Shown: positions 1-51,735 of the stretch, in pieces | Layout of the letters: each line of letters opens with the position of its first letter | Position numbering within the stretch: the stretch's first letter is position 1 | Assembly (NCBI GenBank): GCA_021777755.1 | Contig: JAJYDE010000026.1 | Location: 1-51,735 of the forward strand | Origin: Deltaproteobacteria bacterium | GTDB taxonomy: Bacteria > Desulfobacterota > Syntrophobacteria > Syntrophobacterales > Syntrophobacteraceae | Reading direction: 5' to 3' | Length of the DNA stretch: 51,735 nt | The notes under the pieces: generated by a model | What the model saw: only the letters and a program-made list of their open reading frames with translations | Databases searched by the model: none | What the model was told of the DNA's origin: nothing | Translations under genes and position numbers: made by a program

Positions 1-3000
1 TCGACGAATGTCGCGAAGAGGGCATCGAGATCATTACCCTCGCCAATCCCCGGCGCATTATCGGGGAAAACGGGCGCGTCAAGGCCGTTGAATGCGTCCG
101 GATGGAACTTGGCGAACCGGATGCCAGCGGCCGCAGAAGGCCGGTTGCCATCAAGGGCTCGGAATTCATCATGGAGGTCGATGCGGTAATTGCGGCCATC
201 GGGCAGGAGTCGGACTGGGCCTGCCTTACCGAAGAATGTGCTTGCCGGCTAAGCGACTGGGGGACGATGACGGTCGATCCGCTGACATTCCAGACCCATG
301 ATTCGGATATTTTTGCGGGCGGGGACGCTGTGAGCGGTCCCAAGACCGTGATCGAAGCCATAGCCGCGGGCAAGCAGGCGGCGATTTCCATCGGCCGATT
401 CATAACAGGCGAGGATCTCGCGGAAGGGCGCCAGAAGGAGTGGAACGCGGTCGCCGAGGTCCCCATGGAGGGCATCGTCCTGAAATCTCGGGCTAAAATG
501 GCGGTACTTTCTCCCGAAACGCGCACGTCGAACTTCAAGGAAGTTCAACTGGGGTTCACGGAGGAGCAGGTCCTTGAGGAGGCCGCTCGCTGCCTGGCTT
601 GCGGCGTCTGCAGTGAATGCATGCAGTGCGTGGAAGCCTGCGTGGCCAAAGCCCCCGTTCACGATGACAAGCCCGAAGAGATGACGGTAAACGTCGGGGC
701 GATCATCGCGGCCTCGGGCTTCGATCCCTTCGATCCCTCGGCAATGGACAACTATGGCTATGGCAAATTTCCCAACGTCATCAGCTCGATGGAATTGGAG
801 CGCATCCTTTCGGCATCCGGCCCCACCCAGGGGCATCTCCTGCGTCCCTCCGACCAGACGGAGCCGAAGAAAATAGCCTGGCTCCAATGCGTTGGTTCAA
901 GGGACATTCGCAAGGGGGCGAACAAATATTGCTCGGGAGTATGCTGCACCTATGCGATCAAAGAGGCAATGATCGCCAAGGAGCACTCCAAGGATGGTCT
1001 TGACACCGCCGTCTTCTACATGGACATGCGCACCTTCGGCAAGGACTATGAAAAATATTTCAACCGGGCCAAGCAGCAGGGGGTCCGCTTCATTCGGGCC
1101 CGCGTTCACACGATCGATCCGGCCGGGGATGGAAACCTCTCGATTTCCTATGCGGATGAAAACGGGAACATGAGTGTCGAGCAGTTCGACATGGTTGTTC
1201 TCTCGGTGGGTTTGGAAGTCGGAGAGCGGTCAATGGAACTGGCCCGGCGCCTGGGAATCGAATTAAACGACAGCCGGTTTGTCAAAACCGCCCCGTTTAC
1301 TCCCGTCAACACTTCCCGCGAGGGCGTCTTCGCGTGCGGCGCCTTCCAGGGCCCCAAGGACATTCCACAGTCGGTCATGGAAGCCTCGGCGGCGGCCTGT
1401 GCGGCCAGTGGGCTTTTGACGCAGACCCGCTGGTCGGTTGCAAAGATCAAGGAAAAGCCCGTCGAGTCCAAAATGAGCATGGAACCGCCCAGGATCGGCG
1501 TTTTCGTCTGCCGGTGCGGGACCAACATCGCCGGCACGATCAACACGTCCGAACTGAGGGACTACGCCCGCTCGCTTCCCGGCGTGGTCTACGTTGAGGA
1601 AAATCTTTTTACCTGCTCTCAGGATACCCAGGTAACTCTAGCCCGGGTCATCCGCGAGCAGGGAATCAACCGTGTCGTGGTGGCCGCCTGTACGCCCAGG
1701 ACTCATGAGCCGCTTTTCCAGGAAACCCTGATGAACGCCGGGCTCAACAAGTACCTGTTCGAGATGGCCAACATCCGCAACCAGGATTCCTGGTGCCACA
1801 GCGACAACAAACCTTCGGCCACCCGAAAGGCCAAGGATCTGGTCCGCATGGCGGTCGCCAGGGTCTCTTTGCTGGCCCCCCTGGTTGAAACGCCGCTAAA
1901 TATCGTCCAGACGGGTCTTGTGATCGGAGGGGGCGTCGCAGGTCTTAGCGCCGCGCTCGGGCTTGCGCGCCAAGGTTTCCAGGTTGCCGTAATTGAAAAG
2001 GAAAGCGAACCCGGCGGCCTGTGCCGTGGAATCGGCCACACCATAGAGGGAAATAACGTTGCCGAGTTTGTCGATGAACTGATCAAGGAAGTTCGGGCCG
2101 ATAACAGGATCACCCTTTTCACGCAGGCCCGGCTTGCTGAATTTTCGGGCTACAAGGGCAATTTCCTTAGCCGCATAGATTCGGCTTCAGGGCAAACCGT
2201 GCAGATCGGCCACGGGGTCACCATAGTCGCAACAGGGGGCCGCGAGTATACGCCCAAAGAGTTCGGCTACGGCCTCAGCAGCAAAGTCATGACCCAGCTC
2301 CAACTCGATGAACTGATCCGCAAAGAGCCCGCAAATGTTTCAGGGTGGAAACGGGCGGTCATGGTCCAGTGTGTCGGGTCGCGAAACGAGCAAAATCCAA
2401 ACTGCAGCCGCGTCTGCTGCCAGAGCGCGGTCAAGCATGCCCTGGAATTGAAGAAAATGAACCCTGAAATGCAGGTTGTCATTTTGTATCGCGACATGAG
2501 GACCTACGGGCTGCTTGAAGATTACTACACCGAGGCCAGGCGCCAGGGCATCGTCTTTGCCCGCTACGATCGCGACAAGGAACCGCTTGTGAGCGTCGAT
2601 GGCCAAAGTCTGAGTGTCGAGTTCAATGACCACGTTTTGAACCGCCCGGTTCGAGTGGAGGCCGATGCGCTGATCCTTAGCGCCGCGGCCCTGCCCGCCA
2701 ATAACGATCAACTGGCGGGCATGCTCAAGCTGCCGCGAAACCCGGAGGGCTTTTTCACCGAGGCTCACGCAAAGCTGCGGCCCGTGGAGTTCGCCGCGGA
2801 AGGTATTTTCATGTGCGGTCTCGCCCACGCTCCCAAGCTCATAACCGAGACCATAGCGCAGGCCTTGGCCGTGGCCTCCCGGGCCGGGACCTTTCTGGCC
2901 TCCACCAGCCAGACGATCGGCGGAGTCGTGGCTCATGTTGATGCCGACTTGTGCGCCTCCTGCCAGGTGTGCGTGCGATGCTGTCCCTTCGGTGTTCCGA

Positions 3001-3158
3001 AAATTGAAGAAAATTATGCCTCCCGGATTAATGAGGCCCTTTGCCAGGGCTGCGGAGTCTGCGTATCCGAATGCCCGGCCAAGGCCATTGTGCTTGGAAA
3101 TTACTCGGATAACCAGGTAATGGCCCAATTGGACGCCCTGCTGGAAGGAGTGATTTGA
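1..3158 (+). CDS. hdrA: GltD-HdrA fusion flavoprotein, FAD/4Fe-4S oxidoreductase (5' end outside window)
   Basis: The reading frame is open from base 3 and has no credible start, so the gene begins upstream. The first ~400 bases encode the end of a GltD/NfnB-like NAD(P)H flavoprotein domain, with an AAIGQ motif and a GGDA FAD motif near base 318. A six-cysteine Fe-S cluster motif follows at about 591-641. Next comes an HdrA-type segment with a CVGSR...CSGVCC motif. A second, fuller HdrA module starts near base 1494 with CRCGTN, then CTPRTHE, a GGGVAG dinucleotide fold near 1926, and another CVGSR...CSRVCC motif. Two ferredoxin [4Fe-4S] motifs lie at the C-terminus (about 2950-3085). HdrA is the bifurcating subunit of heterodisulfide-reductase-like complexes; the attached GltD part suggests that NAD(P)H is one partner. 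The electron acceptor is not visible. The fold assignment is strong; the physiological role is inference. Confidence 0.9.
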   Translation, partial: DECREEGIEIITLANPRRIIGENGRVKAVECVRMELGEPDASGRRRPVAIKGSEFIMEVDAVIAAIGQESDWACLTEECACRLSDWGTMTVDPLTFQTHDSDIFAGGDAVSGPKTVIEAIAAGKQAAISIGRFITGEDLAEGRQKEWNAVAEVPMEGIVLKSRAKMAVLSPETRTSNFKEVQLGFTEEQVLEEAARCLACGVCSECMQCVEACVAKAPVHDDKPEEMTVNVGAIIAASGFDPFDPSAMDNYGYGKFPNVISSMELERILSASGPTQGHLLRPSDQTEPKKIAWLQCVGSRDIRKGANKYCSGVCCTYAIKEAMIAKEHSKDGLDTAVFYMDMRTFGKDYEKYFNRAKQQGVRFIRARVHTIDPAGDGNLSISYADENGNMSVEQFDMVVLSVGLEVGERSMELARRLGIELNDSRFVKTAPFTPVNTSREGVFACGAFQGPKDIPQSVMEASAAACAASGLLTQTRWSVAKIKEKPVESKMSMEPPRIGVFVCRCGTNIAGTINTSELRDYARSLPGVVYVEENLFTCSQDTQVTLARVIREQGINRVVVAACTPRTHEPLFQETLMNAGLNKYLFEMANIRNQDSWCHSDNKPSATRKAKDLVRMAVARVSLLAPLVETPLNIVQTGLVIGGGVAGLSAALGLARQGFQVAVIEKESEPGGLCRGIGHTIEGNNVAEFVDELIKEVRADNRITLFTQARLAEFSGYKGNFLSRIDSASGQTVQIGHGVTIVATGGREYTPKEFGYGLSSKVMTQLQLDELIRKEPANVSGWKRAVMVQCVGSRNEQNPNCSRVCCQSAVKHALELKKMNPEMQVVILYRDMRTYGLLEDYYTEARRQGIVFARYDRDKEPLVSVDGQSLSVEFNDHVLNRPVRVEADALILSAAALPANNDQLAGMLKLPRNPEGFFTEAHAKLRPVEFAAEGIFMCGLAHAPKLITETIAQALAVASRAGTFLASTSQTIGGVVAHVDADLCASCQVCVRCCPFGVPKIEENYASRINEALCQGCGVCVSECPAKAIVLGNYSDNQVMAQLDALLEGVI

Positions 3159-3253
3159 TGGAGCACTTCCAACCGGTTGTTGGGTCCGACCACACAAAAC
3201 GTAAATGCGCGAGCAAGGTCGATATGGTGGGTGTTAGGCCCATCGGGATTTAA
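3158..3253 (+). pseudogene. Short ORF after hdrA, possibly a truncated mvhD/hydrogenase Fe-S subunit start
   Basis: A 31-codon ORF starts at an ATG overlapping the hdrA stop (TGATG), behind a strong AAGGAG at 7-nt spacing. This is the placing expected of the next gene in an operon. Its first residues, MEHFQPVVG, resemble the start of the MvhD-type iron-sulfur subunits that often follow hdrA. The similarity stops at once and the frame ends at a TAA. It may be the decapitated start of a deleted mvhD, or a leader-like ORF. The resemblance is short, so confidence is low. Confidence 0.3.
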
Positions 3254-3295
3254 CTCGGGACTAAAGGCTGTTTTGATCTCAGGCCTTTCAGGTGG

Positions 3296-4711
3296 TTGAG
3301 TTTGAAAGCATCGAAGAAGCTGCCCTTGGGTTCGGAGCTTGGCAAACACTGGGAAACGATCGTTGGCGGGATCAAAGATGGCCTGATGATCGTTGACAAG
3401 GAGGGCTGCATAGTCTTTGCAAACCGTGCGCTCGCCGAGCTTACCGGCTACAGGGAGGAAGAGCTGATCGGCCAGAAATGTTCGGTCCTCGGCTGCAGCC
3501 TTTTCAATCTTGAGCGGGCTCAGGGCGGACGGCACTGGTGTGTGCTGATGCGCACCGGCGAGGTGGACTTTCGACGCTGCACCATCATGAGAAAGGACAG
3601 CAAGCTCGTCCCGGTACTGAAAAACGCCTCCCGTCTTGCAGACCAAGACGGCGAGGTGCTGGGGGCCGTGGAAACGATCACCGACCTCACGGAGATGGTG
3701 GAAAGCGACTCAAAATCCACGAGCTTCCGCCACCAGTTGGTCCACGAGGGCTCCTTTCACGGAATAATCGGCATTTCGCACACCATGCGGCCGATTTTCA
3801 GGATAATCGAAAGCGCGGCCCGTTGCGAGGTCCCCGTGCTCATTCTGGGCGAGAGCGGGACCGGCAAGGAGCTGGTTGCCCGCACCATTCACCAACTGAG
3901 CAAGCGATGCAAGAAGCCCCTGGTCAGCGTCAACTGCGCCGCCTTGAGTGAATCGTTGCTCGAAAGCGAACTCTTCGGCCATGTCAAAGGCGCCTACACG
4001 GGCGCTCACAGCGACAGGATCGGAAGATTCGAGCTTGCCCGGGGGGGCAGTGTTTTTCTCGATGAAATCGGGGATCTGTCTCCGTCCATCCAGGTGAAAC
4101 TTCTGCGGGTCTTGGAGGAAAAAACCATCGAAAGGGTCGGCGAGTCTCGGCCCGTGCCGGTCAACGTCCGCATTATCTCCGCGACAAACCAGGATCTGCG
4201 CGGCCTTCTCGAAAGCGGCCGGTTCCGCAAAGATCTCTACTTTCGTATCAATACCATCCCCATCAAGCTGCCGCCGCTGCGTGAAAGAGTCGGAGACATA
4301 CCGGTGCTCGTGGAGCAGTTCTTTGAAGAATTGAAAACCCAAACGGGCAGCGCCGTTCAAGGGATCGAAAAGGCCGCCATGGATATCTTGCAGCAATATC
4401 CATGGCCCGGCAATGTGCGTGAGCTCAAAAGCGCTCTGGCCTATGTTTTCGCCATATGCGCCGACCCGCTGGTCCAACCGGTGCATCTGCCCTCGGATCT
4501 GTTGAGCTACAGGCATCCGGCCCCGAGTCCGCACCCGGGGAAGTCCCGCATGCAGGAACTCAAAAAACAGCAGCTTGTCGAGGCCCTTGCCCAGGCAAGG
4601 GGAAACAAATCCAGGGCGGCCGAAATCCTCGGGATAAGCCGGGTAACCGTCTGGAGTCGTCTCAAACGCTACGGACTGGCCGATGATCAGCTTCGGTTCC
4701 CGGACAGATGA
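3296..4711 (+). CDS. Sigma-54-dependent activator with Cys-rich PAS domain (copy 1)
   Basis: 471 residues. The N-terminal PAS domain (about 20-135) carries cysteines C38, C62, C67, C82 and C95. The AAA+ domain has Walker A GESGTGKE (185-192), the sigma-54 contact loop written GAYTGA (232-237) instead of the usual GAFTGA, and Walker B VFLDEIGD (253-260). A Fis-type helix-turn-helix lies near 436-460. Such proteins remodel RNA polymerase-sigma-54 at enhancer-dependent promoters in response to a PAS-sensed signal. There is no receiver domain, so it is probably a one-component sensor. It starts at TTG (SLKASKK); the paralogue at 5454 also starts at TTG at the equivalent place, which supports this choice. 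It lies about 140 bases after hdrA, so control of redox genes is plausible but unproven. Confidence 0.88.
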   Translation: MSLKASKKLPLGSELGKHWETIVGGIKDGLMIVDKEGCIVFANRALAELTGYREEELIGQKCSVLGCSLFNLERAQGGRHWCVLMRTGEVDFRRCTIMRKDSKLVPVLKNASRLADQDGEVLGAVETITDLTEMVESDSKSTSFRHQLVHEGSFHGIIGISHTMRPIFRIIESAARCEVPVLILGESGTGKELVARTIHQLSKRCKKPLVSVNCAALSESLLESELFGHVKGAYTGAHSDRIGRFELARGGSVFLDEIGDLSPSIQVKLLRVLEEKTIERVGESRPVPVNVRIISATNQDLRGLLESGRFRKDLYFRINTIPIKLPPLRERVGDIPVLVEQFFEELKTQTGSAVQGIEKAAMDILQQYPWPGNVRELKSALAYVFAICADPLVQPVHLPSDLLSYRHPAPSPHPGKSRMQELKKQQLVEALAQARGNKSRAAEILGISRVTVWSRLKRYGLADDQLRFPDR

Positions 4712-4821
4712 TGGACACGCTTGCGGAAAGGGTGGTGAAGTCGGCCGGTTGGCGGCCCCGTGTTGATTGCGTATAGGAAGCCGTTTCATCCCATCTCAGG
4801 ATCGGGAGAAAGGAGAGCCCC

Positions 4822-5133
4822 ATGGCGCACGACGGGACAAGGTGTGATTTTCATCGCAGACAGATGGACACAAGGATCTTCGAATTCAACGCCGGCCTTA
4901 CGGCGACATCTCTCTACATTCTTATCTGTTCCAAAATCGAAGAAGGACAACGCCCCACTCTGAACGCGATACTCCCCTCATGGAACGCCTCAACCGAAGA
5001 ACTGGTTCTGGCGGTGGAGGAGTTGAGCCGCCTTGGAGTCCTGAGGCATGTCGGGAACTTGGACTACGACAGGGAGTTGTTTGTAAACACACGGGAAAGG
5101 TGGTCCTGGTGCAAGTGGAAGGGCTGGAGGTAA
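4822..5133 (+). CDS. Small hypothetical protein between two paralogous sigma-54 activators
   Basis: 103 residues, with an ATG behind a good AAGGAGAG ribosome site. The central part (TRIFEFNAGLTATSLYILIC, then WNASTEELVLAVEELSRLGV) predicts several helices and looks like a small winged-helix or HTH-like fold: the second stretch has the pattern of a helix feeding a turn. The C-terminus is rich in Trp, Arg and Lys. I do not recognise the family. It is encoded between two nearly identical activators, so it was probably the partner gene when the neighbour was duplicated, or was inserted between the copies. No membrane segment or signal peptide is seen. Confidence 0.55.
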   Translation: MAHDGTRCDFHRRQMDTRIFEFNAGLTATSLYILICSKIEEGQRPTLNAILPSWNASTEELVLAVEELSRLGVLRHVGNLDYDRELFVNTRERWSWCKWKGWR

Positions 5134-5453
5134 GAAAATTCACGATCACGCCCTCAAAGGGCCCGACATGAGTTGGTACCGGCGATCGGCCTCAACGCTT
5201 CTCGCGTAGGCCCCCCGATTTCCCGGAACAGATCACCCGGCTTCATACCCTCCTCGGCAAGACCCGGTTGCGAACACAATTTTCCTACTAAAATTCTCTG
5301 ATATGAGTTATGTATACTCAAGGAAATTTCTTCCAAAGTCAGGCCGCATGTCAGGCGGTTAAAAAACGAGCTTCCCTTGAGGGTTTTTTCCGCCGGCGTT
5401 TCCGCCGGAAGGTTGGAGTGGGCCCGGAGTTAAAATTTAACAGGTGCTAAACA
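5134..5453 (+). other. Intergenic region upstream of the second sigma-54 activator
   Basis: 320 bases without a supported gene. They contain an AT-rich stretch (about 5276-5335) that could hold a promoter, and an A6...T6 element around CCCTTGAGGG (5361-5389) that could act as a weak terminator. A small CCGGCG-TTTC-CGCCGG hairpin lies near 5394-5411. An AGGTG ribosome site sits 7 bases before the TTG at 5454. I see no clear -24/-12 sigma-54 promoter. Confidence 0.4.
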
Positions 5454-6839
5454 TTGAATGCGTCAAAGAAGCCTCCCTTGGGCGCCAAGCTCGAAAAATA
5501 CTGGGAAACGATCGTCGGCAGCATCAAAGATGGTGTGATGATCGTTGACAAGGAAGGCTGCATAGTCGCTGTAAACCCTGCGCTTGCCAATCTTACCGGA
5601 TACGGCGAAGAAGAATTGATCGATCGGAAGTGTTCGGTGCTCAACTGCAGCCTGTTCAATCTTGAACGGTCCCAGGGCGGCCGGCACTGGTGCGTTCTGA
5701 TGCGAACCGGCGAAGTCGATTCCCGCCGCTGCACCATAATGAGAAAGGACGGGACTTTTGTCCATGTTCTAAAAAACGCTTCCCTGCTTGAAGACCACGA
5801 CGGAACCTTGCTCGGGGCTGTCGAAACGATTACCGATGTAACCGAGATGGTTCAAAGCAATCCCCGAATAGCCGAATTCAGCCTCCGAACCGTGAGCAAG
5901 GGTTCCTTCCACGGAATGCTTGGAATTTCGGACGCCATGCAGCCGATCTTCAGAATTATCGAGGGCGCGGCCCGCTCAGAGGCCCCCGTGCTCATTCTGG
6001 GGGAAAGCGGAACGGGCAAGGAACTGGTTGCCCGCGCCATTCATCAACTGAGCCGTCGAAACAAAAATCCTTTGGTCAACGTAAACTGCGCCGCCTTGAC
6101 TGAATCCCTTCTGGAAAGCGAACTGTTCGGCCATGTAAAAGGCGCCTTCACGGGCGCTCACAGCGACAGGATCGGAAGATTCGAGCTTGCCCGGGGCGGA
6201 AGTGTTTTTCTCGATGAAATCGGTGACTTGTCGCCCTCCATCCAGGTCAAGCTGCTGCGGGTCCTGGAGGAAAAGACCATCGAACGGGTCGGCGACTCCC
6301 GATCCGTTCACGTTGACGTGCGCATTATCTCCGCCACAAACCAGGACTTGCGCGGCCTTCTTGAAACCGGCCGGTTTCGCAAGGACCTCTACTTTCGCAT
6401 CAATACCATTCCCATCAATCTGCCGCCGCTGCGCGAAAGAATCGGAGATATACCGGTGCTGGTCGAGCAGTTCTTTGAAAAATTGAAAACCAATACGGGC
6501 AGCGGGATCCAGGGGATTGAAAACGGAGCCATGGATATCCTCCTGCATTATTCCTGGCCCGGCAACGTGCGTGAGCTGAAAAGCGTTCTGGCCTACATTT
6601 TCGCTACCTGCGGCGACCCGCTGATCCAGCCGGTCCATCTGCCCTCGGACCTGCTGGGCCATAAGAACCCGGTAAGTCCGCGCATCGCGAAGTCCTGCAA
6701 ACAGGAACTGAAAAAACAGCAGCTTCTGGACGCCCTCGCCCAGGCCCGGGGCAACAAGTCCAAGGCCGCTCAGCTGCTTGGAATCAGTCGCGTGACCGTC
6801 TGGAGCCGCCTGAAACGCTACGGACTCTCGCAAGATTAG
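5454..6839 (+). CDS. Sigma-54-dependent activator with Cys-rich PAS domain (copy 2)
   Basis: 461 residues and collinear with the protein at 3296, with long identical stretches through the AAA+ domain. It has the PAS domain with the same five cysteines (C36, C60, C65, C80, C93), Walker A GESGTGKE, a canonical GAFTGA loop, VFLDEIGD and a C-terminal Fis HTH. The TTG start has AGGTG 7 bases upstream; the ATG at 5458 is out of frame. The two copies differ in the GAYTGA/GAFTGA loop, parts of the PAS domain and the linker before the HTH, so ligand and target choice may have diverged. Retained cysteines in both suggest a metal, Fe-S or thiol-redox sensor; this is inference. The gene ends just before a terminator. 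Confidence 0.88.
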   Translation: MNASKKPPLGAKLEKYWETIVGSIKDGVMIVDKEGCIVAVNPALANLTGYGEEELIDRKCSVLNCSLFNLERSQGGRHWCVLMRTGEVDSRRCTIMRKDGTFVHVLKNASLLEDHDGTLLGAVETITDVTEMVQSNPRIAEFSLRTVSKGSFHGMLGISDAMQPIFRIIEGAARSEAPVLILGESGTGKELVARAIHQLSRRNKNPLVNVNCAALTESLLESELFGHVKGAFTGAHSDRIGRFELARGGSVFLDEIGDLSPSIQVKLLRVLEEKTIERVGDSRSVHVDVRIISATNQDLRGLLETGRFRKDLYFRINTIPINLPPLRERIGDIPVLVEQFFEKLKTNTGSGIQGIENGAMDILLHYSWPGNVRELKSVLAYIFATCGDPLIQPVHLPSDLLGHKNPVSPRIAKSCKQELKKQQLLDALAQARGNKSKAAQLLGISRVTVWSRLKRYGLSQD

Positions 6840-6882
6840 CCTCCGTCCGAAAACCCGTTCCAGCCGGAGGGGCTTGTTTTTT
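6840..6882 (+). terminator. Rho-independent terminator after sigma-54 activator copy 2
   Basis: CCTCCG (6840-6845) pairs with CGGAGG (6865-6870) and is followed by a T6 run at 6877-6882. It begins immediately after the TAG stop. The loop is long at 19 bases. Confidence 0.55.
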
Positions 6883-7133
6883 CCGAAATTGCGCCGGCGC
6901 GCTGCGCGTGCTATATTTTCCCATCGAGAGCAAACCCCTTTATAATCCAAAGTCAGGAAGCCGCGTCGTCCTTGAAGACCCTCGAATTATGCCGGGGAAG
7001 ATTCGAGAGTTCAGGAAGACGAACACAAGGGCCGCGGGAAGATTTAGAAAAGAAGTTGAAAAGGGTCTTCAAAGGATCTGCCCCATAAATTTTGTTGTCA
7101 CCAATATTTTCGCAATGGAGAGATTGATCCCGA

Positions 7134-7976
7134 ATGGACACCACGATGTTTTCCGCGTTCATCTTTTCAGGGTCTCTTATGGCCGGCTTTCTTGGAGCGC
7201 TTACCGGCCTCGGGGGCGGAGTGGTGATCGTGCCTCTTTTGACCCTGGTCTTCGGTGTGGATATCCGCTACGCCATAGGGGCTTCGCTCGTCTCGGTTAT
7301 CGCCACCTCCTCGGGAGCCGCGGCGGCTTACGTGAAGGAAGGTTTTTCAAATATTCGTCTCGGAATGTTTCTGGAGATGGCGACCACCTTCGGAGCCTTT
7401 CTGGGGGCGGGCTTGGCGGCGTTGATATCGACCAAGGTCATCGCGGTGATTTTCGGGATCGTGCTTCTCTACTCCGCCTATCTTTCCTTTCGAGGCCACG
7501 AACCCGACCCCGAAGACGCAGAAGACACTCCGGACTTTCTCGCCCACTCCCTTCATCTTGACAGCTCCTATCCGGAAGGGCAGGTATCGGTTCCCTATCA
7601 CGTCCACCATGTCCCGACCGGGTTCAGCCTGATGTTTCTTGCCGGCGGACTTTCCGGACTCCTGGGGATCGGTTCGGGAGCCGTGAAAGTATTGGCCATG
7701 GACCAGGCGATGCATATCCCTTTCAAAGTTTCGACCACAACCAGCAATTTCATGATCGGCGTCACCGCGGCGGCGAGCGCGGGCGTTTATTTGAGCCGCG
7801 GATACATCGACCCGGGCCTTGCCATGCCGGTCATGCTGGGCGTTGTGGCCGGGGCGCTGCTGGGCTCGAAGGTCCTTGCCAATTCCAAGCCCACGGTTCT
7901 TCGCATTGTTTTTGCCGTGATTATAATGAACCTGGGCGTTGAAATGATCTATAACGGCATGACGGGAAGGATTTAG
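7134..7976 (+). CDS. TauE/SafE family sulfite/organosulfonate exporter-like permease
   Basis: 280 residues and strongly hydrophobic, with the two-fold repeat typical of TauE/SafE. The first half opens with GxLxGLGGG (GALTGLGGG, about 21-29) and the second with GGLSGLLGIGSG. The halves are joined by a hydrophilic Asp/Glu- and His-rich segment (roughly 120-165). About seven to eight membrane helices are expected. The family exports sulfite, sulfoacetate or related C2 sulfur compounds across the inner membrane, but the substrate cannot be read here. The gene is followed after 2 bases by a DUF1634 gene, a well-known pairing, so the two probably form one transcription unit. The longer frame from 6908 is a shadow reading. 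Confidence 0.85.
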   Translation: MDTTMFSAFIFSGSLMAGFLGALTGLGGGVVIVPLLTLVFGVDIRYAIGASLVSVIATSSGAAAAYVKEGFSNIRLGMFLEMATTFGAFLGAGLAALISTKVIAVIFGIVLLYSAYLSFRGHEPDPEDAEDTPDFLAHSLHLDSSYPEGQVSVPYHVHHVPTGFSLMFLAGGLSGLLGIGSGAVKVLAMDQAMHIPFKVSTTTSNFMIGVTAAASAGVYLSRGYIDPGLAMPVMLGVVAGALLGSKVLANSKPTVLRIVFAVIIMNLGVEMIYNGMTGRI

Positions 7977-7978
7977 CC

Positions 7979-8365
7979 ATGAGCGACAAGAAAGTCGCGC
8001 TCTCCGATGAAAAGGTCGATTTGATCATCAGCATTCTGCTGAGGGTCGGGGTGGTGATCTCTTCGCTGACGGTTCTTGCCGGAGGACTGTTCTACCTGTT
8101 ACGGCACGAAGAACAAACGCCCAACTACCATATCTTCGTGGGCGAACCCTCACAGCTCACAAGCGTACGGGGAATCATCGAAACGGCCACCACCTTGTCC
8201 GGCCGTGGAATTATCCAACTCGGTCTGCTCATCCTTATCGCCACGCCCATCATGCGTGTGGCCTTCACCGTTGTCTCGTTTCTTATTCAGAAAGACAGGG
8301 TCTATGTGGGAGTTACCCTGATCGTTTTATCGGTGCTTCTTTTCAGCCTCACCGGAGGCAGGTAG
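7979..8365 (+). CDS. DUF1634 membrane protein, partner of TauE-like permease
   Basis: 128 residues. It has three hydrophobic segments (about 19-41, 72-92, 104-124) with a short charged N-terminus and the RGIIQLGLLILIATPIMRV pattern typical of DUF1634. The start lies 2 bases beyond the permease stop, so the pair is translationally linked. DUF1634 proteins are habitually found beside TauE/SafE permeases. Their role is not established; a structural or regulatory subunit is an inference. Confidence 0.82.
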   Translation: MSDKKVALSDEKVDLIISILLRVGVVISSLTVLAGGLFYLLRHEEQTPNYHIFVGEPSQLTSVRGIIETATTLSGRGIIQLGLLILIATPIMRVAFTVVSFLIQKDRVYVGVTLIVLSVLLFSLTGGR

Positions 8366-8672
8366 ACCGCTTCCCTCCCGTTATACGACCGATCCTGCTC
8401 ACCGGTATCAATGCTCCCGCCAGGGATTGCACAAACAAAAGCGAGAGTGCCGCGACCATGGACTGGAAGTTTTGTCGGGCAGCCCGATTGCGGATCCGCG
8501 CCGGAATCATTATCTTCACCACCGTATGCAAATGACATGGCCGTTACAACCAAACGGGGGGGGGGGTGATTGCAAGGGGCTGATTGCAGAATTGCGCCAA
8601 TTGATAAAATGGATATCAAATCGGCAAAATATCGAAATAGTTTCAATTTCCATCAAAATCAAAGGAGCCATT
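8366..8672. other. Intergenic region upstream of the Met-rich exported protein
   Basis: About 300 bases with no gene I would defend. There is a run of ten or more G near 8555-8567, then an AT-rich stretch (8595-8640) that probably contains the promoter of the gene at 8673. The open frame that continues upstream of 8673 has no ribosome site and poor protein character. Confidence 0.4.
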
Positions 8673-9143
8673 ATGAAATGCCGTAGTCTCATTATTTCCT
8701 TGACCCTTCTTCTGTTCTCTGGCGCTTTCTGCTTTGCAGGGCTTGCCCGGGCGCAGACTGGCGGTGCTCCAACATCGGCCTTGGATCAGATGATCACTGG
8801 CGGAAAGCAAATGATGAGTGCGAATAAGGCGATGTCCGCCAAGATGGAAAAAATGATGGGTAAGAAGGACCCGGAACTGCAGAAGTGTCAAACAATGATG
8901 AGCACCGGCTATGACATGATGGTCAAGGCCAAGCCGATGATGGCCACCAACAAGGTCGAGGCACAACGGATGGCGGCAAAAGGCGCTAAAATGATGCTCG
9001 ACGCTCAAAACCTGGCCTCCGTCGAATGCAACAAGAAAGGGATGGCGAAGGACTGCGGAATGGAGATGACCGAGTGTAGCGCCGCGGCGAACAAAGTTAA
9101 GGAAGGCGCCTTGCAATGGTTCTTCGGAGGTACGGGAATGTAA
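8673..9143 (+). CDS. Methionine-rich exported protein, unknown function
   Basis: 156 residues, with the ATG chosen because AAAGGAG lies just upstream and because it exposes a classical signal peptide (MKCRSLIISLTLLLFSGAFC followed by an Ala-rich cleavage region ending AQA/ARA-like near residue 27). The mature part is helical and lysine-rich, with many Met residues in MxxM or MM patterns. Four cysteines lie in the C-terminal half (LQKCQ, VECNK, AKDCGMEMTEC). Met/Cys-rich periplasmic proteins may bind Cu(I) or other soft metals, but nothing here proves it. It stands alone between a TauE/DUF1634 pair and a set of hairpins. I do not recognise the family. Confidence 0.75.
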   Translation: MKCRSLIISLTLLLFSGAFCFAGLARAQTGGAPTSALDQMITGGKQMMSANKAMSAKMEKMMGKKDPELQKCQTMMSTGYDMMVKAKPMMATNKVEAQRMAAKGAKMMLDAQNLASVECNKKGMAKDCGMEMTECSAAANKVKEGALQWFFGGTGM

Positions 9144-9302
9144 GGTCCGCATGTTTGCCGATGGCGGAATGAACGCACGCCATGACTCGTGACCAGAAAA
9201 TGGATGAGCTGTGTGTGTCGGTCCCCAAGATCAGATCGACCAATTCCACCGCGAATCCTTCAGTTTTTCATGCCGTGTCATGCCTCTTTGCCCTGCCAAG
9301 GG

Positions 9303-9411
9303 CCACGAGGGCGGGTGCTACCACGCGACCCGCCCTCGTGGGTCCAGGGCAGCGGTCAATCGGCCCTCGCCGGACTTCCGCGAGGGCCGTTCCTCATGCT
9401 CCTTGAGCATG
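9303..9411. repeat. Cluster of three consecutive perfect inverted repeats
   Basis: Hairpin 1: CCACGAGGGCGGGT (9303-9316) with its exact complement at 9328-9341. Hairpin 2: CGGCCCTCGC (9361-9370) with 9380-9389. Hairpin 3: CATGCTC (9395-9401) with 9405-9411. None is followed by a clear T run. They sit between convergent genes and may act as transcription terminators or as a REP/BIME-like element. Confidence 0.7.
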
Positions 9412-9415
9412 TCCA

Positions 9416-9970
9416 CTATCTGAAGAATCCGTTGATGACCTCGTCGACCGTTATTACCTGAGCGTAAAGCGAATCCAAGGCGGCCATGGAGACCGCATGC
9501 ACATAATCGGCCGAGATCTCCTCGCCTTGAAAAGCGAGGCTTCGTGTTGCGCAGGCGTCATGGGCCACAATGCACCGATAGCCCAGGTCAACCGCCGCCC
9601 TTACGGTCGAGTTGACACACATATGGGACATCATTCCACAAACAACGATCTGTTTGATGCCATCTTTTTGAAGGATATTATTCAAATCAGTCGACCTGAA
9701 GCTGTTTGGAAAGTTCTTTTGAATGACGGTTTCATTTTCACGGGGTGCGACATTTTCGTTAAAGTTGACGCCGTCGCTACCGCTTAGAAAGAATCCGGCG
9801 CCCTGACGATTCGATATATGTTGAACGTGAATCACGGGCAACTCCCGCTTTCTAAAATCCGCAAGCAGACGACCAGCCGCTTTGGCGGCTTCGTTAGCCC
9901 CGCCAAGTTCCATACGCCCGCCGGGAAAGTAATCCTTTTGCATGTCAATAAGCAGCAATGCGGTGTTCAT
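9416..9970 (-). CDS. Isochorismatase-family cysteine hydrolase
   Basis: 184 residues, a normal length. The Asp-Lys-Cys catalytic triad of the family is visible: D9 in LLIDMQKDY, K85 in VIQKNF, and C118 in MMSHMCVNSTVRAA. The cis-peptide region before the Cys is intact. The family hydrolyses isochorismate, nicotinamide, N-carbamoyl compounds and other amides or ethers; the substrate cannot be told from sequence. It lies 4 bases downstream of a GNAT gene on the same strand, so the two are probably cotranscribed, and it is divergent from a GlxA-type regulator that may control it. Confidence 0.85.
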   Translation of the reverse strand: MNTALLLIDMQKDYFPGGRMELGGANEAAKAAGRLLADFRKRELPVIHVQHISNRQGAGFFLSGSDGVNFNENVAPRENETVIQKNFPNSFRSTDLNNILQKDGIKQIVVCGMMSHMCVNSTVRAAVDLGYRCIVAHDACATRSLAFQGEEISADYVHAVSMAALDSLYAQVITVDEVINGFFR

Positions 9971-9974
9971 CGAT

Positions 9975-10469
9975 TTACTCCTCGTCCCCTTGAAATTCCT
10001 GTTTATGGATATCCATTTTGAAAAACTCTACCGACACATTTTGAATCAAGAGTGTGCATTCACCACGATTTATGAAGCCCAGCCGATCATAAAGCCTCTT
10101 GGCGGAGAAGTTGTTTTTTCTGACCACGAGGTGGATTGTGTCCAATCCCAGTTCGGAAAAACCCTTCTCCATTAAAGAGATCATCACCCGCCTTCCAAAC
10201 CCCTGCCGTGTCTTTTCGGGGTGTATGGCGATACGTAATTCCGCGTCTTTGGCACCGCGAGTAAGCAACAAGGCAAAACCGACGATTCCCGCATCGGTTT
10301 GGGCGGCATAGCACCAGGACCCCGGCCTGTTGAAATACTCATCCAGCCATCCATTCTGTCTCAAGGCATAATCCATTTGCGCAAACGCATCCTTGTAGGA
10401 AGGCCAGTTCTCGATCTCGGAAACATCGCCGTCTCTCATGGGCCGCAGTGATATCCGGGATATGTCCAT
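9975..10469 (-). CDS. GNAT-family N-acetyltransferase
   Basis: 164 residues. The acetyl-CoA binding motif A is seen as RIAIHPEKTRQGFGRRVMISL (R/Q-x-x-G-x-G/A type), followed by the LVVRKNNFSAKRLYDRLGF motif B typical of RimI-like GNATs. The acceptor substrate is unknown. It is first in a probable two-gene operon with the isochorismatase-like hydrolase, and its promoter should lie in the 10470-10690 gap shared with the divergent regulator. Confidence 0.85.
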   Translation of the reverse strand: MDISRISLRPMRDGDVSEIENWPSYKDAFAQMDYALRQNGWLDEYFNRPGSWCYAAQTDAGIVGFALLLTRGAKDAELRIAIHPEKTRQGFGRRVMISLMEKGFSELGLDTIHLVVRKNNFSAKRLYDRLGFINRGECTLLIQNVSVEFFKMDIHKQEFQGDEE

Positions 10470-10707
10470 CGGTGCCTCCTCACTTAAGAAATCGTTGGAA
10501 TTTCAGCCAGGGTGAAAACTTTCCAGATCGGGGCCGCAATCGCACCGACAAATATTTTGTAACATTGGAACGGTTTGTCTGGAATGACAAATAGACCACT
10601 ATTTCTGCCATAATCGGGGTGTTCCTTTCCAGGTTCTTTTGTTATCTTCGGGAAGAATTGCGAAAACACCCGAACCGGGGGGGCCATTGAGCATTGAATC
10701 CACTACC

Positions 10708-11730
10708 ATGGGCGTGCAAAAGCAAGCCGCCGGCAAAGTTCGGCACATAGTGCTGCTTGCCGTTCCCCCGGCTATGGAGCTCGACATCGCAGGGCCGATG
10801 GCGGTGTTCGATGCTGTAAATCGCATGGGGGGTATCTTTTCGCGCGCTTATGAAACCGAGCTTGTCACCACAACGGCGGAACTGAAAGTTGCAGGACTGA
10901 CCGGCCTTTCCCTCGTTGCCAACAGGCATTACCGGGATGTTCAACAAGAGGTGGATACACTGCTGGTCGTCGGTGGAACCGGAGCACGCACGACAAGCGA
11001 TGGAGCGCTTCTGGCATGGCTGCAAGAAATCGCGGTCAAGGTCCGTCGTCTGGGCTCGGTTTGCACCGGGGCATTTTTGCTGGCCGAAGCCGGCCTGCTC
11101 GACGGCAGGAGTGCTACAACTCATTGGGCCTGCGCTCGCGAACTCGCCTCCAGATATCCAAGGGTGGCGGTTGATTCGAATCCGATCTGGGTCCGGGATG
11201 GAAACGTCTACACCTCTGCGGGCGTGACAACGGGGATGGATCTTGCGCTCGGGTTTGTCGAACAGGATCATGGCGGTGAAGTGGCTCTTGCAGCCGCACG
11301 AAGTCTCGTGCTTTTCCTGAGGCGGCCGGGAGGGCAGGCGCAGTTCAGCGTTTCACTTTCCACGCAGGCAACGAGGAAAAGCTCACTATTCGAACTTCAG
11401 GTTTGGATGGCCGAGAACCTGGACAGGGAACTCTCGGTTGACACCCTGGCCGAGCACACGGCCATGAGTCCGCGCAATTTTGCGCGTTCATTCGTTCGGG
11501 AGTTTGGTATAACTCCGGCCCGTTATGTCGAGCGATTACGTCTTGAAGCCGCTCGGCGCCGTATTGAACAAACAGAGATGAGCCTTGAAGAGATCGCCTC
11601 GGCCTGCGGGTTCGGGAGTGCCGAAATTATGAGCAGGGCCTTTCTGCGTTGCCTGGGCATCTCACCGGCGCACTACCGTGGCAACTTCGGATATTCGGCG
11701 GCCCGCACCTCCACTGTTGCGCTTAGATAG
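10708..11730 (+). CDS. GlxA-family transcriptional regulator (DJ-1/PfpI + AraC HTH)
   Basis: About 340 residues from the ATG at 10708. A TTG at 10687 after a G-rich stretch, and one at 10639, are in-frame alternatives. The N-terminal DJ-1/PfpI-like domain carries the nucleophile-elbow region SVCTGAFLLAEAGLLDG and TTHWA. The C-terminal AraC/XylS domain has two HTH units (about 250-330 of the protein), including SVDTLAEHTAMSPRNFARSF and SLEEIASACGFGS. Regulators of this kind control amine, betaine or amide metabolism and usually sense a small nitrogenous ligand. It is divergent from the GNAT-hydrolase pair, its probable target. Its 3' end overlaps the convergent Nudix gene by 8 bases. Confidence 0.85.
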   Translation: MGVQKQAAGKVRHIVLLAVPPAMELDIAGPMAVFDAVNRMGGIFSRAYETELVTTTAELKVAGLTGLSLVANRHYRDVQQEVDTLLVVGGTGARTTSDGALLAWLQEIAVKVRRLGSVCTGAFLLAEAGLLDGRSATTHWACARELASRYPRVAVDSNPIWVRDGNVYTSAGVTTGMDLALGFVEQDHGGEVALAAARSLVLFLRRPGGQAQFSVSLSTQATRKSSLFELQVWMAENLDRELSVDTLAEHTAMSPRNFARSFVREFGITPARYVERLRLEAARRRIEQTEMSLEEIASACGFGSAEIMSRAFLRCLGISPAHYRGNFGYSAARTSTVALR

Positions 11731-12199
11731 TGTCCGTCCGGAAACCCATTCGACCGGAGCCGTCAGCTTCACTCGACTCCGGTTTGCCTGAAACCGTGTC
11801 GAGGCTCCAGCCCCCGGCAAGATAGTCGTCGATCACCGGGAAATCGGCCTCGGCCCAGTCGAGCCCCGGGAGGTCTTCGGGGGCAAGCCATTTTATGGCC
11901 GCGTGCTCGTTCAAAACGATTTCCCCCGAGGTGATGGCGCACACCACCGGATAGAGGGTCACGGAAAAATCCGGGTAGTCATGCGTGCTCGAAGGCAGAG
12001 CCGCCCTTACGGCAACCGAAATCCCCATCTCCTCCCGCAGTTCGCGCCTCACGCACTCTTCGGCCGACTCCCCGGACTCGATCTTGCCGCCGGGAAACTC
12101 CCACTTGAGCGCCATCTCTTTTCCCGCGCCCCTCCTGGCGGCAAGCACCATTCCGCCGCGCTCGATTATGCCGCAGGCCACGTGAATATGACGAGGCAT
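11723..12199 (-). CDS. Nudix hydrolase, MutT-like
   Basis: 158 residues from the ATG at 12199, chosen over a TTG two codons upstream because GGAG lies 6 bases before it. The Nudix box is complete: GGKIESGESAEECVRRELRE followed by EMGI. The overall pattern (CGIIERGGMVLAARR early, WEFPGGKIE, DYPDFSVTLYPVVC) fits the MutT/8-oxo-dGTP diphosphatase group, which sanitises oxidised nucleotides; other pyrophosphate substrates are possible. The C-terminal ~30 residues are low in conserved character and run into the overlap with the convergent regulator gene. Confidence 0.85.
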   Translation of the reverse strand: MPRHIHVACGIIERGGMVLAARRGAGKEMALKWEFPGGKIESGESAEECVRRELREEMGISVAVRAALPSSTHDYPDFSVTLYPVVCAITSGEIVLNEHAAIKWLAPEDLPGLDWAEADFPVIDDYLAGGWSLDTVSGKPESSEADGSGRMGFRTDTI

Positions 12200-12210
12200 T
12201 GCCAACTCCT

Positions 12211-12411
12211 CTACCCGGGGTCCTGGCGGTTTTGCTCCTCACTTCTCGAAGAGCGGGTCGAGTCCGCATCCAATTTCGCGCCGCACGCCCCGGAACACGA
12301 ACATCCCGTACACCCCGAATCGTTTCCCGTGCGGTACACCCTCAGATAATGGCGCACCAGAAATACCGCCGCGCCTGCCAGCAAAACAAGAGTCACGATT
12401 GTCTGCCACAT
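12211..12411 (-). CDS. FeoB-associated Cys-rich membrane protein
   Basis: 66 residues. There is one N-terminal membrane helix (about 5-19), then a charged stretch, then the cysteine motif SGCTGCSCSGACG, then a polar tail. This layout is characteristic of the small proteins encoded next to feoB, which are thought to assist the ferrous iron transporter. Its ribosome site (AGGAGGAG) overlaps the stop of feoB, which lies 12 bases upstream on the same strand. Confidence 0.85.
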   Translation of the reverse strand: MWQTIVTLVLLAGAAVFLVRHYLRVYRTGNDSGCTGCSCSGACGAKLDADSTRSSRSEEQNRQDPG

Positions 12412-12423
12412 TCCGGGCTCCTC

Positions 12424-14628
12424 CTAAATGCCGATTCCCAGCAGCCGCCCGCCCTGATAGACGAGAACGGCCACCACGAAAGCCACCGACGTGTTGAACA
12501 CCACGGAAAACATGGCCCATCTCCAGCTTCCGGCCTCTTTTGCCAGGCACACCACGCTCACCACGCACGGCACATAGAGCATTGTAAACAAAATCAGTGT
12601 AAAAGCCACGAGGGGGTTCCAGGCAGGATCGGCAGCCAAAACAGCGCCAAGAGGCTCTGTTTTCTCACTGCCCGTGCGCCCCATGGAATAGGCCGTGCTA
12701 AGCACCGAGACCACGATCTCCTTCCCGGCCACCCCCCCGACAAGGGCCACATTGGTTCGCCAGTCGAAGCCGCAAAAACGCGTTATATGCTCCAGGGCAA
12801 GTCCCATCCGCCCGGCAAACGAGTACCTCAAGGCGGCACGGTTCTCGGCCGCCTCGATTGTCTCCAGGGCCGCGGCGCCGGCAGGACTACCCGACCTCTG
12901 CGCGACAGTCTTCTCCTCGGGCGCGGAAATTCGTGCGGCAAACGCCAGCTTCCGCGCATCGAAAAGCGCCTTCTTCGATGCGGGCAGCCGGGGAAAGTTC
13001 ATGAGCGCCCAGAAAAGAATCGAAACCGCCAGCAACACGGTGCCAGCTTTTCTAACATAGAGCCATGCCCGCTCCCAGGTGTGAATCACAAGCCCCCGCA
13101 AGGTCGGCAGCCGGTAGGGAGGCAGTTCGAGCAAAAACGGCGTGTTGGGGCCGCGAAGAATGGTGGTGCGCAAAAACTTGGCCACCAGAAAAGCCATCGA
13201 CCAGGATATGAGAGTGAGAATCATCATCATCCGCGCCTTGTGCCCGGCAAAAAAGGCGCCTATCAAAAGGGCGTATACGGGGAGTTTGGCGCCGCAGTTC
13301 ATGAAGCCCACGGTGAGCATGGTCGCCAGCCGCTCGTTGGAGCTGCGAAGCGTGCGCGTGGCCATCACTCCCGGCACCCCGCACCCCCCCGCGATCCCGC
13401 CCCCCACGATGTAGGCCATGAAAGAGCTTCCATGAAGCCCGAAGGTGCGAAAGACCCGGTCGAGCATAAACGCGGCACGGGCGAGGTAGCCCGAATCTTC
13501 GAGAAATGCGATCCCCAGAAAGATGAAAACAATGATCGGCACAAATCCCAGAATACCCCCCACCCCGCCGATGATTCCCCTTACCAGGAGCGAACGCAGA
13601 AGGCCCGGCGAAAGATGTGTCTCGATCAGCCCCCCCAGGGCCGCAAAACCGCCCTGGAGCCACTTGACCGGAGTATCGCTGAAGGAAAAGGCAAAATAGT
13701 AGAGAATATACAAAATAAGGCACATTATCGCCGGGCCCGCGACCCGATGCGTAACGACACGGTCTATGCGGTCGGAAAGATAAAGCCGGTCGGCCTCGTG
13801 CTTTTGCTTCAGCACCCCCGATTTCAACAGCGCCGAGATGAAGCCGTAGCGGTAGTCCGCTATAATGCCCTCCGGGTAGGTGTCGAGCGTCTTTTTAAGA
13901 TGCTCGGAAACCCTTGCCGTCATCTTTTCCAGTTCGGCGGAAAGCTCCGGGGCGGCCTCCCGACCCTTGCCAACAATTTCTTCATCGGATTCCAGATACT
14001 TCAAAGCGGTCCATCTTGCCGGGTAAAGATCGCTCAGAAGGCCCGCCGAGCTGATCTTCGCCTCCATCTCCTGTAACACCGGATCGATATCGGGACCGTA
14101 GGGGATTTGCGGCGGCCCCCCTGGACCGGCACCTTCTTCGATCACCCGGGAGGCGGCCTCCAGAAGCGCTTCCTTGCCCACCCCGCTTCTTGCCACGGTC
14201 GCAATCACAGGCACGTTCAGCTTTTGCGAAAGCTGAACGACATCGATCTCAAGCCCCCGTGCCCGGGCCACATCCATCATGTTGAGCGCGATTACCATCG
14301 GAATGCCCAGCTCGAAGAGCTGAAGCGTCAGGTAGAGATTGCGGTCCAGATTGGAGGCGTCCACGATGTTTATCACCACCTGCGGCCGCTCCTCGGTGAG
14401 GACCTCGCGCGCCACCAGTTCTTCCGGAGAATAGGCGGTCAGAGAATAGGTCCCCGGCAGGTCGACGATATGATAATCATGGCCGTCCTGCGAATAGTAG
14501 CCTTCCTTTCTTTCAACGGTCACCCCGGGGTAGTTGGCCACGTGCTGGCGCGCCCCGGTAATGGCGTTGAAAAGAGAAGTCTTTCCCGCATTGGGATTTC
14601 CCGCCAGTGCTATCAGGTCACTTTTCAT
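12424..14628 (-). CDS. feoB: Ferrous iron transport protein B
   Basis: 734 residues, a normal length for FeoB. The N-terminal G domain has G1 GNPNAGKT (10-17), G2 in NYPGVTVERKEG, G3 DLPGT (56-60) and G4 NMMD (116-119). A guanine-dissociation-inhibitor-like helical region follows. The polytopic C-terminal part contains the two Gate motifs, including GGCGVPGVMATRTL and the KLPVYALLIGAFF segment. It imports Fe(II), the soluble form in anoxic habitats. No feoA is found upstream, and 66 bases separate the gene from the rhomboid gene. That gap contains a promoter overlapped by an inverted repeat, so metal control is likely. Confidence 0.95.
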   Translation of the reverse strand: MKSDLIALAGNPNAGKTSLFNAITGARQHVANYPGVTVERKEGYYSQDGHDYHIVDLPGTYSLTAYSPEELVAREVLTEERPQVVINIVDASNLDRNLYLTLQLFELGIPMVIALNMMDVARARGLEIDVVQLSQKLNVPVIATVARSGVGKEALLEAASRVIEEGAGPGGPPQIPYGPDIDPVLQEMEAKISSAGLLSDLYPARWTALKYLESDEEIVGKGREAAPELSAELEKMTARVSEHLKKTLDTYPEGIIADYRYGFISALLKSGVLKQKHEADRLYLSDRIDRVVTHRVAGPAIMCLILYILYYFAFSFSDTPVKWLQGGFAALGGLIETHLSPGLLRSLLVRGIIGGVGGILGFVPIIVFIFLGIAFLEDSGYLARAAFMLDRVFRTFGLHGSSFMAYIVGGGIAGGCGVPGVMATRTLRSSNERLATMLTVGFMNCGAKLPVYALLIGAFFAGHKARMMMILTLISWSMAFLVAKFLRTTILRGPNTPFLLELPPYRLPTLRGLVIHTWERAWLYVRKAGTVLLAVSILFWALMNFPRLPASKKALFDARKLAFAARISAPEEKTVAQRSGSPAGAAALETIEAAENRAALRYSFAGRMGLALEHITRFCGFDWRTNVALVGGVAGKEIVVSVLSTAYSMGRTGSEKTEPLGAVLAADPAWNPLVAFTLILFTMLYVPCVVSVVCLAKEAGSWRWAMFSVVFNTSVAFVVAVLVYQGGRLLGIGI

Positions 14629-14648
14629 GATGAATTCTCCCCAGGGGA

Positions 14649-14679
14649 GTTAGGTAGCACTAACATCCTTCGGAGTCAA
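14649..14679 (-). promoter_or_regulatory. feoB promoter with overlapping palindromic operator
   Basis: On the minus strand TTGACT (14679-14674) is followed after 17 bases by TACCTA (14656-14651), a weak -10. The inverted repeat GTTAG-N6-CTAAC (14649-14664) covers the -10. The half-site resembles TTAGG-type DtxR/IdeR or Fur-like boxes only loosely. Position and shape suggest an iron-responsive repressor site. Confidence 0.45.
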
Positions 14680-14694
14680 CAACAAAGTGACACC

Positions 14695-15549
14695 CTACAG
14701 GCGACCCATGGCCAAAAGCGCCCAGATTATCGACCAGGCCAGAGCCCCGAGACTCGCCATCCCGCAGGCCACCCCGAGAACCTTGTGAGAATAATTTTCG
14801 CCCCTCTTTTCCTGGTAGCCCAGCAGATAGCCGGCCAAAACCCCGCAGGCCAGTCCGCCGCCGTGGGCCCAGTTGTTGATGTTCATCCCCGGCACGAGAA
14901 AACCGAAGGCGAAGATGGCAATCACCCAGCCCAGTATCTGCTGGTAGATCATTTGTCCGTACTGGCCGCCACGGCTCTTGCCAAAATAGAGGGTTGCGCC
15001 GATGAGGCCGCAGATGGCCGCCGAAGCGCCGATGGTGAGGGGAACTCCGGCCAGGTAGGAAACCAGAAATCCCCCCACGCCGCTAAGCGTATAGATCGCA
15101 AGCATTCTGTAGGCCCCGTATTCCTGGACCACCAGGGGACCTATCTGCCATAGCGCCACCATGTTGAAAAAAATGTGCAGGATGCCTCCGTGCAGATAAT
15201 TGGCGCTAAGAAGCGACCACCACATGTGGTACTGGCCTATGGGGATTGTGCCCGTGCCCCCGAGCAGGATCAGGCTGTTTATACTGGGGGACAAAAACTG
15301 CAGCGGGTTTGCCGAAAAACCGACCGAACTCGGATAGATCAGGAGCGACAAGATGAACATGCCGACATTTAGCGCTATGATATTGGTGATGATCCGGTCC
15401 GAGGCGAACAGCCCCCAGCCAAAGGAGATGGTTTTCCAGCGTGAGCCCGGATGTCCGAGTCCGCAGTACGGGCAAAGCTCTTCATCGATACTGACAAGGC
15501 GTCGGCAGTTGGGGCAAAGAATTGAATGTCTGCTCTGTGACTCCATCAT
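14695..15549 (-). CDS. Rhomboid-family intramembrane serine protease with N-terminal zinc ribbon
   Basis: 284 residues. The N-terminus carries a zinc ribbon (C12, C15, C26, C29). Six or more hydrophobic segments follow. Rhomboid signatures are clear: NYLHGGILHIFFN (about 117-129), the catalytic serine S176 in IGASAAICGLIGA, and the partner histidine H229 in NWAHGGGLACG. The motif around the serine reads GASA rather than the more usual GASG. Rhomboids cut transmembrane substrates inside the lipid bilayer; the zinc ribbon may bind a substrate or membrane partner. It is upstream of feoB on the same strand, but a promoter lies between them. Confidence 0.88.
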   Translation of the reverse strand: MMESQSRHSILCPNCRRLVSIDEELCPYCGLGHPGSRWKTISFGWGLFASDRIITNIIALNVGMFILSLLIYPSSVGFSANPLQFLSPSINSLILLGGTGTIPIGQYHMWWSLLSANYLHGGILHIFFNMVALWQIGPLVVQEYGAYRMLAIYTLSGVGGFLVSYLAGVPLTIGASAAICGLIGATLYFGKSRGGQYGQMIYQQILGWVIAIFAFGFLVPGMNINNWAHGGGLACGVLAGYLLGYQEKRGENYSHKVLGVACGMASLGALAWSIIWALLAMGRL

Positions 15550-15582
15550 TTATTCCTGTGTTTTGAAGTGAGAAGGCACCCT

Positions 15583-16458
15583 TTATATCATAGAGGATTG
15601 CGTTTGAAACCATTCGAGGGCTTCGCGCCACAGGGGTTGAGCACCCGGGCGAAAATATCCCATGTGGCCAAGGCCGCCGAAGGGAGCCGGATCGATGTCG
15701 AGGCGCTCCACCCGCGTATTGCGGTATCCGGACATGAAAGCGTCCCGAGCCCGGGGCGTAATCCAGGCATCATCGAGCGAGTTGGCCGCGGTGATCGGGG
15801 TCTTTATGCGGGCGAACTTTTGGCGCATCTGATCGGCAACCGCCGGATCATCGAAGAAATAACCGGGGAACCGACACCAGCGACGCCATTGCCGGTAGAC
15901 CCCGAGAGGCAGGTTTTCTCCCATTCCCAGCCGGGCCATGGGCAAATAACCGTACCAGCGGGCCATGGGCGGACATACAAAAGTCCACAGCAAAAGGACC
16001 TTGAGCCCTTCGATGCGCGACATCCAGCCATGCCAGCCCGACCCGCTCCCGAAGGTGTAGAAGCCGCGGACGCGATGATGATTGGGCAGCAGCCCGAAGG
16101 CGTGACCCGCAAAGGAATGGCCCACCATGAAAAGTGGCACCTTTTCGTCCACCATGGCCTCCACCGCGGCCCCGAGATCCAACTGCGCCCAATCCAAAAA
16201 GTCCGCCTTGAACCCCTTGAGACGCCCCCGCCTGGAGGCCCCGATTCCGCGATAGTCGAAGGTCAGAGTGGAAAATCCGCCCGTGGCGGCAAATTGCGCA
16301 AAATGGCGGTAGAAACCCTGAGGCACACCGGTTGCCCCCGCCACAATGAGATGAGCGACAACCCGCCCGCTCGCCTGGAAGCGGGTCGCTCCAATCGGGT
16401 AGCCGTCCGCGGCCGTAAGGGTTATGGCTTGAGGTTTCGTCCCGGTCGTTTGACTCAT
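15583..16458 (-). CDS. Alpha/beta-fold hydrolase
   Basis: About 291 residues from the ATG at 16458, which follows GGGGGGGTGAT; an ATG ten codons upstream (16488) is an alternative. Typical alpha/beta hydrolase elements are present: an oxyanion-side GATGVPQGFYRHFA region, DYRGIGAS, the nucleophile elbow GHSFAGHA, and a late Asp/His region near LDDAWITPRAR and GGLGHMGYF. The ensemble resembles the predicted esterase-like group COG4757. The substrate is unknown. No signal peptide is seen, so it is likely cytoplasmic. Confidence 0.8.
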   Translation of the reverse strand: MSQTTGTKPQAITLTAADGYPIGATRFQASGRVVAHLIVAGATGVPQGFYRHFAQFAATGGFSTLTFDYRGIGASRRGRLKGFKADFLDWAQLDLGAAVEAMVDEKVPLFMVGHSFAGHAFGLLPNHHRVRGFYTFGSGSGWHGWMSRIEGLKVLLLWTFVCPPMARWYGYLPMARLGMGENLPLGVYRQWRRWCRFPGYFFDDPAVADQMRQKFARIKTPITAANSLDDAWITPRARDAFMSGYRNTRVERLDIDPAPFGGLGHMGYFRPGAQPLWREALEWFQTQSSMI

Positions 16459-16647
16459 ATCACCCCCCCGTTCTCCATTCATTTTCATTGAAGTTCCCGG
16501 TTTGCAACTTGTTGGAGTATCGATAGTCCGCGGCTTGGGTCCGTGTCAAGATTCTTCCATTCGGCCAAAATGGAACTTGAGGCAGGCCAATCGCATGAAA
16601 TTCATAGGATAGCTGTATCCCCGCTTTTGCAATCCTGGCCGATCCGA

Positions 16648-16901
16648 CGACAATTCCATGCTGTTTTTGAATCGGATGCACGGAAGCCGCCCTGCAAAAG
16701 TGTCATGAGAAGGGCATCGGGATATTCACGGTCGAATCGATGGGATTATGTGTCCAGGAGGAAGCCGATCTGCGGGAGCTTCCGCTTACGGAGGACAATC
16801 TGCCGACTCTGTTGGCCGGCCGCGGCCTATCGTTCGAGCAGGCAAAACTGAAGGCCAAAGGAGCATTCAGTTCCAATAAAACTCGCCCGGTGATAAGATA
16901 A
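16648..16901 (+). pseudogene. Frameshifted remnant with a CxxCH-like motif
   Basis: The in-frame stretch ending at TAA 16899-16901 reads CHEKGIGIFTV, later LRELPLTEDNLPTLLAGRGL and SFEQAKLKAKGAF. This looks like real coding sequence, but no start codon precedes it. In the neighbouring frame, just upstream, lies FHAVFESDARKPPCKS. Joining the two across one missing base would give CKSCHE, a c-type haem-like CxxCH. I cannot name the family. A short ORF from an internal ATG near 16737 is possible but has no ribosome site. Confidence 0.3.
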
Positions 16902-16957
16902 AAGATTAAATTCGCCGAGAAGGCCACGGATTCGCGGTTTGGAGAAGGGATGGACAA

Positions 16958-17425
16958 ATGACTCTTTGGGTGGATGCCGACGCATGCCCCGGGGCAATCA
17001 AGGAGCTGATTATCCGAGCGGCGAGGCGGTTGAAAATTCTGGCGGTCTTCGTCGCCAATAAATACATCAGCATTCCTGAATCCAGCTACATTGCCGGCCG
17101 CAGGATCGGACTCGATCCGCAAGCCGTTGACATGCATATCACGGACAACGCCCGCGCCGGAGACGTGGTGGTGACCCAGGATATTCCGCTTGCATCCTCC
17201 CTTGTGGCAAAGGGAGTGGTGGTCATAAGCACCCGGGGGGAACTGTTCACCGAGGAAAACATAGGAGAGCGGCTTTCAATCCGCAACTTCATGCAGGGCC
17301 TTCGAGAGGCGGGCGCCCTAACGCCCGGCCCCGCCGAATTCGCGCGAAAAGACAGTCGGCGTTTTGCCGATACCCTGGACAGAGTCCTCACACGACTCCT
17401 CAAACCCGGGACCGCGGGAGGATGA
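16958..17425 (+). CDS. YaiI/YqxD family protein (DUF188, UPF0178)
   Basis: 155 residues, close to the usual length. The family signature is clear: WVDADACPGAIKELI at the start, then DAGDxVVTQDIPLAxxL as GDVVVTQDIPLASSLVAKG and a STRGELFTEENI block. It has a PIN-domain-like fold with conserved Asp residues, so nuclease activity on RNA is often suggested but not established. The stop overlaps the start of the RluA-like gene (ATGA), which indicates translational coupling. Confidence 0.9.
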   Translation: MTLWVDADACPGAIKELIIRAARRLKILAVFVANKYISIPESSYIAGRRIGLDPQAVDMHITDNARAGDVVVTQDIPLASSLVAKGVVVISTRGELFTEENIGERLSIRNFMQGLREAGALTPGPAEFARKDSRRFADTLDRVLTRLLKPGTAGG

Positions 17426-18357
17426 AAAACAACGGCTATGAGTATCGGGAGCAAGTTGACGCCTGGGGGGCCGGATTTTTTCTTTCCGCCTATCTGGCCA
17501 AAAAATATACCCATTCCCCGCAAACCGTCTGGCAGGATCGGATCACGAGGGGCGAAATTTCCTGCGACGGCCGCCCGGCACTGTGTGATACCCGCCTGAG
17601 ACCCGGACAACGGATCCTTTGGCGCAGGCCTGCCTGGGACGAACCGGATGCGCCCCTCACCTACAGCCTGATCCATGAAGACGACGACCTGCTCGCCGTG
17701 GCAAAGCCCTCCGGATTGCCCACCCTGCCCTCGGGCGGTTTTCTCGACCACACGCTTCTGGCTCTGGTTCGAAAAGACCGGCCCGAGGCAACTCCGGTGC
17801 ATCGGCTGGGACGGGGGACCTCGGGACTGGTGTTGTTTGCCCGAAACAAACGTGTCCGGTCAAGACTTGCCGAGGCTTTCAGAAATAATGAAGTTGTTAA
17901 AATTTACCGGGCGCTTGCCACCGGAGTGCCCGCGGCCCGGGAGTTTTCCATAACCGCACCCATAGGGCCCGTTGCGCACCCGAAGCTTGGGAGCCTCCAC
18001 TCGGTTTGTGCAACCGGAAAACATGCCCGCAGCCTGGTTCGACTGGTTGAGGCCGGAGAAAATATCTCTGTTTTGGAGGTGAGGATCGAAACGGGAAGAC
18101 CACACCAGATTCGCATTCATCTCGCCTTCGCAGGTCACCCGCTGGCGGGCGACCCCCTTTATGCAGCCGGAGCTCTTATCCGGGATCCCGATGCCCTGCC
18201 CGGAGACTGCGGCTACATGCTTCATGCCGAACGGCTAAACTTTCGCCACCCGGCAACGGGACTGCCTTTGGCGCTGTGGAGTTCTCCGCCGCCCGGCCTG
18301 TTTTCGCCAGCCTGCCGGCGCACAATTTTAACCAAGGGTGGAAGTGATTCGGGTTGA
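17422..18357 (+). CDS. RluA-family pseudouridine synthase homologue with HRLG motif
   Basis: 311 residues. The RluA core is recognisable: LLAVAKPSGLP, the HRLGRGTSGLVLFAR motif, KIYRALATG, TGRPHQIRIHLAFAGHPLAGDP and a C-terminal MLHAERLNF...P. In standard RluA enzymes the motif is HRLD and the Asp is the catalytic residue; here position 130 is Gly. Related homologues with HRLGRGTSG exist to my knowledge, so this may be a distinct subgroup rather than a dead enzyme. The N-terminal ~75 residues resemble a short S4-like RNA-binding segment. It starts inside the DUF188 stop codon. Confidence 0.82.
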   Translation: MKNNGYEYREQVDAWGAGFFLSAYLAKKYTHSPQTVWQDRITRGEISCDGRPALCDTRLRPGQRILWRRPAWDEPDAPLTYSLIHEDDDLLAVAKPSGLPTLPSGGFLDHTLLALVRKDRPEATPVHRLGRGTSGLVLFARNKRVRSRLAEAFRNNEVVKIYRALATGVPAAREFSITAPIGPVAHPKLGSLHSVCATGKHARSLVRLVEAGENISVLEVRIETGRPHQIRIHLAFAGHPLAGDPLYAAGALIRDPDALPGDCGYMLHAERLNFRHPATGLPLALWSSPPPGLFSPACRRTILTKGGSDSG

Positions 18358-18382
18358 TATTAATTTAGAACCATTCTAAACT
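18354..18382 (+). promoter_or_regulatory. Promoter of rubrerythrin operon with PerR-like palindrome in the spacer
   Basis: TTGATA (18354-18359), 17-base spacer, TAAACT (18377-18382). The spacer holds the perfect inverted repeat TTTAGAA-CCA-TTCTAAA (18364-18380). Its core is close to the PerR box TTATAATNATTATAA. Repressor binding there would block polymerase. Given the genes controlled, a peroxide-sensing PerR/Fur-family regulator is likely. Confidence 0.65.
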
Positions 18383-18447
18383 AGAGCGAAATTCGAGTTG
18401 AGAAGCCTCAGTGACCCTGTCCGGGGCAAGTCGAAAAGGAGCGATTT

Positions 18448-19023
18448 ATGGTCAGCATCAAGGGAACGCGAACGGAACAGAACCTTTTGAAGTCATTCGC
18501 CGGTGAAAGCCAGGCGCGCAATCGTTACACTTACTTTGCGGGGGTTGCAAGAAAGGAAGGCTACGTCCAGATAGCCGACATCTTCGAAGAGACCGCCAAT
18601 CAGGAAAAAGAGCACGCGAAGCGGTTCTTCAAGTTTTTGGAGGGGGGAGAGCTGGAGATTGTGGCCTCTTATCCGGGCGGCAAGATCGCAACGACGGCAG
18701 AAAACCTTCTGGCTTCCGCCAATGGCGAGCACGAAGAGCACGCCGAACTCTATCCCGCCTTTGCGTCCGTGGCAAAAGAGGAAGGCTTTCAAGCGATCGC
18801 CTCCGTTTGGGGTTTCATTTCAGTGGCTGAAAAGCATCACGAAAAACGCTACCGCGATCTGCTGGCAAACATTGAAAAAGGAACGGTTTTCAAGCGCGAC
18901 CGGGAAGTGATCTGGCGTTGCCGCAACTGTGGCTACCTGCACACGGGTAAAGAAGCTCCGGATACTTGTCCAGCCTGCATTCATCCCAGGGCCCATTTCG
19001 AGTTGCTAAGCGAGAACTGGTAG
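18448..19023 (+). CDS. rbr: Rubrerythrin
   Basis: 191 residues, the standard size. The ferritin-like four-helix domain carries the diiron ligand glutamates, among them E20 in GESQARNRY, E53 in NQEKEHAKRF, E97 in the EHEEH motif, and E128 and H131 in SVAEKHHEKRY. The C-terminal rubredoxin-like domain has C158/C161 (CRNCGY) and C174/C177 (CPAC). Rubrerythrin reduces hydrogen peroxide to water using rubredoxin or NADH-linked electrons in the cytoplasm of anaerobes. It is first in a four-gene oxygen-defence operon and is preceded by GGAG (AAAGGAG). Confidence 0.95.
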   Translation: MVSIKGTRTEQNLLKSFAGESQARNRYTYFAGVARKEGYVQIADIFEETANQEKEHAKRFFKFLEGGELEIVASYPGGKIATTAENLLASANGEHEEHAELYPAFASVAKEEGFQAIASVWGFISVAEKHHEKRYRDLLANIEKGTVFKRDREVIWRCRNCGYLHTGKEAPDTCPACIHPRAHFELLSENW

Positions 19024-19052
19024 AAAAAGTCGCCCGTCAGAGGAGAGCCGTT

Positions 19053-19895
19053 GTGGGTATAGGGGAAATGTACCCGGAGGAACTGGAGCGGTATATCTCG
19101 GAGAAAAAGGAAGGCGAATATCTCCTGGTCGATGTGCGAGAAGTCGCGGAATACGACAGGGAACACATTCCGGGGGCCCGGCTTTTGCCGCTCTCCGAAC
19201 TGGAGGGTCGCCTGGATGAACTTCCAGGGGACCGGGAGTTGGTGTTTTATTGCCACAGTGGGCGACGATCGAGTGTCGGGGCCGTTTTTGCGCAGGACTC
19301 CGGCCTGGTGAAGGCGGCCATCTACAACCTGACCGGGGGGATTTCGGCCTGGGAGGGCAAAACCCTCGGGGGGTTCCCCAGATTCGAAGTGATCGAACAA
19401 TGCGGAGATTTGTATCAAAGCCTTGAGCAGGCCATAAACATGGAGAAGGGAACTTTTCTTCTCTATGGAACGATGGCCGGACTCAGTTCGGGGCTGCCGA
19501 TCGCAAAAACACTGCAAAAGCTTTCGAGGATGGAAATTGCCCACGCCCGGGCGATCCATGCCTATTTGAGCAAAAAAAAGCAGGTCAAGCCCTTCGAAGA
19601 GCTGTTCGAGGAGTCGAGCGGCAACCTTGTCGAAGGGGGCTGGGACCTCGAGACCGTGGTCGGGCAACTGGGAAAAGAGGGGGGAAACCCGTGCGGTTTT
19701 TTCTCCGAACTCGCCCTGGAGATTGAGTACAGAGCCTACGATCTCTACCGCAACATGGCGGAAAAAGCGACCGATGCCGACCTCAAGGGCGCCATGTTAT
19801 TTTTGTCCGAACAGGAAAAAGCTCATGCAAGGCTTTTGGCCCACAGACTTGCCGACTGTTTTCAACAGCATGATCGAGAAGGGAGAAAGTCATGA
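19053..19895 (+). CDS. Rhodanese-ferritin-like fusion protein
   Basis: 280 residues from GTG 19053, chosen because AGGAGAG lies 6 bases upstream; the ATG at 19068 is an alternative and the longer frame overlaps rbr. Residues ~1-105 form a rhodanese domain with LLVDVREVAEYDREHIPGA and the catalytic cysteine in FYCHSGRRS (about residue 67). The rest is a helical ferritin/rubrerythrin-like domain with GTFLLYGTMAGLS, SRMEIAHARAIH, ALEIEYRAYDLYRNMA and SEQEKAHARLLAH, carrying paired Glu/His candidate metal ligands. It may couple sulfane sulfur handling to a diiron centre; the function is not established. It sits between rbr and a zinc-ribbon gene and overlaps the latter by 4 bases. Confidence 0.85.
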   Translation: MGIGEMYPEELERYISEKKEGEYLLVDVREVAEYDREHIPGARLLPLSELEGRLDELPGDRELVFYCHSGRRSSVGAVFAQDSGLVKAAIYNLTGGISAWEGKTLGGFPRFEVIEQCGDLYQSLEQAINMEKGTFLLYGTMAGLSSGLPIAKTLQKLSRMEIAHARAIHAYLSKKKQVKPFEELFEESSGNLVEGGWDLETVVGQLGKEGGNPCGFFSELALEIEYRAYDLYRNMAEKATDADLKGAMLFLSEQEKAHARLLAHRLADCFQQHDREGRKS

Positions 19896-20071
19896 AAAAG
19901 AAACGCTACAATGTAAAAGGGGAGTGTCCTCAATGCGCGTGTGGTGATGTCAGCTTTCTCGGCCCCGAGGTCCTCAAGGAAAAGTTCATAGGGGACGAAA
20001 AGGAAATTGAAATTCTTTGCCCCGCGTGCGGAACCAAGCACAAGGCCAAACTGGTGGAAGAAGAGAAATAG
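19892..20071 (+). CDS. Small zinc-ribbon protein in the rubrerythrin operon
   Basis: 59 residues. The ATG overlaps the stop of the rhodanese-ferritin gene (ATGA) and follows GGGAGAAAG. Two cysteine pairs are visible: CPQCACGD near the start and CPACGTKH near the end, a typical zinc-ribbon or rubredoxin-like spacing with a central Glu/Lys-rich loop. It ends with KLVEEEK. The tight position between rhodanese-ferritin and desulfoferrodoxin suggests a small electron carrier or metal-binding partner in peroxide/superoxide detoxification. I do not recognise a named family. Confidence 0.75.
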
Positions 20072-20114
20072 AGTTCGTCTTGAATGGTTGATTGGAGAAA
20101 AGGAGCAGAGGATC

Positions 20115-20492
20115 ATGGCGGAATTGATGCAAGTCTACAAATGCGAAACATGCGGCAATATCATCGAAGTCATCCACGGCGGGGGGGGAGAGTTGGTTTG
20201 CTGTGGAAAGCCGATGAAGCTCTTTGTGGAAAATACCGTTGATGCGGCCAAGGAAAAGCATGTTCCGGTGATCGAAAAGACCGCCGATGGCTACAAGGTG
20301 AAAGTGGGCAGCGTTGCCCATCCGATGGAGGAAAAGCACCTTATAGAGTGGATCGAACTGCAGGTCGCAGACAAAGTCTACCGCCGGTTCCTGAAACCCG
20401 GTGACGCCCCCGAGGCTCTTTTCTGCGTCAAGGAAGACGGCCCGGTTACGGCCAGGGAATACTGCAACCTTCACGGTCTTTGGAAGGCCTAG
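20115..20492 (+). CDS. dfx: Desulfoferrodoxin (superoxide reductase, two-iron type)
   Basis: 125 residues from the ATG at 20115; the in-frame extension to 20007 overlaps the previous gene and lacks protein character. The N-terminal desulforedoxin centre has C10, C13, C29 and C30. The catalytic centre II ligands are in place: H49 in EKHVPVIE (with E47 before K48), H69 in AHPM, H75 in EKHLIEW, and C117/H120 in CNLHGLW. It reduces superoxide to peroxide, which the upstream rubrerythrin can then remove. It is the last gene of the operon, followed by a strong terminator 16 bases on. Confidence 0.95.
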
Positions 20493-20507
20493 AGGCAAAC
20501 ATCTTGA

Positions 20508-20550
20508 AAAAGCCCTCCATTCCGCGCTCTTTAACGGTTGGAGGGCTTTT
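20508..20550 (+). terminator. Strong bidirectional terminator after dfx
   Basis: AAAAGCCCTCCA (20508-20519) pairs perfectly with TGGAGGGCTTTT (20539-20550): a 12-bp stem with A/T flanks on both sides. It can serve the dfx operon and the convergent dehydratase gene ending at 20588. Confidence 0.85.
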
Positions 20551-20587
20551 CACAACAGAAACGACCCGAAGTGTGCCTCCCCGGCAC

Positions 20588-22042
20588 CTACCTGGTCAGA
20601 TTCAGCGTCTGCCTTACCAAATCCTTTTCGTGATCATAGTTTAGGACCCGCTGCAACATGATCTTTTGCGCCATGACCGGGCCCGCGCCATGCCAGGTGG
20701 CAACGCCGTGCTGGCCGGCCGTCCAGTTCTGGAGCAGCTTGTGGACCTTCATGATGTTTTCGGTGGGCTCGGTTGATCCGAAGCTGTAGAATTCCTTCAC
20801 GTAGTCCTTTATTTCCGGATTGTTGAGTTCTTTGAGAGATGGCATGGTGACGATCAGCCCCCCTCCTATGTCTCCGGCCAGGGCCATGACACGCCAGAAC
20901 GCATTGCAGATGTTCAACTTGGCCACGTTGCCCATCAACTCGTCAGGCAGGTAGACCCCCGAACCCGCCGGCTCCTCGGCGCCCTTGTTCGCCGCCGCCA
21001 GCCCGCAGGCCCTCCCCGTTTCTCTTAGCACAACCATTTCCATCAGTTCGTCGTTGATATGGGTGGCTTTTTCGAGTCCCTTGTATTCCTGGATCAGTTT
21101 GGCGGCCCCGATGATCTGGTTCATGAAGCCCACTTTGCACGTTCCCCCGCAGGTCATGCGGTGGGTTTTGGCAAACCGGGTGACGAATTTGACCGAGTAT
21201 TTGTATTCGCCGCAATGAAACACCCGATCCCGGGGAACGAACACGTTATCGAAGATCACAAGGGAGGTTTCCCTCTGGCCAAACCGGGGATTTCCCAGCT
21301 CGGAGAGATCCTGCGCGGCGTCACGTTCGGCCGAATAGGGCGTGTACTGGCAAACGTAGGTTATCCCCTTCGTGTCGGTGGGAACGGCGAAGGCCACCGC
21401 GTAGTCCTCTTCGCCCTCGAAATGGGCGGCCTGGGGCAAAACCACCATTTCATGGCTGGCAAAAGCGCCGCTGATGTTGATCTTGGCGCCCCGAACGAAG
21501 ATGCCGTCCTTGTTTTTGTCCACGATCTTAAGCGACAGGAAAGGGTCGGGCCAGTCGATCGTTCTTTGATTGCGCTTTCCGCGGGGCTCGGTGAGTGCTC
21601 CGGCAACCGCGAGATCGCGGCTCTGAACCATCTTGAGATACTCGATAAAACGAGGGTGGTACTTGGTCCCGAGATCCCGGTCCATCTCCCAGCAGGTTGC
21701 CGCCAGGGCATGAAAGGCATCGTATCCCACACAGCGGTAGATGCAGGTGCCGAGCATTTCGGCCGTGAAGGTTCCAGCCTCGGCCTTTTTCACCAGATCG
21801 TCCGTACTGGCGCTCACATGAGTGTAGCGGTTCACCACTTCGCCGGTAAGAGAAGACCGGCAAGTCATTATATCGCTGTAGCGGGGATCGGTCGCCCATT
21901 CATAGCTGGCCTTGTTAGCCTCCACCACCGTGCGGGTGTTTCTGTTTTCAAGGACGTTTTGAACCTGTTTACCATTCATGAAAACCCTGGGGTGCAGACT
22001 TTTCAGACTTTCTTCGAACTGTTCCGGGGTCATAAGAGCCAT
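20588..22042 (-). CDS. abfD: 4-hydroxybutyryl-CoA dehydratase / vinylacetyl-CoA isomerase-like flavoprotein
   Basis: 484 residues, the family length. It belongs to the 4-hydroxyphenylacetate 3-hydroxylase/AbfD superfamily. AbfD binds FAD and a [4Fe-4S] cluster through C99, C103, H292 and C299. Here MLGTCIYRCVGYD gives C100 and C104, and KTHRMTCGGTCKVG gives H294 with C298 and C302. The His-Cys spacing is thus one residue off the reference, so which Cys is the ligand needs checking. The protein is clearly AbfD-like rather than a monooxygenase. It could dehydrate 4-hydroxybutyryl-CoA or a related CoA thioester in the cytoplasm. It is preceded by tetR on the same strand (27 bases) and has a strong AAGGAG site. 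Confidence 0.82.
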   Translation of the reverse strand: MALMTPEQFEESLKSLHPRVFMNGKQVQNVLENRNTRTVVEANKASYEWATDPRYSDIMTCRSSLTGEVVNRYTHVSASTDDLVKKAEAGTFTAEMLGTCIYRCVGYDAFHALAATCWEMDRDLGTKYHPRFIEYLKMVQSRDLAVAGALTEPRGKRNQRTIDWPDPFLSLKIVDKNKDGIFVRGAKINISGAFASHEMVVLPQAAHFEGEEDYAVAFAVPTDTKGITYVCQYTPYSAERDAAQDLSELGNPRFGQRETSLVIFDNVFVPRDRVFHCGEYKYSVKFVTRFAKTHRMTCGGTCKVGFMNQIIGAAKLIQEYKGLEKATHINDELMEMVVLRETGRACGLAAANKGAEEPAGSGVYLPDELMGNVAKLNICNAFWRVMALAGDIGGGLIVTMPSLKELNNPEIKDYVKEFYSFGSTEPTENIMKVHKLLQNWTAGQHGVATWHGAGPVMAQKIMLQRVLNYDHEKDLVRQTLNLTR

Positions 22043-22069
22043 ATCGCTTCTCCTTTCTCGTTCATCTGT

Positions 22070-22723
22070 TCAGGTGGAATGCATTTTTGACGTCGGCCAT
22101 ATCGGCTCGGGGCCGGCTGAGCGTGAAACCTCTTCGAGGCCCGGTTTCAGATGATCCAGATATTGGCACAGGGAGTTGATCGTTACGTCCAGGGCGGCCG
22201 TGGATTTGTCCACACCGTAGAGGACCGTCATTCCCAGGATCCCGGCAAAAATCATTCCGCCAACGGCCGAGATGTCGGTTGCTTCGCCCAGTTCCCCCGA
22301 CTGTTTTGCCTGTTCGAGAAGTTTGGCGATCATGTTCTTGAGGCCGTCGAAGCCCCTTTTGACTTCGCCGGCCAATTCGGGGAGTTGGTCATCGAGTTCC
22401 ACCGAAAGAGTTACGAAAATGCAGCCGCCCGGCAAGCAGTTGGTGTCCCTCAAATAGATGTCTCTGAAGTTTAACAGCAACTTTTTGACTTTCCCGACCG
22501 GGCTTTCGATCCGGTCAAGACCCGCCAGGTTGTGCTCCCGCCATATTTCGCGGGCTCGGGCAAGGACGGCGAAATAGAGTTCCTCCTTGCTTTTGAAGTG
22601 GTTGTAAAAGCCTCCCTTGGAGCATCCGGCCGCCGTGGTGACGTCGAGCAGCGAAGTGCTTAGAAAGCCCTTTAGCGAAAAGAGCCTCAAGGCCTCCAGG
22701 ACGATTTTTTCTTTGAGTTTCAT
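22070..22723 (-). CDS. TetR-family transcriptional regulator
   Basis: 217 residues. The N-terminal HTH is typical: IVLEALRLFSLKGFLST then LLDVTTAAGCSKGGFYNHFKSKEELYFAV. The C-terminal ligand domain contains the CLPGGCIFV segment common in TetR regulators of lipid or CoA-thioester metabolism. It precedes the abfD-like gene on the same strand, so it probably represses itself and that gene. A perfect palindrome upstream (22865-22878) is its likely operator, and a CoA ester or free acid its likely inducer. Confidence 0.88.
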   Translation of the reverse strand: MKLKEKIVLEALRLFSLKGFLSTSLLDVTTAAGCSKGGFYNHFKSKEELYFAVLARAREIWREHNLAGLDRIESPVGKVKKLLLNFRDIYLRDTNCLPGGCIFVTLSVELDDQLPELAGEVKRGFDGLKNMIAKLLEQAKQSGELGEATDISAVGGMIFAGILGMTVLYGVDKSTAALDVTINSLCQYLDHLKPGLEEVSRSAGPEPIWPTSKMHST

Positions 22724-22864
22724 CTAAACGGCGCCTCCGCATTCGGACCTGATTTGAAATGAGGCCGGTAGCCCCGAGCCGACTTCCGGCCGTGTCCACC
22801 CCGGCACTCCAAAAACGGGAGTCCGAGGCCTAAAGATTCGATCCGGGCAGCAGCCGCGAAACAT

Positions 22865-22878
22865 ACCGACCGGTCGGT
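22865..22878. promoter_or_regulatory. Probable TetR operator
   Basis: ACCGACCGGTCGGT is a perfect 14-base palindrome about 140 bases upstream of the tetR start. This arrangement of ACCGACCGGTCGGT is a classic TetR-family operator form. Confidence 0.7.
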
Positions 22879-23522
22879 CTCTATCATGTTTCTATCGAAT
22901 CGCTCTCCCGATGTCAAGAATTGTTTCACAATCGCTCGCCCCCTCCTGCGGAGGGCAACGCTTTTCACTGCGAGTTATTTAATGAATACATGCAGTCAAA
23001 TTCCACGATGTGGCAAGCGCTACAGATTCCCTTTTTTCAATTCGATTCAGGCCCGATATTCGATCGGGTGGTAGAAGAGTTGAAGAAGGCGCCGATGCAG
23101 TTGCCCGATCCAAAATATGTGGTGATAATCACCGTGGATTCGATCTTCGATCAATCCGCGGGTCCCAAAGCGGGTCAACAGATCGTATAGCGCGACTGGA
23201 GCGGGGGGCCATATAGGTCGGGTCAATCCGGCAGGTTTATATGGCGCCCCCCAAGAGGCGATGGACGGAGGGCATCCACCATGTGCCCGCAAATTCGTGG
23301 AATCGCCGGCAGTCCCGTCAAAGACAACACTGCCCGCTTCTCGTCAGGGTAGACAGAGCGAAAGCCAACGTGTCCAAAGGAGGTGGTATTGAGGCGGAAT
23401 GGATATGACGAAGCAGACGGCCCCCCATCGAGGTTCATACAGCGGTAAAAGCCATAATGGGGGTCTGTGGTGATTTTGAGTGCGTCTTTGAAAGAAAAAC
23501 CTGCAACTGGAAGGAAAAACTC
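22879..23522. other. Gene-poor region between tetR operator and OsmC gene
   Basis: No gene I can defend. A plus-strand ORF at 22990-23190 (66 codons, tail KYVVIITVDSIFDQSAGPKAG) has protein-like composition but no ribosome site. A minus-strand stretch (about 23460-23223) reads SFGHVGFRSVYPDE and may be the C-terminal remnant of a formylglycine-generating (SUMF1/FGE)-like protein. An AAGGA at about 23508-23512 serves the OsmC gene. Confidence 0.35.
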
Positions 23523-23990
23523 ATGACAGAAGTAGTCCACACCTCGCGAATCAGTATAGTCAGGGAAAAGGGCCCCACAAGAAGGGCCGTGATAGAAGGC
23601 TTCGGCGAACCGATTTACTACGGCGTCCACGGCGGGATAAAAAACTTCTACAAAGTGGAGCCTGAAAAGGAGCATGCGGCCACTCTGGACCACATAGTGG
23701 CCGCCACGGCGGGCTGAATGATGGGAACACTGGCCGCGTCGCTGGCCGGAAAAAGAATTCGCACCACCGAAGAACTCTATCGGGCCGACGTGGAAGGAGA
23801 CATTGAAAACGTCGACGGCGTCCTGAAGATCACCACTATCCGGGTGGAATACCACCTGAAAGTGAAGGCGGACCAGAAAGAAGCCGCGCGGGAGGCTTTT
23901 TCCTCATATCTTACCCAATGTCCCGCCGCTCAAAGTGTAATCGGCTGCATAAAGTTGCAGGACAAACTTGAACTGGAAGAAGTGGCCTGA
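23523..23990 (+). CDS. OsmC-family selenoprotein (in-frame UGA read as Sec at codon 65)
   Basis: 155 codons with one internal TGA at 23715-23717. ATG 23523 has AAGGA 7-10 bases upstream. Both halves are in the same frame and together make one continuous OsmC-like protein: HAATLDHIVAATAG, then U65, then MMGTLAASLAGKRI. OsmC proteins have a catalytic Cys exactly there, and a second Cys, here C133 in YLTQCPAAQSV. TGA therefore replaces the peroxidatic Cys. A 7-bp hairpin with a 6-nt loop (23730-23749), 19 bases between the UGA and the loop, is a credible bacterial SECIS. OsmC enzymes reduce organic peroxides. OsmC-like selenoproteins have been described in other bacteria; a nonsense mutation is the alternative. 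No selA/B/C gene is in the window. Confidence 0.8.
23730..23749 (+). promoter_or_regulatory. SECIS-like hairpin for Sec insertion
   Basis: CUGGCCG (23730-23736), loop CGUCGC (23737-23742), UGGCCGG (23743-23749). The pairs are C-G, U-G, G-C, G-C, C-G, C-G, G-U. The first two loop bases include a G, and the distance from UGA is in the range used by bacterial SelB. Confidence 0.65.
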
Positions 23991-24319
23991 ACAGGACCTC
24001 GAAAATAGCCGGACCGCCTTGTCGGGATCCTCCGGCGCGAGTCTGGCGGCTTCGGCGGCCAGAGTCCTTATGGCGTTTTGAACTGCGGGACAGCTTGTAC
24101 TTGGAACCATCGAAAGCAATGGCCGACATACCGTGCCAAAGATAGGACGGGTTTCATTGGCCAGACCTACGGCATCATCGCAACAGCACCCCCCGGAGGG
24201 TGGCGGACGCCCAAGCTGATGAACCGGTGCCGATGGGATTTGCAAGGTCGTTTACGGGCGGGTTGGAGGCGGTGGACGCTTGCGCGTGATGGCCTTCGCT
24301 CGGGCCTGAATCAAGGGAA
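23991..24319. other. Intergenic region after OsmC gene
   Basis: About 330 bases without a recognised gene. A minus-strand frame contains CPAVQNAIRTLAAEAARLAP, which is protein-like, but no start, ribosome site or family could be assigned. It may be a decayed C-terminal fragment. Confidence 0.35.
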
Positions 24320-24341
24320 AGCCGGGCACTATGGCCCGGCT
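24320..24341 (-). terminator. Hairpin downstream of Gly/Met-rich gene
   Basis: AGCCGGGC (24320-24327) pairs exactly with GCCCGGCT (24334-24341), loop of six. On the minus strand it follows the stop at 24376, and the next bases are TTTCCCTT. It is a plausible but weak intrinsic terminator. Confidence 0.4.
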
Positions 24342-24375
24342 GAGAAGAAGCGGAAGTGTGAAACCTTTTCCCGTA

Positions 24376-24939
24376 TTAATACAGCCATACAAGGATCAAG
24401 TTGACTATGTAGTTGCCGTTGGAGTCCTGATAGCCCAGCAACTGAACATTATCGTTGGCCTGTATGTCGGAGAGGGTGAGGCTGCCACCGAGACTGTTGC
24501 CCATGGTCCCCGTCAGATTTTGGCCCTTCGACATACGGCCGCCCCCCATGGAGGCGCCGCCCATCATGCCGCCGCCTCCGCCGTTTGATGAGGACGAGCC
24601 TGAATTGGAGTTCATGAAGGAAGAATTGACCATCATGTTGTTGTAGCCCATGCCTCCGTTGACCAGGGCCGCAACTTTGGCATTCGGGTCCAGAGTGAAG
24701 GTATAGGTCTGACCGTACAGGGAGCTTATGAGCCTGCTGGTCCCGTTCAGGTTGACCGTTATGGTCGGGGCGCTTGTATCAATGGAGGAAACCACTCCCG
24801 AGCCTGAAAAGCTGTTTTGCTGCCAGTTGGCCCCCATATGCCAGCCTTGGGCGGTTGTCTTGGCCGCCATGGAAACCGAAGCAGTCATTACCGCCAAAGC
24901 AAAGACCATGAAAGAGAGCACCAGTCTTCTGCGTCTCAT
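24376..24939 (-). CDS. Exported Gly/Ser/Met-rich protein, unknown function
   Basis: 187 residues with a strong GAGGAGGAG site. There is a positively charged N-terminus (MRRRRLVLSF) and a hydrophobic core, with cleavage expected after SMA. The mature part has a hydrophobic beta-rich segment (SGSGVVSSIDTSAPTITVNL), a central Ser/Gly/Met tract with GGGGGMMGG, and a C-terminal segment near DNVQLLGYQDSNGNYIV. It resembles DUF5666-like exported proteins in the beta part, but I would not name it. The neighbour at 25000 encodes a second, smaller Gly/Met-rich exported protein, so they may work together at the cell surface or in metal binding. Confidence 0.65.
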   Translation of the reverse strand: MRRRRLVLSFMVFALAVMTASVSMAAKTTAQGWHMGANWQQNSFSGSGVVSSIDTSAPTITVNLNGTSRLISSLYGQTYTFTLDPNAKVAALVNGGMGYNNMMVNSSFMNSNSGSSSSNGGGGGMMGGASMGGGRMSKGQNLTGTMGNSLGGSLTLSDIQANDNVQLLGYQDSNGNYIVNLILVWLY

Positions 24940-24999
24940 AAAATTCTCCTCCTCAAAGTAGTTGAAATCCTGCGATCGTCTAGTTGCTGTGAGCCTCGA

Positions 25000-25278
25000 T
25001 TATTTGCCACCTGAGCCCCGAGCGTTCGTTCCCGCCTGAGAACCCTTCTGTGCGCCGGTGCTCGTGTGGGACCCCGATTGTCCGTTGGCGCCCATCTTCG
25101 AACCCGACATCCCGCCGCTTTGACTCATGCCCGAGCCGCCCCCGGCCGATCCACTCATGCCGCCGCCCACACCGCCGCCACCCATGCCACCGCCCATGGC
25201 GTGTGCGACCAAGGCGGAAGCAAACAAGAACGCGACTGCAATCATTACGACAAAAGATCTTTTCAACTTCGAATTCAT
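25000..25278 (-). CDS. Small exported Gly/Met-rich protein
   Basis: 92 residues from the ATG at 25278, chosen because AGGAG lies upstream and because it gives a clean signal peptide (MNSKLKRSFVVMIAVAFLFA, cleavage near AHA). The rest is low-complexity: GGGMGGGGVGGG, then Gly/Ser/Met repeats and a polar Gln/Lys tail with no Cys. The frame upstream of 25278 is a spurious extension. No fold is apparent. It is next to another Gly/Met-rich exported gene on the same strand (60 bases). Confidence 0.6.
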   Translation of the reverse strand: MNSKLKRSFVVMIAVAFLFASALVAHAMGGGMGGGGVGGGMSGSAGGGSGMSQSGGMSGSKMGANGQSGSHTSTGAQKGSQAGTNARGSGGK

Positions 25279-25707
25279 CCTTTTCAACTCCTGCTTGTTT
25301 TGATCCTGTTTTCCAATCGGCAACGCGCCGATCCTGTCAGTATTCCCGGCTGCGTTCGAACCAACGCCTGGACAGTCACAGTGCGAACCGGGCATTTTCG
25401 AGCGCGCGCGCGAACAACTCTCGAGGCCCCACTCGCACTTCAGACCGACTTTGACGCGATCGGTTTCCCGGACCACATTAGCGCCGTTCAGTCTTGAGCG
25501 TAGCCCAAGCTTTGCAGGAACCGGGCCGGAAGCTGGATTCCGCTTCAGTTTTTTATATCACACTGAATTGATAGAGATTATGGATATGGGGGAAAGAATC
25601 TTCACCTGATATTCGCCGTTATGGAGCAGGAGGATTGAAAGGAATTTGCAAGGGCGGTGAAAAGAAGTTTCACCGGGAGATTAGAGAAATGAGAATGAAA
25701 GAATAGA

Positions 25708-26409
25708 TCAAACGGAGAGTTGACCCCTTTCACAGGCCAATCGAGCCGGATTTTCCTTTTGGCGAGTAGACCGGTTTCTCCCGATGCCGCAGGCTGAAGT
25801 TTGTTTTCTCTGTTTCCGCCCGGTTTCCCGGCGGTGCCACATTATCTCAGCCTTCACGGATACTCCGAACATCGTGACTCGGCTCTTTGGCTTCGGCAGA
25901 GCAAACCGATCGAGCATTGTCCAAAATTCCGCCCAACTGAGACTGTTCCTTTCGCCCCTCCGATTAAGCCACTTGAACAGGAGCTTCTCCACTTCCGCGG
26001 CGAATCGCTTTATCCCCGGCATATTATCGGTGACGCCGCAGTAGGCGTAGTGTCCCCTGAACTTAGCCTCGGCTGTCTCCCGCAGTTCCTCTGTCGCCAA
26101 GGTCCTGGCTTTCTTCAGCCATTCCTTGAAAGCCCGCGGCTTGGCGGTAAATTTCTTTCTGGCGGTAACCCGCTTCATCCGGAATCCCTTGCCGTTTCGG
26201 CTGACGCCGCAATAGTGGGTAAATCCCGGAAAATCGAAGGTTGCGGACTTCGCCCCCCTTGCTTTGGCGTTACGAACAGCAAACCGCCCAAACTCCACCG
26301 CTCTGGTCTTTGTCGGTTCCACTTCCAAGTCGAACTTGCCCAATCGCAACGACAATTCTGTGCGAAATTGGTCCGCGTCCGCCTTGTGCTGGAAACATAC
26401 GACAACGGG
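25708..26409 (-). pseudogene. Truncated group II intron reverse transcriptase/maturase
   Basis: The readable part begins at VVVCFQHKADADQFRTEL and continues LRLGKFDLEVEPTKTRAVEFGRFA, FDFPGFTHYCG, RGHYAYCGVTDN and LLFKWLNRRGERNSLSW. This is the C-terminal part of an RT, the X/maturase domain and the usual ending of bacterial group II intron ORFs. The catalytic YADD motif and everything before it are missing: the join at about 26409 leads to unrelated sequence. The element is inactive. I searched downstream for a domain V (GAGCCG...GAAA...) and did not find a convincing one. Confidence 0.8.
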
Positions 26410-26863
26410 CGTGATTTGTCTCAGCGAGTGGGTTGGATTTGCCTCGGACGGAAACCTTGGCTTTTCGAGAGGCCGGCGGCTTCAAGTCGCCGGGAGACTT
26501 CCTTTCCAAGTGCGAGCGAGGAGGAAAGGTAGTGCCAAGGTCGCTATCCATATATGTGACTATGCGTTATTGCACGACCAGTTTCGCGGCACCGTCGAAC
26601 TTCAGTTCGACCGGATGGTGAAACCGGCAGAGGCGGGCGGGGCGATCCGGCTTGTCAATCCGACCGACAAGGGCTTGCGGGCAAAATATCGGTTCCGGGT
26701 CGCTCCGGAAAATCTTCGGCTTTGAACCCGATTACCGCGGCTTCGGGGCTTCGTCTCACTTTCCCGTCCGAACATAGGACTAGGGGCTGTCCCTGGGACT
26801 TTCGTCCAACTCGGGAATTGAGCTTTGTAAGGGACAAGCCCGGCCGAAAGCCTTTTGCCCCTC
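26410..26863. other. Decayed sequence between intron remnant and cysE
   Basis: No supported gene. A plus-strand frame (about 26543-26725) contains FDRMVKPAEAGGAIRLVNPT, which is protein-like, but without start or family. This is probably the place where the intron and another element were broken. Confidence 0.35.
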
Positions 26864-27817
26864 CTAGCTCTTCCTGCTGTGGATCAGTTCGGGGGTTTTC
26901 AAAATAACCCGGCTATCGGGCGGAACCGACTCGGTAAGCCAGACGTTGCCCCCGATGACCGACCTTGCCCCTATCACGGTGTTTCCGCCAAGGATGGTCG
27001 CGCCCGAATAGATGATCACGTCGTCTTGGATCGTCGGATGGCGCTTTTTTTCCCTCAAGAGGTCGCCCGCGTCGCGAGGCAGTGAAAGCGCCCCTAGGGT
27101 GACGCCCTGGTAGAGGCGGACCCGGTCGCCTATCTCGGTGGTCTCCCCTATCACCACACCCGTCCCGTGATCGATGAAGAAGCTCTCGCCCACGTGGGCG
27201 CCCGGGTGGATGTCTATTCCGGTCACGCTGTGGGCATATTCGGTCATGATGCGGGGAATCAGGGGAATTTGCTGTTCGAACAGGTGGTGGGCCATTCTTT
27301 GCACCGTCACGGCAAAAAGACCCGGATAGCTGAAAATGATTTCATCGTAGGATTTGGCGGCCGGGTCTCCCTGGTAGGCGGCCCGCACGTCGGTTGCAAG
27401 CAAGAGGCGAAGCCGCGGCAGGTACTGCATGAAATTTATGGTCGCCCTCTTGCCGGTTTCTTCACAATGCACACAGGGCAGGTCGTGCCGGATGCAGTCG
27501 TGGCGAAGGGCCAGGGCGACCTGTTCGGACATGATTTCGAAAAGCTCGGTGGCTTCCTGGCCCAGGTAATAGTCCAGATTGAACTTTTCGAGCCGTGCGT
27601 GGACGAAATAGCCCGGGTAGAGAATCCTTTTCACCCTTTTTACGATATCGACCACGATCTCTTTCGAGGGAATGGGCTCGGGTCCGACATGGTCGAAGCA
27701 CACCCCGTTGGCGCAGGAGGCGGCGAGTTTTTGCACGATCCGCGGCACCTCTTCCTTGAAGAGAAGTTCGGCGGTCAATTCCGTTTTGCATTGCTCCAAA
27801 GTATGTTTCTCAGTCAT
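26864..27817 (-). CDS. cysE: Serine O-acetyltransferase
   Basis: 317 residues. The N-terminal helical domain is followed by a left-handed beta-helix with hexapeptide repeats: TGIDIHPGAHVGESFFIDHG, GVVIGETTEIGDRVRLYQG and a final block TILGGNTVIGARSVIGGNV. The catalytic histidine region DHGTGVVIGE is intact. The enzyme makes O-acetylserine, the precursor of cysteine. It is encoded after nifU and nifS on the same strand, which ties cysteine supply to Fe-S cluster assembly. It ends with VIL-KTPEL-type C-terminal residues, where O-acetylserine sulfhydrylase can bind in this family. Confidence 0.9.
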   Translation of the reverse strand: MTEKHTLEQCKTELTAELLFKEEVPRIVQKLAASCANGVCFDHVGPEPIPSKEIVVDIVKRVKRILYPGYFVHARLEKFNLDYYLGQEATELFEIMSEQVALALRHDCIRHDLPCVHCEETGKRATINFMQYLPRLRLLLATDVRAAYQGDPAAKSYDEIIFSYPGLFAVTVQRMAHHLFEQQIPLIPRIMTEYAHSVTGIDIHPGAHVGESFFIDHGTGVVIGETTEIGDRVRLYQGVTLGALSLPRDAGDLLREKKRHPTIQDDVIIYSGATILGGNTVIGARSVIGGNVWLTESVPPDSRVILKTPELIHSRKS

Positions 27818-27904
27818 GGTTCACCCGGGGGTTTTAGAAAGCAGGGGCCGGTCCCCTTGCAGATCGAAGGATTGCGGCCCCGCAACCGCATAAAGCTCTA
27901 CGAC

Positions 27905-29086
27905 TCATGACTCCCCGCACAGCCGTGCGTCGGCCTTCCAGTAGGGCGACATGCCCCGCAGGGTTTCGATCACGGGCGGCAGCTTTTCAAGCACGAAGTC
28001 GATTTCCTCATCGGTGTTGTAGACACTCAGACTGAACCTGATCGAGCCGTGGGCCATGGTGAAGGGAATGCCCATGGCTCGCAGGACGTGGGAGGGCTGC
28101 AGGGACCCCGAAGTGCAGGCAGACCCCGAAGAGGCGCAGATGCCGTATTCGTCCATCATCAGAAGGATGCCTTCACCCTCTACGAATTCAAAACTGATGT
28201 TGCTCGTATTGGGCAGCCGGTTTTGCCGGTCGCCGTTGACCTTGGTGTTGGCAACGGTGGCGAGGATGGTGTTTTCCAGCCTGTCCCTCAGATTTTTGAC
28301 GAATGTGTTTTCCATTTCCATATTCTTTTGAGCAAGCTCGGCGGCCACTCCCAGCGCTATTATGCTTGGCGTTGCCTCCGTTCCGCCCCGCCGCCCCCGT
28401 TCCTGGTGGCCTCCCAGCAGGAAGGGCGAATACTTTGTGCCCTTGCGAAGATAGAGTATGCCTATCCCTTTGGGGGCGTGGAGCTTGTGGCCGGAAAGCG
28501 AGAGCATATCGATGGAGGTTCTCCCGAGGTCGATCGGGATTTTGCCCACCGCCTGGACAGCATCGGTGTGGAAGAGGATATTGCGTTCCCGGGCGATTTC
28601 GGCGGCTTTTTCTATGGGAAATATCACCCCGGTTTCATTGTTTGCCCACATGAGGCTCACAATGGCCGTATCGGAGCTGAGAGCCCGCCTGTACTGCTCG
28701 AGGTCGAGCCTGCCTTCGCCGTCCACGGGCAACTCGGTCACCCGGTAGCCCTGGGTGGCCAGATGGGCGCAAAGTGCGCGGATGGCCGGGTGTTCGACCC
28801 GGCTGGTCACGATGTGCCTTTTGTCCGGGCGGCTTAAAAGCGCCGAACGAATGGCGGTGTTGTCGGATTCAGTTCCGCAGCTCGTAAAGATGATTTCCTC
28901 GGGAGAGGCGCCAAGAAGGGTCGCGACCCGCTCCCTGGCCCTTTTGACCTCTTTCATCACCTGCCCGCCGAAAGAGTGCATGCTCGAAGGGTTTCCATAG
29001 AGTTCATGGAAATAGGGAAGCATCGCTTCGAGCACTTCCGGGGCGACACTGGTGGTCGCGTTGTTGTCCATGTATACAGGTTTCAC
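27905..29086 (-). CDS. nifS: Cysteine desulfurase
   Basis: 393 residues. It is a class V aminotransferase fold. The PLP lysine K201 is in SLSGHKLHAPKG and the active-site cysteine C324 is in SSGSACTSG, with the short loop of the NifS/IscS (group I) type. The enzyme converts cysteine to alanine and loads sulfur onto a scaffold. Its start overlaps the end of the upstream nifU by 4 bases. NifU and NifS are encoded together with cysE, so the operon couples sulfur supply and cluster building. Confidence 0.95.
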   Translation of the reverse strand: MKPVYMDNNATTSVAPEVLEAMLPYFHELYGNPSSMHSFGGQVMKEVKRARERVATLLGASPEEIIFTSCGTESDNTAIRSALLSRPDKRHIVTSRVEHPAIRALCAHLATQGYRVTELPVDGEGRLDLEQYRRALSSDTAIVSLMWANNETGVIFPIEKAAEIARERNILFHTDAVQAVGKIPIDLGRTSIDMLSLSGHKLHAPKGIGILYLRKGTKYSPFLLGGHQERGRRGGTEATPSIIALGVAAELAQKNMEMENTFVKNLRDRLENTILATVANTKVNGDRQNRLPNTSNISFEFVEGEGILLMMDEYGICASSGSACTSGSLQPSHVLRAMGIPFTMAHGSIRFSLSVYNTDEEIDFVLEKLPPVIETLRGMSPYWKADARLCGES

Positions 29087-29913
29087 GCCGATACCTCCTC
29101 GACCACCAGATCCGGCCAGACCAGTTCGCGAAGCTTCACCTCGACGAAATTTTTTAGCGTCAGGTTGGAGGCCTGGCAGGAGGAACAGGCCCCGCGGGTT
29201 GCCACCATGACCCGGTTTCCCACCACGTCCACCAGTTCGATATCGCCCCCGTCGTGCTTTAACGCCGGGCGGATTTCCCGCTCCAGGGTCTCCTCGATCA
29301 TCTTGATCTTTTTGATATTTGAAAGCTTGGGCAGGGCGGGCGCTTGAGAAGCGGGCTGCGCGAGCACCCGGTCGATTATTTCCTGGATCAGCGGATGGCA
29401 GTTCCCGCAGCCTCCTCCCGCCTTGGTGTAATTGGTCACCTCTTCGACCGTTGAGAGCCGGTTTTCGCGCACCGCCCGCTCGATCTCATTTTCGCTCACA
29501 CCGAAACACTCGCAGACGATCTTTTCCTCTTCGGCCTTCTCCGGTGAACCCTTGTAAAACGAGATGGCCTTTTCCAGGGCTTCCCGGCCCAGCACCGAGC
29601 AGTGCATTTTCTCGTCGGGCAACCCGCCCAGGTAGTTGGCAATGTCCTGGTTGGTCACTTTGGCCGCTTCTTCGACCGTCATGCCCTTTATCATTTCGGT
29701 CATTGCCGAGGCCGAAGCAATAGCGCTCGCACACCCGAACGTTTTGAACTTCGCCTCCAAAATCCTGCCGTTTTCATCGAGTTTGAAGGTGAACTTCAAC
29801 GCGTCGCCGCAGGCTATCGAACCGACTTCGGCAACCCCGTCGGGTTTTTCGATTTCCCCAACGTTTCGCGGATTGAGGAAATGATCCTTAACTTTGTCCG
29901 TGTAGTCCCACAT
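29083..29913 (-). CDS. nifU: Three-domain Fe-S cluster scaffold NifU
   Basis: 276 residues with the full NifU layout. An IscU-like domain (about 1-125) carries C35, C61 and C105. A BFD-like [2Fe-2S] domain has C134, C136, C169 and C172 (VCECFGV...GGGCGNC). A C-terminal Nfu domain has C243 and C246 (CSSC). It builds and transfers Fe-S clusters. No nitrogenase genes are seen, so the system is probably the general assembly machinery, as in many strict anaerobes. The ATG follows GGGAGGAG. Confidence 0.95.
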   Translation of the reverse strand: MWDYTDKVKDHFLNPRNVGEIEKPDGVAEVGSIACGDALKFTFKLDENGRILEAKFKTFGCASAIASASAMTEMIKGMTVEEAAKVTNQDIANYLGGLPDEKMHCSVLGREALEKAISFYKGSPEKAEEEKIVCECFGVSENEIERAVRENRLSTVEEVTNYTKAGGGCGNCHPLIQEIIDRVLAQPASQAPALPKLSNIKKIKMIEETLEREIRPALKHDGGDIELVDVVGNRVMVATRGACSSCQASNLTLKNFVEVKLRELVWPDLVVEEVSA

Positions 29914-29958
29914 TACAGCTCCTCCCGCTCCCCCGTATCGTTTCGCCCTACTATATTA

Positions 29959-29986
29959 ATGATAAGCGATTCCCGGCGGACAGCAA
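29959..29986 (-). promoter_or_regulatory. Probable promoter of nifU-nifS-cysE
   Basis: On the minus strand TTGCTG (29986-29981), 16-base spacer, TATCAT (29964-29959). The -10 matches five of six consensus bases. The first gene begins 46 bases further on. Confidence 0.45.
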
Positions 29987-30131
29987 TATAGATCGATTTT
30001 AGACTTTTATTGGAACTTGTCATTCTAACAAAAATCAGCGACAGATTAAACATGGAAATTAGCCACTCTCAGTATATACCGCAAACCATAAGAACACCTT
30101 TCCCCGGCCCGCTCCCTGCCGGACTTTTTTC

Positions 30132-30159
30132 TTGACAAACCCGTGGAGCCTAATCTAGT
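30132..30159 (+). promoter_or_regulatory. Probable promoter of fhs
   Basis: TTGACA (30132-30137), 16-base spacer, TCTAGT (30154-30159). The -35 is a perfect consensus. The gene begins about 230 bases downstream. The leader contains a GCGCGG/CCGCGC hairpin near 30161-30199, but I recognise no ZTP or THF riboswitch. Confidence 0.5.
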
Positions 30160-30396
30160 TTGCGCGGTGGCCTTTCGTTCTTTTCCAGGCTCCGCGCCGG
30201 CAATAATTCCGCAGCACTGACCACTCGCTAAATTACGGATTTCCTTCCGTCGCTTCAGGTTCATAATCGGACCTCGAGGTTCGGGGGGCGCCCGGGTGCG
30301 GTCCGGCCAAATCGGGCTTTAGTAGGTGAGAGAAACCCTTTCCTTGCCTTTGGACTAACGGAGAGCAACAAAATCAAAACGGAGGTTAAATCCAAC

Positions 30397-32160
30397 ATGC
30401 CTTACGATGCTACCAAGATGATGGACTGGCAGATTTCGGAAGCCGCGGAAGTGAATATGCCCACGCCATGGGATTTCCAGGAGAAGCTGGGACTCCAGAA
30501 GGATGAAATCCTGCCCATGGGCAGACTCTGCAAGCTCGACTTCATGAAGATCATCGACAGGTTCAAGGACCGCCCCGATGGGAAGTACATCGAAGTCACC
30601 GCCATTACTCCGACCCCTCTTGGAGAAGGCAAGAGCACGACTTCCTGCGGTTTGATGGAAGGCCTGGGCAAAAGGGGTAAAAATGTCGGCGGCGCCTTGA
30701 GGCAGCCCTCCGGCGGCCCGACCATGAACATCAAGGGCACGGCGGCCGGTGGGGGCAATTCGCTTCTCATCCCCATGACCGAGTTCTCGATGGGCCTTAC
30801 CGGCGACATAAACGACATCATGAACGCCCACAACCTGGGCATGGTCGCTCTTACCGCCCGCATGCAGCACGAAAGAAACTACAACGACGAGCAGTTGGCG
30901 CGCTTGACCAAGATGCGGCGCCTCGACATCGACCCCACCCGGGTGGAGATGGGCTGGATCATCGATTTTTGCGCCCAGTCGCTGCGCAATATCATTATCG
31001 GCATGGGCGGCAGGACCGACGGCTTCATGATGCAGTCGAAGTTCGGGATCGCGGTCAGCTCCGAAATCATGGCCATTCTTTCGATCGTAAAAGACCTGGC
31101 CGATATGAAAAAACGACTCAATGAAATCACCGTGGCTTTCGACAAGAGCGGAAAACCCGTTACCACAGGGGATCTCGAAGTCGGAAACGCCATGACCGCT
31201 TTCATGAGAAACGCGATCAATCCGACCCTCATGTCCACCGCCGAATACCAGCCCTGCCTGGTTCACGCCGGTCCTTTCGCCAACATCGCCGTTGGACAGT
31301 CCTCGATCATCGCCGACCGCGTGGGCCTCAAGCTCTTCGATTACCACGTCACGGAGAGCGGATTCGCCGCGGACATCGGGTTCGAGAAGTTCTGGAACGT
31401 CAAGTGCCGCTACTCGGGCCTCAAGCCTCACGTATCGGTTCTTACGACCACGATTCGCGCCCTCAAGATGCACGGCGGCGGTCCCAGGGTCGTGGCGGGC
31501 CTGGCTCTTCCCGAAGCCTACACCAAAGAAGACCTGGGTCTGGTCGAAAAGGGCCTCCCCAACATGATTCACCACATCAACACGATCCGCAAATCGGGCA
31601 TCAACCCGGTTGTGTGCATCAACTCCTTCCATACGGACACAAAGGACGAGATCGCGCTGGTAAAGAAGGCCGCCGAAGCCGCGGGGGCCCGCTGCGCGGT
31701 ATCCCAGCATTGGCTCAAGGGCGGCGAAGGCGCCCTCGAATTCGCCGATGCGGTCATCGACGCCTGCAACTCGCCCAATGAATTCAAGTTCCTCTATCCG
31801 CTGGAAATGAAGCTCAGGGACCGTGTGGCCATGGTTGCCAAGGAAGTCTACGGCGCCGACGGCGTCTCCTGGACCGCCGAAGCCGAAGCCAAGGCCAAGA
31901 TGCTCGAGTCCGATCCCAAGTACAACGACTATGCCACCATGATGGTCAAGACGCACCTCAGCCTGACCCACGATCCCACCTTGAAGGGCGTGCCCAAGGG
32001 CTGGACGCTGCCCATCCGCGACGTTCTCATCTACTCGGGTTCCAAGTTCCTCTGCCCGTGCGCAGGCACCATCAGCCTGATGCCCGGAACCGCCTCCAAC
32101 CCGGCTTTCCGCAGAGTGGACGTCGATCCTCAGACCGGCAAGGTCACAGGCTTGTTCTAG
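30397..32160 (+). CDS. fhs: Formate-tetrahydrofolate ligase
   Basis: 587 residues, slightly longer than the usual ~555-560. The P-loop [13 protein letters not shown] near residues 67-79 and the NINLTGD-type region [10 protein letters not shown] are clear, and the C-terminal region ends with the [10 protein letters not shown] motif. It activates formate onto tetrahydrofolate with ATP, the entry to the methyl branch of the Wood-Ljungdahl pathway; it can also run in reverse for formate production. A good AACGGAGG site precedes the ATG. It leads the operon with fchA and folD. Confidence 0.97.
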
Positions 32161-32234
32161 GTGGCGGCGACCCTAACGGGCAACCGCGGCGGTCGTCCAT
32201 TCCGGTTAAGTTAATCCGGGCGACATTGTAGAAG

Positions 32235-32264
32235 GGGGCAGGGCAATATTATATGCCCTGCCCC
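32235..32264 (+). terminator. Hairpin between fhs and fchA
   Basis: GGGGCAGGGCA (32235-32245) pairs perfectly with TGCCCTGCCCC (32254-32264), with an AT-rich loop and followed by TCTTTA. It could reduce transcription of the downstream genes or protect the fhs mRNA end. Confidence 0.65.
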
Positions 32265-32294
32265 TCTTTAGCATTCGCTTCAAGGAGAAAACAG

Positions 32295-32927
32295 ATGTCA
32301 ATGCTGGATAAAACGTGCTCGGCATTTATCGAGGTGCTCGCCTCGAAAGCGCCCGTTCCCGGGGGGGGCGGCGCGGCCGCCATGGGCGGCGCCATAGGAA
32401 TGGCCCTTTCCAACATGGTCGGCAACCTCACCGTGGGCAAGAAGAAATATGCGGACGTCGAAGGGGAAGTCAAGGAACTCATAGCCAGGGGCGACGAAAT
32501 CATCGTCAAACTCAAAAGGCTTGTGGACATGGACGCCGAAGTCTTCGAACCGCTCTCCAAAGCCTACGGGCTTCCCAAGAACACCCCCGAGGAGGCGAAA
32601 ATTAAAGAAGAGACCATGGAGAACTGCTGCAAGCAAGCTTGCGGCGTGCCCATGGAAATCATGCGCGCGGCCTTCGAGGCAATCAAGGTGCATGCCAGAA
32701 TGGGCCAGATCGGAACCATGATCGCCATTTCGGATGTGGGCTGCGGGGTGACGTTTTTAAAGAGCGCTCTGATAGCGGGCAGTCTCAATGTGATTATCAA
32801 TCTCAACACGATCAAAGACCAGAAGTTTCTCTCCGTCACCCGCAAGGAAATGGAGGAGCTTCTCGAAACCGGCTCCAAGATGGCGGATGAGACCCTGGCC
32901 CTGGTGTTGTCGAAGTTGAAGAAATAA
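32295..32927 (+). CDS. fchA: Methenyltetrahydrofolate cyclohydrolase, FchA type
   Basis: 210 residues from the ATG at 32295, with AAGGAG 7 bases upstream; the in-frame extension to 32253 has no ribosome site. It contains the glycine-rich PVPGGGGAAAMGGAIG near the N-terminus and the long helical body of the formiminotransferase-cyclodeaminase (FTCD_C) fold. Members of this group carry out cyclohydrolase activity on methenyl-THF. Its place between fhs and folD fits that reaction well. FolD may duplicate the same activity. Confidence 0.9.
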   Translation: MSMLDKTCSAFIEVLASKAPVPGGGGAAAMGGAIGMALSNMVGNLTVGKKKYADVEGEVKELIARGDEIIVKLKRLVDMDAEVFEPLSKAYGLPKNTPEEAKIKEETMENCCKQACGVPMEIMRAAFEAIKVHARMGQIGTMIAISDVGCGVTFLKSALIAGSLNVIINLNTIKDQKFLSVTRKEMEELLETGSKMADETLALVLSKLKK

Positions 32928-32939
32928 GGAGACTTGTCG

Positions 32940-33797
32940 ATGGCTGAACTCTTGAAGGGAAAACCCGTTGCCGACGCCATGAAGGAAGAACTCATAAAGA
33001 GGGTCGAAGCCTTGAAGGCCAGGTCGATTGCGCCCAAGCTCGGCATAATTCGGGTAGGAAACCGCCCGGACGATCTTTTCTATGAAGGCGGCGCCAAGAA
33101 GACCTGCGCGGCTCTTGGCATGGATTCACAGGTTTTCGAATATCCCGAAAACATCGAGCAGGCCGATTTCGAAAAGGCGGTGATCGCCGTGGGACAAATG
33201 AAGGACGTCCACGGCATCCTGATGTTTTCGCCTCTTCCCAAACACCTGAACGAAAAAAAGATCAGGACCCTGATCCCGGTGGAAAAGGATGTGGATTGTT
33301 TGACCGTTGGCGGCGCGGCCAAGGTTTTTACCGATGACCCGACGGGTTTTCCTCCCTGCACTCCGACCGCCTGCATGGATATGATCCATCACTTCGCCAT
33401 TCCCATCAAGGGCAAAAAATGTGTCGTGGTGGGCCGCTCCCTGGTGGTTGGAAAACCCCTTGCCATGTTGCTGCTTCGTGAGCACGGCACCGTGACAATC
33501 TGTCATTCCAGGACCGAGAATCTGCCGCAAGTCTGCCAAAGCGCGGACATACTTGTCGCCGCTGTCGGAAAAGCCAAAATGATCAAGGGCAATTTCGTAA
33601 AGCCCGGGCAAATCGTCATCGATGTCGGCATCAACGCCGATCCCGACAATCCAGGCAAATACTGCGGGGATGTGGATTTTGCCGAAGTCGAGCCCATCGT
33701 CCAGAAGATATCGCCTGTTCCCGCCGGCGTAGGGTCTGTTACAACCGTTGTCTTGTGCAAACAGACCATCATGGCCTGCGAAATGCAAAACGGCTGA
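32940..33797 (+). CDS. folD: Bifunctional methylenetetrahydrofolate dehydrogenase/cyclohydrolase
   Basis: 285 residues from ATG 32940 (AGGAG upstream); a TTG two codons earlier is the alternative. It has the FolD signatures [17 protein letters not shown], with the catalytic Tyr/Lys in the spacing used by clostridial-type enzymes, the [13 protein letters not shown] region (usual PCTPxG), [16 protein letters not shown] with its NAD(P) pocket, and a C-terminal [11 protein letters not shown]. It oxidises or reduces between methylene- and methenyl-THF. It lies 12 bases after fchA, so all three folate genes form one unit for the methyl branch. Confidence 0.92.
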
Positions 33798-33822
33798 TAC
33801 CGTGCGGAGTTTAAGATTCAAT

Positions 33823-33865
33823 CCCTGCTGCATTTCTTGGCCCTCCGGCCTGAAATGCAACAGGG
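33823..33865 (+). terminator. Hairpin after folD
   Basis: CCCTG-C-TGCATTTC (33823-33836) pairs with GAAATGCA-A-CAGGG (33852-33865), with one mismatch. There is no strong T run, so it may be a processing or weak terminator structure. Confidence 0.45.
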
Positions 33866-33938
33866 GGCATTCCATCGGGGAGCTCTATTCCCCGCAGATA
33901 GCCCCAACTGTGCCTCTTTCCGTTTTTTAAGAAGTCAA

Positions 33939-34916
33939 ATGCGGTTTCTGTCCATACCGGCCTTGCTGCTTCTGGTGTGCTGCCTTTTTGCAAACGCGAC
34001 GGCGGGTCCGGTCGCGGATCGCGTCAAAGCGAGCGCCCTTGTGCACTGCGGCGGAGTTGCGCGCCCGGGCCTCGCGTTTCCCGACACCCACGGCCGCTGG
34101 CAGGGCCTTGAAGTCGATCTTTGCCGCGCGGTGGCCGTTGCCGTCTCGGGCGCCCGGGGCCGCGCGGTATTTCACGGCTATAAGACCGATAAAGATTTCG
34201 ATGCGGTACGAAACGGCGGGGATGATATCTATTTTTTAACAGGCACCGAGATCGCCCGGCATAAGCTGGCCGGCCTTGTGGTTCCCGGTCCCGCCGTCTT
34301 CTTTGAAACCCGAAACCTCATGGTCGCCGCTAAATTTTCCGCCCACCATGTGGGGGCTCTCGCCGCGGATAGTATCTGCTATAAAATCGGAAGTCCTGTC
34401 GAACAGGACCTAAACGCCTATTTCGCCCGACTGGGCAAACACTTCCTCAACAGGGCCTTTTCCGAGGACGGGGAAATGATCGATGCCTATAAAACCCGAA
34501 ATTGCCACGCCCTGGCCGCGGAAATCACCCGGCTTGCCGCCATCCGCCAAGGCGGCGCACAAACCCGCACAGCCGACCGCATTCTTCCCGAAACCCTTTC
34601 GGCCTTCCCCGTGATTGCCGCAACCACCACTTCGGACGGTAACTGGTCGGCTATTGTGGCATGGACCGTCGATACGCTTATCAGCGCCGAGCGGACTCCA
34701 ACCCTTTGGACAAACAGCGGCCCCGCCGCCATGCCCGTCTTTGCCCCCGAACTGGGGCTCGACAAGAAATGGCAGGACCGTGTCCTCAAGGCTGTTGGCA
34801 ATTACGGTGAAATACTGGCTCGCAATGTCGGCCGCAACTCGCCCCTGAAACTGCCCCCCGGTCTTAATGCCAACCAGGTGAAAGGAGGCCTGCTCCTCGG
34901 GCCGTTTTGCCAATAG
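33939..34916 (+). CDS. Periplasmic amino-acid-type ABC transporter substrate-binding protein
   Basis: 325 residues from the ATG at 33939, which exposes a signal peptide (MRFLSIPALLLLVCCLFANA, cleavage near TAG). The earlier in-frame start lies within the post-folD hairpin and is unlikely. The mature part has the family 3 solute-binding pattern: FPDTHGRWQGLEVDLCRAVA, then a second lobe with AEITRLAAIRQGG and TTTSDGNWSAIVAWTVDTL. It resembles the general L-amino-acid binding proteins AapJ/BztA. No permease or ATPase gene is next to it, so it is orphan here. A role in signalling or partnership with a distant transporter is possible. Confidence 0.75.
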   Translation: MRFLSIPALLLLVCCLFANATAGPVADRVKASALVHCGGVARPGLAFPDTHGRWQGLEVDLCRAVAVAVSGARGRAVFHGYKTDKDFDAVRNGGDDIYFLTGTEIARHKLAGLVVPGPAVFFETRNLMVAAKFSAHHVGALAADSICYKIGSPVEQDLNAYFARLGKHFLNRAFSEDGEMIDAYKTRNCHALAAEITRLAAIRQGGAQTRTADRILPETLSAFPVIAATTTSDGNWSAIVAWTVDTLISAERTPTLWTNSGPAAMPVFAPELGLDKKWQDRVLKAVGNYGEILARNVGRNSPLKLPPGLNANQVKGGLLLGPFCQ

Positions 34917-34983
34917 CCGGGGAACTTCTCGGCCTCAGCTCTTTCGAGCCTTAACTTTAAACCGCCCCCGCGGCCGTCGCCCA

Positions 34984-35370
34984 TCAGTTATCGAGCAACC
35001 CGGCCTTGCGCCGCACCTCTTCAAGAACCCTTTCGGTCAACTCCTCGTCGTTTAGCCTTCCTTCCACGTAATCGCTCCAAACGAGGAATTTATCGAAAAA
35101 GAAGGCTTGCAGCCCGGCGTTCTGGCTAATAGATCTGAAAATCTCGTTTGCCCGCCTGGCCCTTTTTCTCCGCTGCTGCTCCTCCTTGTCCCGAACGAGG
35201 TTATCTTCCCTGGATATCAGCGGCTTTCCAATCAGTTGAGAATATTGTTCAGCCCCCGGTCCAAATCCATCGGGATCCGCCCCGGTCTGCATTCCCATCC
35301 CGCTATTTGCAAAAGGCAACAACCCGGCTGCCGAGCCCGGGCATTTTTGTTTCAAATTTGTCAGGACCAT
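34984..35370 (-). CDS. Unknown protein under CIRCE control
   Basis: About 128 residues if it starts at ATG 35370 (AGGA 8 bases upstream). In-frame ATGs also exist at 35379, 35409 and 35430, but the last lies inside the CIRCE operator and has no ribosome site. The N-terminal part after the start (VLTNLKQKCPGS) and the middle (DKEEQQRRKRARRANEIFR) are charged and helical. The end (EGRLNDEELTERVLEEVRRKAG) is amphipathic. No cysteine motif or membrane segment is seen, and I do not recognise the family. The heat-shock operator and consensus promoter upstream argue that it is a real, stress-induced gene, perhaps an accessory chaperone-like protein. Confidence 0.65.
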   Translation of the reverse strand: MVLTNLKQKCPGSAAGLLPFANSGMGMQTGADPDGFGPGAEQYSQLIGKPLISREDNLVRDKEEQQRRKRARRANEIFRSISQNAGLQAFFFDKFLVWSDYVEGRLNDEELTERVLEEVRRKAGLLDN

Positions 35371-35414
35371 GGAAACCATCCTTTCATAGGCCTTAAGGGA
35401 GCCGGCCATCTGCG

Positions 35415-35441
35415 CTAGCACTCGACACATACGAGTGCCAA
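35415..35441. promoter_or_regulatory. CIRCE element (HrcA operator)
   Basis: Minus-strand reading TTGGCACTC-N9-GAGTGCTAG against consensus TTAGCACTC-N9-GAGTGCTAA. The 9-base spacer is exact and all central bases match. It spans the expected transcription start of the promoter at 35443-35471, which is typical for HrcA repression. Confidence 0.9.
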
Positions 35442-35442
35442 T

Positions 35443-35471
35443 AATCTAGTCGCGATCGTTTCCAAAGTCAA
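35443..35471 (-). promoter_or_regulatory. Sigma-70 promoter upstream of the CIRCE element
   Basis: On the minus strand TTGACT (35471-35466), 17-base spacer, TAGATT (35448-35443). The expected start site lies about 7 bases further on, inside the CIRCE operator. Confidence 0.8.
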
Positions 35472-35491
35472 GGCTACATGGCTAAAAGCGG

Positions 35492-36568
35492 CTAGAGGAA
35501 AAGAGAAAAGGAAAGCCCTTTGCGCCGCCGTATGGCTTCGAGCAGGCCGGTCGTGCCGGTCATCATGTTGTCGCCAAGGGGGGCGCCGTAGACGACGGGG
35601 AGTTTTGAATTTTCTATCAGCCGCCGCTTGGGGCCGGTGGCAACTATGAGTTCAATGGCCTCGAAGCCCGAAGCTTTCCTGAGGTAGGCACCGTGGCCGC
35701 CTTCGGAAAGCACCCGCTGGTGAAGGAGCTTGCCGTCGGCAAGATCGACCAGGAGGGACTCGAGTTTTTCCAGGCCGAGATCGCGGGTGTGGTATTCGAC
35801 GATGCCCGCAATCCGTGTTCCCTCGATGGCTGCGCAGACGGTGTGGGAGGTGGCTATATCGAGCACGATGAATTTGTTTCGACCCCTCAGTTGAAAATCC
35901 ATCGACGCACCAAGAATTGCCGCCATGCCGCTGTCCATGACATAGACTTCCCGGCACGGAAGCTTGGAGGCCGTGTCCGCGGCGGACCGCAAACGGTTCA
36001 GGTAGGAGGGGATGCTCTTTTTTTCGTAGAGCAGGGCTTCGGGGGAGGGTTTTTGTTCGAGGGCGGCTTTCATGATTTCATGTCTAAAGTCCAGGTGGGA
36101 TTTGCCTTGGGAGGCCACCCCGTGGTCCTGGGCGCACACCCCCACGATGTCGAACTCGAAGGGGACGCCAAAACCGGTAACCAGGGCTTCCAGTCTTTTA
36201 CGCGGCAAATCGGAAAGCTCGAGTACGGAAAACTCCCCCGAAGCGGCATACTCTGCCGCCTGCAAGTCATCGACGACCGCAAGGCCGGCCCTTTTGAGGC
36301 GCTCCAAATCATGGCTGAGCGTCATGGCCGCGGAAGCCGAAAGGATCACCCGTGCCTTCGGGGCATGCCTTGAGAGAACTTCCAGAAGAGCACCCCCGCC
36401 CATTTCGACCCCTGTGACCAGGATATCGCCGGAAATGTTTTGCGCCTGCTCGGCGGCGCAGAGCACCGGGGAGCGCACGACGGCCTTGTAGTGGATTCCG
36501 GTCTCACTGTCGAAATAAAGTATATCCAATGTTCCGGCGCCCACGTCCAGAAGCAGGAACCTGCTCAT
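35492..36568 (-). CDS. DUF1786 family protein (actin-like ATPase fold)
   Basis: 358 residues from the ATG at 36568 (GGGAG 7 bases upstream); a longer in-frame start has poor context. The start FLLLDVGAGTLDILYFD is a phosphate-1 motif of the sugar kinase/HSP70/actin superfamily. A second region, KFIVLDIATSHTVCAAIEG, fits phosphate-2. It ends with NMMTGTTGLLEAIRRRKG. DUF1786 proteins occur in anaerobes and archaea; their function is unknown to me. It may be an activating ATPase for a metalloenzyme. It is separated from the upstream HMA-like gene on the same strand by about 58 bases. Confidence 0.75.
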   Translation of the reverse strand: MSRFLLLDVGAGTLDILYFDSETGIHYKAVVRSPVLCAAEQAQNISGDILVTGVEMGGGALLEVLSRHAPKARVILSASAAMTLSHDLERLKRAGLAVVDDLQAAEYAASGEFSVLELSDLPRKRLEALVTGFGVPFEFDIVGVCAQDHGVASQGKSHLDFRHEIMKAALEQKPSPEALLYEKKSIPSYLNRLRSAADTASKLPCREVYVMDSGMAAILGASMDFQLRGRNKFIVLDIATSHTVCAAIEGTRIAGIVEYHTRDLGLEKLESLLVDLADGKLLHQRVLSEGGHGAYLRKASGFEAIELIVATGPKRRLIENSKLPVVYGAPLGDNMMTGTTGLLEAIRRRKGLSFSLFL

Positions 36569-36626
36569 TTCTCGACTCCCTAAGTGTCGTCGCCCCTGCC
36601 GTTGCAAAACACCGCGGGGATGACTC

Positions 36627-37145
36627 TCAAACCTGTGCGGACTCCAACCGGGCCACCGGGGAGGTCGGGTTTTCTTTGGGCTCGTTGAGCTTTACAAACG
36701 ACTCCACCGCGAAGTAGGCAAGAAGGTACCAGGGCGCCGCGCCCATCTCCAGGCCACGCCTTGCGAGTTGCAAGGCCGCAAGGGCGCCGAAGCCGAGCGG
36801 CACGAGGAGCCTGAGATCCAGAATGCTTGCCATGAAGGGGCCTAGCTGGTTTTCCAGGTCCGAAACCGCATCGGTCAGGGATTGTGCTGAGGTCTCCATC
36901 CCTGTTGCGGCCATCGCAATGACTCCCAGATCTTTTAGCTCCGCCTGGATATCGGCGAGCGATTTCCCCTTGTGGTGGACAATGAGCGTTCCGGCGTATA
37001 AATTGGTTGTCACTTCGCTCACCTCCGGCGAAGTGCGAAGCGCCTCGGCAAGCCGGGCCATCTCCTTTGGGTTGCGTCTTTTGCGCGACACCTTTATCCT
37101 GGTGCGCCTCGGAGTGCTCGATACGATTTGCGTGTGCTCCGCCAT
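36627..37145 (-). CDS. HMA_2-like protein with C-terminal membrane segment, no CxxC
   Basis: 172 residues from the ATG at 37145 (AAGGA upstream). An N-terminal ferredoxin-like fold is suggested by STPRRTRIKVSR, SPEVSEVTTNLYAGTLIVHH and KSLADIQAELKDLG, the order of a heavy-metal-associated (HMA_2) domain. The metal-binding CxxC is absent. The C-terminal half contains hydrophobic segments (about 113-150) that may span the membrane. Two more HMA_2-like genes follow divergently. Such domains without CxxC may serve as protein-protein or regulatory modules rather than metal carriers. Confidence 0.7.
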   Translation of the reverse strand: MAEHTQIVSSTPRRTRIKVSRKRRNPKEMARLAEALRTSPEVSEVTTNLYAGTLIVHHKGKSLADIQAELKDLGVIAMAATGMETSAQSLTDAVSDLENQLGPFMASILDLRLLVPLGFGALAALQLARRGLEMGAAPWYLLAYFAVESFVKLNEPKENPTSPVARLESAQV

Positions 37146-37291
37146 AAACAAATCCTTTTGATCAATTGGATGCAAAACAGTTAAAATAGCTTTTGGCATT
37201 CTACCCTAGGGTGTCATTGCAATCCAGTCAAGACCGGCACTCGGGGTATTTTCATCTCTGCCCGGCGTTGGAAGAAAGACCGAACGAAGTC

Positions 37292-37618
37292 ATGGACCAG
37301 GACCTGCTAATAGACAGGCTGATCGAACTTGCCTCTCAATCCTCGATTGTCCATCATATCCCCGGGCGTATCAGGTTGAAGGTCAAGCTTGCCGCTCTGT
37401 TTCGCGCGCGCGATCTCGATATCTCCGAACTGGTGAATCGCTTTGCAGGCATATTGGATGCCAGGGCAAACGCGGCCGCCCGCTCCATAATCATCAGCTA
37501 CGACACCGCAACCATTGCCCCGACAATATGGGAACGCATGGTGGACGGCAAAGACGATCCCTCGAAAAAAGAATCCATCAGGCGGGAGTTGGTCAGGCTG
37601 GCCCGGCCGGTAAAATGA
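37292..37618 (+). CDS. HMA_2-like small protein, no CxxC
   Basis: 108 residues from the ATG at 37292; the frame extends upstream to 37193 without a ribosome site. The core, SSIVHHIPGRIRLKVKLAAL, then NRFAGILDARANAAARSIII, follows the order of an HMA_2 domain: PGRIR-type first strand, helix, strand. The cysteine pair of metal chaperones is missing. It has no signal peptide and a charged C-terminal tail. It is divergent from the protein at 36627 and followed by a third member. Confidence 0.65.
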   Translation: MDQDLLIDRLIELASQSSIVHHIPGRIRLKVKLAALFRARDLDISELVNRFAGILDARANAAARSIIISYDTATIAPTIWERMVDGKDDPSKKESIRRELVRLARPVK

Positions 37619-37802
37619 CCGCCCCGGCGGGCGAAAAATCTTCGCCTGTTCAAGTCCCCCCCGGACCCGATGTCGGCAAATTGTGCGGTTTCCGTAACAG
37701 TCTCGTAATAATAGCGCTTTATTATCAGCCGCAGATGAACTCAAGGGACCCCGAGTCCTCACCGGGAAAAGAGCGCCAACGATACGGAGCCTGGAGGGAA
37801 TA

Positions 37803-38171
37803 ATGAGTTGCTATTATCATGTAACGCCGGGCAGACTCAGGGTCAAAGCACCGTTGATCCGGCAAAATGCCCACGAAGCTCAAAAAGTGGATGAACTGCT
37901 TCGATCGATCCCCGGAGTCCAAAGAGTTTGCATAAACGGCCTTACGGGGAGCGTTACGATCTTGCACCGCGGATCGGAAAGCGATGCGCGAAAGATTCTA
38001 AGCCTTTTAAAAGATAACGGATATTTAGAGCTGTCCGAAGAAGTCGAGCACCCGACGGACTCAATCTGGTCGCGGCTTGGCGCGACTGCCGGCAAAATGG
38101 TTCTGGGGGCCGTTGTGGAAAAAGCCCTCGAGGGCTCGATGCTCTCTCTTCTGGCTCTACTTGTGGGTTAG
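37803..38171 (+). CDS. HMA_2-like small protein with C-terminal hydrophobic helix, no CxxC
   Basis: 122 residues, ATG behind GGAGGGA. It reads YHVTPGRLRVKAPLIRQN, then SIPGVQRVCINGLTGSVTILH: the canonical HMA_2 order with a PGRLR start and a LTGSVTI strand. CxxC is missing. The C-terminus (KALEGSMLSLLALLVG) is hydrophobic and may anchor the protein. It is the third HMA_2-like gene within 1.6 kb, which suggests an expanded functional module. Confidence 0.75.
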   Translation: MSCYYHVTPGRLRVKAPLIRQNAHEAQKVDELLRSIPGVQRVCINGLTGSVTILHRGSESDARKILSLLKDNGYLELSEEVEHPTDSIWSRLGATAGKMVLGAVVEKALEGSMLSLLALLVG

Positions 38172-38229
38172 ACCCGCCTTCAAAAGCTTCCAGCTTTAAG
38201 CCCGCGGCAATCTCGGGCAACTCCATCCA

Positions 38230-40065
38230 TTATTCCACAGTCACGCTTTTGGCCAGGTTTCTGGGCTGGTCGACATCGGTGCCGCGAAGCACCGCGACAT
38301 GATAGGCCAGCAACTGCAAAGGCAGGCTGAAGAGCACGGGAGAAAGCCACTGCGATGAAGGTTCCAAGACGAACTGGAACTCGGCGGGGCCGAGGATTTC
38401 GCTCGGTTCCCCCTCGATCAGGGCAAGAATAATTCCGTCTCTGGCCTTTACCTCCTGGATATTGGAGATCATTTTTTCGAAAAGCGGTCCGTGTCTTAAT
38501 AGCACCATGACCGGCATTTCGGCATCGATAAGAGCGATGGGGCCATGTTTCATCTCGCCGGCCGCATAGCCTTCGGCATGGATGTAAGAGATTTCCTTGA
38601 GTTTTAGTGCCCCCTCCAGGGCGATCGGATAGAGCGCGCCCCTGGCGAGGTATAGAAAATCCTTGTAATCTTTGAATCTTCTGGCCCAGGCGCTGATCTT
38701 GTCGGTATTGGAAAGAACTTTTTCCATCTTGCCCGGAAGTTCGATAAGCTCCTGGACACACTGCTCAAGGGTCTCGCGATCGATTTTGCCGGTTTGCCGG
38801 GCGAAGTGGATCGCCAGAAGGTAGAGTGCGACAAGCTGCGTGGTGAAGGCCTTGGTCGAAGCCACCCCGATTTCCGGACCCGCATGGGTGTAGATGACTC
38901 CCTGCGCCATCCGGGCTATGCTGCTTCCGACCACGTTGACGATTGCCCGGCAATGGGCGCCCTTGTCCAGCCCCTCTTTTAGGGCCGCCCGGGTGTCGGC
39001 GGTTTCCCCCGACTGGCTTATCACCAAAAGCAGGATCTTATCGCTAAGGATCGGGTTTCGCGAACGGAATTCCGAGGCCAGGTCGACTTCGACCGGAACT
39101 CTGCAAAGTCCTTCGATCATGTACTTGGCCACAAGCGCGGCGTGGTAGGAGGTCCCGCAGGCAACAATGAAAACCCGCTCGATTTTTTCCAAAAGCTCCT
39201 TTTCGAGATTGAGTTCGGGGAAAACGACCTCCTTTCGATCCAGATCGACCACGCTGCGGAAAGTGTCTATGACCGCTCTTGGCTGCTCATAGATTTCCTT
39301 TAGCATGAAATGTTTGTAGCCGGCCTTTTCGGCCATGATCGGGTTCCAGTTCACCTGCTGAACGGGGGGATTTTTCTTTTCCCCGTCACGGAGGGACTCG
39401 ATTGCGTAGCCTTGCCTGGAGAGGAAGACGATTTCCTCGTCATTCAAATAGATCACGTTGCGGGTATAGGGCAGGATGGCCGGAACGTCGGAGGCAAGGA
39501 AAAAGGAGCTGTCCGACAACCCCATGATAAGAGGGCTCTCATTTCTGGCGGCCACCAGCATGTCGGGTTCCTCTTCGTTTACGATGACCACCGCGTAGGA
39601 ACCTTTGAGCTTCTTGAGGGTATTGCGCACCGCCTGTTTGTACTCGCCCGTTTTTCGCCACTCCCTTTCAAGCAGAGCGACAATCACTTCGGTGTCGGTC
39701 TGGGAGGAGAAGAGGCGACCTTCCTTGATGAGTTCCTCTTTCAAGGGGGCGTAATTTTCGATAATGCCGTTATGAACCAGGGCGAAGGGGCCGCAGCGGT
39801 GCGGATGGGCGTTTTCTTCCGAGGGCCTGCCGTGAGTCGCCCACCGGGTGTGGGCCACGCCGATCGTCCCGTTCACCGGATTGCCGACGAGCTTGGAATC
39901 CAGGCCGCTGAGTTTGCCCTCACAGCGAACGATCCGCAGCCGGCCATCGGAGCCGACCATGGCGATGCCCGCGGAGTCGTAGCCCCTGTATTCGAGTCTG
40001 GCAAGTCCTTTCATCAGGATCTCGCGACCATTTTCCGGACCGATATACCCTACTATTCCACACAT
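38230..40065 (-). CDS. glmS: Glutamine-fructose-6-phosphate aminotransferase (isomerizing)
   Basis: 611 residues, the normal size. Cys2 after the initiator Met (MCGIVGYIG) is the Ntn-type glutaminase nucleophile. The glutaminase domain carries HTRWATHG and RNESPLI. Two SIS domains follow, with CGTSYHAALVAKYMIEGL, SQSGETADTRAAL and the C-terminal QPRNLAKSVTVE. It makes glucosamine-6-phosphate for peptidoglycan and lipopolysaccharide. No obvious riboswitch is seen upstream; the gap to dnaE is about 300 bases and divergent. No glmU gene is visible nearby. Confidence 0.97.
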   Translation of the reverse strand: MCGIVGYIGPENGREILMKGLARLEYRGYDSAGIAMVGSDGRLRIVRCEGKLSGLDSKLVGNPVNGTIGVAHTRWATHGRPSEENAHPHRCGPFALVHNGIIENYAPLKEELIKEGRLFSSQTDTEVIVALLEREWRKTGEYKQAVRNTLKKLKGSYAVVIVNEEEPDMLVAARNESPLIMGLSDSSFFLASDVPAILPYTRNVIYLNDEEIVFLSRQGYAIESLRDGEKKNPPVQQVNWNPIMAEKAGYKHFMLKEIYEQPRAVIDTFRSVVDLDRKEVVFPELNLEKELLEKIERVFIVACGTSYHAALVAKYMIEGLCRVPVEVDLASEFRSRNPILSDKILLLVISQSGETADTRAALKEGLDKGAHCRAIVNVVGSSIARMAQGVIYTHAGPEIGVASTKAFTTQLVALYLLAIHFARQTGKIDRETLEQCVQELIELPGKMEKVLSNTDKISAWARRFKDYKDFLYLARGALYPIALEGALKLKEISYIHAEGYAAGEMKHGPIALIDAEMPVMVLLRHGPLFEKMISNIQEVKARDGIILALIEGEPSEILGPAEFQFVLEPSSQWLSPVLFSLPLQLLAYHVAVLRGTDVDQPRNLAKSVTVE

Positions 40066-40365
40066 AAATTATCCCTGCCCTTTTTGGAAAATCATGCGAA
40101 AAGCGGTCTGTGAATCATTTACAAAATGGCCGTATCCTAAACGTATTCGCCTGCCGGCGGCAAGATCAAAATAAGAGGTTTCAAAAGAACTCCCACCAGG
40201 AGAAACGGGCTGATTTTCCGGCAGTAAGCCCCCCTGATGTGTTAAGATTACGAAGCGATTGCGAGGTAAAATAAGCGTACCGGCTCGTTTGCGCAACCGC
40301 CCGCCGTGCCGGGGAGCCGTGTTGGAGCCATTTTCGATAAACCGAGATTCAGGAGAGCCCGCCGA

Positions 40366-43300
40366 ATGGATTTTGTCCATTTGCACGTCCATACCCAATA
40401 CAGCCTTCTTGACGGCGCGATCCGGCTAAAGGATCTCTTCGAGACCGCGAAGGCCTACCAGATGCCCGCGGCCTCGATCACAGACCACGGCAACATGTAC
40501 GGGGCGCTCGAATTCTACGAGATGTCCAAAAAGTATGATATCAAGCCGATCGTGGGCTGCGAGGCCTACATTGCGCCGCGAAGCCGTCATGACCGGGGCA
40601 GAGCCGCGGCTGTCGAACGCGCCCATGTTCAGGCCGGCTCGGCGGGCACGGCCGATGCAAGTGTGGATGAAGACCGAAGCTTCCATCTGACCCTGCTCGC
40701 TCGCAACCAGACCGGCTACCGGAACCTGATGAAACTGGTCTCCCTCGGGTTTACCGAAGGCTTCTATTACAAACCGCGAATCGACAAGGAAATTCTGAGG
40801 CTCCACAGCGAAGGTCTCATATGTCTTTCCGGATGCCTCAAGGGCGAGGTCCCCTCACTTCTGATAAGAAATCAGTACGAGGCGGCAAAAAAGATGGCCC
40901 TGGATTATGCGCAGATATTCGAGCCGGGCGATTTTTATCTTGAAATCCAGGCAAACGGCATCCCGGAACAGACTGTTGCAAACGAGGGGCTGATACGCCT
41001 TGCCCGGGAGATTTCCCTTCCCCTGGTGGCCACAAACGATTGCCATTATTTGCGCAAAAGCGACTCCCGCGCCCATGAAATTCTTCTGTGCATCCAGACC
41101 GGCAAAACCGTAGCCGACGAAAAAAGGCTGAAATTTCATACCGATCAACTCTATTTCAAATCCCCCGAAGAGATGGCCGAAGAATTCGCCCATGTTCCCG
41201 AGGCGCTGGAAAATTCGGTGAAAATAGCGGCCAAATGCGATTTGCAGCTCGACCTGGGCAGCTATCACTTCCCCGTCTTTCCCATCGAGGAAGGCGAAAC
41301 GATCGACGAGCGGTTCGAAAAGGAGGTAAGGGAGGGCTTCGATCTGAGAATCGAGGCCATCAGGCGCAAGGACCCCTCTTTTGACGAAGATCGGCTCCGG
41401 GAGTACCGGGAAAGGGTTGACTACGAGATACGCATCATAAAGCAGATGGGCTTTCCGGCCTACTTTCTCATCGTTTCGGATTTCATAAACTATGCGAAAA
41501 GAAACGGAATTCCGGTCGGACCGGGGCGAGGGTCCGCGGCCGGCAGCCTGGTGGCTTACGTAATGCGCATAACCGACCTCGACCCGATCGAACACGGCCT
41601 CATCTTCGAGCGGTTTCTAAATATCGAACGTATCAGCATGCCTGATATCGACGTGGACTTTTGCGTCAACGGCCGGGAAAAGGTCCTCGAATACGTGACC
41701 CACCGATACGGCAAGGACCGCGTCTCGCAGATCGCAACATTCGGCACCATGCAGGCGCGGGCCGTCATCCGGGACGTGGGCCGCGCGCTCGCCATGCCTT
41801 ACAATGACGTGGACCGCATCGCCAAGCTCATTCCTCCCACCCTGGGCATCGATCTCAAGGGGGCCATGGCGGTGGAACCCCGCCTGGTCGAGATGCAATC
41901 GGAAAATCCGCAGGTAAGGGAGCTGTTCGAAATTGCCCGCGCGCTCGAGGGGCTGACCCGTCACGCCTCCACGCACGCCGCCGGGGTGGTGATAGCGGAT
42001 AAGCCCATAGTCGAATATATGCCCATGTGTGTCGGGCCCGATGGTGAAATAGTCTCCCAATACCCGATGAAGTATGTTGAAAAAACCGGGCTCATAAAAT
42101 TCGACTTCCTGGGCCTTAGAAACCTCACGGTCATAAACGACGCGGTAGCGCTCATAGAGGAAAACCACGGCGTAAAAGTCAAGATGGAAGAGCTTGCGCT
42201 GGACGATCCGGATACCTACGCCCTCCTTACCCGCGCGGACACCACCGGAGTGTTCCAACTCGAAAGCTCGGGCATGCGGGACATACTCGCAAGGCTTCGA
42301 CCGGAAAACTTCTCCGACATCGTGGCCCTGGTCGCTCTCTACCGGCCGGGCCCCCTCGAAAGCGGCATGGTCGATCAGTACATACAGGGTAAGCACGGAG
42401 GCCAGATCGTCTACGATCTCGACAGTCTAAAGCCCATCCTCGAATCGACCCACGGAGTCATCCTCTACCAGGAGCAGGTGATGAAAGTGGCCAGCACCCT
42501 GGCCAACTACACCCTGGGGGAAGCCGATATTCTGCGCCGGGCGATGGGCAAAAAAATCGGCTCGCTCATGGACGCCCAGAGGGACCGGTTTGTCAAAGGC
42601 GCCGTGGCAAACGGCATAGACTCCTCCAAGGCAAACCACATCTTCGACCTCATGGCCAAATTCGCCGAGTATGGCTTCAATAAGTCTCACAGCGCCGCCT
42701 ATGCCCTGATCGCCTATCACACAGCCTGGCTCAAATCCCATTATCCGGTCGAATTCATGGCCGCCCTCATGAACAGCTTTATCGGAAACTCCGATCAGAT
42801 AGTGAAACTGATCAATCAGTGCGCCCAGATGGAGATAAAGATTCTGCCCCCGGACGTAAACCAGAGCGGCATGGCCTTCCAGGTCGTCGACCGGATGATA
42901 CGATTCGGCATGGGAGCGGTGAAAAATGTGGGCGAGACGGCTGTTGAGGTCATCTTGCAGTGTCGGCGCGACCAGGGTCCCTACACCACGATCCATGATT
43001 TCTGCGCCCGGATCGATTCCCAGAAGGTCAACCGGCGGGTGATCGAACAGCTCATCCGGTGCGGGGCTTTCGATTCCCTGCACGCAAATCGCGCCCGGCT
43101 CATGGCGGGTCTGGACGAAGTGATGGACCGGGCCGCGAGCATCCAGAAAGACCGTTTGTCGGGGCAAATGAACCTGTTCGAAGTGTTGCGCTCCAAAAAG
43201 AAGATAACCCCCCCCTCACTTCCCGATGTCGCCGAATGGGACAGCCGCATGAGGCTCCAGTTCGAAAAGGAATCCCTGGGCTTCTACATCTCCGGCCATC

Positions 43301-43887
43301 CCCTCGATTTCTACTCCGAGCAGATCCGCTCTGTTGGCACCGCCGACACTCAATCGGTAAAGGAAAAAAGGGAGGGCGCCGAGGTAGTGGTCTGCGGCCT
43401 CTTTTCGATCATAAAGGAAATCACCACCAAACGCGGCGACCGCATGGCGATTTTGAACCTCGAAGACAAGGAGGGCGCCATCGAGATTGTGGCCTTCCCC
43501 GAGATCTTCACCCAGTCGCGAGATCTGATTGCCGGAGATGAACCGCTCGCCCTGTGGGCAAAGGTTCAACATGACGAAAAATCGACAAAACTGATCGCAA
43601 ACCGCATCCTGGGCATGGGGGAAGCCGCTTTGCAGGCGGTCGATTCGGTGCGTATAAGGCTCGACGCCGCACGCATGGACCGCGACGCCTTCGGAAGACT
43701 AAGACATCTTCTGGTGAGCCACCACGGCGCTTGCCGCGCGGTCCTGCACCTGGCCGTCGAAGACAGCGGAGAGGCCATACTCGATTTGTCCAAACTGCCG
43801 GTCAATCCCACCCACGCCTTTTTTGAGGAAATGCACCTCCATTTCGGCCCCGACAGCGCGGAGGCGACCTACAGAAACGGGGCTTAA
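40366..43887 (+). CDS. dnaE: DNA polymerase III alpha subunit
   Basis: 1173 residues from the ATG at 40366 (AGGAG 10 bases upstream). The N-terminal PHP domain begins FVHLHVHTQYSLLDGAIRL. The polymerase core carries PVGPGRGSAAGSLVAYV, PDIDVDFCVNGREKV and the finger/thumb segments with GVILYQEQVM. The C-terminus has a helix-hairpin-helix and an OB-fold-like region followed by a tail. It is the replicative polymerase. The holC (chi subunit) gene lies 560 bases further on, across a minus-strand FN3 gene. Confidence 0.98.
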   Translation: MDFVHLHVHTQYSLLDGAIRLKDLFETAKAYQMPAASITDHGNMYGALEFYEMSKKYDIKPIVGCEAYIAPRSRHDRGRAAAVERAHVQAGSAGTADASVDEDRSFHLTLLARNQTGYRNLMKLVSLGFTEGFYYKPRIDKEILRLHSEGLICLSGCLKGEVPSLLIRNQYEAAKKMALDYAQIFEPGDFYLEIQANGIPEQTVANEGLIRLAREISLPLVATNDCHYLRKSDSRAHEILLCIQTGKTVADEKRLKFHTDQLYFKSPEEMAEEFAHVPEALENSVKIAAKCDLQLDLGSYHFPVFPIEEGETIDERFEKEVREGFDLRIEAIRRKDPSFDEDRLREYRERVDYEIRIIKQMGFPAYFLIVSDFINYAKRNGIPVGPGRGSAAGSLVAYVMRITDLDPIEHGLIFERFLNIERISMPDIDVDFCVNGREKVLEYVTHRYGKDRVSQIATFGTMQARAVIRDVGRALAMPYNDVDRIAKLIPPTLGIDLKGAMAVEPRLVEMQSENPQVRELFEIARALEGLTRHASTHAAGVVIADKPIVEYMPMCVGPDGEIVSQYPMKYVEKTGLIKFDFLGLRNLTVINDAVALIEENHGVKVKMEELALDDPDTYALLTRADTTGVFQLESSGMRDILARLRPENFSDIVALVALYRPGPLESGMVDQYIQGKHGGQIVYDLDSLKPILESTHGVILYQEQVMKVASTLANYTLGEADILRRAMGKKIGSLMDAQRDRFVKGAVANGIDSSKANHIFDLMAKFAEYGFNKSHSAAYALIAYHTAWLKSHYPVEFMAALMNSFIGNSDQIVKLINQCAQMEIKILPPDVNQSGMAFQVVDRMIRFGMGAVKNVGETAVEVILQCRRDQGPYTTIHDFCARIDSQKVNRRVIEQLIRCGAFDSLHANRARLMAGLDEVMDRAASIQKDRLSGQMNLFEVLRSKKKITPPSLPDVAEWDSRMRLQFEKESLGFYISGHPLDFYSEQIRSVGTADTQSVKEKREGAEVVVCGLFSIIKEITTKRGDRMAILNLEDKEGAIEIVAFPEIFTQSRDLIAGDEPLALWAKVQHDEKSTKLIANRILGMGEAALQAVDSVRIRLDAARMDRDAFGRLRHLLVSHHGACRAVLHLAVEDSGEAILDLSKLPVNPTHAFFEEMHLHFGPDSAEATYRNGA

Positions 43888-43915
43888 AAAAAAAATCAAC
43901 CGCGGCGCTTAAGAA

Positions 43916-43944
43916 AAAGACTCGTTATCTTGAAACGAGTCTTT
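43916..43944. terminator. Bidirectional terminator between dnaE and the FN3 gene
   Basis: AAAGACTCGTT (43916-43926) pairs perfectly with AACGAGTCTTT (43934-43944), a 7-base loop and A/T flanks. On the minus strand the stem is followed by a T5 run. It lies between convergent genes. Confidence 0.8.
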
Positions 43945-43960
43945 ACGCCGCTCTCGATTT

Positions 43961-44350
43961 TCACTGCGGAGTGACCACGTTCGAGGGCGCCGAGGCAAGC
44001 CCGGTGCCGATAACGTTGCTTGCCACAACCGTAAATCTGTAATTTACCCCGCTCATCAGCCCTTTTACCACGATAGGGCTCCGGACGCTCCGGACCATGA
44101 TAGGCCCCGGATAGGCGGTCACAGTGTACGCCGTGACGGGACTGCCGCCGTCCGTTTTGGGGGGCTTAAAGCTAACGGTCGCCATGTCCTTGCCGGCACT
44201 GGCCCTCACGTCCCCGGGCGGACTCGGCATCAAGGTTTCCATGGGGGCGCCGATACCCACGCCGCCCCCCGCTCCGGCGCCAAACCCGAAGGCTGCCGGC
44301 GCGCAAAGCAAGACCCCGACCAGAGCGGTTGCAATAGCTTTGCCTATCAT
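43961..44350 (-). CDS. Exported fibronectin type III domain protein
   Basis: 129 residues from the ATG at 44350 (AGGAG 7 bases upstream); the longer frame upstream is a spurious extension. Signal peptide MIGKAIATALVGVLLCAPAA, then a short Gly-rich linker, then one FN3 domain: PSPPGDVRAS, FKPPKTDGGSPVTAYTV and NYRFTVVASNVIGTGLASAP. Such single-domain proteins are often surface or matrix proteins with binding roles. No partner is obvious. It reads against dnaE and is divergent from holC. Confidence 0.8.
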   Translation of the reverse strand: MIGKAIATALVGVLLCAPAAFGFGAGAGGGVGIGAPMETLMPSPPGDVRASAGKDMATVSFKPPKTDGGSPVTAYTVTAYPGPIMVRSVRSPIVVKGLMSGVNYRFTVVASNVIGTGLASAPSNVVTPQ

Positions 44351-44451
44351 GATAATTCTCCTGTTGTGAAAGAATCCGGGAGCAAAGCGAACTCCCTCCG
44401 ATTTTAATATTTTAACCGCGGGAAAACCGCGACTCAATCGGTTCCAGACAA

Positions 44452-44889
44452 ATGACAACAATATATTTCGTCCAAACCACCGCGGCCGAACAAAAAGAGT
44501 TCCTATGCCGCTGGGTAGACAGGTTCTTTTCGGAAAGAAAGCGGGTGAGAATCCTGGTCGATTCCATGGCCGCGGCCCAACTGATCGATCGTCTATTGTG
44601 GACATTTTCACAGCAAAGTTTCATCCCTCACGCCATTTTCAATCCGCAAGCCGCGGAGCAATCCGATGAGCCCGTCATGATCACTCCCGGCCGGTTCCGC
44701 GCAGCTCCATTCGACGCGCTGGTCTGCGATTGTGAGACCGAACCCGAATACATGAGCCAGTTTGATACGGCGGTTCATTTCATTTTGGACGACGAGGTGG
44801 AGAGAAAAAATCAGAGCCGGCTCCTGTGGCGCAAGGCACGCGACCTCGGGCTCGATACCATCCATGTGCCTTATGAGAAAAAGGGCTGA
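44452..44889 (+). CDS. holC: DNA polymerase III chi subunit
   Basis: 145 residues, matching the chi length. It starts TIYFVQTTAAEQKEFLCRWV and has the GxV-like core VRILVDSMAAAQLIDRLLWTF, FIPHAIF, then RAAPFDALVCDCETEP and a C-terminal EERKNQSRLLW-type region. Chi links the clamp loader to single-stranded DNA-binding protein. The companion psi gene holD is not nearby. It is encoded near dnaE. Confidence 0.88.
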   Translation: MTTIYFVQTTAAEQKEFLCRWVDRFFSERKRVRILVDSMAAAQLIDRLLWTFSQQSFIPHAIFNPQAAEQSDEPVMITPGRFRAAPFDALVCDCETEPEYMSQFDTAVHFILDDEVERKNQSRLLWRKARDLGLDTIHVPYEKKG

Positions 44890-44996
44890 ATTGCATTTGC
44901 CAGGGCTAAAAAATCCAGGACTTTTCCCGGCTCCTGGGCAGGCCCCGTTTTTCACAGAGGCCATGTGAATTTTTGGACTATCGACCGGGAAAGGCC

Positions 44997-45050
44997 TTGA
45001 CAACACACTGCAAGCCGCTAGAATGGCTCGACTGCCGTCAACAGACGGCA
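44997..45050 (+). promoter_or_regulatory. Promoter and leader hairpin of mmdA
   Basis: TTGACA (44997-45002), 16-base spacer, TAGAAT (45019-45024), five of six -10 bases matching. The leader then forms a hairpin TGCCGTC-AACA-GACGGCA (45033-45050), which could influence translation or mRNA stability. Confidence 0.75.
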
Positions 45051-45093
45051 AATCCCGGTTTCGATCAAAAGCTGATAGGGAAGGATGTCCGAT

Positions 45094-46647
45094 ATGGGAG
45101 TAGTGGCGGATAAACTGAAAGAGCTTCGCGAAAAAGAGGCCGAAGTTATCGGAATGGGCGGCCCCAAAGCGGTTGCCCAGCAGCGCGAGCGCGGGAAAAT
45201 GACCGCTCGGGAGCGCCTGAATTATTTTTTCGACCCCGGCAGCTTCCGTGAACTCGATATGTTTATGAAACACCGGGGGAATCTCTTTGGTATCGATAAG
45301 GTCGAGATTGCCGCCGACGGAGTCGTGACCGGCTTCGGCAATGTCAATGGGCGGCAGGTTTTCGCCTTTGCCCAGGATTTCACCTCCCGGGCCGGCAGTC
45401 TTGGCGAAATGCACGCCAAGAAAATCTGCAAGGTGATGGACCTCTCCCTTAGGGGCGGCAAGCCTCTGGTAGGTTTTTGCGATTCGGGCGGTGCGCGAAT
45501 CCAGGAGGGAGTCGATGCGCTTTCCGGCTACGGTCAAATATTTTATCGCAATGCAAGCGCTTCGGGTGTCGTTCCCCAGATCTCGGCCATAATGGGCCCC
45601 TGCGCGGGCGGCGCGGTCTATTCGCCGGCCATGACCGACTTCGTCTACATGGTCAAGGGCACGGGGTTGATGTTTATCACCGGCCCCGACGTGATCAAGT
45701 CGGTTCTGGGCGAGGTGATCACCCAGGAAGAACTTGGCGGGGCGATGACTCACAACGCCAAAAGCGGAGTTGCCCAGTTCGCCGCGGAAAGCGATGCGGA
45801 CTGCATCGATCAGATAAAGAAGCTGCTCTCCTTTTTGCCCGAAAACAACATGGACGATCCTCCACTGGTCGATACCGGCGATGATCCGAGCAGGTTGTGC
45901 CCCGAACTCGACACGATCATCCCCGATGCCGCCATGGGCCCCTACGATATGAGGGACGTTATCCGCTCCATAGTCGATAACGGCGATTTCCTGGAAGTTC
46001 ATAGATATTTCGCCGAAAACATCCTGGTGGGATTCGCTCGGCTGGACGGACATACCGTGGGTATTATCGCAAACCAGCCCAAGGTATTGGCCGGATGCCT
46101 CGACATCGACTCCTCCGACAAGGCCTCACGCTTCATTCGCACCTGCGATTGCTACAACATTCCCATTCTTACCATTGCCGACGTTCCCGGTTATCTGCCT
46201 GGAAGACAGCAGGAGTGGGGCGGCATTATCCGGCATGGGGCCAAACTGCTCTGGTGCTATTCGGAAGCCACGGTCCCCAAGATCACCCTCACGACCCGCA
46301 AAGATTACGGCGGCTCCTATCTTGCGATGTGTTCGAGCGATCTGCGGGCTGATTTCAATTTCGCCTGGCCAACGGCCGAGATTGCCGTCATGGGCGCCGA
46401 GGGCGCGGCAAACGTCATCTTTCGCCGCGAGATCCAGGAAAGCCCCGACCCCGCGGCCAAACGGCAGGAAGTGATAGAAAACTACCGCAAGGAACTCTAC
46501 AACCCTTACATTGCGGCTTCCAGAGGCTATATCGACGGCGTTATCATGCCCTCCGAAACCAGAATGCGTTTAATCGAGGCATTCCGGGTGATCGGCAACA
46601 AGCGCCAGTCGCTTCCGCCTAAAAAGCACGGCAATATTCCGCAATAA
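45094..46647 (+). CDS. mmdA: Acyl-CoA carboxyltransferase beta subunit (methylmalonyl-CoA decarboxylase alpha-like)
   Basis: 517 residues. ATG 45094 is chosen because AGGA lies 8 bases upstream; an ATG at 45085 directly abuts the ribosome site. It has the carboxyltransferase features of MmdA/PccB: ERGKMTARERLNYFFDPGSF, the CoA/biotin oxyanion motifs FCDSGGARIQEG and ISAIMGPCAGGAVYSPA, and the second half GRQQEWGGIIRHGAKLLW. It transfers or removes the carboxyl group of methylmalonyl-CoA or propionyl-CoA. No biotin carboxyl-carrier or membrane subunit is next to it. A link with propionate metabolism is likely in this type of organism. Confidence 0.88.
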   Translation: MGVVADKLKELREKEAEVIGMGGPKAVAQQRERGKMTARERLNYFFDPGSFRELDMFMKHRGNLFGIDKVEIAADGVVTGFGNVNGRQVFAFAQDFTSRAGSLGEMHAKKICKVMDLSLRGGKPLVGFCDSGGARIQEGVDALSGYGQIFYRNASASGVVPQISAIMGPCAGGAVYSPAMTDFVYMVKGTGLMFITGPDVIKSVLGEVITQEELGGAMTHNAKSGVAQFAAESDADCIDQIKKLLSFLPENNMDDPPLVDTGDDPSRLCPELDTIIPDAAMGPYDMRDVIRSIVDNGDFLEVHRYFAENILVGFARLDGHTVGIIANQPKVLAGCLDIDSSDKASRFIRTCDCYNIPILTIADVPGYLPGRQQEWGGIIRHGAKLLWCYSEATVPKITLTTRKDYGGSYLAMCSSDLRADFNFAWPTAEIAVMGAEGAANVIFRREIQESPDPAAKRQEVIENYRKELYNPYIAASRGYIDGVIMPSETRMRLIEAFRVIGNKRQSLPPKKHGNIPQ

Positions 46648-46669
46648 AGGGCTGACAAGGCCGCACGCA

Positions 46670-46705
46670 CAAGAGGGATGAAGCTTGGAGCTTTCATCCC
46701 TCTTG
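46670..46705. terminator. Terminator after mmdA
   Basis: CAAGAGGGATGAA (46670-46682) pairs perfectly with TTCATCCCTCTTG (46693-46705), a 13-bp stem; inner AGCT/AGCT can extend it. It lies between convergent genes. Confidence 0.8.
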
Positions 46706-46723
46706 GAGCCCGTCTGATTTTCT

Positions 46724-47179
46724 TCACTCCGACCCATCGGTTTTTTCGCTCTTGGAAAAACTCCTCTTGCCGGCCATGAGGCTTCCTTTGCGGCCGTTTT
46801 TTTCCCTGCTCAAGGCCGAGACGATACACTGCCTGCTTTTCAATTGATCCTGCGCCGCTTCAAAACTGGGGGTGGTCATTCCGATCAATTCTCTTATCTG
46901 CTCACCCGGACAATTCATGGCATCTTCGGACTGGCACAAAAGGCAGGCGACGATCAGCTTGAAGGAATCCTCCGGCACACTCAAGGATTGGCAATCGACA
47001 ATGAGTTCGCACAGTCTGAAAAAGAGGGCCGAGACATCCTCGATTTCCTGAAGCTCCCTCGAATAATTCTGTACTTCGGCAAAAACCTTGCTCTTGAAAT
47101 CGCCGGCGGTATGGGCGTCAGCCAGCATTTCCAAGATTTTTTCTCTGAAGCGATCACCACTGCGAAGATCGGTTTCCAT
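46724..47179 (-). CDS. Hypothetical helical protein
   Basis: 151 residues from the ATG at 47179 (AGGGAGGAAA upstream). It is all-helical in character with several cysteines (CELIVDCQSL, ACLLCQSEDAMNC) in the middle third and a basic, serine-rich C-terminus. The cysteine pairs CLLC and AMNC might bind metal, but the spacing is not a known motif. I do not recognise the family. It is convergent with mmdA across a terminator and stands at the edge of the degraded region. Confidence 0.65.
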   Translation of the reverse strand: METDLRSGDRFREKILEMLADAHTAGDFKSKVFAEVQNYSRELQEIEDVSALFFRLCELIVDCQSLSVPEDSFKLIVACLLCQSEDAMNCPGEQIRELIGMTTPSFEAAQDQLKSRQCIVSALSREKNGRKGSLMAGKRSFSKSEKTDGSE

Positions 47180-47485
47180 TTTTCCTCCCTGGGGCCGCAA
47201 GCCCCCGAGCGCCCCGATACAAATGATAACTCATGATAATGACCTGCGGGACCGATGTCCATGGGACAAGGGTTCACAAAACCGATATATCCGGGGAGGG
47301 GAGCCTGCCTTGCAATGTTGGCGAGTTAAGCGACTCAACTGGAATCGGTGCCGCTTTTTTAGAGCGACGATCTTGATCCCGAGCCGGGCGGGTAGAGTAG
47401 AGAGCAGGTTTTGAGCCTGCCCTCCCTCGTCAAACCGCAACGTACTGAAGTTTAAAAGCGCGGAGTTCGAGGATTGATCCACCCT
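47180..47485. other. Start of degraded region
   Basis: About 300 bases without a supported gene. The minus-strand continuation of the rhuM fragment reads SNSALLNFSTLRFDEGG and onward, but this is not rhuM-like and appears to be unrelated sequence joined to it. Confidence 0.35.
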
Positions 47486-47617
47486 GTAATCGGGTACTCC
47501 GGAACCCTCTGCCGGTGGGTTCTTGAGTCTTTGGTCGTCCAGGGTGAAACCCTCGATCAAGTATTGTCGCGGACGCTCGGTGGCCCGACGGCGGAACTCG
47601 ATGCCGCGGATGGCCTG
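47486..47617 (-). pseudogene. rhuM: RhuM-family protein fragment
   Basis: The minus-strand frame reads AIRGIEFRRRATERPRQYL, IEGFTLDDQRLKNPPAEGSG and VPDY. This is the conserved middle of RhuM (virulence/Fic-associated) proteins, which normally continue with DYFDELLERIRDIR. It stops matching at DY and, on the upstream side, at a frame change near 47617. RhuM genes are common beside restriction systems and mobile elements. This is clearly a remnant. Confidence 0.65.
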
Positions 47618-47888
47618 CGGGGGCCGTGTGGGGACCCCGTTCCGACCACCCTCCGCGACTCCGGCTCACCTCCGCTGGTCCGTCGTTCACTGTGGTTTAA
47701 AAAACAGGCCTCCCGCATGTCTGATCGAATTTGCAGAACTTGACGCATACAACTTCCCGCCTATCGCCCATCCAGCCCGCCGTCCACCCGTCCGGCGGGT
47801 TTTTCGATGTCGGCGGCGATACACAGGACTGCTCTTCTGAAAAGATGCGGTTTGCCTCTAAATTCTCATCTCGCCAATCCAACCATGT

Positions 47889-48035
47889 CTACCTATCTCC
47901 TTGCGTCTGGAATGCCACCGTGGGTACATTCGCGTGCCCCGGAGTAAGTCCACATGATCCAAATGGATAGGCGCATCCTGAAAGACCTGCCAAAAGCGCA
48001 ACAGCCAGCAGAAATTTGGTCAACAGTTTTTTCAT
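47889..48035 (-). CDS. Small lipoprotein
   Basis: 48 residues. MKKLLTKFLLAVALLAGLSG followed by C21 is a textbook lipoprotein signal with lipobox LSGC. The mature peptide is only about 28 residues (CAYPFGSCGLTPGHANV...), with a second Cys at 28. A GGAAGG ribosome site lies upstream. Very short lipoproteins of this type are often entry-exclusion, lysis or immunity-type proteins, but its role is unknown. Confidence 0.6.
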   Translation of the reverse strand: MKKLLTKFLLAVALLAGLSGCAYPFGSCGLTPGHANVPTVAFQTQGDR

Positions 48036-48533
48036 GGTCTTTTTTACCTTCCTCAACAATTAAACGCATTTCCTAAGGATATTTAAATCGTACTGAATAC
48101 ACTGGACCGGATTCCGTGCAATAAGCGCTCCAGGTCCGACAATGAAAAGGTTTTTGTTCTAACCTGCTGATATTAATATATTTAAAATGAGGATTCGGAA
48201 TAGGGCCACGAATATGATCGATTTCGGAAGTGAAATATTTTTGCAGGCAATTGAAAAAATATTTCACTTTCCAAAGACAGTACCTGGATCGGGTAAGACT
48301 TTTCTTTTAACGTCAGCGCTGGCCAAAGTCCGTAAAGCAGCTTTCAGATCCAGTGGCTCATTGAACCATAAAGACTCGTTATTATTGGACGTCTCCCTTT
48401 GTGTGCCATATTTTCCCAATCGTGAGCAGCCCCCAGTATGAACGGCGAAATTATCAAGTCTCGCTCGATGAGGTCGAGCGCATCCTGAAAGATCATCTCG
48501 CGAAAACCAGACGCCTATTCCGAGCAGGGCGCC
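48036..48533. other. Degraded region between lipoprotein and LuxR remnant
   Basis: About 500 bases. A plus-strand stretch near 48422-48536 reads YERRNYQVSLDEVERILKDH and is protein-like, possibly part of the broken regulator that follows. No complete gene is seen. Confidence 0.35.
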
Positions 48534-48665
48534 CATGAATTCCGGAGGCTCCGCCCGGGGGAAAGCAGTGACTGGACAAGACATGTAGTCCACATCTTCA
48601 ACAAACTTGGTGTAAACGATCGTTCACGAGCTGCCGTTTCCGCCACCCGCCTCAGCTTGGTTTAG
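48534..48665 (+). pseudogene. LuxR/NarL-type HTH remnant
   Basis: The frame reads HEFRRLRPGESSDWTRHVVH then IFNKLGVNDRSRAAVSATRL and stops. The second half is the recognition helix region of LuxR-family response regulators (consensus VSNILRKLGVxDRTQAAVYA). The receiver and most of the HTH are missing. Confidence 0.55.
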
Positions 48666-48932
48666 TTCTTCCTTGGAAAGATATTTCCGGTCGAAGAAAA
48701 CGGGGGAACGGAGTTGTGCGATGTGTGCGAAGTGCTTTTCACCATCTCCAAGATTGATATCCCCTTGCGCGATTGCCCTGCCCGATTGCCCCCCCAAAAG
48801 CGTTCCTGTATAATTGATTTTTTGAAGGCAAAGAGTACGAAGGATCGAGCGGGGAGGCGGTTCTTTCCCCGCTTCCCGCTCCTTGATTCCGAAAAGATCC
48901 ACTCTACCCGGATTTAGACGGCGACCGCCGAC
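48666..48932. other. Degraded region before the toxin-antitoxin pair
   Basis: No supported gene. Both strands have short open frames with poor protein character. Confidence 0.35.
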
Positions 48933-48966
48933 TTGTAATGACAATGGCGTTACAATCTGGTATGGT
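48933..48966 (+). promoter_or_regulatory. Promoter/operator of the toxin-antitoxin pair
   Basis: TTGTAA (48933-48938) and TTACAA (48950-48955) form an inverted repeat. It overlaps ATGACA (48938-48943), 17-base spacer, TATGGT (48961-48966). An antitoxin ribbon-helix-helix dimer binding there would autoregulate. Confidence 0.55.
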
Positions 48967-48996
48967 ATGTGAGATAGTTTCCTGATGGAGGTTCAC

Positions 48997-49278
48997 ATGC
49001 CAAACTCGAAGCCGACCACACCTCGCGACACCCTCAATCTCCGCATCAAGCCGGATGATCGAGAGCTGATCGACCGGGCCGCCAAACTCACCGGCAAGAC
49101 CAAGACCGAGTTCGTGCTCGAAGCCGCCCGCCGCGCGGCCGAGGACGCGTTGCTCGACCGCACTCTGTTTTTCGTCGGTTCGGAGGCCTTCGATGCCTTC
49201 CGGGCGCGTCTCGACGAGCCACCGCATCCAAATAACAAGCTGCGGCGTGCACTTCAGGCCGCCGCCCCCTGGGAGTAG
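48997..49278 (+). CDS. DUF1778 antitoxin (ribbon-helix-helix, TacA-like)
   Basis: 93 residues from the ATG at 48997 (GGAGG upstream); the ATG at 48985 is weaker. The N-terminal ribbon-helix-helix DTLNLRIKPDDRELIDRAAK, then GKTKTEFVLEAARRAAEDAL, is classic DUF1778. A C-terminal toxin-binding tail follows. It is encoded 2 bases before a GNAT toxin gene, the standard TacA-TacT arrangement, and probably represses its own operon through the inverted repeat upstream. Confidence 0.92.
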   Translation: MPNSKPTTPRDTLNLRIKPDDRELIDRAAKLTGKTKTEFVLEAARRAAEDALLDRTLFFVGSEAFDAFRARLDEPPHPNNKLRRALQAAAPWE

Positions 49279-49280
49279 GC

Positions 49281-49784
49281 GTGTCGCTCTCGCAACCAGA
49301 GCCGCTTGCAGACATGCATGAGCTGGCGCAATTCTCATCCGGAGTTCCTTCGCTCGACGATTGGCTGAAGCGCCGTGCGCGTGGCAACCAAGCCGGCGGT
49401 GCGACCCGCACTTTCGTCGTGGCGGAAGACCGCCGTGTCATCGCCTATTACGCCGTCGCCTCGGGCGCGATTAGCCTCGGAGGCGCGCTTGGCCGGTTCC
49501 GGCGCAATATGCCCGACCCTATCCCCGTCGCTCTGCTCGCCCGTCTCGCGATAGATAGTGGTTGGCAGAGACGCGGGTTGGGACGATCGCTGTTTCGCGA
49601 CTGCGCCGAGCGAATCGCCCACGCCGCGGACAGCATCGGCATTCGAGGCATCGTCGCTCACGCCCTCTCGGAGCAAGCCAAAGCCTTCTACTTGGCCCTC
49701 GGCTTCGAGCCGTCCCCGCTCGATCCCATGATGCTGATGGTCACCCTCGGCGACGTGCGGGCGATACTTGGGGTTGGCCCGTGA
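49281..49784 (+). CDS. GNAT-family toxin (TacT-like)
   Basis: 167 residues with a GTG start, 2 bases after the antitoxin. GNAT motif A is visible as LARLAIDSGWQRRGLGRSLF; the C-terminal GFEPSPLDPMMLM motif closes the fold. TacT-type toxins acetylate the amino group of charged tRNAs and stop translation. The neighbouring DUF1778 protein is the antitoxin. The module is intact inside a region of broken genes, as is usual for such addictive elements. Confidence 0.92.
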   Translation: MSLSQPEPLADMHELAQFSSGVPSLDDWLKRRARGNQAGGATRTFVVAEDRRVIAYYAVASGAISLGGALGRFRRNMPDPIPVALLARLAIDSGWQRRGLGRSLFRDCAERIAHAADSIGIRGIVAHALSEQAKAFYLALGFEPSPLDPMMLMVTLGDVRAILGVGP

Positions 49785-49968
49785 GTTGCGAGTGGACGAA
49801 AAGTGCAACAAGGCAGTTCACTCGAATGTAGCCGATGCGATGATCCATCGCACGTAGCCTCCGAAAGCTCGGATGTCAGGATGGAGACTATAATCTTTCG
49901 CAGGGTCTGGCAATTTCTGTCAATCAATATGCTGTTTGATCCTATTCTGACGGATTTGCGCGGCCGCG

Positions 49969-50094
49969 GCGTTTCAAGTGGGCTACGAGAGCCCTTCGCA
50001 GTTCAGTCGTGATTACAGTCGATTATTCGGGGCGTCGCCCTTAAGGGATGTTACGAAACTTCGTGAGATGTCCGCTGATTCGAAATTGCTCTGA
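49969..50094 (+). pseudogene. AraC-family regulator C-terminal fragment
   Basis: The frame reads [20 protein letters not shown] then [14 protein letters not shown] and ends at TGA 50092-50094. It is the second HTH of an AraC/XylS protein. The rest of the gene is absent; upstream sequence shows no matching frame. Confidence 0.7.
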
Positions 50095-50200
50095 AGCCTT
50101 CCGGGGACTCAAACCCGGCGGCCGTCTCATGGTATCCGTTCTCGTGCTGCTCAAACCTTTGTCCGAGAGGAGCAAGCAATCCGTGGAAGCCTATGTGTAG
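50093..50200 (+). pseudogene. Class I methyltransferase C-terminal fragment
   Basis: The frame reads EAFRGLKPGGRLMVSVLVLL and ends LSERSKQSVEAYV before TAG. LKPGGRLxxS is a typical strand-and-loop of SAM-dependent methyltransferases. The N-terminal portion is missing. Confidence 0.45.
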
Positions 50201-50244
50201 CGGACCGGAATACAAAACGCTCGGACCCGGAATAACCGCAAGTT

Positions 50245-50332
50245 CGGACCCACAATATTTGGAACTATCCGGAGGCCTCGACCCACATTATGGGATTCCA
50301 AGCCCACATTAAATGATGCGGACCCACATTAT
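50245..50332. repeat. IS21-like terminal repeats
   Basis: Four related copies of C/G-GACCCACAWTAT lie at about 50245-50257, 50279-50291, 50301-50312 and 50319-50332, with a partial copy at about 50219. IS21-family elements have such multiple internal copies of their end sequence. No istA or istB is present, so only the end remains. Confidence 0.55.
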
Positions 50333-50599
50333 TTAAAACTAAAAAGTAGCGATTTTGCTCTGAGCGCCAATTGCGAGAGCCAGAGAGGCATTCCCGATTC
50401 AGGTTCCCGCCATCTATTTGTATCTCAGCTCTACTTAGCCCTTCCGCAGGGAACTTGTTTCCAGGAAAAATTCCAGCGGCGGGGTATTCCCACGCGCATT
50501 CCACTCAGATTATGATCATAACAACCTTAAAGTAACCTATTAACCTACATGATTGTCGATGGATACTACGTTGCATTTAGCGTGCTATATTTGTTTCTA

Positions 50600-51016
50600 T
50601 TATTTATGTTTCGTTAGCGGACGCCAGCGAGGTCGTATTCTTTGCTTGAGCAAGTAGAGCAACAAGGTGCATATTGTGTAAAGCAATAACATCATGCTGG
50701 TAACAGCCAATACCGACTTAATATAGTCAATAGATAAATCACAATCTCGCAGCAACCCGTGGAAGATAAGTCCTACAAGATGAAACGCTATACTATAGCC
50801 AAAGGCAAGAAACATGGGCAATAAAAATAATTCAATATTACGCCGATAGCTTATCACACATAACCAAATAAGTGCTAGCATGCATATAATGCTGCATAGT
50901 ATTACAAGTGGTTTACCATACACAGCAAATGGTGAACTAGAAATTTCTATAAATATCACAAGACAAATCATTTGCAAAATAATAGCAGCAATAAAGTAAA
51001 GTATAAGTTTTTTCAT
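50600..51016 (-). CDS. Small four-helix membrane protein, probable immunity/partner protein
   Basis: 138 residues with about four hydrophobic helices (residues ~5-26, 33-56, 64-88, 100-126) and a basic C-terminus. It is AT-rich compared with the rest of the window. It lies 9 bases after the Tlde1-like gene on the same strand, so it is a likely partner, by analogy with effector-immunity pairs. Known Tlde1 immunity proteins are periplasmic, so a membrane protein would be unusual. It may instead belong to a separate function. Confidence 0.6.
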   Translation of the reverse strand: MKKLILYFIAAIILQMICLVIFIEISSSPFAVYGKPLVILCSIICMLALIWLCVISYRRNIELFLLPMFLAFGYSIAFHLVGLIFHGLLRDCDLSIDYIKSVLAVTSMMLLLYTICTLLLYLLKQRIRPRWRPLTKHK

Positions 51017-51025
51017 ATTGTTATT

Positions 51026-51544
51026 TCACTTGGTTGGACCTACAAGTACAGTTATTGGTCCGGGTGCATTAATTATGTGATTGAATAGAGTATCTTGATT
51101 GTCACTTTCTACTTTAATACATCCTTCTGAACCATGACGTAGGTTGCCTCCGTGGATGAAGAATCCACCCCTGCCGTACGTATTGGTTCCATAATCAGGA
51201 TGAAGCTGGACCCTATAGTCTCCCCAATCTCGAGGATCCAAGTATTTTCGAGCAAAGCCCGCTGGACTAACCTCTGATGGATAGATAGTGTAGTAACCTG
51301 GTGGAGTCGGCCCTATTCCTGACTTGGTATAATCTGTACTGCCGTTCATACCCGAACTATACGTATAAGAACCAAGCAACTGGTCATTATTATTGTAACA
51401 ATTGAGAATTCCATTGCTGACTTTGATGTGGGTTATAGGATCGCCTGGAACAAAGTCACCTTTCAAGTTCTGTGGCGTCGGCGCATTCGAATAGCCGACC
51501 CACGGGCGCGGAATCGCTGGTGAATTTGTCATCGGAGCACCCAT
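51026..51544 (-). CDS. Tlde1/DUF2778-like L,D-transpeptidase-fold protein
   Basis: 172 residues from the ATG at 51544 (AAGGAG 10 bases upstream); the longer frame to 51691 is not supported. There is no signal peptide. The C-terminal domain carries GGFFIHGGNLRHGSEGCIKV, giving H131 and C142 in the HxG...S-x-GCI arrangement of Tlde1/DUF2778 and L,D-transpeptidase-like enzymes. These act on peptidoglycan stem peptides, and Tlde1 effectors are delivered by type VI secretion. No T6SS gene is in the window. With the membrane protein downstream it forms a two-gene unit of low GC, likely acquired. Confidence 0.7.
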   Translation of the reverse strand: MGAPMTNSPAIPRPWVGYSNAPTPQNLKGDFVPGDPITHIKVSNGILNCYNNNDQLLGSYTYSSGMNGSTDYTKSGIGPTPPGYYTIYPSEVSPAGFARKYLDPRDWGDYRVQLHPDYGTNTYGRGGFFIHGGNLRHGSEGCIKVESDNQDTLFNHIINAPGPITVLVGPTK

Positions 51545-51735
51545 AAGTCCAAATCTCCTTCTAATAGTCGGCAATAAACATCTCCCGGGGAATCGTGAAC
51601 ACGGTGGCTCTGTTCTCGTATAATATACTTTTAAAATCCCGATGTTAGTGAATTTTCTGGTCAAAAGCCTCTCTCTCGTGTATAACGACATCCGAAGTCA
51701 TTTCATCGGGAGGGGAAATCTTCTTTGGATCTTAG

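Follow-up and report, generated by a model that had tools for sequence, protein, structure and literature searches.

A predicted OsmC-superfamily selenoprotein with selenocysteine at the peroxidatic cysteine position, from an apparently new UxxG subfamily

An OsmC-type gene in a draft genome of the Syntrophobacteraceae carries an in-frame TGA, which raises the question of whether this codon is read as selenocysteine (Sec), ends the protein, or marks a decayed or misassembled gene. The gene lies in the window, by which we mean the whole stretch of DNA analyzed here (51,735 nucleotides; contig JAJYDE010000026.1, assembly GCA_021777755.1). From sequence comparison, we conclude that it almost certainly encodes a selenoprotein of the OsmC superfamily.

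Read-through translation gave MTEVVHTSRISIVREKGPTRRAVIEGFGEPIYYGVHGGIKNFYKVEPEKEHAATLDHIVAATAG-U-MMGTLAASLAGKRIRTTEELYRADVEGDIENVDGVLKITTIRVEYHLKVKADQKEAAREAFSSYLTQCPAAQSVIGCIKLQDKLELEEVA, with both halves in a single frame (MTEVVHTS...AATAG-U-MMGTLAA...QCPAAQS...EEVA); the TGA encodes residue U65, and the terminal stop (23988-23990) is TGA too. The start lines up across aligned relatives (MxEVVHTS), and GGAAGGA is found upstream of it at 23509-23515. Pfam OsmC (PF02566) matched the read-through protein across the TGA (E value, 2.6e-9; score, 37.9 bits; cut-off, 27.5), in agreement with the earlier note, which had described one continuous OsmC protein. This match, above the gathering score, and the OsmC fold of the structure model place the protein in the OsmC superfamily. 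Rfam returned no match at gathering scores within the window, and a codon-signature search for other Sec genes in the window, judged by eye, gave no further convincing pair. Feature coordinates are given in Table 1.

Table 1. Coordinates of the gene and its selenocysteine-related features (positions within the window)
Feature	Position	Strand	Basis or detail
OsmC-type selenoprotein gene (predicted), 155 residues, Sec at 65	23523..23990	+	Read-through translation, Pfam OsmC, relatives' start
In-frame UGA, read as selenocysteine (predicted) at peroxidatic-Cys position	23715..23717	+	51 homologues, 1ukk alignment
SECIS hairpin (predicted), CUGGCCG-CGUCGC-UGGCCGG	23730..23749	+	Arms 23730-23736 / 23743-23749; loop 23737-23742 (CGUCGC)
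Codon of C133, invariant, OsmC/Ohr resolving-Cys position	23919..23921	+	Alignment A1; CP of 1ukk

A scan of GTDB genomes yielded 28 loci; among 97 relatives searched separately, 26 genomes had matches, mostly strong and with one internal TGA each. Syntrophobacterales and other Thermodesulfobacteriota supplied most of the carrier bins. Further records are labeled Bryobacterales, KSB1, Nitrospinaceae, Methylomirabilota, and, in one case, Dehalococcoidales, and part of this bin naming may be in error. Among 51 distinct homologous sequences (window included), the codon in the U65 column was TGA in 48, TGC in 2, TGT in 1, and TAA or TAG in none. Bacterial selenoproteins are recognized by an in-frame UGA within an uninterrupted conserved frame and by Cys at the same column in relatives, and this pattern is seen here. 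A search for close homologues with a normal codon, and for damaged frames, found the UGA shared by 48/51 and the frames intact. Twelve positions are invariant in the 34 aligned members (alignment A1), namely, A22, G34, H36, I39, Y43, T54, D56, U/C65, G68, G92, C133, and P134. Median pairwise dN/dS was 0.14 downstream of the UGA and 0.08 upstream (only pairs with estimable dS), so purifying selection acts on the part of the gene that follows the UGA.

Two Cys copies (L040 and L042, TGC codon, 68 to 69% identity) belong to the same subfamily and are nested inside the Sec clade of the tree. Assembly fen_1165 holds both the Cys copy L040 (351-806), with a damaged SECIS stem, and a UGA copy, L041 (776-1234). 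A distant sister branch (34 to 37% identity) includes L096 (301-753), which has UGA and its own hairpin, and L097 (313-738), a Cys homologue (37% identity) with a Cys codon rather than TGA; the genome that carries L097 (G003) has a main-group UGA copy as well.

The predicted SECIS hairpin has 7 pairs and a 6-base loop, with G at loop position 2. The earlier note had placed a 7-bp SECIS-like hairpin, with a G at one of the first two loop positions, 19 bases downstream, which is right for the loop; the stem begins 12 nt after the UGA. The published bacterial SECIS model (PMC13188914) comprises a loop of 3 to 9 nt, a stem of 4 to 16 bp, a G at loop position 1 or 2, and a distance of 16 to 37 nt from the UGA, and the hairpin conforms to it. 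The folding energy of the single window hairpin was ordinary (z about 0, not significant); therefore, the case beyond chance rests on the relatives. There, fourfold-degenerate sites in the hairpin (codons +5 to +11) showed 0.24 bits of variation versus 1.66 elsewhere in the gene. Pairing was found in 98.7% of cells, falling to 3 to 51% when the partner was shifted by one to three bases, and loop position 2 was G in 34/36 sequences. In five sequences the outermost pair is U-A instead of C-G. Because variation at most pairs is slight, there is little classical covariation, and the hairpin is better supported by its frozen synonymous sites. Both TGC-bearing copies have the central G-C pair broken by a G-to-T change, and the distant UGA members L045 to L047, L049, and L096 have a hairpin in the same region in a different register.

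The source genome (4.2 Mb, 103 contigs, 95.8% complete) was searched for the selenocysteine machinery, as the earlier note had proposed; selA, selB, selC, and selD were all found, so its reading was not refuted. The tRNA-Sec (selC) scored 74 bits and has the anticodon tca. The selD frame (L018, G000:C50, minus strand) was read across an in-frame TGA just ahead of AAKIGPGDL, and SelD of this genome is probably itself a selenoprotein. A TusA/YedF-like gene directly precedes selD. Co-occurrence of selA with the OsmC-type gene carries no weight because 91/97 relatives have selA. Three more OsmC-family genes are present in the genome (L065, L066, and L067, on G000 contigs C44, C69, and C50, respectively), none with an internal stop; the one on C50 is about 1.7 kb from selD.

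A pseudogene, or a TGA produced by misassembly of a Cys codon, would be in keeping with a draft genome in 103 pieces and with TGC and TGT being one base away from TGA; however, the TGA is common to 48 distinct homologous sequences from many assemblies, selection is purifying downstream, and the hairpin is frozen, so that the relatives refute this explanation and its probability is negligible. The UGA might instead be a true stop, with a second protein restarting at the directly following ATG, as the TGAATG at this point and an open downstream frame of 90 codons would allow. Yet none of the 48 sequences has TAA or TAG there, the distant members L045 to L047, L049, and L096 have CTG or CTA for the ATG and retain the UGA, the Cys copies L040 and L042 read straight through, and the split would fall inside the central OsmC helix of the model (residues 55 to 76), which makes two proteins very unlikely. 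For a variant code in which UGA specifies another residue (Trp or Gly), no supporting point was found, whereas the genome has tRNA-Sec, SelA, SelB, and SelD, the same gene terminates at TGA, and relatives align Cys at this column and not Trp or Gly; we regard this as scarcely credible. Insertion of Sec at the UGA is the reading that we retain.

The only solved structure matched by sequence was Thermus OsmC 1ukk (a weak match; E value, 0.46), in which U65 aligned with the Cys of AGC, the peroxidatic Cys (Cp), and C133 aligned with the Cys of CP. With Cys codons at the U65 column in 3/51 sequences and C133 invariant, this alignment favors the assignments made in the earlier note, i.e., a TGA at the catalytic Cys of the family and C133 as the putative resolving Cys (Cr). 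Cp and Cr of Xylella Ohr are Cys61 and Cys125 (PMC5962072). The two positions of a lipoyl peroxidase, a reactive one (Sec here) and a resolving Cys, are thus represented, as U/C65 and C133 are both invariant. A structure model built from alignment A1 had a mean pLDDT of 86, and its top solved matches were OsmC/Ohr proteins (best Z score, 12.6; root mean square deviation [rmsd], 2.5; 125 residues aligned). VIA-align 2 gave Z scores of about 9 to 12.6, mostly at 2 to 4 Å, while raw Foldseek superpositions had a high rmsd (10 to 15 Å). Sec65 is within the long central helix of the model.

The catalytic Glu of Ohr is ten residues before Cp (Glu51 and Cys61; PMC5962072). In the ungapped sequence alignment, the triad Glu was absent from this place, which is taken by Leu55, with the invariant Asp56 one place later; R20, looked at for the catalytic Arg near Cp, is nearly invariant among the 34 aligned members. 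As the Glu place is Leu, substrate and reductant are inferred, and with the Glu out of place and the Arg not assigned, we do not count the protein as an established member of the classical peroxidase subfamily.

By analogy with Ohr/OsmC, the protein most likely acts as a Sec-based, lipoyl-type peroxidase, a reading that we hold with moderate confidence. SelB and tRNA-Sec would decode the UGA at 23715, aided by the hairpin; the Sec65 selenolate would then attack a hydroperoxide or similar electrophile, reducing the substrate, and the resulting selenenic acid would condense with C133 to a selenenylsulfide. Recycling of the Sec65-C133 selenenylsulfide would fall to a dithiol, with a lipoylated protein or thioredoxin the probable candidates. 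A different function for the same selenoprotein, as a thiol, sulfur-transfer, or reductase enzyme that depends on Sec and acts on another substrate, is possible but the more doubtful choice, and it bears on the activity only. Leu at the Glu of the OsmC/Ohr triad (alignment versus PMC5962072) speaks for it, as do two invariant residues with no stated role in Ohr, D56 and H36, the latter within a Gly-rich loop, and the existence of OsmC-superfamily proteins, e.g., YhfA, without known activity (PMC5962072). Against it stand the invariance of both Cp and Cr and the OsmC/Ohr fold. As the triad Glu is missing, this protein offers a way to test whether a Sec enzyme depends on activation by Glu/Arg.

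Neighboring genes were clustered across the window and the 28 loci, and no family recurred beyond five loci, mostly near kin; an operon or pathway link was rejected as evidence, there being no conserved neighbor of the OsmC-type gene. In the window, an HpaB-family gene (20588-22042, minus strand) adjoins a TetR regulator (22070-22723), and HpaB homologues are also close to the OsmC gene in L025 and L030, where they flank it on the opposite side. Upstream of the OsmC gene, at a distance of about 4.5 kb, is a rubrerythrin gene (a peroxide-defense-type protein; 18448-19023, plus strand).

The first OsmC-like selenoproteins became known in 2005, when three sequences with the motif UxxT were described from the Sargasso Sea, with a SECIS hairpin reported behind the UGA (PMC1088965). 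They were found again in the GOS data set, also with UxxT (PMC2398784), and are listed with this motif in recent reviews (PMC9312934, PMC13188914). NCBIfam holds an OsmC-related (seleno)protein family, NF041052 (OsmC_like_Se; cut-off, 95 bits), to which the window protein scored 19.8 bits; only 4 of the 34 subfamily members matched it even at an E value of 0.001. Two NF041052 members with Sec, also from this phylum, have AFULLTQL and GFUMFSQL, with GCY or GCH replacing CP. The window protein shares with NF041052 and the Sargasso/GOS proteins the OsmC fold, Sec at the peroxidatic-Cys position, and a SECIS hairpin; the window group differs in having UMMGT (UxxG), where the Sargasso/GOS group has UxxT, and in keeping CP. 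Given the low NF041052 score, UxxG, and the retained CP, the window group is a different subfamily of the same kind. In the openly accessible papers that we found to treat both OsmC and selenoproteins, we saw no description of a UxxG OsmC subfamily, and this branch, mostly from Thermodesulfobacteriota, is apparently a new subfamily of the known OsmC selenoproteins as judged from its sequences. The earlier note had proposed a member of those selenoproteins with a Sec-based active site, a view that our comparison supports, with peroxidase chemistry plausible. Because this subfamily is missing from the current NCBIfam release, automated pipelines would probably annotate the gene as truncated or in two pieces.

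Independent origins of Sec in the window group and NF041052 are not claimed; the tree separates them, but the branches are very long and false joins were warned of. Tentatively, the group may be a second, separately evolved Sec-OsmC subfamily, in which Sec, His36, and Asp56 would replace Cys-Arg-Glu, the chemistry would differ from that of Ohr, and Sec would have reverted to Cys with decay of the SECIS. If true, this separately evolved subfamily would span Thermodesulfobacteriota and bins named Bryobacterales, KSB1, Nitrospinaceae, and Methylomirabilota. The frozen hairpin, together with its damage in two Cys copies, serves as a clean natural experiment for studying how a SECIS is constrained and how Sec is exchanged for Cys. 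Compared with OsmC/Ohr, the Cys-based lipoyl peroxidases, the window protein has the same fold and the same Cp and Cr positions (here separated by 68 residues) but differs in having Sec for Cys and the triad Glu out of place, and it is only about 10 to 20% identical to the solved OsmC/Ohr structures.

Follow-up and report, generated by a model that had tools for sequence, protein, structure and literature searches.

A small, lineage-restricted gene of Syntrophobacteraceae that very probably belongs to the HrcA/CIRCE heat-shock regulon

Within the stretch of DNA analysed here (51,735 nucleotides, referred to as the window), a gene for a 128-residue orphan protein (34984..35370, minus strand) lies behind its own promoter and a CIRCE operator. 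We consider it highly probable that this gene is a single-gene HrcA/CIRCE heat-shock unit, repressed by HrcA and released under stress. Since a chaperone-type operator is conserved before the gene in six related species, we regard this small helical gene as very probably a new part of the heat-shock response of its host bacteria.

The promoter, which has the hexamers and spacing given in the preliminary description and lies on the minus strand, combines a -35 hexamer TTGACT (35466..35471) with a -10 hexamer TAGATT (35443..35448) across a 17-base spacer. As a unit (35471..35443) it matches the consensus at 9 of 12 letters and is the only such promoter between 34850 and 35550, a region whose shuffled versions would be expected to yield 0.2; CTTGAC at the -35 box and CTA at the -10 box are invariant across the six orthologous loci. 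After a gap of one base follows the CIRCE operator, identified by pattern match as TTGGCACTC-N9-GAGTGCTAG (35415..35441, minus strand), which in full, from 35441 to 35415, reads TTGGCACTC-GTATGTGTC-GAGTGCTAG. The operator had been called exact, and this holds for its N9 spacing and for its 6+6 core, perfect at 12 of 12 letters, but not for the outer arms: compared with the consensus TTAGCACTC-N9-GAGTGCTAA, the full arms agree at 16 of 18 letters and differ at two. It is the single CIRCE match in the window, where 0.02 would be expected per shuffled copy at up to three mismatches, and of 400 copies of the window generated by a first-order Markov model none contained the exact 6+6 core. A second core with one mismatch (22804-22824) was dismissed as chance, its outer arms being unmatched and no long open reading frame lying there. 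Transcription would be expected to start at about 35436, a position that CIRCE spans.

The program-listed reading frame starts at ATG 35430, within the operator, and this start was rejected both for that position and for not being common to the orthologues. In a six-way alignment, the first in-frame start shared by all six is ATG 35370, which sits behind the invariant ribosome-binding site GAAAGGATGG (35376..35385, minus strand) and opens 128 codons, with the stop codon ending at 34984. With the start at ATG 35370, CIRCE therefore lies at -71, within the 5' leader region. A DUF1786 gene (35492..36571, also minus strand) comes immediately upstream but is no part of the CIRCE unit, and on the opposite flank a convergent gene, weakly similar to amino-acid ABC-transporter binding proteins, ends at 34916.

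Among 97 genomes searched for relatives of the protein, 26 gave any match at E 1e-3; the orthologues are the six near-full-length matches (E 3.2e-54 or better), all within the window's genus, which is represented by 11 genomes. Promoter, CIRCE (one to three mismatches) and ribosome-binding site precede every one of the six, CIRCE beginning 71-76 bases before the ATG, and the TTGAC box lies 30 bases before CIRCE in five loci and 27 in the sixth (G010). In pairwise comparisons among the six loci, the twelve core letters of CIRCE are identical in 180 of 180 cases, the six outer-arm letters in 52 of 90 and the nine spacer letters in 44 of 135. Across the 15 orthologue pairs the coding sequence has dS values of 0.75-1.81 and dN values of 0.08-0.24, dN being far the smaller in every pair, which shows purifying selection on the protein. 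An operator core that stays unchanged while synonymous sites diverge widely is what one would expect if the operator is bound, and a chance origin of the repeat at 35415-35441 was rejected on the shuffled controls together with this conservation. The preliminary description had put the gene forward as a candidate new HrcA-regulon member and had raised the possible absence of CIRCE before orthologues; the element is present before all six, and its joint conservation with promoter and spacing, along with hrcA in the genome, supports the proposal. As a control, no CIRCE site at up to four mismatches is present at any of 24 further loci of the protein family (L007-L030), and in the roughly 700 bases upstream of seven single-domain paralogues from the genus the best sites have 7-9 mismatches.

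The exact CIRCE core occurs at five places in the 4.2-Mb genome from which the window derives, and a reversed control pattern at none. These five cores belong to two groESL operons, hrcA, the 128-residue protein's gene and L031, the last lying inside a histidine-kinase-like reading frame and looking like chance; apart from the one described here, the intergenic sites stand before groESL (twice) and hrcA. The two groESL operons (L032 and L034) are separate, each with its own CIRCE. Across the 11 genomes of the genus, exact cores are found at 41 places: 19 at groEL, 10 at hrcA, 6 at the gene described here, 2 at Hsp20 genes, 1 at a DnaJ-domain gene, an assignment based solely on position and orientation, and 3 at chance or unassigned sites, namely L031, L083 (five outer mismatches) and L092 (an unplaced region of G006). 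The genus regulon looks wider than groESL and hrcA, since cores also precede Hsp20 and DnaJ-domain genes: in G001 a core precedes an Hsp20 pair with a DnaJ-domain gene behind it (L087), in G009 before a single Hsp20 gene (L088), and in G008 about 175 bases before a DnaJ-domain gene (L103). The core in G006 (L092:1498-1524, two outer mismatches) is near an AAA_25 ATPase gene, perhaps on a mobile element. The regulator itself is encoded in the window's genome, where hrcA is matched by its profile at E 2.8e-93, above the curated cut-off, and it was found in 79 of the 97 genomes, including 10 of the 11 of the genus. For G005, a draft of about 290 contigs that carries the gene and its CIRCE, hrcA was not found, perhaps owing to an assembly gap.

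We envision the unit as operating in the manner of its chaperone counterparts. Housekeeping RNA polymerase would transcribe from TTGACT-17-TAGATT, and HrcA, kept active by free GroESL, would bind CIRCE over the start site and repress the gene. When misfolded proteins occupy GroEL, HrcA would lose activity, and the gene would presumably be induced alongside groESL and hrcA-grpE-dnaK. HrcA binding and stress derepression at 35415-35441 are predicted here from sequence; for HrcA in other systems it is established, as described in the part of PMC3842655 covered here, that repression needs available GroESL and is lifted once non-native proteins arise.

Other explanations of the locus were weighed against this one. 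It is very unlikely that CIRCE arose by chance or is a relic repeat, and that the gene is constitutive or read through from the DUF1786 gene, even though the latter is the immediate same-strand neighbour upstream in all six loci and the core at L031 is an apparent chance occurrence in the same genome. This reading is opposed by the gene's own conserved promoter, which stands between the two genes, by arms that are invariant in six species while the spacer has diverged, and by three genomes of the genus (G002, G003 and G006) that have DUF1786 but neither the gene nor CIRCE beside it, the best sites there having 6-7 mismatches.

Adjacency to DUF1786 in all six loci could likewise suggest that CIRCE chiefly controls something else, such as that neighbour or a small RNA, but the promoter, the operator, the ribosome-binding site and the frame are oriented away from DUF1786 and have been conserved as a set, the 128-residue frame is under purifying selection, and an Rfam search returned no match; we rate such a target as very improbable. 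An RNA thermometer in the leader, acting besides or instead of HrcA, would find some encouragement in a GGGCC/GGCCC-like inverted repeat that most of the six leaders carry between CIRCE and the ribosome-binding site (35380-35414 in the window); yet none of the six folds better than its own shuffles (z -0.01 to 1.25), and we hold this reading to be highly doubtful.

The preliminary description had called the product unrecognised and helical, and so it appears: the window protein matches no Pfam or NCBIfam family at E up to 1, which rejects GroES, GroEL, DnaK, DnaJ, GrpE and Hsp20 as identities, and a profile search found no PDB relatives (best 0.31). A structure model built from a 31-row alignment (mean pLDDT 68.5) is mostly confident in helices 54-85, 95-103 and 108-127 and mostly below 50 in residues 1-43, suggesting a disordered N-terminus followed by a three-helix C-terminal domain. 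Structural searches returned nothing beyond weak helical matches: Foldseek gave none at E 0.001, and the best VIA-align Z, 5.8, is within the chance range for helical models. Chains of the DnaK substrate domain appeared among the hits (Foldseek ranks 7 and 16; Z 4.5 and 3.5) but tie with unrelated helical bundles, and therefore nothing is drawn from them. Towards its end the protein has the turn-helix pattern G-[IL]-x-x-E-[FL], as do the SHOCT and DUF1707 SHOCT-like domains of Pfam. A relation to SHOCT (PF09851) is not supported: it gives no Pfam match, its model misses the gene in the window's genome (G000) at E 1e-3, an hhalign comparison of profiles covers 15 columns with 28% probability, and the domain of the 128-residue protein has one more long helix; DUF1707 does not match the window protein either, its best value being 0.067, in 2 of 31 members. 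We tentatively suggest that the product may be a small protein with an accessory part in the proteostasis response, its conserved aromatic three-helix C-terminal domain perhaps acting on a partner or as an oligomer. A rather unlikely extension would make this protein, with its disordered tail and three helices, the founder of a new lineage-restricted heat-shock family, recruited once to the HrcA regulon in one clade of Syntrophobacteraceae, that serves as an adaptor or co-chaperone for GroEL or DnaK, with the CIRCE-free paralogues serving other conditions.

The gene is present in 6 of the 11 genomes of the genus and missing from 5, and is therefore dispensable at genus level. The relatives, which have a domain of roughly 50-80 residues once or twice, were found in 24 of 26 genomes of the same family; a sample of 395 genomes from the phylum yielded them in 6, every one from that family. 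The 97-genome search added a clear match in a genome from a different family of the order (G037) and a weak match in G050. Relatives are thus almost restricted to one family, Syntrophobacteraceae by its named MAGs, those carrying an orthologue being labelled Syntrophobacteraceae or Deltaproteobacteria. Five of the gene-bearing genomes could be placed on an HrcA tree, where they make up one side of a branch (100/99 support) with G003, a genome without the gene, next to them; the protein-family tree unites the six orthologues in a clade (100/100) whose stem is long, at 1.12 changes per column. Next to DUF1786 in G002, G003 and G006, no remnants of the gene were detected (tblastn, E 1). The simplest reading is that the gene was gained or recruited once. 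A phage or plasmid origin was rejected, with no tblastn match for the gene in phage or plasmid sequences, none in viral contigs and none in PADLOC; PHROGs gave one weak match at 0.063.

A two-repeat paralogue in the window's genome (L104:3942-4382, G000:C49) has no CIRCE core, and its neighbours we take to be genes for S-adenosylmethionine synthetase and adenosylhomocysteinase. In five of seven CIRCE-free paralogues (L011, L023, L024, L027 and L028), an element resembling GAATGGTTATCTT with 0-2 mismatches precedes the matched part by 95-176 bases, and it is weaker in L010 (4 mismatches) and L008 (6); it is only loosely Fur-box-like (5-8 mismatches).

The unit resembles the delta-proteobacterial groESL and hrcA-grpE-dnaK HrcA/CIRCE units in the part of PMC545781 covered here, with the same operator consensus, the same 9-base spacing and a similar distance to the start codon, but differs in that its product is no known chaperone. 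That part places delta-proteobacterial CIRCE elements at -45 to -99, a range that includes all six orthologue positions (-71 to -76), describes a D. vulgaris groESL CIRCE whose mismatches fall on outer-arm letters of the same kind, and names groESL, the hrcA operon and rpoH as the sole CIRCE targets of the species it covers. Another likeness is wcw_0502 of Waddlia chondrophila, as far as PMC12038028 is covered here: it too is a lineage-restricted gene for something other than a classic chaperone, with CIRCE conserved in its homologues. However, it is Chlamydiota-specific, from an unrelated phylum, and described as a secretion-system effector; HrcA occupancy has been measured there. Predicted HrcA members of L. 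plantarum also include a gene of unknown function. Odd, lineage-restricted CIRCE genes thus have precedents, and the kind is known. No report of the gene was found in the non-subscription literature searched on HrcA or CIRCE in Syntrophobacter, Syntrophobacteraceae and Deltaproteobacteria. Our searches turned up no name for the proposed regulon member or for its protein family.

The regulatory principle itself is textbook. HrcA regulons are usually small and composed of classic chaperones, and a conserved, taxon-restricted gene within one points to an unstudied stress protein. The case would illustrate a single recruitment into the regulon, with the CIRCE-free paralogues as built-in controls, and induction by GroEL titration would offer a definite handle on a family of proteins left nameless by sequence searches.
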